Positions 1 through 38,366 of a stretch of DNA of 38,366 nt are shown one piece after another. The DNA is from Verrucomicrobiota bacterium (GTDB taxonomy: Bacteria > Verrucomicrobiota > Verrucomicrobiia > Verrucomicrobiales > DEV007): contig DAOUQC010000047.1 in the NCBI GenBank assembly GCA_030625775.1, forward strand, positions 1 through 38,366, given 5' to 3'. The position numbers and the translations under genes are program-made. The notes below the pieces were generated by a model that did not search any database, had not been told where the DNA came from, and saw nothing but the letters and a program-made list of their open reading frames with translations. Positions within the stretch are counted from its first letter, which is position 1; every line of letters begins with the position of its first letter.

Positions 1-525
1 CTTCACTCCATCGGTCGCTATCGGCGGCCACAGGCGCAGGCGATTGTTCCCCGGTAATAATTCACCGTCCCAACCACTCCAGACGACAGTGAAGCCATGC
101 TTCATCAAAAACCCATTGCCTGCATGACTCTTCGAGGAAGGGTCATTTCCTCCACCACCGTAGTTGAAATAGCTCAAGAGAGATTTGTTGCCCCGGTTAT
201 TCACTCCGTAGAGCAAAGCCCCGTTGCTCTTACTCGAATCCTTCGGCGCCAAGATGAAAAGATCGCACGACAATTCGACTTTTCCTTTTTTGTTTCGCGG
301 CGACTTGTCGAGGTCACGAATATTCCGGTTCGCAGGCGAGCTTGGATCCAGTTCAAAATACGCCCGACCGATGATACGTTCGTAAGCGCCAACTTCCCCA
401 AAGATTTCTCCATCGGCGAAAAGTTCACACTTTTCTATTTCGAAGCTGACAAGCTCTCCAAATAACAGGCCTGGCAGAAGAAGGACGCTTGAAAGAAAAC
501 AGAATGCCTTTGCTCTTTGTTGCAT
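1..525 (-). CDS. Secreted alpha/beta-hydrolase domain protein (Abhydrolase_10-like), 3' part missing
   Basis: The minus strand is open from ATG at 525 to the window edge (175 codons, no stop), so the C-terminal part lies outside the window. The N-terminus is a probable signal peptide (basic start MQQRAK, then FCFLSSVLLLPGLLFG). The mature part holds GEVGAYERIIGRAYFELDP, RNIRDLDKSPRNKKGKVE, a LYGVNNRGN segment and FTVVWSGWDGE. I recognise this order of motifs from the large secreted Abhydrolase_10 family, whose members are putative esterases/hydrolases of unknown substrate. The catalytic serine region is not in the window, so activity cannot be judged. It is divergent from the sulfatase at 634 with a shared 108-bp promoter region. 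The family call is by eye from memory; the reading frame itself is clear. Confidence 0.8.
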   Translation of the reverse strand, partial: MQQRAKAFCFLSSVLLLPGLLFGELVSFEIEKCELFADGEIFGEVGAYERIIGRAYFELDPSSPANRNIRDLDKSPRNKKGKVELSCDLFILAPKDSSKSNGALLYGVNNRGNKSLLSYFNYGGGGNDPSSKSHAGNGFLMKHGFTVVWSGWDGELLPGNNRLRLWPPIATDGVK

Positions 526-633
526 AATTTCGTCGGGGATCGTGACTATTTTAGTAAACGATATTTATATCACGCTCAATAATTTTATTAAAACGCTTAC
601 TGTAAACGGCAATTTTCCTGTAAAACCACAGCA
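526..633. promoter_or_regulatory. Shared divergent promoter region with repeated GTAAACG elements
   Basis: This AT-rich 108-bp stretch separates the starts of the minus-strand hydrolase and the plus-strand sulfatase, so it must hold both promoters. GTAAACG occurs at 554-560 and again at 602-608, with a related TTAAAACG at 588-595. These resemble half-sites of a transcription-factor operator, but no complete palindrome is seen. No -35/-10 pair stands out. Confidence 0.35.
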
Positions 634-2163
634 ATGACAATCATGAATACGAAATTCCATGGGATCAAATTTGCGGCAATTATATTTGGAATCTGTATGA
701 TGTTTAGTTTGGGATTAGCCGCAAAAAAGCCGGATATCCTCATGATCGCGATTGATGATCTGCGACCAATGCTGGGTTGCTATGGGGACACCAGAATCCG
801 CACACCGAACATCGACCGCCTGGCTTCGCGCGGCGTGGTATTCGAACGCGCCTACTGTCAGTATGCAAAATGCGGGACTTCGCGGCTATCCCTGATGACA
901 GGATTACGCCCTGATTCTGTTGCTGTTTTCAGCAATAGCGACAAGGACGTAAAAGCTTTTCGCAAACGTCGACCAGATGCTATCTCCCTCGCACGCCACT
1001 TGAAAAACCAGGGTTACCACACCCAGAGTTTCGGCAAGATCTATCACGATGGTTGGGATATTGCGACCGATTGGTCGTCACCCTCTTTCCCCGGGAGAGA
1101 AAAAGAAATGCTGGAAGTTTTTGATGACGATCATCCGGACAAGCCATCGCACATTGCCGATCGTTTTGACTGCCCCGTAAAACAAAGTCCGGATGCGATC
1201 GACGAACGCTTCTTCGCCGGACGCATGACCAACAATGTGCTGGCAAAGTTGTGCGAACCGACTGGCGATAAACCGCAGTTTCTCGCCGTCGGTTATCGAC
1301 GACCACATCTGCCTTTTATCGCACCCAAACGTTATTTTGACCTCTACCAACCCGATGATTCGTGGCTGGCAAAAAATCCGCATCCAACTCCAGGATCACC
1401 CGTCATGGCCTGGTTTAATTCGGATGGCTATGTCGGTTCGGCCCGGCGGGTCGGCCTGACAATGCCAAACCCACCCACCCGACAGGAGGCTATTGAGTGG
1501 AATGGTTACGAGATGCGAAGCTACCTCGGGGTCCCGAATCACGGAACCATCGACCGCAAATTGCAATTGGACCTGCTTCAGGCCTACGCAGCCTGCGTAA
1601 GCTTCGTCGATGCTCAGATCGGCAAACTACTGGATGAACTTGAAAATTCCAATCGCCTGGAGAACACAGTGATCATTCTCTGGTCGGACCACGGGTGGCA
1701 TCTTGGCGAACAAAGCGCATGGGGGAAAATGACCAATTTTGAAATCGCCACCCGTGTTCCTTTGATCATTTCCGGACCCGGCATCAAAGCAGGGCGCACA
1801 AAAAATATCGCTGAACTCGTCGATCTATACCCAACCGTTTGCGAACTCGCAAAGATTGAAACTCCCGAACATCTGGAAGGCGAAAGCCTGATTCAAACAC
1901 TTGAGCAACCCTCAATACAGTCGAATGCAACCGCCATCAGTCAATATGCCCGTTTCGGAACCAAGTATATGGGTTATGCCCTGAGAACAGATCGCTATCG
2001 CTTCGTTCTCTGGCAGGAAAGCAAGACGGGAAACATCATCGCACGGGAACTTTATGATCATAACAACGACTCAGGCGAAACCCAAAATCTTGCGAGTCTC
2101 CCGGAACAATCCAAACTCGTATCCAAACTCGAAAATCAAGTAAACGCCTCACTCAAACGATGA
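634..2163 (+). CDS. Secreted sulfatase, iduronate-2-sulfatase-like
   Basis: Sulfatase-family (alkaline phosphatase superfamily) enzyme of 509 aa, expected to hydrolyse sulfate esters of polysaccharides outside the cytoplasm. A signal peptide covers about residues 1-30 ([18 protein letters not shown]). The N-terminal metal ligands are in [15 protein letters not shown] (D41, D42). The formylglycine site is C80 in [19 protein letters not shown], typical of the iduronate-2-sulfatase subgroup, follows mid-protein. The second metal site and catalytic lysine are in [15 protein letters not shown] (D352, H353, K365). The length is normal. The odd feature is threonine where the modification motif C-x-P-x-R has proline. 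The start could also be the ATG three codons later (643); no strong ribosome binding site decides. The 3' end overlaps the convergent DUF1501 gene by 11 bp. Confidence 0.92.
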
Positions 2164-3577
2164 TGTCGTGCAGCACATTGCCATGCACATCAGTCAGACG
2201 AACATCGCGCCCCGCATAGCGGTAGGTCAAGTTTTCATGATCGATGCCCAACTGATGCAATACCGTCGCCCATAAATCAAAAACCGTGCTTTTGTTTTCG
2301 GTCACATGATAACCAAATTCATCCGTCGCCCCGTAGATCGAGCCCCCCTTGATCCCACCCCCAGCCATCCAGACGCTGAAACCGTAAGGGTTATGGTCTC
2401 GGCCACTGGTTCCCTGGGAAAATGAGGTGCGACCGAATTCAGTCGCCCAAACGACAATTGTCTCGTCCAGCAAACCCCGCGATTTCAAGTCCTTCAACAA
2501 ACCGGCAATAGGTTGGTCGACCTGTTGTGCCATCATTCCGTGACCTTTTTCAAGCCCGCCGTGCTGATCCCAGGGATTGGCCGCCTGACCATCTCCAGGA
2601 AATTGTGGCAGGCAGGTAAGCTCCACAAAACGCACACCTTTTTCAACCAGGCGACGCGCCAGTAATGCTTGGCGACCGTAAGCTGCCGTCATCGGGTTTT
2701 TGGCATCGAGACCGTAGAGTTTTTTGGTTGCTTGAGACTCCCCCTTGATGTCACACAGCTCCGGAATCGCGGACTGCATGCGATATGCCGTTTCATAATT
2801 TTTCACCGCTGCATCAACCTGGGCGTCATTCCCTATGGCTGTTTTGAATCCGGTATCCAGAGTGCGAATGAAATCCAGACGTGATCGCTGAATCTCATCC
2901 CGTTCCCGTGCGGTGATATTGCGAACCGGTTCTGCTTTATCGATGTCGACAATAGAAGCCTGGTTCTGCGCCGGCAGATAACCACTGCTCCATTGACCCA
3001 CCCCACCGTGAGGCACACCCGCCTCTCCGCTTTTCAAGACCACGTAACCCGGCACATCACGATTTTCGCTGCCGAGCCCGTAATTGACCCAGGCCCCCGC
3101 GCTGGCATGCCCTATAAAGGGAAAGCCGGTGTGAAAAGCGTAATTACCCTGGGCGTGTTCGTTCACCCCGCTGGTCATCGAGCGGATCACCGCAATGTCG
3201 TCGATGCATTCGCCTACATGTGGAAAAAGCGAGCTAACCGGTGTTCCGCTTTCACCGTAATTTTTGAACTCAAAGGGACAGCCGAAAATATTGCCGTTGT
3301 TATTGAACTGGGTGCGCTCAACTTTTACCGGCATGGGCTTGCCGTGCAGTTTATTGACAAGTGGTTTGGGGTCGAATGTATCAATCTGGGAAACTCCGCC
3401 CGACATGTAACAAAGGATGACGTTTTTCGCTTTTGGTGCAGAGTGTGGAACGGGCTTGAAGGCCGAAAGACCGGCGTAAGATCGCTCGGCCATCAAGCCT
3501 GACAATGCCAGCATTCCAAAGCCACTGGAACAGCGGGATAACATCTGGCGACGAGAGAAATTTTGTGAGTATTCCAT
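2153..3577 (-). CDS. DUF1501 family protein, Tat-exported
   Basis: 474-aa DUF1501 protein. The N-terminus carries a twin-arginine signal ([25 protein letters not shown]), so export in folded form is expected. The family signature [17 protein letters not shown] (about residues 56-72) is followed by conserved segments ending in [20 protein letters not shown] and the C-terminal [19 protein letters not shown]1501 proteins are distant relatives of the sulfatase/phosphatase fold. In PVC bacteria they are nearly always paired with DUF1549/DUF1553 cytochrome-type proteins; their reaction is not established. Here it follows the PSCyt gene by only 3 nt (ATG at 3577, upstream stop at 3583-3581), so the two are co-transcribed and probably work as a pair. 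The start is well supported by the Tat motif. Confidence 0.93.
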
Positions 3578-3580
3578 GGC

Positions 3581-6500
3581 TTACTTGATATAGATAAACT
3601 CCTTCAGATTAAAAACAGCATGGGCCAGATCCGCCCAGGGTTGGAGATCACCAACAGGATTACCATACTCGGCCATTCGTATCTCCAGTGAACCAATACG
3701 CGATTCAATGTCGGCAATCTGCATCTTCTGCTTTTCGCTCAAAGCTTCTCGAACCTGCCGACTCGTCATCCCATGAAACTCCGCCCCTGCTGCAACGGCA
3801 ATTTCATCTTCATCCAAAGCGCGGCCATAAAGCCTGGCTTCCAGAATACGTCCTTTCAACATGCGGTTGCCTCCAGAATTTCCATGTCGCAAACCAAAGA
3901 GAATCTGCGTATCCCCACCCTTAAACCGATTGAGCCCGGTCTTTTTATACGGCGCTCCGTAGGATTCTCCATTTCGATACGCTCGAATCATTCCGTCCTT
4001 TTCGTAAACGATCGCTATTCGAACTGCTTCACTCTCTGCCTCAGCAGCAGAACCTTTAAAATCCAAGGTGCGGGCAAAATTATTTGATCCCGAAATCCAA
4101 TGCTTGGACTGACGTTCTCCGAACACAATAGCATCAAAGGTGACCCCGTTCAGGCTTTGAACCGTCATAAGTCCGCCACCGCGCTGATTAAGATCGTCCA
4201 AAATCACCAGCGCCTCCAAAGTCTTGTCTTTCAGGTCGGATGCTAGCGGAGCTGTGGCCACGTGACTGCTTCCATCCACCACCAGCGCACCGTCAACGAT
4301 CCGCGCCTTGCCAAAAGGTTTGCCGTGCAGGTTCCCAATCTGATCTTCGAAACCCTTTTCGAAATCCCACAACGCCAGAGGCTTTGGCCTTGTCGGCTTG
4401 TCCCCAGGATCAGGCAATGCTGCCAGCAGACGTTTTCGGACCGGTTCCAGTATGTTGCGTTTCTGATCATTCAGGGTGGCCAAACCCTGTTGAAGATTTT
4501 TGGATGTTCGGGTAAAACTTTCATACTGTCCGCCAAGTACAGTGACAAATTCTTGTGCTGAAGCCAACTCCTTGTCTGCAGGAGGACGTCCAAGAGCTGT
4601 TTCAAAAATTCGCGTGATCCGAAAACTGTCATCCTTCAAGAGTGGATCCTTCTCCATTTTTTCCGCCCATTGTGCAGACAAGCCGATGACAAAACGATCA
4701 TTCAACATGGTCAATGACTGCGCTGGAACATTGGTGACATCACGACGTCCCTTGGTCGCAAACGGAACCGGTGCATCAAATATCGCCAGAAAAGGATCGA
4801 GCGAATTACGCCGTATGGACACGTATAGGCTCCTTCGTTTGCCTGAACCACCGATTCCGGGACCATACATCAAAGGATCCAGCTCGTTTGACACCACTAG
4901 CAGGGAATCACGAATGGCCTCGGCATCCAGACGCCGGATGTTTGCGTGTGAGAGCAGGCGGTTACCTGGATCTGCGTCACCAGCTTTCTCCGACTGATCG
5001 GAACTCAACTGCCAGGTTTCTGCCGTGACCATGAATCGGATCATGTCCTTGATCGACCAATTTTTTTCGACAAAGTGCGACGCCAGATAATCGAGCAATT
5101 CCGGATGCGAAGGTTTCTCCCCGAGCCGGCCAAAGTTATCCATGGTCGGCACGATGCCCTGTCCGTAAAGATAATGCCAGAGGCGATTCACCATGACCCG
5201 GGCCGCGAAGGGATTATCCGGACGCACCAGATCATTCGCAAGCTCCAGGCGACCGCTCTGAGTCGTGGCATAGGGAGTATCGTCTATCGCTTCCAGAAAA
5301 CGACGTGGCACGGGCTCACCCAGCTCCTTGTGATCACCCCTCACCATCATCGGCTGGTCATAGTTGTCGGCTTCGAACAATCCGGGGACGCGCACCGGCA
5401 AGGGCACTTCCGCTTCCAGCTTGCGGTATTTCAGGATCGATGCTTTCGCTCCCGGCAAAGTGTTCAACTGATTTGAAAGTAGACCCACCCTCAGCGCCTC
5501 ACCCAAAAACAAAGCCTGCCCGTTACTCATACGATTTTGTTGCCAGGCTACGACACAATTCTTTAGAGCTGATTGATACACTCGCGCGACATCTCCAACA
5601 GTTTTGGGCAGAGTTTTGTGTCCGGCATCGAACAGCGGCTCCAGCCACTCACGCAAATCCCCCTTCGGAGGCGCAGATCCCTTTGGCAACAGAACAGCAT
5701 TGCGAATCCCAAACCAGGAACGCTCACTTGATGTGTTGGCCAACACCGCCTGATCTGCAGCGGTAGACAATTCAATATGAATGTCATCACCGTCCCAATA
5801 GGTTAAATCGTACTTTTGCCAGACCCATTTGCCCTCTTTTAATTTGGCCACCGGATAGACTGTTCCGCTTCGCGGGTAATTCTGAACCACGTAACGTGCC
5901 ATGGCCTGACCGTCGCCTGCCATTTGCAGCCAAAGCTCCTTTTCACCTTTCAAGGCAATCCGTTTCGATGCCAGCACCGCACGGTGTTTGTCTGACAGGA
6001 GATGTGAATACGAACCCGCTGGAAATATCCCGCTCACCACAGAGTCACCTTTTGCATGAATAGCAAACTCCCCGGCTGAAGAAGGTTTCCCTTCAAGTCC
6101 TTCACCGTAGGAAAACCATTCCCGGTAAGTTTTGGCATCGCTCAAATCCCAGCGAACACCGCTATTAGGATTCAGGTTTTTCATAACAGTAGCCCGATTT
6201 TTCTCCCAACTGTTTTCCACGCTGTCCCACTGTTTTGAAAAATCCCCACCTTTCCCTGCACTCCAAATTGTATGCAGCAAGTGGTCGGACTTTTCTGCAG
6301 CCTCCAATTCCTTCTTCAATATGCCATCAGGCTTGCGTAGTTTTTCCGCAACCACACTCGCCTCCTTCAACCAGTCTTCTGCCAGAACAGACCTCAATTC
6401 TTTTTTTAGCTGTGCCAGTTCCTTCTTATTTTTATCCAGCGTTCCCGGAGCTGACACATCGATCAAAGCCGGACGTGTCGAACCTAAAATCCCAAACAGA

Positions 6501-7642
6501 GCATAATAATCCGCCTGACTGATGGCATCGAATTTGTGATTGTGACAACGCGCGCAGGACACAGTCAGGCCCATGAAGGTTTTTGAAAACACATTGATCT
6601 GGTCATCAGTGAAACGGACTTTTTCATCCAAGGCGTCTGTCGGCGCAAAACCATGGAAGACCATGCGCCAGTGCGCCGTTCCAATGGCGGATTCATTGAG
6701 TGCCAGCTCGTTATTAATACGCGGCTTCTTCAACAGGTCTCCAGCGATGTGCTCCCGCATGAGTTGATCATAGGGAATGTCTGCATTGAGCGCACGAATG
6801 AGATAGTCCCGGTAACGATAAGCGTGCGGAATCGTGGGATCTCCTTCCGATCCATGGGTTTCAGCGTAACGCACCCAATCCATCCAGTGACGTGCCCAGC
6901 GTTCGCCAAACCGGGAAGAATCGAGCAAACGACTGACGAGTTTTTTGTATGCGCCCCCACTTCGATCCTTCAGAAAAAGCTCAATCTCCTGCGGAGTCGG
7001 AGGCAAGCCGGTCAACGCATAGGACAAACGTCGTATCAAAGTTCGGCGGTCGGCTTTTGCTGCAGGTTTCAGTCCTTCATCCTCCAGCGTCGATAGAATA
7101 AACTGATCGACCGGGTGTTGCGACCACTTGGAATTTTTTACTTTGGGAAGCGCCGGTTTTTTTACCGGCTGGAAACTCCACCACAACTCACGCCGGTCAC
7201 GAATCGCATTCCAGTCCGTGTCTGCCGCGACTTCTTCATCCGTCGGTGCATTGTCTCGCGGATCGGGGGCTCCCATGGCTATCCACTTTTCAAAATCAGC
7301 GATAATGTTTTCGTCCAATTTTGCTCCTGCTTTGGGCATTTTAAGATCTTCGTGCTGGTGGCGAATCGTTTTGATCAAGAGGCTTCCCTCAGGATCTCCC
7401 GGAACAATCGTTTTTCCTGAATCACCTCCTGCAAGGAGAGCATCACGATGATCGAGTATCAATCCGGCCTTCACCTTTCCGCCTGTGCGGTGACACTCGT
7501 AACATTCCTGTGCAAGAATTGGTCGAATGCGAACTTCGAAAAATTCCATCTGCTCGGCGGACAATTTCGGTGCAGCCGGCAGTGCTCCCGGAGCCACCAA
7601 TGCCAGTAAGACCAAGCCCGATAATGTTGAAAAAAACTTCAT
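3581..7642 (-). CDS. PSCyt1/DUF1549/DUF1553 protein with C-terminal LamG-like domain
   Basis: Very large exported protein, 1353 aa from the ATG at 7642. I prefer this start to a GTG 14 codons upstream because it opens directly with a signal peptide (MKFFSTLSGLVLLALVAPGA) and makes an ATGA overlap with the IclR gene, with AGGAG 11 nt upstream. Domains in order: Planctomycete cytochrome C (PSCyt1) about 33-125 with heme motif CYECH at 47-51; DUF1549 about 173-390, including a second C-x-x-C-H at 363-367 (CARCHNHKFD); a long middle region 400-780; DUF1553 about 797-1035 (NPFAARVMVNRLWHYLYGQG); and a concanavalin/LamG-like beta-sandwich about 1090-1255 that may bind carbohydrate. These proteins are thought to act on extracellular polysaccharide in PVC bacteria, but the reaction is unproven. 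The two CxxCH motifs imply covalent heme. Confidence 0.93.
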   Translation of the reverse strand: MKFFSTLSGLVLLALVAPGALPAAPKLSAEQMEFFEVRIRPILAQECYECHRTGGKVKAGLILDHRDALLAGGDSGKTIVPGDPEGSLLIKTIRHQHEDLKMPKAGAKLDENIIADFEKWIAMGAPDPRDNAPTDEEVAADTDWNAIRDRRELWWSFQPVKKPALPKVKNSKWSQHPVDQFILSTLEDEGLKPAAKADRRTLIRRLSYALTGLPPTPQEIELFLKDRSGGAYKKLVSRLLDSSRFGERWARHWMDWVRYAETHGSEGDPTIPHAYRYRDYLIRALNADIPYDQLMREHIAGDLLKKPRINNELALNESAIGTAHWRMVFHGFAPTDALDEKVRFTDDQINVFSKTFMGLTVSCARCHNHKFDAISQADYYALFGILGSTRPALIDVSAPGTLDKNKKELAQLKKELRSVLAEDWLKEASVVAEKLRKPDGILKKELEAAEKSDHLLHTIWSAGKGGDFSKQWDSVENSWEKNRATVMKNLNPNSGVRWDLSDAKTYREWFSYGEGLEGKPSSAGEFAIHAKGDSVVSGIFPAGSYSHLLSDKHRAVLASKRIALKGEKELWLQMAGDGQAMARYVVQNYPRSGTVYPVAKLKEGKWVWQKYDLTYWDGDDIHIELSTAADQAVLANTSSERSWFGIRNAVLLPKGSAPPKGDLREWLEPLFDAGHKTLPKTVGDVARVYQSALKNCVVAWQQNRMSNGQALFLGEALRVGLLSNQLNTLPGAKASILKYRKLEAEVPLPVRVPGLFEADNYDQPMMVRGDHKELGEPVPRRFLEAIDDTPYATTQSGRLELANDLVRPDNPFAARVMVNRLWHYLYGQGIVPTMDNFGRLGEKPSHPELLDYLASHFVEKNWSIKDMIRFMVTAETWQLSSDQSEKAGDADPGNRLLSHANIRRLDAEAIRDSLLVVSNELDPLMYGPGIGGSGKRRSLYVSIRRNSLDPFLAIFDAPVPFATKGRRDVTNVPAQSLTMLNDRFVIGLSAQWAEKMEKDPLLKDDSFRITRIFETALGRPPADKELASAQEFVTVLGGQYESFTRTSKNLQQGLATLNDQKRNILEPVRKRLLAALPDPGDKPTRPKPLALWDFEKGFEDQIGNLHGKPFGKARIVDGALVVDGSSHVATAPLASDLKDKTLEALVILDDLNQRGGGLMTVQSLNGVTFDAIVFGERQSKHWISGSNNFARTLDFKGSAAEAESEAVRIAIVYEKDGMIRAYRNGESYGAPYKKTGLNRFKGGDTQILFGLRHGNSGGNRMLKGRILEARLYGRALDEDEIAVAAGAEFHGMTSRQVREALSEKQKMQIADIESRIGSLEIRMAEYGNPVGDLQPWADLAHAVFNLKEFIYIK

Positions 7643-8424
7643 GCAAATAGTCGCTCCTGTATTTCCCTTGCTGCGCAAACACACTCGCGCCCAAGACGCT
7701 CAAATTCTGATTCCGGTAATCGAAAAGACGGCGACATCACCGTCAGTGCTGCCACCGGGTATTCATATTGATTCAGGATTGGCGCACCAATACAGTGGAT
7801 GCCTGCCAGGCCTTCGGCCAGATCGACGGCATAGCCACGGTTACGAGTCCTCGCCAGATCTTCTTTCAGAGCTTTGCGAGTTGAACGTGTCGTTGCGGTA
7901 TAGGATTTCAACTTCACCCTTCCCAGCCAGTCAGAGAATTCAACATCCGGGAGCCATGCAAGAATCGCCTTACCCGGCGCACAGGAAAACAAAGGCACAC
8001 GCAATCCAATCTCCCCCGTGACCTTGACCGGGTGATGACCTCCAACCTGCTCCAGCACGACTGCCTTGTCGCCGGAACGCACTAACAATTGCACGGTCTC
8101 GCCTTCTCGGTCTCGCAATTCTTGCATGGCTTCGTAGGCACACACGGCCAGACTCTTTTCGTTCACCTTAGGCCGGGACAAATCAAACAGCTTGTTACTC
8201 AGAACGAATCGTTTGTCCGACTCTCGCCGATGAAGGTATCCCCTCTCCTGCAGAGTATTGGTGATCCTGAAAACTGAGTTTTGCGAAACTCCCAGCTCTC
8301 GAACTATTTCAGCAACGCTCAATCCGAGTGAATGCTCACTGAGCAATTCCAAGATGGCCAAAGTCCGATCCGTTCCCGGGGATTGGGCAGTTCCATTGAG
8401 TCTAAGGGGTTCTTTAACTTCCAT
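7639..8424 (-). CDS. IclR family transcriptional regulator
   Basis: 261 aa from ATG 8424. An in-frame TTG at 8484 would add 20 residues, but 261 aa matches the usual family length. An N-terminal winged helix-turn-helix occupies about residues 20-80 (ILELLSEHSLGLSVAEIVRELGVSQNSVFRITNTLQERGYL). The IclR effector-binding domain follows at about 85-258, with the family features VRSGDKAVVLEQVGG, LFSCAPGKAILAWLP and the C-terminal DLAEGLAGIHCIGAPILN. The regulator is first in its operon: its TGA overlaps the ATG of the PSCyt gene. It therefore probably controls the PSCyt/DUF1501 pair and itself. The effector is unknown; IclR proteins typically sense small carboxylic acids, sugars or aromatic compounds. 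Confidence 0.9.
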   Translation of the reverse strand: MEVKEPLRLNGTAQSPGTDRTLAILELLSEHSLGLSVAEIVRELGVSQNSVFRITNTLQERGYLHRRESDKRFVLSNKLFDLSRPKVNEKSLAVCAYEAMQELRDREGETVQLLVRSGDKAVVLEQVGGHHPVKVTGEIGLRVPLFSCAPGKAILAWLPDVEFSDWLGRVKLKSYTATTRSTRKALKEDLARTRNRGYAVDLAEGLAGIHCIGAPILNQYEYPVAALTVMSPSFRLPESEFERLGRECVCAAREIQERLFA

Positions 8425-8628
8425 GCCAAAAAGCAACTTAACATAGTTATATTTAGATAGGCATCTGAATGTAGATTTTTGCAAGTTTTATTTATTTTTC
8501 TTCTATCCGGGCTACCCCTTGCTCAACGACACGATAATGCCGCAATTACACCCTTGCCGCGATGTAAATCCTGAAAGCGCCCCGCCGGGAATGCTCTACA
8601 CTGACACTTTGAAACTACAGCCCCTCCT

Positions 8629-9348
8629 CTACTGCGTTCGAAAAGCCACCTCCTCATAGGGCTGAATGACAACAAAACCCGAACCCTCAAAAAGCATTTG
8701 AAACGACTCACCTGATCCACGCCCAATGAAAGTGCGCAAGGAAGTATCGGTTTTGAATTGTGGAACCAGGTCACCACTCCAGGCGACGGTCGCATTTGGA
8801 TCTGTCATGACTGGCTTTCCAGGTTCAACAACAAGGGTAATCGGATCATAATGAGTTGTCATCGCCACCATGCCTGAGCCGCTCAAATGGATATTAAAAA
8901 GTCCTCCACTCATCATGGCCGCAACTTTTTTCATCATCTTTATCTTGTGATCCAGAGTCTGCTCGAAAGCGAGCACATCATTGCCATTAATATAAATACT
9001 TTCATTCTGAAGATTAATGACACTCACCTTCTTACCTGCATCGGCCAGATAGAGTTTACCCCGGCCCTCTGCATAAGTGATCCGCATCCCTTCCCCGGAA
9101 ACAGCTTTTTTCAACAGGTTGCCGAGGCCTTGATCCATCATTTTTTCCCGGGTGAACTTGATGCTGCCATGGTAGGCGACCATTGACCCCATCTTGGTAT
9201 TGATGCGCCCATCGAGATTAACCTCAAGCAGGCGCTCGGTTTCTTTTTCAAACAGACCATGCCCCTTGTCCTGCTGGGATGTGGCTCGGATGAATTCGTC
9301 GAGAGTGTAACTTGGCTGGTTTTTCAGGAGAGGTGGTGGAGTTGTCAT
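8629..9348 (-). CDS. AIM24 family protein
   Basis: 239-aa protein of the AIM24 family (TIGR00266/DUF124-type beta-sandwich, tryptophan RNA-binding attenuator protein-like fold). Characteristic segments are VNLDGRINTKMGSMVAYHGSI, GKLYLADAGKKVSVINL, FNIHLSGSGMVAMTTHYDP and the C-terminal GRGSGESFQMLFEGSGFVVIQP. No signal peptide or membrane segment is seen, so it is probably cytoplasmic or peripheral. The biochemical role of bacterial members is not known. It lies 55 bp downstream of the SulP gene on the same strand and may be co-transcribed with it. The start ATG 9348 gives a sensible full-length family member. Confidence 0.88.
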   Translation of the reverse strand: MTTPPPLLKNQPSYTLDEFIRATSQQDKGHGLFEKETERLLEVNLDGRINTKMGSMVAYHGSIKFTREKMMDQGLGNLLKKAVSGEGMRITYAEGRGKLYLADAGKKVSVINLQNESIYINGNDVLAFEQTLDHKIKMMKKVAAMMSGGLFNIHLSGSGMVAMTTHYDPITLVVEPGKPVMTDPNATVAWSGDLVPQFKTDTSLRTFIGRGSGESFQMLFEGSGFVVIQPYEEVAFRTQ

Positions 9349-9403
9349 GCTTCAAATAACTATTGAAGATCAGCCAAAACCACAACCCTAATTTGAAAAA
9401 ATC

Positions 9404-11026
9404 CTAAGCCTCTGAGGAAGCTTTGCCCGCTCCGTTCTCTGCTTGCTCACGCAAGCGCGCTACAGTGTAATCAGGGTCATCTGGAAGGATATCTATTTGA
9501 ATCAAACTGCCCGCACGCTCCAACATATGACGGCAATCCGGGGAAATATGACGCAGACGCAGATTTTTGCCCGCCTTCCGGTATCGTTCACCCAGGGCAT
9601 TGATGGCTTCAAGAGCAGAGAGATCACAAACCCGTGCATGAGCAAGGTCGAGAACGATGTTCTTGACGTCTGACTTCGCTTGGAATCTATCTGAAAACTC
9701 GCGTACAGAACCAAAATAAAGCAATCCATCGAGAGCGTAAATGCGCTCCTCCGGGGTATCTTTCACTACGGAAACGTACACATGCCTGGAACTTTCCCAT
9801 GCAAAACGGAGGGTTGATAACAAGACCCCTACTAACACGGCAAGAGCAAGATCGTGCATGATGACAGTGACCAGCGTCACCGCAAGAATCACTACAATTT
9901 CACTGAATGGAACTCGCCCAAAAGTCTTGAAAGTCGACCACTCAAAGGTGCCTATCACCACCATAAACATCACGCCCACCAACGCTGCGATGGGTATCTG
10001 CACAATAATGGCTCCCGCAAATACAATGAAAATAGCCAAGGCTATTGCAGCAACAATACCTGAAGTACGCCCACGGCCACCCGATTTGATATTGATAAGT
10101 GACTGCCCAATCATGGCGCAACCACCCATGCCCTGAAATAAGCCACTGAGAAAATTCGCGGCTCCCTGGGCAAGACACTCGCGGTTCCCCTTGCCCCGGG
10201 TTTCGGTGAGCTCATCAATCAGTTGCAAAGTCATCAGGGACTCGATGATTCCCACCATGGCAATCGTAAAACCAATCTTTAGAATGAACTGCCAGTGCGC
10301 AGCAAAATCCACTTCAGAAGGCCAGGCAGGCATAGGAAAAGCGCTGCTCAGCGTACCAACACCGGTGTTCTCACGCAAGATGTCAGCAATAGTCCGGGAA
10401 TCCGGTAAAGCGAGGCTGATTAAACCTACCACCACAATCGCAACCAGAGTTGAAGGCACCGCCTTGGACAGCTTCGGAAAAAAATGAATAATCGCCATAG
10501 TAAGGAAAACCAGGGCCAGCATGGTGTTCATCTCATTGCCTGCAATCCATTCCATGACCTTCGCTCCGCTCTCATCTGTGCCAGTGATTTTTTTAAAAAA
10601 TCCCAGCTGCCCGAGACCAATGACGATAGCCAGACCATTGACAAATCCTATCATGACTGGATGGGGCACCAAACGAATGAAGCGCCCCAATTTGCACAAA
10701 CCGAATAGAATCTGAATGATCCCGGCCACCATGATCGCAGCAAATAAATACTGTGTGCCAAGACCCCCCTGATCTTGCCCAAATTCAAAAGCCTTGCCTG
10801 CAACCACCGCAATTGCCCCCGTCGCACCCGAGATCATTCCCGGACGACCACCAAAAGCAGAAGTGATGAACCCCATGAAAACAGCTGCCCACAAACCAAC
10901 CAAAGGGTCAACCCCCGCAATAAAGGAAAACGCAATCGCCTCAGGCACCAACGCGAGAGAGACCGTGATACCTGACAGGCTATCGTCTTTCAGGTTTCCC
11001 CGTTTTTTCTGAAATAAATCGAACAT
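9404..11026 (-). CDS. SulP family inorganic anion transporter with STAS domain
   Basis: 540-aa inner-membrane transporter. The membrane domain opens with the SulP signature (LSGITVSLALVPEAIAFSFIAGVDPLVGLWAA) followed by GGRPGMISGATGAIAVV. Multiple hydrophobic segments run to about residue 410. A cytoplasmic STAS domain covers roughly 430-530 (NIVLDLAHARVCDLSALEAI) and keeps the D-L-S that corresponds to the usual regulatory serine. SulP proteins move sulfate, bicarbonate or dicarboxylates, usually with sodium or protons; the substrate here cannot be told from sequence alone. The nearby sulfatase makes sulfate plausible, but this is inference. A 301-bp upstream region contains two perfect palindromes, which may be operators. 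Confidence 0.93.
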   Translation of the reverse strand: MFDLFQKKRGNLKDDSLSGITVSLALVPEAIAFSFIAGVDPLVGLWAAVFMGFITSAFGGRPGMISGATGAIAVVAGKAFEFGQDQGGLGTQYLFAAIMVAGIIQILFGLCKLGRFIRLVPHPVMIGFVNGLAIVIGLGQLGFFKKITGTDESGAKVMEWIAGNEMNTMLALVFLTMAIIHFFPKLSKAVPSTLVAIVVVGLISLALPDSRTIADILRENTGVGTLSSAFPMPAWPSEVDFAAHWQFILKIGFTIAMVGIIESLMTLQLIDELTETRGKGNRECLAQGAANFLSGLFQGMGGCAMIGQSLINIKSGGRGRTSGIVAAIALAIFIVFAGAIIVQIPIAALVGVMFMVVIGTFEWSTFKTFGRVPFSEIVVILAVTLVTVIMHDLALAVLVGVLLSTLRFAWESSRHVYVSVVKDTPEERIYALDGLLYFGSVREFSDRFQAKSDVKNIVLDLAHARVCDLSALEAINALGERYRKAGKNLRLRHISPDCRHMLERAGSLIQIDILPDDPDYTVARLREQAENGAGKASSEA

Positions 11027-11176
11027 AATATTTGCCAGCTATCCTCCCCTGGAGGCTTTTTAAAAACTACCGCCAACCGAGGCGCGTGCCAGATGGCGCT
11101 CTCCTCCAGCCCCGTCCGATTCCTTCAAGGAAGCAGCAAACACGAGCTACAATTCGAAAACGAGTTGATATGATCA

Positions 11177-11190
11177 CAGTGGGCCCACTG
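11177..11190. promoter_or_regulatory. Perfect 14-bp palindrome, possible operator
   Basis: CAGTGGGCCCACTG reads identically on both strands with no loop. It lies about 150 bp upstream of the SulP start codon. With no spacer it suits a dimeric DNA-binding protein better than a hairpin; a short T run (CTTTT) follows on the plus strand only. The binding partner is unknown. Confidence 0.4.
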
Positions 11191-11244
11191 CTTTTCAATT
11201 TTCCGTTTTGTCAGATCCAGCAATCCGCAGTTTTTCGACAGCTC

Positions 11245-11254
11245 CCCTTAAGGG
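11245..11254. promoter_or_regulatory. Perfect 10-bp palindrome CCCTTAAGGG
   Basis: A second perfect palindrome in the same intergenic region, 55 bp from the 14-bp one and about 220 bp upstream of the SulP start. It may be a regulator site or chance; no function is claimed. Confidence 0.2.
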
Positions 11255-11327
11255 AATATCCCCCATCTTGCAATCGCGAAGTCCTGTCTGCCGGGCTTTT
11301 CTTTTTTAGCACCTGAATCAACAGACC

Positions 11328-14072
11328 TCATCCACCTGGTAAAAATCCGAGCCCACGGGCCTTGGCAACGGCATCACGACGACCGTGGACATTGAGCTTC
11401 CGGTAAAGGGTGTTGGTATGCCGCTTCACCGTACCGGGAGCAATAAACAAGCGCTCTCCGATCTCCTTATTGCTCAAACGGCTCGCGAGCAGATGCAATA
11501 CTTCCAGTTCCCGTTCAGTCAACGCATCCACCAAAGGGTCGCCTTCAAATCCAGCATTCGGCGGTACTGGATCCCCGCTTGCCACGTCACACCCCTTTGA
11601 AACTGCCATGCCAGACAATATCCGGCCTACATACTCGAGGCCCTGTGCATCTAGTTTCAAACGATTGAGCAAGGGGATCAATACTGGACCGGCATCAATA
11701 AACAGTTTAATAAAACCACCCGGCTGGGCCATTAGAACAGCCCGCTGCAAAGAATCAAATGCCCGTTCCGTTTGATGATCCTTTTGCAGACATAGTGCCT
11801 GCAATGTTAACACATGAATCAGGAAACGCTTGTTATTGCTGCGGGTGTAAATCTCCACAAGTTGTTGCAAAAGCTGGAGGGCTTTTTCTCTCGAAGATTT
11901 TTTATCCTCAGCGATAAGAACTCTGACAAGGGTGATGTGGGGAACAAAAAAACGGTAGTTGGCATGTAGGGGGCTTGCATTATAGTTTTTTGCCCACAAG
12001 GATGCCTCGGCCATTTTGCCCTGCCTCAGATTAATTTCAGCCTGCATGGCCTCGACAGTGCTGAGTAGTGAGGCGACCCGCAACTCCAGAGCACAGCTCA
12101 TGACATGCTCAATGAGCTCTCTTGATTCCCTGGGACGGTTCTGAGCTTCATAAACGAGGGCCAGCGCAAAAGTCGAATGTAACGTATTTTTAAAATTCGC
12201 CTCCGGGTATTCCTCGATGATTTCAGTCAGCGGATCCTCAGCTTCATCAATTTCATTTTTTTCATAATGAATGATCGCTTCAAAATATAGTGCGTGGGAA
12301 ATCGTTTCCGGGAAGGCTAACTTTCGCCCGAGCAGGCCAAGCTCTTTCCCTCCTGGCCGTAGGCCTTCCAAATCCGCCTCCAACCAGTTCATGAAACAGA
12401 GGGCTGCTAGTAATCGAGTGTGAAAGGCGGTTTCCAATAAACTTTTATCTTCAAATGCAGCAAATATCAACGCCTTGCCCTTGGCCATCGAACCTTCCAT
12501 TTGCAGTAACAAGGCCTGCATGATCATAAGCGTACCACGCTCGACCCATTGCTCCTCCCCCAATAAGCTCAGAGCCCTCTCCGCGTGCAGTATAGCATTA
12601 GTGCAATCCATAACCTCACAATACTGCACACAACGCATAACATGCGTCGTCCCTCTCATGTAATTGACCTCATCTGCATCCGAAGGCATTTGCTCAAGCA
12701 ATCCCTCGACCTGATCCAAAATATTATCCTCCTCCAATTCAAGGAACTCCAGAACAACCCAAGCCTGATGCAGCAACAATTCAGGTTCGTTTGCCACTTG
12801 CTCTGCAGGCAGCTGCTCAATCAGATGACTCAGCCGCACTTCTTGTTCATTTTGATACAAGCGCTGCCGATTAGCGATAACGATTTTAACAGCCTCACTT
12901 GGATCGCTTCCTTTCAAGGCATAGCAAACTGCTTCTTCGAGCAAATCCTCGCTGGCATGCCATTTGGCAGCCCCACTGTACAGGGATTTTATAAACTCCT
13001 CCCCCGATTCCTCCTTGAGCCGCTCCAGCAAAAAATCTTGAAACAAATGATGAAAGCGATACCAGGTGCCCTCATCATCCAGGGCGATCATGAAAAGATT
13101 ACTTTCCAACAACCTCAGCATCAGGGGGAACTCCCCGCCACCCTGACTTTCCTCACAATAGGTTTTCAGGCTTGGATCTGCCGGGATGCAGAAACCCTTA
13201 CACAGGGAAGCACAAAAACGATCAAGGACTGCCACTTTAAGCAAGCACTCACGGAACGGCGATGGTTGCCGGGCCAGAACCTCGTTCATGAGATACTCGC
13301 GAACAGCCTGAGGACTACCTTCCAGATTACCAAAAAATTGATCTGCGTTTTTACAATATCGAAGATTCAGGCTCACCAAGCGTAATCCTGCTGCCCAGCC
13401 CTCCAATCGCCGATCCAAATTTTTCAGAGTTTTCTCTGAGAGATTACCCCCGGCAAAGGGTTTTAAAAAAATTGCTGTCTCTTCCATCTGGAATCGCAAA
13501 TCCTGCATGCGGATTTCCGTCATTCTCCCTTGTGAGCGAAGTGTATTCAGCGGCAACGGCGGGTCACGACGGGTGAGAATAATCAAGCGCATCAGCGGCG
13601 GCGGATTCTCAATCAGAACTGACAAAAAAGCGTGGATTTTATTATTCCTGATCAGATGGTAATCATCCAAAATCAATAGAATCTCTTTTTCGCAGGCCGC
13701 AATTCCTTCCGCCAGATGTTTTGCCATATGGGAAAGATCTGATACTTGCATATTACTGATCAAACCCTCCAGTTTATGACATTGATTGAGGTGCTGTTTT
13801 CGAAGGGCCGCAAACAAATACTCGAGAAAAACTTCTGGAACATTGTCACCTTCATCGAGAGAGACCCACCCAAATTCCAATTTGCGTTCTGCTAGCCAGG
13901 TCGATAGAAGAACACTTTTCCCATATCCAGGAGGGGCCGCTACAAGTGTCACCGTATCGTTGCTCCCCCTGTCCAGCAGATCAAAAAGATGGGGTCGAAG
14001 AATAGGTCCATGCGCCACCCGCGGAGGGTGGAGTTTGGTTTGTAATAGCGGTAATGCTTCCGTTGCCAACAT
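11328..14072 (-). CDS. MalT-like LuxR-family ATP-dependent transcriptional regulator (LAL/STAND)
   Basis: 914 aa, close to E. coli MalT (about 900). The N-terminus has the MalT-type opening LLQTKLHPPRVAHGPILRP, then a STAND NTPase domain with Walker A AAPPGYGKS at residues 45-53 and a Walker B-like EILLILDDYH. The central 450-800 region is a helical repeat (TPR-like) sensor arm with many leucine/alanine-rich helices. The C-terminus is a LuxR helix-turn-helix (LTERELEVLHLLASRLSNKEIGERLFIAPGTVKRH). Such proteins oligomerise on ligand and ATP binding and activate transcription. It stands alone on the minus strand, with the SulP gene downstream after 301 bp. Its inducer and targets are unknown; no maltose genes are in the window. 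Confidence 0.93.
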   Translation of the reverse strand: MLATEALPLLQTKLHPPRVAHGPILRPHLFDLLDRGSNDTVTLVAAPPGYGKSVLLSTWLAERKLEFGWVSLDEGDNVPEVFLEYLFAALRKQHLNQCHKLEGLISNMQVSDLSHMAKHLAEGIAACEKEILLILDDYHLIRNNKIHAFLSVLIENPPPLMRLIILTRRDPPLPLNTLRSQGRMTEIRMQDLRFQMEETAIFLKPFAGGNLSEKTLKNLDRRLEGWAAGLRLVSLNLRYCKNADQFFGNLEGSPQAVREYLMNEVLARQPSPFRECLLKVAVLDRFCASLCKGFCIPADPSLKTYCEESQGGGEFPLMLRLLESNLFMIALDDEGTWYRFHHLFQDFLLERLKEESGEEFIKSLYSGAAKWHASEDLLEEAVCYALKGSDPSEAVKIVIANRQRLYQNEQEVRLSHLIEQLPAEQVANEPELLLHQAWVVLEFLELEEDNILDQVEGLLEQMPSDADEVNYMRGTTHVMRCVQYCEVMDCTNAILHAERALSLLGEEQWVERGTLMIMQALLLQMEGSMAKGKALIFAAFEDKSLLETAFHTRLLAALCFMNWLEADLEGLRPGGKELGLLGRKLAFPETISHALYFEAIIHYEKNEIDEAEDPLTEIIEEYPEANFKNTLHSTFALALVYEAQNRPRESRELIEHVMSCALELRVASLLSTVEAMQAEINLRQGKMAEASLWAKNYNASPLHANYRFFVPHITLVRVLIAEDKKSSREKALQLLQQLVEIYTRSNNKRFLIHVLTLQALCLQKDHQTERAFDSLQRAVLMAQPGGFIKLFIDAGPVLIPLLNRLKLDAQGLEYVGRILSGMAVSKGCDVASGDPVPPNAGFEGDPLVDALTERELEVLHLLASRLSNKEIGERLFIAPGTVKRHTNTLYRKLNVHGRRDAVAKARGLGFLPGG

Positions 14073-14192
14073 AGGGAGAACTAATAGAGCGCCATTATTT
14101 TGTCTGGATACTAGAACTGTGGCAATCCTTAAACCATAATTTCTGCACTAGAGATTTAATTTTTATTGTCTATAAAGCTTAAAACATTTGTC

Positions 14193-15431
14193 TCACTGTT
14201 CACTCGATTCAAAAGCTGGAGATGATTTTTCATAGTTAGCCAATACTTCCCCCACAAGAAACAAAGAACCTGTCACCAATATTGGCAACCCTGTCTCTGC
14301 CGCCTGTCCCAATGCGTCGGAGACGGTCAAAGCTTCAGACCACGGGACATTCTTCTCTCCGGACCCGGCCAAAGCTGCGGCCAGGGCTTCCACCTCCAGC
14401 CCCCTCTTTGCGCTGAGCTTAACAAATACAAAATTTTCCGCAATCGCAGCAAGCCCGGCCAACATCGAATATACCTCTTTGCAGTCTGCCGCACCGAATA
14501 TGACAGTTGCCTTTTCCCCATTTCCAAATTCTTCTTTCCAGGTAGCCACTAATGCTTGCACCGCCGCCGGGTTATGGGCTCCATCAATCACAATATTTCC
14601 AAACCTGCGGTCAAAACGCCCGGGCCAGCACACCTCTGCCAAACCTTTTTTTACCGTTGATTCCAATATTCCGGGCCAGGCGGCCTTCACCGCTTCGACT
14701 GCCAATGCTGCATTCAAACGCTGATGCGGGCCTTTCAAAGAGGAATCCAAAGCACCCTCTTCGACCTTGTGTAGCGCAGATTTCTGCTCACCCGCCCTTT
14801 GCTGCAAAATTTCCAATACACTCTCATGCTGGGATGCCGCAGTGATCACGGGTATGCCAGGCTTGATAATACCAGCTTTTTCCTTGGCAACTGATTCAAG
14901 GTCCTCTCCTAACCACTGTTGATGATCCAGGTCCACCGAGGTGATCACGCTGACGGAGGCGGGCAGCACATTGCTCGCGTCCAATCGCCCTCCCATACCC
15001 GTCTCTATCACCAGCACTTCAACCTCCTGTTGGCAGAAATATTTTACCGCCAAGGCAAGAGCCAGCTCAAAAAAAGTCGGGTGCACTTCCCAATCGATCA
15101 CTTCATCGCGCAATTCGGAAAGAATCTTCGCCACATCGCTTTCTGCAATCATCGATCCATCCACACGCATGCGCTCACGAAAGCAGATAAGGTGCGGCGA
15201 AGTGAAAAGCCCACTGCGTTTGCCCGTGGCCCGGGAAATAGAATCGATCATGGCACAGACCGAGCCCTTGCCATTTGTTCCCGCTACATGAAAAATAAGC
15301 CGGCCATTGAGAGCTTCAAACAAAGCCAGTCTTTCGAACAGGCGCTGGGTGCCCTCCAACCCCAGCTTGATCCCAAACAACTGCGTGCCGTAGAGCCACT
15401 CGATGGCTTCATCGTAATCCATCTGCAACAT
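14193..15431 (-). CDS. folC: Bifunctional dihydrofolate synthase/folylpolyglutamate synthase
   Basis: 412-aa Mur-ligase-family enzyme that adds glutamate to dihydropteroate and to tetrahydrofolate in the cytoplasm. The ATP-binding loop is in FHVAGTNGKGSVCAM (about residues 47-61). FTSPHLICFRERMRVDG is the FolC-specific folate-side signature, followed by LVIETGMGGRLDASN and VITSVDLDHQQWLGEDLESVAKEKAGIIKPG. The C-terminal domain starts near PGRFDRR with VIDGAHNPAAVQAL. The length is normal. A second ATG three codons downstream (15422) is an alternative start. It is last in the minus-strand run after accD (40-bp gap); an accD-folC pairing is also classical in gamma-proteobacteria. Confidence 0.95.
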   Translation of the reverse strand: MLQMDYDEAIEWLYGTQLFGIKLGLEGTQRLFERLALFEALNGRLIFHVAGTNGKGSVCAMIDSISRATGKRSGLFTSPHLICFRERMRVDGSMIAESDVAKILSELRDEVIDWEVHPTFFELALALAVKYFCQQEVEVLVIETGMGGRLDASNVLPASVSVITSVDLDHQQWLGEDLESVAKEKAGIIKPGIPVITAASQHESVLEILQQRAGEQKSALHKVEEGALDSSLKGPHQRLNAALAVEAVKAAWPGILESTVKKGLAEVCWPGRFDRRFGNIVIDGAHNPAAVQALVATWKEEFGNGEKATVIFGAADCKEVYSMLAGLAAIAENFVFVKLSAKRGLEVEALAAALAGSGEKNVPWSEALTVSDALGQAAETGLPILVTGSLFLVGEVLANYEKSSPAFESSEQ

Positions 15432-15471
15432 AGTTCAGGAGACCTGGTGGCAAATTCGGCCACCACCTTCT

Positions 15472-16311
15472 TCACACCACAGCCGGCTCCATGTATTTCA
15501 CCAGGCTACCCAGACGATCACGCAAATCCCCACGGGCAACAATCATATCCACCAATCCATGTTTCTTCATGAATTCTGCAGTCTGGAATCCCGGGGGCAG
15601 ATTCTGGTGTGTTGTCTCCTTGACTACCCGGGGACCTGCGAAACCAATCATGCATTTCGGTTCGGCCATAATCACATCACCAAGTGCCGCAAAACTGGCA
15701 GTCACCCCTCCAGTAGTGGGGTGGGTCAAAACACCTATATAAGCCAATCCCGCATCGTGATGACGAGCCAGAGCCGCACTGGTTTTCGCCATTTGCATCA
15801 GACTCAGGATACCTTCATGCATTCGCGCCCCTCCCGAGGCACAAATCAGGACAACCGCACATCGGTCTGCTGTCGCCGCCTCAATGGCTCGGGTCACCTT
15901 TTCCCCCACCACCGAACCCATGCTCGCACCAAGAAATCGAAAATCCATCACCCCCATCACCACCGGAGTTTCAAGAATTTTCGCCCGTCCGGTGACAACA
16001 GCATCCTTCAACCCGGTTTTTTTCTGGTAGGCCTTGATCTTTTCCGAGTAGGCCTTGAACTCAAGAGGATTAACCGATTCCAATTTTGCGTCCATTTCCT
16101 CAAAAGACCCCGGATCAACCAGCATATTAATCCGCCCCTGTGCTACCATGGGAAAATGGTGATTACATTTTGGGCAAACATGATAATGCTGCTGCAAATC
16201 CGCTTCGTGAATGATTGCCCCGCAATCGGGACATTTGTGCCACAAGCCTTCCGGCATATCACGCTTCTTCTTGCCGAGAGATTTGATGGATCGTCTTTTA
16301 AAAATACCCAT
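15472..16311 (-). CDS. accD: Acetyl-CoA carboxylase carboxyltransferase subunit beta
   Basis: 279 aa. It forms, with AccA (not in this window), the carboxyltransferase that moves CO2 from carboxybiotin to acetyl-CoA in the first step of fatty-acid synthesis. The N-terminal four-cysteine zinc ribbon is complete (C27, C30, C46, C49 in KCPDC and VCPKC). The crotonase-like body contains MGVMDFRFLGASMGSVVGEK, CASGGARMHEGILSLMQMAKT, LTHPTTGGVTASFAALGD and MIGFAGPRVVKET. The length is near the family norm. It sits between comF (60 bp upstream) and folC (40 bp downstream) on the same strand, so co-transcription is likely. Confidence 0.96.
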   Translation of the reverse strand: MGIFKRRSIKSLGKKKRDMPEGLWHKCPDCGAIIHEADLQQHYHVCPKCNHHFPMVAQGRINMLVDPGSFEEMDAKLESVNPLEFKAYSEKIKAYQKKTGLKDAVVTGRAKILETPVVMGVMDFRFLGASMGSVVGEKVTRAIEAATADRCAVVLICASGGARMHEGILSLMQMAKTSAALARHHDAGLAYIGVLTHPTTGGVTASFAALGDVIMAEPKCMIGFAGPRVVKETTHQNLPPGFQTAEFMKKHGLVDMIVARGDLRDRLGSLVKYMEPAVV

Positions 16312-16371
16312 GACTAAAATTTTCCATTTTTGGCCGTATTCAAATCATCGTAACCGGCCTGAGCCGCTATT

Positions 16372-17151
16372 TTACCCTCGAACGACGGTAATCACAACCA
16401 CCTTTAACGCACCCGCCGCTGATAAGGTTTGAGCACATTCGGAGGCAGTCGCCCCGGTCGTCAGGACATCATCCACCAGCAACACCCGGCTTCCGGCGAT
16501 CATTTTACGCTCCCTTACCTTTGATGAAATGACAAATGCACCCCTCAGATTTCGCAGTCGTTCGGTCCGGTCCAGCATCGCTTGTCGGCGGGTATAGCGA
16601 GTTCGCCGCAAGGCATTCACCATTTTCAGACCATGCAGGCGAGCCAGTTCACGACACAATTCATCAGCTTGATTGAACTCACGCTCGCGCAAACGTCGCG
16701 CGTGCAAAGGGACTGGAACCAGAATCCACTCAACATCACTTTCAGGATCTGTAATCGCTATACGAGGATCCTTCACCGCTTCGCCCAACATCCGGCCAAG
16801 CAAAGCAGCAAGAAAAAAGTGCCCATTGTATTTGAATCGGTGTACCAAAACCCGGGCAAGTCCCTGGCTTTTATAAGCCGCACGGGCAAAGTCAAAATGC
16901 AAAACCCGGTCCGCACAATTCGAACACCGGAAGCCAATCGACATATCTCCTGAATAGGGCTGCCCACAAACTTCACAAAGCGGTTGTTTGATCGGGCGCA
17001 ATTGATCATTGCAAGTCTGACACAAATAGCCCTCCTGCTCTGCCATGCTGGCCTCGCAGCCATAACAGGCCCGAGGATAAACCAGGCCCAACAGGCCTTC
17101 TTTTACATTTTTGGCAGCTCGTTGAATGGTCCTTGCTGCCGATTTCATCAT
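16372..17151 (-). CDS. ComF family phosphoribosyltransferase-like protein
   Basis: 259-aa ComF-family protein. The N-terminus carries three Cys pairs typical of the ComF double zinc finger (CYGC, CQTC, CEVC, then CSNC). The C-terminal half is a type I phosphoribosyltransferase fold with the PRPP-binding loop VLLVDDVLTTGATASE (about 216-231). In naturally competent bacteria ComF acts in cytoplasmic handling of incoming single-stranded DNA; in others its role is unclear. No other competence genes are in the window. It starts 12 nt downstream of the CPBP protease gene, so the two are probably co-transcribed. The start could be either of two adjacent ATG codons. Confidence 0.9.
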   Translation of the reverse strand: MMKSAARTIQRAAKNVKEGLLGLVYPRACYGCEASMAEQEGYLCQTCNDQLRPIKQPLCEVCGQPYSGDMSIGFRCSNCADRVLHFDFARAAYKSQGLARVLVHRFKYNGHFFLAALLGRMLGEAVKDPRIAITDPESDVEWILVPVPLHARRLREREFNQADELCRELARLHGLKMVNALRRTRYTRRQAMLDRTERLRNLRGAFVISSKVRERKMIAGSRVLLVDDVLTTGATASECAQTLSAAGALKVVVITVVRG

Positions 17152-17163
17152 AGCTTGTCCCTG

Positions 17164-18150
17164 TCAATCCTTCGCTCCACCCGCAAATGCACTGCGCGAA
17201 TATCGTTTTCGTAAAATCAGCCATACCACAATTCCAGTTAGCACAACAACAATCATTGGAATGATTCCTGTTTTCAGATCCTGCCCTGCCCAAGGCAGCA
17301 TTTTTGCTATTGGCATACTTTTCCGCGTGATCGGGCTGAAAACTTTGATGCCAAAAATCCACCCTGCGTGCAATCCAATCCCCATCCACAAGGAACTCGA
17401 CTTGAGGCGCACGTAACCCAGAATCCAACCGACCGTAAACAGAGTAGTGAATTCAGCCATGACAAAAATCGGATTTCCGAATTGGGCAAAAATCTGCCCT
17501 ATCATCCAAAAACCGCTGCTCCAAGTCACTGTCGGCATTTGCAGCTCAGGTGGAGGTTTTAAGAAATGCACCAAAGTATACACAAAAGTCACAAACAACA
17601 GTGCTCGAAAAGGACGGGCAGCACGCAAAATCAAGCCCATCAAGCCCCAACGGAAAAAAAGTTCCTCGACCAATGCCGCGCCCACGGCTGCCGACAGGGC
17701 ATTGATGATCACCCGGGACCATTCAAAATCATCGGTCGTCAAGGCCCGGTAGTAGCCCATCTTCACATACATCCAGCCCATTAACAGCAGCGGCACCAAA
17801 GCGAGAAAAAATCCCGAAAACAATTGTTTCCAGCGATCCGGATTGGTTTTCAAGCTGACGTCAATACGCGCTCGATTCAGATCATTCAAACCGGCCCGAA
17901 CCCAACGCACGGTCGGATAAATCATCACAATTGCCGCCAGCAACATGGAGCGGTTGAAGTAGCGCGAAAATTTTGAGCGCTCCAGAGCAGAATTCAGTCC
18001 GTCCAGCAATCCCCCTTCCAAAGTGCCTTGGGCCACGAGCCATTTACCGGATAGAAATAGAGGAGGGGCCAGTAAGGCTCCCAACAGCATCGTCGCCACC
18101 AGATATACCGTTACTTTGAGAACTTCGCTGCGAAAGATAGATGGTTGCAT
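17164..18150 (-). CDS. CPBP family intramembrane metalloprotease (CAAX protease/bacteriocin-processing type)
   Basis: 328-aa polytopic membrane protein with about eight hydrophobic segments. The Abi/CPBP signature is present: E-E-x-x-x-R in ALVEELFFRWGLMGLIL, then the second motif F-x-x-x-H (FVYTLVHFLKPP) and the third motif with H in SLWMGIGLHAGWIFGIK. These residues bind the catalytic zinc in the membrane. The substrate is unknown; family members include prenyl-protein endopeptidases and bacteriocin self-immunity proteins. It is the first gene of the minus-strand run leading into comF, accD and folC. The upstream 145 bp separates it from the divergent 96-aa gene. Confidence 0.9.
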   Translation of the reverse strand: MQPSIFRSEVLKVTVYLVATMLLGALLAPPLFLSGKWLVAQGTLEGGLLDGLNSALERSKFSRYFNRSMLLAAIVMIYPTVRWVRAGLNDLNRARIDVSLKTNPDRWKQLFSGFFLALVPLLLMGWMYVKMGYYRALTTDDFEWSRVIINALSAAVGAALVEELFFRWGLMGLILRAARPFRALLFVTFVYTLVHFLKPPPELQMPTVTWSSGFWMIGQIFAQFGNPIFVMAEFTTLFTVGWILGYVRLKSSSLWMGIGLHAGWIFGIKVFSPITRKSMPIAKMLPWAGQDLKTGIIPMIVVVLTGIVVWLILRKRYSRSAFAGGAKD

Positions 18151-18295
18151 AGGAATCAGAAGCCTGGGTTCAGGAATTGAGAATTTTAGAAAATAAGTTC
18201 TTAACGTTTGTTGCTATCTATTTAAAGCGATAGAGTTTTTAACATTTTCACCGATTTACCCATTCTGTCTCCTAAATCCTGTCTCCTCTAAAATT

Positions 18296-18586
18296 ATGAT
18301 CAAACATGAATGGCGTGAAAGCCTACCCGGTGGCGATGTGAGATATATCACTGCAAAACGCCATGGAGGGAAATGGCAATTTCAAACCTGTCTCAAATCA
18401 GACGCCGACTGGACGCCCCTGGATAGCCTGCCGCTTGAGGACCTCCAGCACTTGCGCACAGTGCTTTGGAATAAATATCAACGCAAACGTATCCCCTACG
18501 AACATGTCCTGGAAATTGATGCCATGATTGAGGAATGCGAAGAAGAAGCCGATGAGCTGGTGGGCGATAGAGATTCCAGCGAGTGA
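18296..18586 (+). CDS. Conserved-looking 96-aa protein of unknown function
   Basis: I do not recognise a named family. The protein is 96 aa, soluble, with no signal peptide or membrane segment. The N-terminal half (WRESLPGGDVRYITAKRHGGKWQFQTCL) looks like a short beta-meander; the C-terminal half is predicted helical and acidic (EIDAMIEECEEEADELVGD). A small adaptor or regulatory protein would fit, but nothing proves it. Its stop codon overlaps the GTG start of bioA (GTGA), so it is translationally linked to bioA or the overlap is incidental. No other frame here makes a better gene. Start ATG 18296 is the only early one. Confidence 0.72.
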   Translation: MIKHEWRESLPGGDVRYITAKRHGGKWQFQTCLKSDADWTPLDSLPLEDLQHLRTVLWNKYQRKRIPYEHVLEIDAMIEECEEEADELVGDRDSSE

Positions 18587-19911
18587 TCATGCAACCGCAG
18601 CCGCCTTCCAGCGATCAATTGCGCGCACTCGACAAAGCACATCTCTGGCATCCCTTCACCCAGATGCAGGACTGGTGCGCGCCTGAGCATGAGCCGCTTG
18701 TCATTGCTTCGGGCGAAGGGGTTTGGCTCCGCGATACAGAAGGCAAGCAATACATCGATGGCAACAGCTCGATCTGGACCAATATTCATGGACACGGCCA
18801 TTCTGCAATCAATGCAGCAATCCGTGACCAAGTAGACCAAATTTCGCACTGCTCGGGCCTGGGTTTCACCAATAAGGCAGCGATCCTACTTGCCGAAAAA
18901 TTGGTTCAGCTATTCCCTCCCGATACCCTGACACGGGTTTTTTACAGCGATGACGGCTCCACGGCTATTGAATGTGCCTGCAAAATGGCAATTCAATACC
19001 ACCAGCTTGACGGACAAAACGAACGTTGTGCTTTTGTTGCCTTTGACCAGGCCTACCACGGTGACACCACCGGTGCGGCTTCGCTAGGTGGCATCGACAC
19101 CCTGCACCAACGCTTCAGTTCCTTTGGCTTTGATACGACGCATGTCAGGGATCTCGAGCAGCTAAAACAATTGCCTGCCGGGATGATTTCCAAGCTAAGC
19201 GCAATCATCATCGAACCGCTCATCCAGGGGGCTGCCGGAATGAAGCTCTGGCCTGCAGGCATGCTGCGCGAGTTGCGCCTGTGGTGTGATGCGCACAACA
19301 TCTTCCTCATCCTCGATGAAGTAATGACCGGATTTGGACGTACGGGCACTATGTTTGCCTGCGAACAGGAAGAAGTGGTGCCCGACTTCATGGCCCTGGC
19401 CAAGGGTTTGACGGGAGGTTATCTGCCCCTGGCTGCCACGCTCACCAGAGAAGCTGTTTTTGAGAAATTTCTCGGCTCCCAGGAAGAACAAAAAACCTTT
19501 TATTATGGCCACAGTTACAACGCCAACCCGCTCGGCTGCGCCGCAGCACTTGCCAATTTGGAAATTTTTGAAATAGAAAATACCCTCGAAAAACTCCAGG
19601 GGAAAATTGCCCTGCTCAAAACCCTGCTCACTGAACACTTGAAGCCCTTGGGGCATGTCGGTGAAATCCGCCAATGCGGATTCATCGTTGGCATCGATAT
19701 CGTGCGAGACAAACAGAGTCTCACCCACTGGCCGGCAGAACAAAAAACCGGTGCTGCAGTCTGCCTCGCCGCCCGCTGCCATGACTTGCTCACCCGACCC
19801 ATCGGCGACACCCTCGTTCTGATGCCTCCCCTGTGCATAAGTAACGCTGAATTGGAAACTGCAGTCACAGCGCTTGCCAAATCCATTTCCCTCCTGACTC
19901 CTGACTCCTGA
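18583..19911 (+). CDS. bioA: Adenosylmethionine-8-amino-7-oxononanoate aminotransferase
   Basis: PLP enzyme (class III aminotransferase) that makes 7,8-diaminononanoate from 8-amino-7-oxononanoate using S-adenosylmethionine as amino donor, in biotin synthesis. 442 aa from GTG 18583, or 440 aa from ATG 18589; the ATG opens [11 protein letters not shown]. BioA-specific N-terminal features are [16 protein letters not shown] and [30 protein letters not shown] follows, then [17 protein letters not shown]. The PLP-contact aspartate is in [14 protein letters not shown], and the Schiff-base lysine is in [17 protein letters not shown] (residue 274 from GTG). The length is normal. It overlaps the 96-aa gene by 4 nt. 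The stop codon lies inside a triple TCCTGAC repeat. bioD is about 9 kb away in another operon; bioB and bioF are not in the window. Confidence 0.95.
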
Positions 19912-19912
19912 C
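19892..19912 (+). repeat. Three perfect tandem copies of TCCTGAC
   Basis: Copies are at 19892-19898, 19899-19905 and 19906-19912. They encode the last residues of BioA and supply its TGA stop at 19909-19911. Seven is not a multiple of three, so copy-number slippage would change the BioA C-terminus. Confidence 0.85.
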
Positions 19913-19924
19913 ATCTTCCTCAAC

Positions 19925-20881
19925 ATGCATCTTTACTCCATCATCTTAACAGCAGTGATACCCATTTTCCTGGTGATGGGTACAGGGTTTGTGATGCATC
20001 GAGCCGGATGGATGGAGAATGACATCGAGGCGGGCGTGATGCGGCTGGTCCTTAATTTGCTGGTTCCGTGTTTGATCATCGATGTGGTGATTGGCAATCC
20101 GGCTCTCAAACAAGTTTCGATTGCAGTTTGGGGGATCGGCATGGGTTTCATGATTATTGTGATGGGTTACCCGATAGCCTATGCCATCGGTAGTCTTTTC
20201 GGTCTTAAAAGAGGAGGAGGGCGAAGGACCTTTTCCATCGTCGCAGCCATTCAGAATTACGGTTATCTGCCGTTGCCGATTATCGCGACCTTGTTTCCTG
20301 ACGAACCTGGCCCCATTGCCCTGGTTTTTATATTCGGGCTTGGAGTGGAGATTGCTTTATGGACAGTGGGTCTGTTGATCCTCAGCCGCCACCCTGGGGC
20401 TCCCTGGAAAAAATTGCTCAACGGGCCATTCATCGCAGTCGTCATCAGCCTCACCCTGAATTACTCGCACGGTTACGTTTTGATCCCCGATGTGGTGCGG
20501 ACTGCGATGCACATGCTGGGAAGCACCGCCATTCCTATGTCCATCTTCATGATAGGCGCTACTATTGGCCGTCTTTACGACCGCAGTATCTGGTCGGAAG
20601 CTGGCCGGACAGCAGGTGCGTCCATGCTCACCAGGCTCATTATTTTGCCAGTGATGATTTTGCTGGTCGTTAAGTTTCTGTCCGTGCCGGAGGATCTGGT
20701 CAAGGTGTTGATTGTCCAGGCGGGAATGCCTGCCGCCATTTTCCCGATCGTTGTCGCCCGGCTATACGACGGACATGTGCCCACCGCGATCAAGGTGGTG
20801 CTGATCACCTCCTTTGCGAGCATTTTGACTGCCCCCGCGGTGATCGCCTATGGCATGCGACTGATGGAGCTAGCTCCTTGA
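19925..20881 (+). CDS. AEC family (auxin efflux carrier-type) permease
   Basis: 318-aa inner-membrane transporter with about ten hydrophobic segments in two halves. Typical family features are the N-terminal IFLVMGTGFVMHRAGWM, LVLNLLVPCLIIDVVIGNP, a central AIQNYGYLPLPIIATLF and the C-terminal VLIVQAGMPAAIFPIVVARLYDG (family Q-A-x-M-P region). AEC proteins export or import small organic acids; the bacterial members studied transport malate or malonate among others, so the substrate here stays open. It begins 13 bp after bioA and may share its transcript. It ends 12 bp from the convergent hydrolase gene. Confidence 0.88.
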   Translation: MHLYSIILTAVIPIFLVMGTGFVMHRAGWMENDIEAGVMRLVLNLLVPCLIIDVVIGNPALKQVSIAVWGIGMGFMIIVMGYPIAYAIGSLFGLKRGGGRRTFSIVAAIQNYGYLPLPIIATLFPDEPGPIALVFIFGLGVEIALWTVGLLILSRHPGAPWKKLLNGPFIAVVISLTLNYSHGYVLIPDVVRTAMHMLGSTAIPMSIFMIGATIGRLYDRSIWSEAGRTAGASMLTRLIILPVMILLVVKFLSVPEDLVKVLIVQAGMPAAIFPIVVARLYDGHVPTAIKVVLITSFASILTAPAVIAYGMRLMELAP

Positions 20882-20893
20882 GCATCACACCCC

Positions 20894-23014
20894 TCACTCA
20901 ATCAGCAACCAGTCGATAGCATTTCCAATGTCTCCTTTATTCGGAGAAACAGACAACGACCCGCCGGCTTTTTTGAATTCTGCTTTCGCCGCACTGTAAG
21001 ATTCCGGATTTTCTCCAACCAGCCAGACTTTTTGTGATGAGGCCAGATTCAAAAGCCCGGGCAGGTCACCGTATTTCACTGCACCAGGAATGAAATCCGG
21101 ATCGCGGTAGCTGGTGATGTTAGCAAAACGAAAACCATCGGATACGATGAGAGCTTTATCGACAGCATCTCCAGCCAGGGCGGCGGCGGCGGCAACCAGT
21201 GGCCCTGCCCCATTGGTGCCGATCAAAAGCACCTTGCCCTCTTTAGCGGAGGCCTTGGCGTATGTGATCAAGCTCAGGATGTCCTGGGTGCGTCGAGCAA
21301 ACACAGAATGGTTATAGCCGTGAGTGTAGGCAGCCGACTCACGTGGATTCTCTACCATGGCGGTTTCCTTGAATGTTTTGCCATCGGGCAAAAACTCACC
21401 CTGTTGAAAAAGGTCAGCCGTGATTACCCGGCAGCCGCGGTCAGCTAAAAATTTGGCTTCGGAGATTGGCCTGCCATTCTTCTTGAACAAAGCCGCTTTC
21501 CCCTCGCCATCCAACCAGATCACAGTGGTTCCATTCGCTTTTTTGGGCAGTAACTCGGCAAGTGGCAATGCGCTTCCCGTAGATTTTTGATGCAATAAAT
21601 GATCTTTGACTTCAACATCTTCCGCATCCGGCAATCCCTTCCCGATCATGATACTCCACGCGCTCCTGACGGTTGTCCGGCGTTTCTCCGGAGAAAGCGC
21701 GGCGAGTTGGTAGTCGGATTCGTCAGCAAGTTGACGCATGAGTTTTTTCTCAAAAGCATCCCCCCCCTTGGGCTCAGGGTGTTTGGGGTCCCAGACCTCA
21801 TGCTCTGCCGGGGTGATGCGTGCAAAATCCTTTTCAACGATCGGCTCCTTGTGTCCGAGGCCGAGCTCTTTGTTGAACAGCTTATACATCAGTTCTCGGG
21901 TCACATAATTGTAGTTATGATGAAAGTGGGTGAGATCCGCACAGAATACATCATCCTTCTTTCCGTAGAGACCGTAGAGTTTTTGCAGCTCGGGAAAACC
22001 CTTGCCTTCGATGAGCATTTCCTTGGTCCAATCGTTGGCCGAAGTCATGCCCTGTGGTTTGGGAGCAAAGAGTCCGGCAAGTTCCACGTTTCCAGTACCG
22101 ATACGCAAAAGGCTGGCGTTCTCACATGTGCAACCGCCCTGCATCGAGCTGGAAACCATGCCATTGGGGAAAGCCACGATCGGACGTGGGTCAATCGCAC
22201 AAAGAATAATCGTCTGGGTGCCGCCGCCACTGCCCCCGGTGACCCCAATACGTTTGGGGTCGGTGTCGGGCAATGCTTCGAGAAAATCCAGGGCGCGGAT
22301 TGAGTTCCAGGTTTGAATCCCGAAAACTGACTGAAGGCGCATCTCCGCCTGCGCGCTGAACAAGCCCCAACTCTCTTTGCCTTCAAAATCGGGACGTTGT
22401 TTTTTGAAACCATGCGTCAGTTCGCGCGATAACTGACTGTTGTCCGCATAACCCATCATGTCATATAAAAACACCACCGCTCCCAGCCGGGCCAAGGTGG
22501 CGCAACGAGCGACCTTCGGAAAGCGCCCCGAGTCGGCAAATTTTTCTCCACCTTCCTCAATCTGCTTAAGTATCCCTTTTTCCCCAAGATCCATCAGACG
22601 ACCTCCATGACCATGTGGCGAAAGTACCGCCGGCACTTGTTTTCCTTCCGGGATATGGCTCGGACGAAAAAGCAAACCGGTGACATAGAGCCCGGGCACA
22701 CTTTCAAAATAGACCTTTTCAACTGTAAAGCCGGGTCGCTCGACCTTGCCGTGAATCACCGCGTTGAGAGAAGTCTTTTCCGGCATCGGCCAGAGCCCGT
22801 TGGCTACCAGAATGCGTTGACGCAACTCAGTTGCCCGTTTTTCCCAGGCCTCAAGTGTGGCGGGAACTTCAAAAGGAAAAAAACCGTTCAGATCTTTCGG
22901 GGCTTGCAGGCGAACGTCGTCCGGCAGTGTGCCCTTCGGCAATACGCGCGGCGCATCGGCAAAAAGGAAGGTCGTCAGGCTGGCGAAAACAGCCAGAATA
23001 GTCAGGTATTTCAT
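20894..23014 (-). CDS. Secreted two-lobe alpha/beta-hydrolase (acetyl xylan esterase-like)
   Basis: 706-aa exported protein with a signal peptide at residues 1-19 (YLTILAVFASLTTFLFA). The first lobe (about 90-390) is an alpha/beta-hydrolase of the acetyl-xylan-esterase/dienelactone-hydrolase-like group common in PVC bacteria. It has an LSPHGHGG oxyanion segment at 131-138 and nucleophile S262 in TGGSGGGTQ; H363, H365 or H366 in LTHFHHNYNY are candidate catalytic histidines. The second lobe (about 485-706) repeats the fold, but its nucleophile elbow reads LIGTNGAGPL, with N601 where serine is expected, so it is probably non-catalytic. Likely role: deacetylation of or ester cleavage from plant or algal polysaccharide in the periplasm or outside the cell; this is inferred from family membership. 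It is divergent from alaS. Confidence 0.85.
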   Translation of the reverse strand: MKYLTILAVFASLTTFLFADAPRVLPKGTLPDDVRLQAPKDLNGFFPFEVPATLEAWEKRATELRQRILVANGLWPMPEKTSLNAVIHGKVERPGFTVEKVYFESVPGLYVTGLLFRPSHIPEGKQVPAVLSPHGHGGRLMDLGEKGILKQIEEGGEKFADSGRFPKVARCATLARLGAVVFLYDMMGYADNSQLSRELTHGFKKQRPDFEGKESWGLFSAQAEMRLQSVFGIQTWNSIRALDFLEALPDTDPKRIGVTGGSGGGTQTIILCAIDPRPIVAFPNGMVSSSMQGGCTCENASLLRIGTGNVELAGLFAPKPQGMTSANDWTKEMLIEGKGFPELQKLYGLYGKKDDVFCADLTHFHHNYNYVTRELMYKLFNKELGLGHKEPIVEKDFARITPAEHEVWDPKHPEPKGGDAFEKKLMRQLADESDYQLAALSPEKRRTTVRSAWSIMIGKGLPDAEDVEVKDHLLHQKSTGSALPLAELLPKKANGTTVIWLDGEGKAALFKKNGRPISEAKFLADRGCRVITADLFQQGEFLPDGKTFKETAMVENPRESAAYTHGYNHSVFARRTQDILSLITYAKASAKEGKVLLIGTNGAGPLVAAAAALAGDAVDKALIVSDGFRFANITSYRDPDFIPGAVKYGDLPGLLNLASSQKVWLVGENPESYSAAKAEFKKAGGSLSVSPNKGDIGNAIDWLLIE

Positions 23015-23188
23015 AGTCGGCGGGATTATTTGAAGGGCAAAATCGACCGAATACTGGAAGGGTCAAGACAACAGGTTGTTTTTGTTGCGTCTATAGCAGT
23101 AGTCCCCTTTGCCCCTTGCCTAAAAGCCAATGAGGGCTAATCATTGAAAGCCGACAATGATATATCGGTCTTATCCAATTTTTTTGCC

Positions 23189-26038
23189 ATGACTTCGAAA
23201 GAAATCCGCCAATCCTTCCTCGATTTTTTCCAGGAAAAACAGCACAGCATCGTGCCATCGGCCTCCCTGATGCCGACCTCACCCAATTTGCTGTTCACCA
23301 ATGCGGGAATGAATCAGTTTGTGCCCTATTTTCTCGGAGCGGAGAACGCCCCCTACGATCCCCCGCGTGCGGCGGATACCCAGAAATGCATCCGCGCCGG
23401 AGGAAAGCACAATGACCTCGAAGACGTGGGTTACGATACCTACCACCACACGCTCTTTGAAATGCTCGGCAACTGGAGTTTCGGGGATTATTTCAAACAA
23501 GAGGCGATCGAGTGGGCCTGGGAATTGCTGGTCGAGCGATGGAACCTTCCCGCAGAGCGTCTGTATGCGACTGTTTACAAACCCGGAGAGGGTGACCCGG
23601 CAGACTTTGATCAGGAGGCCTACGACATCTGGAAAAAACTGTTCGAGAAAGCCGGACTCGATCCTGCTGTGCATATCGTCAACGGCAACAAAAAGGATAA
23701 CTTCTGGATGATGGGCGATACCGGCCCCTGTGGCCCGTGTTCAGAACTGCACATCGACCTGACCCCCGAAGGTGATACCAAAGGTTCACTGGTGAATGCC
23801 GATGATGCCCGTTGCATCGAGATATGGAACCTGGTTTTTATTCAATTCAATGCCGAACCCGATGGTTCTTTCCGCCCCCTGCCCGCTTGTCATGTTGACA
23901 CCGGCATGGGATTCGAGCGTGTCTGCTCCATCATACAGGGCACAAAAAATTCGACTGATTTTTCTACCCTGGTTTCCAACTACGACACCGACGTATTCAC
24001 CCCACTGTTTGATCGCTTGAGCGAACTGAGTGGAAAAACCTACCAGCGCACGCTACCCGATACCGGCAAACGCGAAGGACTGACAGAGCAGGAACAGATC
24101 GACGTGGCCTTCCGCGTGATCGCCGATCACGTTCGCACCCTTTCGTTTTCCATCGCCGATGGCATCCTGCCCTCTAATGAAGGACGCGGCTATGTCTTGC
24201 GTCGCATCCTGCGCCGTGCGGTTCGTTACGGGCGCAATTTGGGACTGGGCGAAGGCGGTGATAAAATCCTCAGTGCACTCGTGCCTACCTTGATCGCCGA
24301 GTTCTCGGAAATTTTCCCAGAATTAAAAATATGCTTGGAAAAAATAATCGCTACCCTGAATGCTGAAGAAGAAAGTTTTAACCGCACTCTGGATCGCGGA
24401 ATGAAACTTTTTGCCGATGCTCTGGAAGACGTTTCAGATAAAAATTTTCCCGGTGACGTGGCGTTCAAACTTTACGATACCTACGGATTTCCTATCGACC
24501 TCACCGTGCTGATGGCGGAGGAACAAGGGCTGACCGTGGACATGCCGGAGTACGAAGAACAGCTTCAAGCCCAGCAGTTACGCAGCCAGCAAGGCCGCAA
24601 TACAACCCTGGTGGCAGCAGTCGACATCGATACCAAGCTGAACACTGATTTTACCGGATTTGAAGAAAGAGAAAGCCAGGCTGAAGTGCTCGAGGCTTTT
24701 GAAAACGCGCACGGCCATTTCATCATCGTTGATCGCTGCCCTTTCTATGCTGAAATGGGTGGCCAGGTGGGTGACACCGGTACCGTCATTGATGACGGCA
24801 GGGAAATCCGCGTATTAAATACTACCAAGGCTGGCAATGCCATTTGTCTGCAAGTGGAAGAGTTGCCAGCGAAAAAGCAGGTTCAACTGAAGGTGGATAC
24901 CAAGCGCCGCGCCAGCATCGAAAGCCACCACACCGCAACGCATTTGCTGCACTGGGCTTTGCACGAAATGGTGAGCAGTGATGCCACCCAACAGGGTTCA
25001 CTGGTCGCACCGGATCGTTTGCGCTTTGATTTTAATTGCTCTGCACTGACCCCTTCCCAGATCATGGATATCGAAAAGCGGGTGAATGAAAAAGTTGCCG
25101 CCAACGAGGGTGTTTTCTGGGGAGAGCGTGAGCACATTGACGTGAAAAACCGCAAGGACATCATGCAGTTTTTTGGGGACAAATACGGCGACAAAGTCCG
25201 TGTGGTGCAGATCGGAGGCAAAAAAGAAGAGCTTAACGGTTATTCGATGGAGCTTTGTGGCGGCACTCATGTACGGCAAACGGGCGACATCGGCTTATTT
25301 AAAATTCGTAGTGAAGGTGCGATTGCTGCCGGAATTCGTCGGCTGGAAGCCGTATGCGGAGATGCTGCTGTGAAACATTTGGGAGAATCAGCTGCAGCTT
25401 TGCGTGAAGAAATCCAGGCTCAACAATCCCGTTTGGATGAAAGCAACCAACAACTGCAGCAAGCCGACGCCGTGCCGGTTTCCCTGGTGGTTTGGGATGA
25501 GTCTCTAGTCCTGGTATTGAGTGACCTTTCAGCTTCTAGTGCAGATCAAATCAGCGAAGTTCAAGGTGCGATTTCAGCTTTGCAAGACCGAAGCCGAATG
25601 ACAAAAGAAGCCGCCGTTGAAGCTGACAAACGACTCAAAAAAATCAAAGCTGCTGCACAGGCTGGCCAGGCAGATGCGCTGATCAAAGATCTGATCGAAA
25701 AAGCCAACACCGCTGCCGGTGACAGAATGCCCGTTCTAATCGAAAATTTCGAGCAAGCTGACCCCGGCTTGTTACAGGAGTTAATGAATGGCCTGAAAAA
25801 AGAGAGCTTCAATGGTGTGGCAGTGATGACATTGCCCGCAGGTGGAAAAGTCAATTTAGGCATTTGCGTTAGCTCCTCTCACACCGGGGATTTTCAAGCT
25901 GGAAAACTTATGGGTGAACTAGCTCCCATCATCGGAGGCCGTGGCGGGGGCAAAGCCGAGATGGCACGCGGGGCAGGCTCGGACGCGAGTAAAATTGGTG
26001 AGCTTCAGGAAAGAGCCCGCGCACTGTTAAACGGATAG
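23189..26038 (+). CDS. alaS: Alanyl-tRNA synthetase
   Basis: 949 aa from ATG 23189, whose product opens TSKEIRQSFLDFF. An in-frame TTG at 23144 would add 15 residues with no family support. It charges tRNA-Ala and edits Ser/Gly mischarging. The class II catalytic core is N-terminal (VPSASLMPTSPNLLFTNAGMNQF). The editing-domain zinc-site motif HHTATH begins at H580, and C-G-G-T-H is at 690-694. A coiled region and a C-terminal DHHA1/C-Ala domain end with GGRGGGKAEMARGAG. It is somewhat longer than the usual 870-900 aa, the extra length lying in the insertions of the middle part. It is monocistronic; a stem-loop follows at 26074-26099. Confidence 0.97.
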   Translation: MTSKEIRQSFLDFFQEKQHSIVPSASLMPTSPNLLFTNAGMNQFVPYFLGAENAPYDPPRAADTQKCIRAGGKHNDLEDVGYDTYHHTLFEMLGNWSFGDYFKQEAIEWAWELLVERWNLPAERLYATVYKPGEGDPADFDQEAYDIWKKLFEKAGLDPAVHIVNGNKKDNFWMMGDTGPCGPCSELHIDLTPEGDTKGSLVNADDARCIEIWNLVFIQFNAEPDGSFRPLPACHVDTGMGFERVCSIIQGTKNSTDFSTLVSNYDTDVFTPLFDRLSELSGKTYQRTLPDTGKREGLTEQEQIDVAFRVIADHVRTLSFSIADGILPSNEGRGYVLRRILRRAVRYGRNLGLGEGGDKILSALVPTLIAEFSEIFPELKICLEKIIATLNAEEESFNRTLDRGMKLFADALEDVSDKNFPGDVAFKLYDTYGFPIDLTVLMAEEQGLTVDMPEYEEQLQAQQLRSQQGRNTTLVAAVDIDTKLNTDFTGFEERESQAEVLEAFENAHGHFIIVDRCPFYAEMGGQVGDTGTVIDDGREIRVLNTTKAGNAICLQVEELPAKKQVQLKVDTKRRASIESHHTATHLLHWALHEMVSSDATQQGSLVAPDRLRFDFNCSALTPSQIMDIEKRVNEKVAANEGVFWGEREHIDVKNRKDIMQFFGDKYGDKVRVVQIGGKKEELNGYSMELCGGTHVRQTGDIGLFKIRSEGAIAAGIRRLEAVCGDAAVKHLGESAAALREEIQAQQSRLDESNQQLQQADAVPVSLVVWDESLVLVLSDLSASSADQISEVQGAISALQDRSRMTKEAAVEADKRLKKIKAAAQAGQADALIKDLIEKANTAAGDRMPVLIENFEQADPGLLQELMNGLKKESFNGVAVMTLPAGGKVNLGICVSSSHTGDFQAGKLMGELAPIIGGRGGGKAEMARGAGSDASKIGELQERARALLNG

Positions 26039-26073
26039 CATGCGACTGCTCTATGTGGTTTGAATTGCCAAAT

Positions 26074-26099
26074 CGAAGCCCCAGGCTATGGGGGCTTCG
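26074..26099 (+). terminator. Stem-loop after alaS, probable transcript end
   Basis: CGAAGCCCC at 26074-26082 pairs perfectly with GGGGCTTCG at 26091-26099 around an 8-nt loop. It starts 36 bp after the alaS stop. The U-tract expected of a rho-independent terminator is missing. The structure lies between alaS and the convergent small membrane-protein gene, so it could serve both. Confidence 0.5.
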
Positions 26100-26150
26100 T
26101 AAGATGGACAGATTACCAATCCCTCTTCCCCGTCATTCGTCCAAAGCCTC

Positions 26151-26504
26151 TCACATTTCGTCGACGAAATATTCTTCGCCACCGAGAATGTCGGGGGAGA
26201 CGTTCACTCCAGTCGAGCGAATACCTGCCAGCCGTCGATTGCTGCCCCGGCTTCGTGCCGGGCTGTTCAAAACGCGCCCTATGTAATCCACTGCCAATGG
26301 TGCCGCTGAAAGTGCGCCAATGGCCAGTAGGGTTGTCGCCAGACTTTGACGAGTTTTGCTTTTCATCCGCTCAGCAAGAAGCAGGCCTACCGCGCAGCCA
26401 ATCGCTGCAGGGGCAACTGAAACCGCGGTGCCGAGCAAAGCGGTATTCGGGGACAAGGAATTTTCGGGGCGTATTGGATCGGACACATAAATACCATAGC
26501 TCAA
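26151..26504 (-). CDS. Small membrane protein of unknown function
   Basis: No family name recognised. The frame encodes up to 117 aa with two clear hydrophobic helices, about residues 23-44 (ALLGTAVSVAPAAIGCAVGLLL) and 58-75 (TTLLAIGALSAAPLAVDYI). They are separated by a basic loop (RMKSKTR) and followed by a basic stretch (SPARSRGSNRRLAGIR) and an acidic tail. This hairpin topology with a basic cytoplasmic loop is what a real small membrane protein looks like, and the longer plus-strand frame across the same DNA has no such order. The start is uncertain: TTG 26504 or GTG 26486. It is divergent from cdaA. Confidence 0.6.
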   Translation of the reverse strand: MSYGIYVSDPIRPENSLSPNTALLGTAVSVAPAAIGCAVGLLLAERMKSKTRQSLATTLLAIGALSAAPLAVDYIGRVLNSPARSRGSNRRLAGIRSTGVNVSPDILGGEEYFVDEM

Positions 26505-26615
26505 AATTCATGAAATGAAACGCACAAGTTTGAAGTTCATTTTTCACAGCTGGACGTTCCCGCCATAGACCCGAACGATTCTCTGTGATAGTATGGAACC
26601 AACTATTTTCAGCCT

Positions 26616-27446
26616 TTGCCCAGCACCATTCCCATTTTAGATCAGATCACCGCCTTCGCTCTCGAATACTGGCGCGACGCCGTGTCGATTTTGATTTTGT
26701 GGGTGATGCTTTATTACGCCTACCTTTTTTTCCATGCCACCCGCGGAGCACGAATTTTCACTGGACTGGTGGCCGTATGGATTGCCCTGACCCTGTTGTC
26801 CGAATTGCTCAAGCTGGTGGTGATCGGTTGGATATTGAAAAGCGTATCGGTATTCATCGTGGTCGCCATGGTAGTGATTTTTCAACCTGAGTTGCGTCGA
26901 GCACTGGCCGAACTGGGCAGCAATCGCCTTTTTTCACGCTTCAACGCTGAAAGCGATCAGGAATTCATCGACAATCTTTGTGAGATCATCGGGCAGCTCT
27001 CAAAAAAACGTGTGGGTGCACTGATTGCCATCGAGCGCTCTATCGAACTCAAACCCTACCTCGAAACCGGAGTGGCGATGGATTCCCTGCTATCCAAAGA
27101 GCTCGTCCAAACGATTTTTCATTCGAATACCGCCTTGCATGATGGGGGAATGATCATCCGCTTGCGCGATGAGCGGATCATGGGGGCAGGCTGCGTATTT
27201 CCACTTCACCAACGTGAGCTGCAGGATCGCAGCATCGGCTTGAGGCATCGAGCCGGGCTGGGGATTTCCGAAGAATCAGATGCCATCGCAATCGTGGTTT
27301 CTGAGGAAACCGGTCATATTTCACTGGCGATTGAGGGTAAACTGGAGCGCAATTTAAAACCGGAGGCTCTCAGTGCCCGCCTCAACGATTTGCTCATCGC
27401 TGATCCGCATCCGGACGAGAATAATGAAAACCCTGCTGCTGAATAA
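26616..27446 (+). CDS. cdaA: Diadenylate cyclase CdaA (c-di-AMP synthase)
   Basis: 276-aa membrane-bound enzyme that makes c-di-AMP from two ATP. Three hydrophobic helices fill about residues 22-90 (VSILILWVMLYYAYLFF, FTGLVAVWIALTLL, VSVFIVVAMVVIF). The DisA_N cyclase domain follows, beginning near FQPELRRALAELG. Its catalytic motifs are HDGG at 175-178 (family D-G-A, here D-G-G) and LRHRAGLGISEESDA with R-H-R at 210-212; IVVSEETG comes after. The only workable start is TTG 26616, because no in-frame ATG lies before the first helix. The gene overlaps the next one by 23 nt and heads the cdaA/micro-cdaR/glmM/bioD operon. c-di-AMP usually controls potassium and osmolyte transport and cell-wall balance. 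Confidence 0.94.
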   Translation: MPSTIPILDQITAFALEYWRDAVSILILWVMLYYAYLFFHATRGARIFTGLVAVWIALTLLSELLKLVVIGWILKSVSVFIVVAMVVIFQPELRRALAELGSNRLFSRFNAESDQEFIDNLCEIIGQLSKKRVGALIAIERSIELKPYLETGVAMDSLLSKELVQTIFHSNTALHDGGMIIRLRDERIMGAGCVFPLHQRELQDRSIGLRHRAGLGISEESDAIAIVVSEETGHISLAIEGKLERNLKPEALSARLNDLLIADPHPDENNENPAAE

Positions 27447-27597
27447 TTGGAAAGCCAAAATGGCTTCATTGATGGTCGCCATTGCTGTTTGGTATTTAGT
27501 GAAAGGTCACGTCCAGCGACCTTCGATGCCTTTTTTCCCGATTCCGGGAACACAGAATGTTGACTGCTCAAACAGTGCTTTTGATCACATCGCATGA
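27424..27597 (+). CDS. CdaR/YbbR-like membrane-anchor micro-protein lacking YbbR domains
   Basis: 57-aa protein from ATG 27424. Its first half is the typical YbbR/CdaR N-terminus: a short cytoplasmic lead (MKTLLLNNWKAK), one membrane helix (MASLMVAIAVWYLV) and a basic exit (KGHVQRP). In ordinary CdaR the helix is followed by several extracytoplasmic YbbR domains of about 80-90 aa each; here only about 25 residues follow (MPFFPIPGTQNVDC...). The gene overlaps the cdaA end by 23 nt, and its TGA overlaps the glmM ATG (ATGA). This is exactly the cdaR position in the Firmicute cdaA-cdaR-glmM operon. The DNA after the stop is glmM coding sequence, so no YbbR remnant is hidden downstream. I infer a CdaA/GlmM partner reduced to its anchor. 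Confidence 0.78.
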   Translation: MKTLLLNNWKAKMASLMVAIAVWYLVKGHVQRPSMPFFPIPGTQNVDCSNSAFDHIA

Positions 27598-28982
27598 CAA
27601 TCGCTGCAGCCAAATTATTCGGAACGGATGGCATCCGTGGTGAAGCCGGGATTTTCCCACTCGACCCGGACACTATTTTTTTACTGGGACAGGCTGCCGC
27701 AGATGTATTGCTTGAAAAATCGCCTGGCACAAAATCCTGCTGCGTGATCGGTCAGGACACACGATGCTCGGGAGAAAAAATTCGAGAGTGCATCGTAGCC
27801 GGGCTCAATTCCCGTGGGGTAAAAGCTCTGATTGCCGGAGTGGTGCCCACTCCGGCAGTGGCATTTTTGACCAAAGAAAAAAATGCTGCCTTTGGGATTG
27901 TGATTTCGGCTTCGCACAATCCCTACCAGGATAATGGCATTAAATTTTTTGCTGCCGATGCCTATAAATTGGATGAGGACATCGAAAAAGCTGTAGAATC
28001 CCGATTACGCGAGCTGCTGGAGTCGGGTGAACCCGTAAAATTTGAGAGTGATGCTAAACATGCAAACATCGAGCTGATTGACCAGGCCGCCGAAGCCTAC
28101 ATCGAATACGTCTGCAAGGGCATTAGCACAAGTGAACAAAACGATCACCCCCTGCAAGGTTTGTCTGTCGCTCTCGATTCCGCAAACGGGGCCGCTTACC
28201 AGACCAGCGCTGCGATCCTCGAAAAATTGGGTGCACGCGTTCTTTCATTTTTTGATCAAGCTAACGGAGAAAATATCAATCTGGACTGCGGCTGCACTCA
28301 TCCTGCCACAATTGAAAAACTGGTGTGCGAAAACCAGGTGGACATTGGCATCTCCCACGACGGCGATGCCGACCGGGTTTGCCTTTGCGATGAAAATGCT
28401 TCAGCACTCGATGGGGACGAACTGCTGGCCATTGCCGGACTGGATATGATGCAACGGGGACTGCTTAAGGACAACACTTTGGTAGCAACCACCATGAGCA
28501 ACGGGGGGCTCGATAAAATCATCCGGGCCCATGGCGGACAGGTGCTGAGAACGGGAGTGGGGGATCGTCAGGTGATCACCGGGATGCGCCGCGGAAATTA
28601 CAACTTGGGCGGTGAGCAAAGCGGGCATATTATTTTTCACCCTCCTTCCACCACTGGGGACGGGATCGTGGCAGCCGCGCAGGTACTTGCCATCGTGTGC
28701 AGGACGGGAAAGCCACTGAGTGAATTGCGCACAGCATTCAAAGCTTTTCCTCAAGTGCAACGCAACATTGTAATGTCATCTAAACCCCCTCTCAGCACTT
28801 TCACGCTTGCTCAACAACTGATCGCTGAAACTGAAGCATTCCTGGGAGAATCAGGGCGGCTTTTGTTGCGCTATTCCGGCACCGAACCGTTGCTGCGTTT
28901 GCTGATCGAAGGCCCTGATGAAAAAGAGATTACTCGTCGAGCAGACGAGATCGTTAAAGCCATTCAAGAGCAAAGTGAATGA
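27594..28982 (+). CDS. glmM: Phosphoglucosamine mutase
   Basis: 462-aa alpha-D-phosphohexomutase that converts glucosamine-6-phosphate to glucosamine-1-phosphate for UDP-GlcNAc, peptidoglycan and LPS. It opens KLFGTDGIRGEAG as GlmM does. The phosphoserine S107 lies in ISASHNPYQDNGIKFF, the Mg2+ loop is HDGDADRVCLCD, the sugar-binding loop is GGEQSGHI and the C-terminal phosphate site is RYSGTEPLLRLLIEG. The length is normal. It is coupled to the upstream micro-protein by ATGA and to bioD downstream by another ATGA. In Firmicutes GlmM binds and inhibits CdaA, so the neighbourhood suggests the same mutual control. Confidence 0.96.
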   Translation: MTIAAAKLFGTDGIRGEAGIFPLDPDTIFLLGQAAADVLLEKSPGTKSCCVIGQDTRCSGEKIRECIVAGLNSRGVKALIAGVVPTPAVAFLTKEKNAAFGIVISASHNPYQDNGIKFFAADAYKLDEDIEKAVESRLRELLESGEPVKFESDAKHANIELIDQAAEAYIEYVCKGISTSEQNDHPLQGLSVALDSANGAAYQTSAAILEKLGARVLSFFDQANGENINLDCGCTHPATIEKLVCENQVDIGISHDGDADRVCLCDENASALDGDELLAIAGLDMMQRGLLKDNTLVATTMSNGGLDKIIRAHGGQVLRTGVGDRQVITGMRRGNYNLGGEQSGHIIFHPPSTTGDGIVAAAQVLAIVCRTGKPLSELRTAFKAFPQVQRNIVMSSKPPLSTFTLAQQLIAETEAFLGESGRLLLRYSGTEPLLRLLIEGPDEKEITRRADEIVKAIQEQSE

Positions 28983-29641
28983 TGAACTCGAAAGGAAAAT
29001 CTTTTTTTATTACCGGCACTTCTACCGAAGTGGGCAAAACCCATTTTTCATGTCTGCTGCTGGCAGCCCTGCGAGATACCGGTCTATCCGCGGGCGGTTT
29101 CAAGCCGGTGTGCTGTGGTGATAGGGATGATGCCCAACGCTTGATGGATTCCAGCAGTCCGATCGGAGGCACTCTGAATCTGGATCTCCTCAACCCCGTT
29201 TATTTCAAAGCCCCCGCCGCTCCTCTGGCGGCTGCAAAAATCGAGAATCGGGAGTTTGCACTGGAGAGACTTTACCAGGCCTACCTGCAAGTCAGTCAAC
29301 ATTTTGATTGTGTGGTGACTGAAGGGGTTGGCGGTTGGGAAGTCCCGCTGACAGCAAAAGAAACGGTAGCCGATCTGGCTGCATTAATTGATGCTCCTGT
29401 GATTGTAGTGATCGATAATCGACTGGGGGCCTTAAACCACACCATTCTGACAGTGAACGCCATCCAGCAGCGTGGTCTGACCTGTGCTGGTTTGATTTTG
29501 AATCAGTGCCAGGATGAACGCGATTCGGCTTCAATATCAAACCGGGTTATCATCGAAGATATTTTATCTGTCCCTGTGCTGGGCGAAATCCTCTTTGAAC
29601 AAAGCTCCCTCGATCCGGACTTTATTAATCAAATTTTGTGA
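28979..29641 (+). CDS. bioD: Dethiobiotin synthetase
   Basis: 220 aa. It carboxylates and closes diaminononanoate to dethiobiotin with ATP and CO2 in the cytoplasm. The P-loop is GTSTEVGKTH (residues 13-22; the usual G-T-D-T-x-V-G-K-T has S for D). The substrate lysine lies in GGFKPVCCGDRDD (K42), the switch region is VTEGVGGWEVPL, and VIVVIDNRLGALNHTILT and GLILNQ follow. The length is normal. Its ATG overlaps the glmM stop (ATGA), so it is the last gene of the cdaA operon, an unusual place for a biotin gene. The 3' end overlaps the convergent DUF1802 gene by 17 bp. Confidence 0.94.
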   Translation: MMNSKGKSFFITGTSTEVGKTHFSCLLLAALRDTGLSAGGFKPVCCGDRDDAQRLMDSSSPIGGTLNLDLLNPVYFKAPAAPLAAAKIENREFALERLYQAYLQVSQHFDCVVTEGVGGWEVPLTAKETVADLAALIDAPVIVVIDNRLGALNHTILTVNAIQQRGLTCAGLILNQCQDERDSASISNRVIIEDILSVPVLGEILFEQSSLDPDFINQIL

Positions 29642-30209
29642 TTGGGATTCCCTGCCCTGCCAGCAGCTCTTCCAGCTGTGTTTTTTGTGCAGCAAAATCC
29701 GCATCGCCAATAACTGCTTCCCTGCTTTGGAATTCGGCAGCAGGGTCAGGCAAGTCCAACCAGGAGCGGCAGCCACCGAAGGCGGGACTATTTTCAAGAA
29801 TCCACGGGGATTTCAAACGAAATACCCTGAGCAGCGCCAGGCGGATACCTTTACTCTCGGAATAATCAAAGCGCTGCTCAATGACTTCATTTTTCCAGAC
29901 ATGGAAAGCTTCCAACTGATGGGCAACTTCCAGGTTATCAATATCCGCACTCCAAAGGATTTGGGCAAACAGGCGAATCTCGACCGGCCCATCCCCTCGT
30001 TTAACAAAAGCTTCATCCCCTGCAAACGCATCGATTTTCAGCTGCTCGCGGTGATCATGATGCGTCGTCGGAAACAGGAAAAACTCACGGTGCTGCCAGA
30101 GAAAACCCTCGCGTCCTTCGGCAATACCGCCTTTGCGTAAAATGATCGTCTGCTCTCCTCGCTCCAGAACATCACACACACTTTTCCATTCTTTGAATCC
30201 CGTCATCAT
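29625..30209 (-). CDS. DUF1802 family protein
   Basis: 194-aa soluble protein. The DUF1802 signature is clear in FKEWKSVCDVLERGEQTIILRKGGIAEGREGF and HREFFLFPTTHHDHREQLK. Family members occur in cyanobacteria and scattered other bacteria; no function is established. No signal peptide or membrane segment is seen. Two adjacent ATG codons (30209, 30206) are possible starts. It is convergent with bioD, overlapping its last 17 bp, and divergent from clpX across a 194-bp gap. Confidence 0.82.
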   Translation of the reverse strand: MMTGFKEWKSVCDVLERGEQTIILRKGGIAEGREGFLWQHREFFLFPTTHHDHREQLKIDAFAGDEAFVKRGDGPVEIRLFAQILWSADIDNLEVAHQLEAFHVWKNEVIEQRFDYSESKGIRLALLRVFRLKSPWILENSPAFGGCRSWLDLPDPAAEFQSREAVIGDADFAAQKTQLEELLAGQGIPITKFD

Positions 30210-30403
30210 GGCATTGATTCTACTTGAACTTTCCCCATACTCAAAAAAAGACTGCCTGTTTTTTGTCCCTAGCCGAAGGCCTCTTGTCCCGGAAATTTAT
30301 CCCTACTGGATTTTGTCCTCAAAAAAGCTATGTTGCCTTCGTTGTGGTGACTGCGGATAATGTCTCCGACGCTTCAACTTCATTATATTTTGCTTTTTTA
30401 ATT

Positions 30404-31729
30404 ATGGCCCGTCCTTCCAATTTAACGATGTGTTCCTTCTGCGGCAAAAGCCATGCAGAAGTGAAAAAGCTCATTGCCGGGCCAGGGGTCTATATTTGTG
30501 ACGGTTGCATCAACGTCTGCCGTGGGATTTTGGACAAGGAGTTGGGTGAAGACGAAGAAAAAAAGACTAATAAGGGTTTCCATGTCCCCAAACCGAAGGA
30601 TCTGTTCGAAGAGCTCAACAAATATGTGATCGGCCAGGATCACGCCAAAAAAGTATTGGCAGTAGCGGTGCACAACCACTACAAACGAACAATCGCCCAA
30701 AGCTCTCTGCCAGGAATGAGCAAACAAAAAGCGGCCAACCGCTTTTTGGCTGAATTTGCTGATGTCGAGATCGAAAAAAGCAACATCATGCTGATCGGGT
30801 CAACTGGCTCGGGCAAAACCCTTTTAGCCAAGACGCTGGCACGTATTCTGGACGTGCCTTTCTGCATCGCCGATGCCACTACTTTGACTGAAGCCGGTTA
30901 TGTCGGGGACGACGTGGAAAACATCATTCTCAGATTATTACAACAAGCCGACTACGATGTGGAACGAGCCGAAAATGGTATCATCTACATCGATGAGATC
31001 GACAAAATCGGCCGCAAGACAGAAAATGTCAGTATCACCCGTGATGTGTCCGGTGAAGGGGTTCAGCAGGGTTTGCTGAAAATACTGGAAGGTTCGGTAT
31101 GCAATGTGCCACCACAAGGAGGACGCAAGCACCCTCAACAGGAGTACATCCAGGTCGATACAGAGAAAATTCTATTTATTTGTGGAGGAGCTTTTGTTGG
31201 CCTCGAGGACATCATCGCCCGTCGCTCAGGAAAAAATGTGCTCGGTTTTGGTGCTACCACCGAGGAGGAAGAAGCCAACGAAGCAAAAACACAGGCAGCG
31301 GAGGAAACCGCAGTCAATCCGGTTGCAGGAGTCACTCCCGAGGATCTTCTCGGTTTTGGCCTGATTCCGGAATTTGTCGGTCGCCTGCCGATTATTTCAG
31401 CGCTCAATGAGCTTACGGAAAAGCAGCTGGTGGAAGTTTTGACCAAACCAAAAAATGCAATGGTCAAGCAATACCGCAAACTGCTGTCCATGGATGGTGT
31501 CGATCTGGAAATTCGCCCCGATGGTTTGGATGCCATGGCAAAAGAAGCTCTCGAACGTGGTACCGGTGCACGTGCCTTGCGTTCGATTTTTGAGAAACTT
31601 ATGTTAGACGTGATGTTTGAATGCCCCAGCCGAAAAGGTGAGAGCAAAGTCGTGATCACCAAAGCCATGGTAGAAGGATCCAGCGAGGTCACGATGAAAC
31701 GGAAATCAGCCAGCAAGGATGCCGCTTGA
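30404..31729 (+). CDS. clpX: ATP-dependent Clp protease ATP-binding subunit ClpX
   Basis: 441 aa from ATG 30404 (opening [14 protein letters not shown]). The frame stays open 60 codons upstream, but that stretch has no ClpX similarity. The N-terminal zinc-binding domain has C10, C13, C32 and C35. Walker A is [12 protein letters not shown] (K138), the pore loop is AGYVGDDVE, Walker B is [11 protein letters not shown], and the arginine-finger/sensor region is [13 protein letters not shown] with the C-terminal GTGARALRS. The ClpP-docking loop is kept as L-G-F in NVLGFGATT, so it should still pair with ClpP. clpP and tig, its usual upstream neighbours, are absent here, so the partner gene is elsewhere. 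Confidence 0.97.
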
Positions 31730-31749
31730 GGCCAAAGCTTTGACCCTCA
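31727..31749 (+). terminator. Imperfect inverted repeat at the clpX stop codon
   Basis: TGAGG-C-CAAAG is followed directly by CTTTG-AC-CCTCA. The two arms of 11 and 12 nt differ only at the central one or two bases, and the clpX TGA is part of the first arm. There is no T-run and hardly any loop, so it may be a weak terminator or a protein site. Confidence 0.3.
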
Positions 31750-31914
31750 TCTCCCGGCACATACCCCTGAATTTGGAAAAGGCTGCCCCCCTTGTTGTTA
31801 TTCGGCTCTCAGTGTGATGCAGTGAACCAGAGCACCCTCTTCCACATGGGAAATACCGTGATCGCCAAATTAAGGCTTCAAAACCAGGATGAGCTGTGGT
31901 AAAAGTTCGCTGAA

Positions 31915-31937
31915 GGTATGCAAACTACAGACATACC
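31915..31937. promoter_or_regulatory. Inverted repeat upstream of the cNMP-domain gene
   Basis: GGTATG at 31915-31920 and CATACC at 31932-31937 form a 6-bp inverted repeat with 11 nt between, 27 bp before the start codon at 31964. The spacing fits a dimer binding site or a small hairpin in the leader. The rest of the 234-bp gap after clpX shows no gene. Confidence 0.3.
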
Positions 31938-31963
31938 ATTGAAAAATTTTGTATTATTAAACA

Positions 31964-32434
31964 ATGAGTGACAATGCCACACCACAACTTCCGACTCTTG
32001 GGTTTGCTGCCGATTTAGATGAATCAGCACGGAGCGTACTCGGATCATTTGGCCAGTTTGTGACTGTGAACGAAGGAGAGCACCTGATTGAAGAAGGGCA
32101 GCCTCAGGATTCGCTGTTCCTGGTGATCTCTGGAAATTTCCATGTCTCAACCCAGACGACCGGCCGCGAAGTATTGCTCGGGCAACTCAAGGCAGGCAAT
32201 ATGATGGGGGAAGTCAACATCTTCGATCCCGGCCTCGCCAGTGCCAACGTGACCGCCCACAGTTTGTCTCAAGCGTGGAAAATTGACCGTTCCTCTCTGG
32301 AACAATTCCTTGAAGACAATCCCAACACAGCCGCTCGCGTTTTAGTCGGCATCGCTACCCAGCTAAGCAAACGCTTGCGCAAAACCAACGAAAAGGTGGC
32401 AATGGCACGCGAAGCCATGATGGGTTCGTTTTAG
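31964..32434 (+). CDS. Stand-alone cyclic nucleotide-binding-fold protein
   Basis: 156 aa with one cNMP-binding (CAP_ED) beta-barrel at about residues 13-125 (VNEGEHLIEEGQPQDSLFLVISGNFHV, then GQLKAGNMMGEVNIFDPG). A C-terminal helix pair follows (ARVLVGIATQLSKRLRKTNEKVAMAREAM). There is no helix-turn-helix, kinase or membrane domain. In the phosphate-binding cassette the glutamate of G-E is kept (MMGEVNIF), but the arginine that normally binds the cyclic phosphate is missing (PGLASANVTA), so classical cAMP/cGMP binding is doubtful. It may bind another ligand or act as a protein-interaction module. Monocistronic. Confidence 0.85.
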   Translation: MSDNATPQLPTLGFAADLDESARSVLGSFGQFVTVNEGEHLIEEGQPQDSLFLVISGNFHVSTQTTGREVLLGQLKAGNMMGEVNIFDPGLASANVTAHSLSQAWKIDRSSLEQFLEDNPNTAARVLVGIATQLSKRLRKTNEKVAMAREAMMGSF

Positions 32435-32460
32435 CTCGCTTTCAGATTCAGCCAAGTCGG

Positions 32461-32487
32461 AATGGCCACATCGAAATGGCCGCATCG
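32461..32487. repeat. Tandem 13-bp near-repeat
   Basis: AATGGCCACATCG at 32461-32473 and AATGGCCGCATCG at 32475-32487 differ at one base. The second copy forms part of the stem of the adjacent hairpin at 32474-32499. Confidence 0.7.
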
Positions 32488-32499
32488 GAGCGGCCAATT
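32474..32499. terminator. Probable bidirectional terminator between convergent genes
   Basis: TGGCCGC at 32477-32483 pairs with GCGGCCA at 32490-32496 around the loop ATCGGA. Allowing one mismatch, the stem extends to AAATGGCCGC/GCGGCCAATT. It sits 39 bp after the stop of the cNMP gene (plus) and 11 bp beyond the stop of the PagL-like gene (minus), with A and T residues at the outer ends, as in a two-way terminator. Confidence 0.6.
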
Positions 32500-32510
32500 A
32501 GTCCGGCCTT

Positions 32511-33149
32511 TCAAAACTCCCAGGACAACCCAAGTGTCGGCCCGAGGGAATTCAATCCGGGATTGCGATCTGCCTGACCCTGGTTGGAAATGTGCTGGAA
32601 CAGCAAACCTCCGGTCACAAATAGCCTTTCACTAACACGAAACCGTGCGCCGGTTTGCACAAACCAGTTGAAGGCAAAATCCTGCCCCTGCCCTCCTTCG
32701 ATATCTGTTGAGTCTACAAAGCCCGCTCCCCCGCCCACATAAAAATAGAGCGAGAAATTCTGCTCGGCATTCCACCACTCCAAAGCAGGACAACCAGAAA
32801 ATCCGAAATAGTAACTTTCCGCACCTTCGAGGAAATACTCTCCCAGCAAGCTGAGTCGATTGCGGAAAACCAAATCTCCACTGCCCAGATCCCAGCGGAA
32901 AATGCTGGTACTTCGCCACGATACGATCTGCGGCAATACGATATAATTGAGATCCGTGACATCAGTTATCTTCCACAGAGCAGCGGTATCAAAATCGATG
33001 AACCACGAATCGAGAACATCTTTTGTCGGTGTTGGTGCCTGCCCAAGGGCAGCCTGTTCATCCCCGGCCTGAGCAGGAGCCAGGGCCAAGAACAACATCA
33101 CCACTAAAAGGGTGGTTTTTTTAGCACCTGCAGATGTGACTGTAATCAT
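32511..33149 (-). CDS. PagL-like (acyloxyacyl hydrolase family) outer-membrane beta-barrel protein
   Basis: 212-aa exported protein with signal peptide KKTTLLVVMLFLALAPAQA (about 10-28). The rest is alternating beta strands (SLYFYVGGGAGF, FNWFVQTGARFRV, LFVTGGLLFQ) ending in a C-terminal aromatic (GLSWEF), as in small outer-membrane barrels. The segment FQHISNQGQADRNPGLNSLG matches the PagL lipid A 3-O-deacylase region, with H186 and S188 of the catalytic triad. The position of the catalytic glutamate (12 residues after the serine) is N200. It may deacylate lipid A or another acylated lipid, or be inactive. It starts 12 bp after the halogenase-like gene, so it is the last gene of the pigment operon. 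Confidence 0.75.
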   Translation of the reverse strand: MITVTSAGAKKTTLLVVMLFLALAPAQAGDEQAALGQAPTPTKDVLDSWFIDFDTAALWKITDVTDLNYIVLPQIVSWRSTSIFRWDLGSGDLVFRNRLSLLGEYFLEGAESYYFGFSGCPALEWWNAEQNFSLYFYVGGGAGFVDSTDIEGGQGQDFAFNWFVQTGARFRVSERLFVTGGLLFQHISNQGQADRNPGLNSLGPTLGLSWEF

Positions 33150-33161
33150 AGAGCATACATT

Positions 33162-34409
33162 CTAACCGAAATCCATTCGTTTTACGAGGCCAAAACGATG
33201 GTGGATACGGGCAAACCAAAGAAAGGTTTTTAGCCTCCAGCGCAAAGCCCAGGGTAGGTCAAGCCTCCCTGCCAATACCGCATTGATCGCACAAGGCCAA
33301 CTCAGCACCCCTTCGGGTTGCAGTAAAATTTCAATAAAAGAGCGATCATAAAATAGTTCGATGATCTCCCGGTAACGCTTCAAATTGCAGCGTGTTTGTT
33401 TTTCATAGGCCTTCATCGAAGGGCTGAGGGCCTTGCTGGAGTCCAATGCATCAATGACACTCTGGGCGCCGGCACGAGCGGTGACACAGGCCAGATAGAC
33501 CCCTGAAGAAAAAACCGGATCGAGAAAACCCACTGCATCACCAATGCGGACAAGTCGTGGGCCGACCAATTTATCATTTGAGTACGAATAGTCGCTAGTC
33601 ACGTGCAAGGCTCCAATGCGAGCAGAGTTCAACATCATTTGGCTGACATTAGGACTCGAGTCGATCGCATTCTGAAAAATCTGCTCTGTCGTCAAACCGG
33701 ACTCTTTCACAGCCGAGCGATCCAATACCAAACCAATGCTGACTTTTTTTTCACTGAAAGGGATGATCCAGAACCACGAATCACCAAAACAAGCAATATG
33801 GGTCTCCGTTTTTTGCCGCTCATGCTGAGAAAAGTCGACCCCTGTGAAATGGCCGTAAATCGCAATTTTTTGCAGATTTGGATAATACTGTCTGAGTTTT
33901 TCCCGATTGGCGGTGAAATTAACAAGTCCCGATGCATCGAGCAAAAATGACGCCTGGAAAGTTTCTTCGTATTCACTACTGGCAGTCACAGTCACCCCAT
34001 CCTGCTCCGAAATCGCATAGCTCTCCACCATCCAACCCTCCCGAACTTCAACCCCGGACTCACGTGCGTGATCGAGCAGGATTTTATCAAAAACAGATCG
34101 CTCGACCTGCATTGCCACCGGTTCTTCAGTAAATCTGCCCTCGGCAAAAGTGATCGCATTTTCCTGGTCGCCTCTGGCAAGTGAAAAGCGACCGCCTTTT
34201 TTAGGCATGAAATCGGCCGCCTGCAAAGCGGGCAGCACTCCCATTTCTTCAAAAATCGGCATGTTGTAAGGCAACAGGGATTCGCCAATATGAAAACGCG
34301 GGAAGTGCTCTTTTTCCAAAATGAGCACCCGCTTGCCCGCACGTGCCAGATAAATCGCTGCGGTTGATCCCGCAGGTCCGCCTCCGATAATTACAACATC
34401 ATACTGCAT
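33162..34409 (-). CDS. FAD-dependent oxidoreductase, flavin-dependent halogenase-like
   Basis: 415 aa with an N-terminal FAD-binding Rossmann motif (VVIIGGGPAGSTAAIYLARAG, residues 6-25). FPRFHIGESLLP (36-47) is typical of the phenolic/CndH-like halogenase branch. K70-K71-G-G lies where these halogenases carry the catalytic lysine (compare K-x-G-G-x-F). W212-F-W-I-I-P217 fits the W-x-W-x-I-P motif used to recognise flavin-dependent halogenases. GDAVGFLDPVFSSGVYLA is the second FAD site. Many relatives with these motifs have not been shown to halogenate, so a reductase or desaturase acting on the ACP-bound chain is the alternative. Its neighbours are the ACP (27 bp upstream) and the ketosynthases; xanthomonadin and flexirubin clusters also carry such a gene. 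Confidence 0.85.
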   Translation of the reverse strand: MQYDVVIIGGGPAGSTAAIYLARAGKRVLILEKEHFPRFHIGESLLPYNMPIFEEMGVLPALQAADFMPKKGGRFSLARGDQENAITFAEGRFTEEPVAMQVERSVFDKILLDHARESGVEVREGWMVESYAISEQDGVTVTASSEYEETFQASFLLDASGLVNFTANREKLRQYYPNLQKIAIYGHFTGVDFSQHERQKTETHIACFGDSWFWIIPFSEKKVSIGLVLDRSAVKESGLTTEQIFQNAIDSSPNVSQMMLNSARIGALHVTSDYSYSNDKLVGPRLVRIGDAVGFLDPVFSSGVYLACVTARAGAQSVIDALDSSKALSPSMKAYEKQTRCNLKRYREIIELFYDRSFIEILLQPEGVLSWPCAINAVLAGRLDLPWALRWRLKTFLWFARIHHRFGLVKRMDFG

Positions 34410-34436
34410 AGCCTCAAATCAATGTGTGGGACAAAG

Positions 34437-34709
34437 TCAATCCATTGCTCGGATCGCCCCGGCGATGCTGTTCACGTTTTTCAGAATCTCCTTGGCAGCA
34501 TCTGCATCGGGGATTTTCAGACCGAAATTTTTCTCCAGACCAACCACCAGTTGCAAAGCATCGACTGAATCCAGGCCGAGACCGTCAGGATCGAAAAGCG
34601 GTGCGTCGTCAGCTATTTCATCCACACCTTCCTGCAGCATGAGTTCTTCAATCATGACCTCTTTGATCTGTTTGCTGAGGTCGCCGGGCTTTGATTCTTT
34701 GTCTGTCAT
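34437..34709 (-). CDS. Acyl carrier protein
   Basis: 90 aa from ATG 34709. An in-frame start 8 codons upstream is possible but has no support. It carries the growing polyketide-type chain on a phosphopantetheine arm attached to S48 in GLGLDSVDALQLVVGLE. Three or four helices with the usual acidic character are seen, and the length is typical. Its N-terminal helix (SKQIKEVMIEELMLQEG) and the motif D-P-D-G-L-G-L-D-S-V-D resemble the ACPs of aryl-polyene-type clusters. It lies between the ketoreductase (63 bp) and the halogenase-like gene (27 bp), so it is a dedicated ACP rather than the housekeeping AcpP. Confidence 0.9.
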   Translation of the reverse strand: MTDKESKPGDLSKQIKEVMIEELMLQEGVDEIADDAPLFDPDGLGLDSVDALQLVVGLEKNFGLKIPDADAAKEILKNVNSIAGAIRAMD

Positions 34710-34772
34710 GATTGTAATGACAAATTCAACCACGCATCGACGAAATGGCTACGCTTTTTTGTAGCAAACCCC

Positions 34773-35498
34773 CTATAAAATGCCTCCATCGATTTTCAGA
34801 GTGCTGCCTGTGATATAAGCCGCCTGCTGTGAAGCAAGAAAAACAACTGTCGCGGCGACCTCCTCCGGTTGGCCCAATCTCCGCATGGGAATTTGCCTGA
34901 TCAGGGCCTTTTTTTTGTCGGGGTCGATGGAATCCAGTGCGTCGGTATCAATGTACCCGGGGCATAGGGCATTCACCGTAATGCCGGCCCGGGCAACCTC
35001 CTTAGCCAGGGACTGGGTCAGGGCAAGCACACCGGCTTTAGCTGCGGCGTAATTGCTCTGTCCTGCAGGGGCGAGCAGGGCACTCAGCGAAGCGATATTG
35101 ATGATTCGTCCAAAACGCCGGGCCATCATCGGCTTGATCACCGCACGACAGCCATGGAATACCGAATCGAGATTGGCAGCTATTACATTCGACCAATCCG
35201 CCTCGGGCATATTGGCTAATAAATGATCACAATGAAAACCCGCATTGTTTACCAGCACATCGATGCTTTCATATTGGTCGAGGATGGTCTCGATTACTGC
35301 CTGCCACTCTGCAGAAGCGGTGACATCCAGGGAAAGCACCAGACTTCGTTGGGAAAATTCTGCTGCCAGCGCATCAGCCTTCTCACGATTCTGACGTACC
35401 CCCAATACCACAACATTCCCCTCGTCAGAATTAAGAAACTCGCGGGCAATCGCTTGCCCGAGAGCGCCGTTGGCACCGGTAACTAGGATGGTTTTCAT
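34773..35498 (-). CDS. 3-oxoacyl-ACP reductase, FabG-like ketoreductase of the pigment cluster
   Basis: 241-aa short-chain dehydrogenase/reductase from ATG 35498. A much longer open frame begins at 35690, but this ATG opens directly with the Rossmann strand (KTILVTGANGALGQAIARE) and makes an ATGA overlap with the upstream ketosynthase-like gene. Cofactor motif T-G-x-x-x-G-x-G is at 7-14, NNAG at 84-87, and the catalytic residues are S137, Y150 and K154 (YAAAK). The C-terminal PEEVAATVVFLASQQAAYITG and IDGG are typical of FabG. It would reduce the beta-keto group after each condensation with NADPH. The cluster position shows it serves this pathway. Confidence 0.93.
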   Translation of the reverse strand: MKTILVTGANGALGQAIAREFLNSDEGNVVVLGVRQNREKADALAAEFSQRSLVLSLDVTASAEWQAVIETILDQYESIDVLVNNAGFHCDHLLANMPEADWSNVIAANLDSVFHGCRAVIKPMMARRFGRIINIASLSALLAPAGQSNYAAAKAGVLALTQSLAKEVARAGITVNALCPGYIDTDALDSIDPDKKKALIRQIPMRRLGQPEEVAATVVFLASQQAAYITGSTLKIDGGIL

Positions 35499-36571
35499 GA
35501 TGATCGAGAGGACTTGGAAAATTGTGCGGCAATGCTCTGTTGATTGAGTCCCACCGCACTGACAATAGCAGAATGACATTCTTTGTATTGCTCTTCGAGC
35601 AGCGAAACAGCACTCACACATTGCCAGGCCAGCGAAGCTCCCAGGGCATCGCCTAAAAATTGACGCGGAGACAAACGCTGCCCCTGCCAATTCTCCCAGG
35701 CAGCGGCTTCGAATTTGTCCATCTTCCCGACTGCTTGCAAACCGTCGAGAAGCAGCATTCGTCTCTCATCAGCAGAGTCGATTTTCAAAAGCTCACGCAT
35801 TTTTGTTGGGGCAAGCTTTTTATCTCCTACATTGGTGTAAAGAAGCGGTGGGGTGATCTGCGATAATTGAACCGCATTTGCCTCCGGGGTCTCCTCCCTT
35901 TCCAGATAGAGCGCACCAGCCCCTTCAGCGAGGATCGTTTCGCGGGCGAACAGATGCACGGCTTCACTGATGAGCCAATCGATTTCTTCACCACCAATGA
36001 CCAGGCAGCCGTCACATTGGTGGGTACACAACCAGTCAGCAGCCAGATCCAAGCCGGATAAAAATTCCGCTCCATCTCCCAACAAAGTGTAGGAAATACC
36101 CGTGGATCCTAGGATCGCCGCAAGATGGGAAGCCGGTGCGTTGAATACGGTCTCGGGAAAAAGAATTGGACTGGCCAATGCTGGATCATCAAGCATTTCT
36201 TCATAAAAGCGCCGTGTATAAGTCACGCAACCGGTAGCAAAAACGACGATAATGCCCAATCGCAGTTCACCCTCACGCACCGCCGTCGCACGTGTTTCCC
36301 CAAGAGCTTGCAACCCAGCTGCAGCCACATAGCGCGAAATCGCGCTGGCCCGCCGCAACCGTGGGTGACGGGCAAAAGCCTGTCGCTCTTGCGGTTTCGG
36401 TACTCTCCTCACCTTGCAAGTATGGTCACAGCCTTCCCGGGTAAGTTCTTCAAAAGGCAAAGCCACTCCTGACAGAGTTTTTGTCACGACATCACCCGCC
36501 GACCACCCCGCAGGCGACACCGCACCCACCCCCTTGATCACAATTGATTCGTTAGTTGAAAAAAATGCCAT
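35495..36571 (-). CDS. Degenerate ketosynthase (chain-length-factor-like partner)
   Basis: 358 aa with a thiolase/ketosynthase fold but without catalytic residues. The recognisable family stretch is FPETVFNAPASHLAAILGS (138-156), as in beta-ketoacyl-synthase-N-like proteins. The nucleophile elbow reads LLGDGAEFLSG (163-173) with no cysteine. The usual H-G-T-G-T segment is not seen. G-D-A-L-G-A stands where active enzymes have G-H-x-L-G-A, so the last histidine is lost too. At 358 aa it is shorter than a full ketosynthase. It follows the active ketosynthase by 3 nt and overlaps the ketoreductase by ATGA, so a heterodimer with the active enzyme, setting chain length as in type II PKS and aryl-polyene systems, is the best reading. 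Confidence 0.82.
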   Translation of the reverse strand: MAFFSTNESIVIKGVGAVSPAGWSAGDVVTKTLSGVALPFEELTREGCDHTCKVRRVPKPQERQAFARHPRLRRASAISRYVAAAGLQALGETRATAVREGELRLGIIVVFATGCVTYTRRFYEEMLDDPALASPILFPETVFNAPASHLAAILGSTGISYTLLGDGAEFLSGLDLAADWLCTHQCDGCLVIGGEEIDWLISEAVHLFARETILAEGAGALYLEREETPEANAVQLSQITPPLLYTNVGDKKLAPTKMRELLKIDSADERRMLLLDGLQAVGKMDKFEAAAWENWQGQRLSPRQFLGDALGASLAWQCVSAVSLLEEQYKECHSAIVSAVGLNQQSIAAQFSKSSRSS

Positions 36572-36574
36572 GGC

Positions 36575-37834
36575 TTAGAGAAATTTTTTCAGGATCAAGG
36601 TGGCGTTGGCCCCACCAAATCCAAAAGAATTAGTGAGCACCGCCTCGAGGTTTGCGTCACGGGCTTCACGCACCAGATCAAAAGTGCAGATGGGATCCGG
36701 ATTTTCAATGGTCGTCGTGGGTGGCAGCCACTGGCCCTTCAAGGCCATCAGGGAGATGACGGTTTCAACCGCTCCCGCCCCACCAAGCAAATGACCAATT
36801 GATGCCTTGGTGGAGCTGACACAAACCTCTCTGGTGTAAGCCCCTGCCCAGCGCTGAATGGCCCGGCCCTCGGCAACATCATTTTTTGGCGTGCCTGTTC
36901 CGTGGGAGTTGATGTATTGAATGTCCCCGGGGTTCAGGCCAGCCTCATTACAAGCATCATTCATCGAAGCTAGGGCCGCATCACCTTCGGGGTGAGGCTG
37001 GGCAAGATGATGAATGTCGGTTGTCGCCCCGTAACCTGCAATTTCCGCCAGAATATCGGCTCCACGTTGTTTGGCACAGTCGAGGGTTTCCATCATCAAT
37101 ACTGCAGCACCTTCTCCCAAAGCCAGGCCATCGCGGTTGGCATCGAATGGACGAGGTGGCAAAGTTCGGGTAAGGGCCTGGAGCGAATCAAAACCAGCAA
37201 AAACGAGCTCGCTCAGGGCATCATAACCACCTGCGACAACTCTCTGGTGCCTGCCGTATTTCAACAGGCGAAAAGCATGGCCGATCGCATTGGCACCGGA
37301 AGCACAGGCGTTGGAAATGATACTGACCGGCCCTTGCAGGCCAAAAGCATTTTCCAGATTCAAGGCCTGGTGCTGGGCCTGGTAAAGATGAATACGCGTG
37401 GCCTGCCCACGGCGTTGATTCGCTTGCTCGATTGCTCTGCGACAGAATTCTTCTCCACAAACCATCGCCCCGGCTGAAGTACCCAGAGCAACAGGAATTT
37501 CATCGAGCAAGTCATCAGCAGACCAGCCCGCCTGTATCAGTGCCTCGGCCGTCGCGTGGATGAGCAGAGATGACGCACGATCCATACGCGCGGTCTGGCG
37601 CAGACTCAGTTGCGTATCCGGCAAAAATTCAGGCAGTGCCACCTCTCCCGCTTGATGAACCCGCTGTCTGGAAGTATCAAACTGGGTGATGTCTCGAAAG
37701 GCCAGGCGCCCCTCGCGGAATCCATTCGCATTGTCCTGCCAGCCCAGCCCCATCGACGTGACAATGCCTGCACCGGTGATAACCACACGATTGCCCGATT
37801 GATTTCTATGATGTTGACCGTCTCCCATCGACAT
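36575..37834 (-). CDS. Beta-ketoacyl-ACP synthase (FabF/KAS II-like) of the pigment cluster
   Basis: 419-aa condensing enzyme. The catalytic triad is complete: C177 in ISNACASGANAIGHAF, H311 in YINSHGTGTPKND and H348 in STKASIGHLLGGAGAVE (with K343). GEGAAVLMMET and the C-terminal NSFGFGGANATLIL are typical of KAS II. It extends the ACP-bound chain with malonyl units. The gene starts 48 bp from the divergent ligase gene at 37883, and the degenerate ketosynthase follows after 3 nt. It is probably specialised for the polyene pathway rather than primary fatty-acid synthesis, judging by its partners. The start may be ATG 37834 or the one two codons later. Confidence 0.93.
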   Translation of the reverse strand: MSMGDGQHHRNQSGNRVVITGAGIVTSMGLGWQDNANGFREGRLAFRDITQFDTSRQRVHQAGEVALPEFLPDTQLSLRQTARMDRASSLLIHATAEALIQAGWSADDLLDEIPVALGTSAGAMVCGEEFCRRAIEQANQRRGQATRIHLYQAQHQALNLENAFGLQGPVSIISNACASGANAIGHAFRLLKYGRHQRVVAGGYDALSELVFAGFDSLQALTRTLPPRPFDANRDGLALGEGAAVLMMETLDCAKQRGADILAEIAGYGATTDIHHLAQPHPEGDAALASMNDACNEAGLNPGDIQYINSHGTGTPKNDVAEGRAIQRWAGAYTREVCVSSTKASIGHLLGGAGAVETVISLMALKGQWLPPTTTIENPDPICTFDLVREARDANLEAVLTNSFGFGGANATLILKKFL

Positions 37835-37882
37835 GGCAATAAAGCTTTAGCAGTTTCTGGCTCTTACAGAAGCAGTTTTTCT
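37835..37882. promoter_or_regulatory. 48-bp divergent promoter region of the pigment cluster
   Basis: All promoter signals for both arms must fit in or overlap this 48-bp gap. It contains a 5-bp inverted repeat, TTCTG at 37855-37859 and CAGAA at 37867-37871, and a repeated AGCAGTTT. This arrangement would let one regulator switch both transcripts. No clear -10/-35 was found. Confidence 0.35.
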
Positions 37883-38366
37883 ATGCAGACGAATTTATAC
37901 CAGCACTGGCAGGACATTGCAGATCAATTTTCCAGGGAGCAAGCTCTGCTCGACTGGAAAACAGGTCGCTCGTGGACCTTTCGCCAAATGCAGGACGAAG
38001 TGGATCGGCGTCCACTCACCGATCCGGAAAAGGTGGTTTTTCCCAACGGCTGGTCAGTCGAATTGATTTTTGAAACCCTGCGTGCCTGGCGTGACGGGGC
38101 ACTGCTTTGCCCGGTGGAGGGCAAAGCTCCCGATCCAGCGCTGTTTGCTGATATTCCAGAAGGCATCGTGCATATTAAAATGACCTCAGGCAGCACGGCA
38201 CAGCCGAAATTGATTCTGTTCAAAACAGAGCAACTGCTCGCCGATGCCAACAACATCGTCGAAACGATGCAGCTGAATCGTAAGTGGCCTAATCTGGGCG
38301 TGATATCGATGGCACATTCTTACGGATTTTCCAATCTAGTCACCCCTCTGTTATTGCACGGCATGC
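37883..38366 (+). CDS. Adenylate-forming acyl/aryl ligase (AMP-binding), 3' part missing
   Basis: Open from ATG 37883 to the window edge (161 full codons), so only the N-terminal part is present. The ATP/phosphate-binding motif of the ANL superfamily is in MTSGSTAQPKLILF (residues 100-113; usual T-S-G-S-T-G-x-P-K, here A for G). ISMAHSYGFSNLVTPLLLHG (141-160) is the next conserved stretch. The part before the motif is unusually short (about 100 residues), as in the compact ligases of aryl-polyene clusters. It would activate a starter acid, for example an aromatic one, and load it on the ACP. It is divergent from the ketosynthase operon and so is likely the first gene of a second arm. Confidence 0.8.
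   Translation, partial: MQTNLYQHWQDIADQFSREQALLDWKTGRSWTFRQMQDEVDRRPLTDPEKVVFPNGWSVELIFETLRAWRDGALLCPVEGKAPDPALFADIPEGIVHIKMTSGSTAQPKLILFKTEQLLADANNIVETMQLNRKWPNLGVISMAHSYGFSNLVTPLLLHGM

Follow-up and report, generated by a model that had tools for sequence, protein, structure and literature searches.

The window, by which we mean the whole 38,366-nt stretch of DNA analysed, contains a short gene wedged between cdaA and glmM on the forward strand, which we call micro-cdaR. The features discussed below are listed here by their positions in the window.

26616..27446, + strand: cdaA, membrane diadenylate cyclase, three predicted N-terminal transmembrane (TM) helices followed by the DAC domain
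27424..27597, + strand: micro-cdaR, 57 codons, a single TM helix and a short predicted extracytoplasmic tail, without a YbbR domain
27424..27446, + strand: overlap of cdaA and micro-cdaR, 23 nt read in two different frames
27457..27501, + strand: core of the anchor helix, residues 12-26, bearing the conserved face
27457-27459 (K12), 27466-27468 (S15), 27478-27480 (A19) and 27490-27492 (W23), + strand: codons of the face
27505..27594, + strand: C-terminal tail, residues 28-57, predicted to lie outside the cytoplasm, with an FPIPGT-type motif
27594..28982, + strand: glmM, starting on the ATGA that ends micro-cdaR

The window CdaA scored above the curated cut-offs of TIGR00159 (E 3.8e-69), PF02457 (DAC) and PF19293 (CdaA_N), and is by these sequence models a bona fide family member. 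The product of frame 27424-27597 (+) is MKTLLLNNWKAKMASLMVAIAVWYLVKGHVQRPSMPFFPIPGTQNVDCSNSAFDHIA, which matched no Pfam or NCBIfam model. An alternative GTG lies upstream in the same frame and would give a protein of 74 aa; it is a less likely start than the ATG at 27424, because conservation begins at the ATG. The first-pass annotation had recognized a cdaR-like setting here, from the cdaA-glmM interval and the 23-nt and ATGA overlaps, and had described a protein of 57 aa with no YbbR domain. Both descriptions proved accurate for 27424-27597, and the protein gave no match to the YbbR model PF07949. The FPIPGT-type motif in the tail is common to the window and its nearest relatives, as seen in an alignment of the window with loci L031, L032, L035 and L036.

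The short frame is not peculiar to this genome. It is present directly 3' of cdaA in approximately 100 related loci, and none of the nearest relatives carries a YbbR domain in it, which indicates that it is not one genome's broken gene. We rejected the idea that this genome has a full-length CdaR interrupted by a frameshift or stop, on the grounds that relatives have the short form too and that glmM follows immediately. Neither of the outcomes that the first-pass annotation had named as refuting its idea was seen. The closest relative is the sister locus L031, whose CdaA is 91% identical to that of the window. Over the 49 codons of micro-cdaR outside the cdaA overlap, the two loci differ by 17 synonymous and 11 nonsynonymous changes (dS 0.84, dN 0.10, dN/dS ~0.12; silent excess P ~2e-5). 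The dN/dS pooled across all distant pairs is saturated and was left out. In 55 related loci, such as L053 and L226, cdaA and micro-cdaR overlap by a fixed 79 nt, and the micro-CdaR helix is dual-coded over the CdaA C-terminal tail. Within these 79-nt overlaps, substitutions at micro-CdaR codon positions 1, 2 and 3 numbered 559, 390 and 1400 (228 pairs from the 55 loci). Thus, the micro-CdaR frame is constrained and not the CdaA tail, and this codon-position pattern rules out a constraint borrowed from the overlapping cdaA frame. On these substitution patterns, micro-CdaR appears to be a selected protein and, given the selection, is presumably translated.

Four positions are kept in the helix. 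Position 12 is basic and nearly always K, position 15 is small (S, C, A, T), position 19 is small and nearly always A, and position 23 is W. This pattern was found in 85/85 non-redundant micro-CdaRs and in 32/32 YbbR-bearing CdaRs (117/117). The four positions lie on one face of the helix (conservation moment P 0.0007); the sequences had been collected with a profile of this helix, which makes the test of the face partly circular, although their genomic position is independent of that profile. Positions 15 and 19 make up a small-xxx-small motif, which is common in helix packing. Mean-field DCA of CdaA with micro-CdaR gave one outlier pair, CdaA L32 (TM1) with micro-CdaR S15, which exceeded 15 shuffled pairings and was not significant in a tree-aware test (p ~0.25), phylogeny explaining the pair equally well. 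Covariation between L32 and S15 would agree with an AlphaFold-based remark on streptococcal fusions (PMC10243994). Beyond the helix, the tails are clade-specific: FPIPGT in the window clade, EIRRSHP/DEIRLSxPE in L188, L221 and L225, PPRAxPV in Akkermansiaceae, and EPGxxDQ in L219, L234 and L262. These tails are possible outer ligands.

A profile built from micro-CdaRs only matched the N-terminal anchors of YbbR-bearing CdaRs (5e-15 to 6e-6), which bears out the first-pass assignment of the N-terminal anchor to the CdaR type. The same profile matched the anchor of Bacillus subtilis CdaR with 18 bits, against at most 10.9 bits in 500 shuffles. The B. subtilis query is presumed to be the correct CdaR sequence, which its match to the Listeria Lmo2119 entry of the PDB supports. 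In different lineages of the class to which the window belongs, the same locus carries CdaRs with two, one or no YbbR domains. On a CdaA tree of 122 rows the CdaR states were strongly grouped, all four states requiring 9 changes compared to a shuffled mean of 43, and the micro state requiring at least 5 changes on well-supported branches. As this tree is unrooted and quickly made, we took the direction of loss from outgroups and from the fact that CdaR generally has YbbR domains. The comparison points to several independent reductions of the CdaR ectodomain in a graded erosion. By the YbbR criterion micro-CdaR is not a standard CdaR; judged by position, anchor homology and intermediates, it is CdaR-derived.

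To describe the distribution of the short form, we searched 169 class genomes with an alignment of 36 micro-CdaRs (profile A1). There were matches in 112, which include the anchors of longer CdaRs, and in 110 of these 112 genomes the match lay directly downstream of the DAC gene on the same strand. CdaR states were assigned by protein length, with Pfam YbbR matches as a check, in 111 sampled CdaA loci of the class. The short form (41-95 aa) follows cdaA in ~67 of them, 30 carry one YbbR domain (127-164 aa), 5 carry two (221-230 aa) and 9 have no cdaR. In L189, L192, L211, L214, L230, L233, L259, L202 and L210, cdaA runs straight into glmM with no recognisable cdaR; the CdaR-less lineages keep CdaA, and CdaR is therefore dispensable there. 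Phylum-wide, 161 of 289 sampled genomes had YbbR domains, and none of these 161 belonged to the class; YbbR-bearing class members, a minority, showed up in the larger sample of the class. The Omnitrophota sample consists of three loci only (L108-L110), which have forms of 44-45 aa placed before pdxJ instead of glmM. The short CdaR form is found in a large bacterial group, among whose members are relatives of Akkermansia, a bacterium of the gut. Some micro-CdaRs (L011, L061, L076, L087) are longer, ~109-113 aa, with a charged, probably helical tail in place of YbbR. A group of genomes that we call Opitutales-like, the name being inferred (families f4, f6 and f64; G131:C17, which is L261), has a different DAC protein of ~455-470 aa that is apparently soluble or membrane-free, gives weak PF02457 scores and comes without micro-CdaR or CdaR. 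Certain class members also encode second, paralogous cyclases (L254, 314-1537; L257, 311-1540; G298:C14; G336:C34), which carry on a single polypeptide CdaA-like TM helices, DAC, a TM helix of the CdaR type and a domain resembling YbbR.

A search of the window's own genome (96% complete) with PF07949 found no YbbR domain, with one spurious 14-bit match at E<=1, and the sister genomes of L031, L035 and L036 likewise had none. The first-pass annotation had suggested that the outward sensor was either lost or encoded elsewhere. Loss is what we observe, and the genome search rejected the second option, at least in the form of a separate YbbR protein. The PgpH-type extracellular domain PF07697 was also not found in this genome (G000), whose c-di-AMP phosphodiesterase therefore probably belongs to another type. 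The stepwise loss of YbbR domains, and the lineages without any cdaR, are compatible with the short frame being a functionless leftover of cdaR loss in the class. We regard this as very unlikely, given the dN/dS of ~0.12 and the constraint in the overlapping frame, a helix face unchanged in all 85 non-redundant sequences, and the two CdaA fusions and the relocation together with glmM that are described below.

Micro-CdaR is fused in frame to the CdaA C-terminus in two loci, L215 (342 aa) and L245 (325 aa). At its end the L215 fusion has an EIRRSHP tail, as do the free micro-CdaRs of its relatives. With DAC in the cytoplasm, the fused helix would have to run from an inner N-terminus to an outer C-terminus, which is the topology we infer for micro-CdaR by analogy with CdaR and from these CdaA-CdaR fusions. 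The AlphaFold2 (AF2) model of the L245 fusion had a mean pLDDT of 85, with a helix at 284-316 and a pLDDT of 70-84 in the anchor helix. The input alignment (A3) held CdaA rows and fusions only, and was used because a joint MAFFT alignment (A2) of micro-CdaRs and CdaA placed the helix on the CdaA N-terminus. A search of the PDB by sequence or fold found no solved CdaA-CdaR complex.

Gene order among relatives bears on two further explanations. In the first, the frame serves merely to couple translation between cdaA and glmM, with the peptide itself irrelevant. The overlaps on both sides in the window would suit such a role, but constraint acts at the amino-acid level, and micro-cdaR has been retained at loci with bioD or pdxJ in place of glmM as the following gene, and also at loci without an adjacent cdaA, making this explanation extremely improbable. 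In the second, the main role of the helix is to recruit GlmM to the membrane, and not to act on CdaA. Here the two loci L262 (614-778) and L263 (1481-1645) are in favour, as micro-CdaR (54 aa) is encoded beside glmM with cdaA on another contig. In Akkermansiaceae, by contrast, micro-cdaR stays with cdaA and glmM is gone, and the fusions join CdaA, not GlmM; we consider a GlmM tether unlikely.

Previous work on Firmicutes showed by two-hybrid that CdaR binds the CdaA TM region (PMC6368335, PMC10243994). Streptococci have CdaA-CdaR fusions, for which AlphaFold points to the first TM helix of CdaA (PMC10243994). In Staphylococcus aureus, ybbR insertion or loss raises c-di-AMP (PMC11520302). CdaR has been reported as an activator and as a repressor, the sign differing between species, and how it acts on CdaA is an open question (PMC8573169). 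We interpret the locus as probably encoding a genuine CdaR that has been cut down to its helix, docks on the CdaA TM domain and sets the state of the cyclase without a YbbR sensor. This interpretation starts from a conserved gene under selection, of CdaR ancestry, that has lost YbbR and is linked to CdaA, including by in-frame fusion. The 57-aa product would form a single-pass helix with a cytoplasmic N-terminus and a short tail outside. Its K12/small 15/A19/W23 face most likely docks onto the CdaA TM domain, and docked micro-CdaR would be an extra TM helix of the cyclase complex. Docking may then set the packing or oligomeric state of CdaA, and hence its activity, with either sign, so that the micro-CdaR helix would exert control over CdaA. 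The YbbR ectodomain was lost stepwise in the class, and what is left would be the docking core of CdaR.

A structural subunit would leave much the same traces: the helix may be needed for CdaA folding, insertion or active oligomers and carry no regulatory information. Micro-CdaR has no sensor domain, and fusion to CdaA in two lineages would abolish regulation via the subunit ratio. The conserved tails past the helix, which differ between clades, suggest more than packing, however, and CdaA is kept in lineages without cdaR, indicating that it is not strictly dependent on the subunit. A purely structural role is thus a serious possibility, albeit not the one we favour. If micro-CdaR does control CdaA as we propose, its input must come from the membrane, the short tail or the cytoplasmic partner GlmM, since no YbbR protein serves as a replacement. 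More speculatively, and with less than even odds, the helix-only CdaR may still be responsive to input across the class, the face on CdaA being the switch and the membrane state or the outer tail the signal, with YbbR optional even elsewhere.

CdaR has been regarded as relaying outside signals to CdaA, with the YbbR domains taken as its sensor. The loci described here add a natural series with several, two, one and no YbbR domains, in which strong selection extends to a form with a single helix and two fusions to CdaA occur. This series points to the anchor as the conserved functional core, and suggests that CdaR may need no more than its anchor helix to work as a regulator. A system of 57 residues allows direct mapping of the CdaA-CdaR interface, with the four named helix positions available for mutation, and two cultured strains carry such loci, Luteolibacter pohnpeiensis KCTC 22041 and Persicirhabdus sediminis KCTC 22039 (L050 and L103).

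Our searches of the open-licence literature turned up neither a description of a CdaR family lacking YbbR nor any c-di-AMP work in Verrucomicrobia. The initial reading of the gene as a minimal CdaR gained strength from the one- and two-YbbR intermediates, the anchor homology and the natural CdaA fusions. Micro-CdaR resembles the CdaR (YbbR) of the Firmicutes cdaA-cdaR-glmM operon in position, in its homologous anchor with the K/small/A/W face and in its predicted N-in/C-out topology. It differs in missing the 3-4 YbbR domains that Firmicutes CdaR has outside (PMC10243994), and in having 57 aa compared to several hundred. The fusions in L215 and L245 are like the streptococcal CdaA-CdaR fusions (PMC10243994) in joining the cyclase and the CdaR anchor in one chain, whereas the latter are described as large proteins and the former have nothing beyond the helix and a short tail. 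CdaRs of the class with one or two YbbR domains (e.g. L164, L203) share the locus and the anchor, are likely intermediates, and differ from micro-CdaR in the YbbR domains they carry and in their length of 127-230 aa. Outside c-di-AMP signaling, KdpF and AcrZ are examples of small proteins with a single TM segment that attach to an enzyme or transporter in the membrane and tune it. Micro-CdaR is like them in being a short helix that would serve a larger membrane protein as its accessory subunit, and unlike them in its unrelated sequence and its derivation from a larger regulator. Micro-CdaR is a variant of a known regulator and not a new kind of system.
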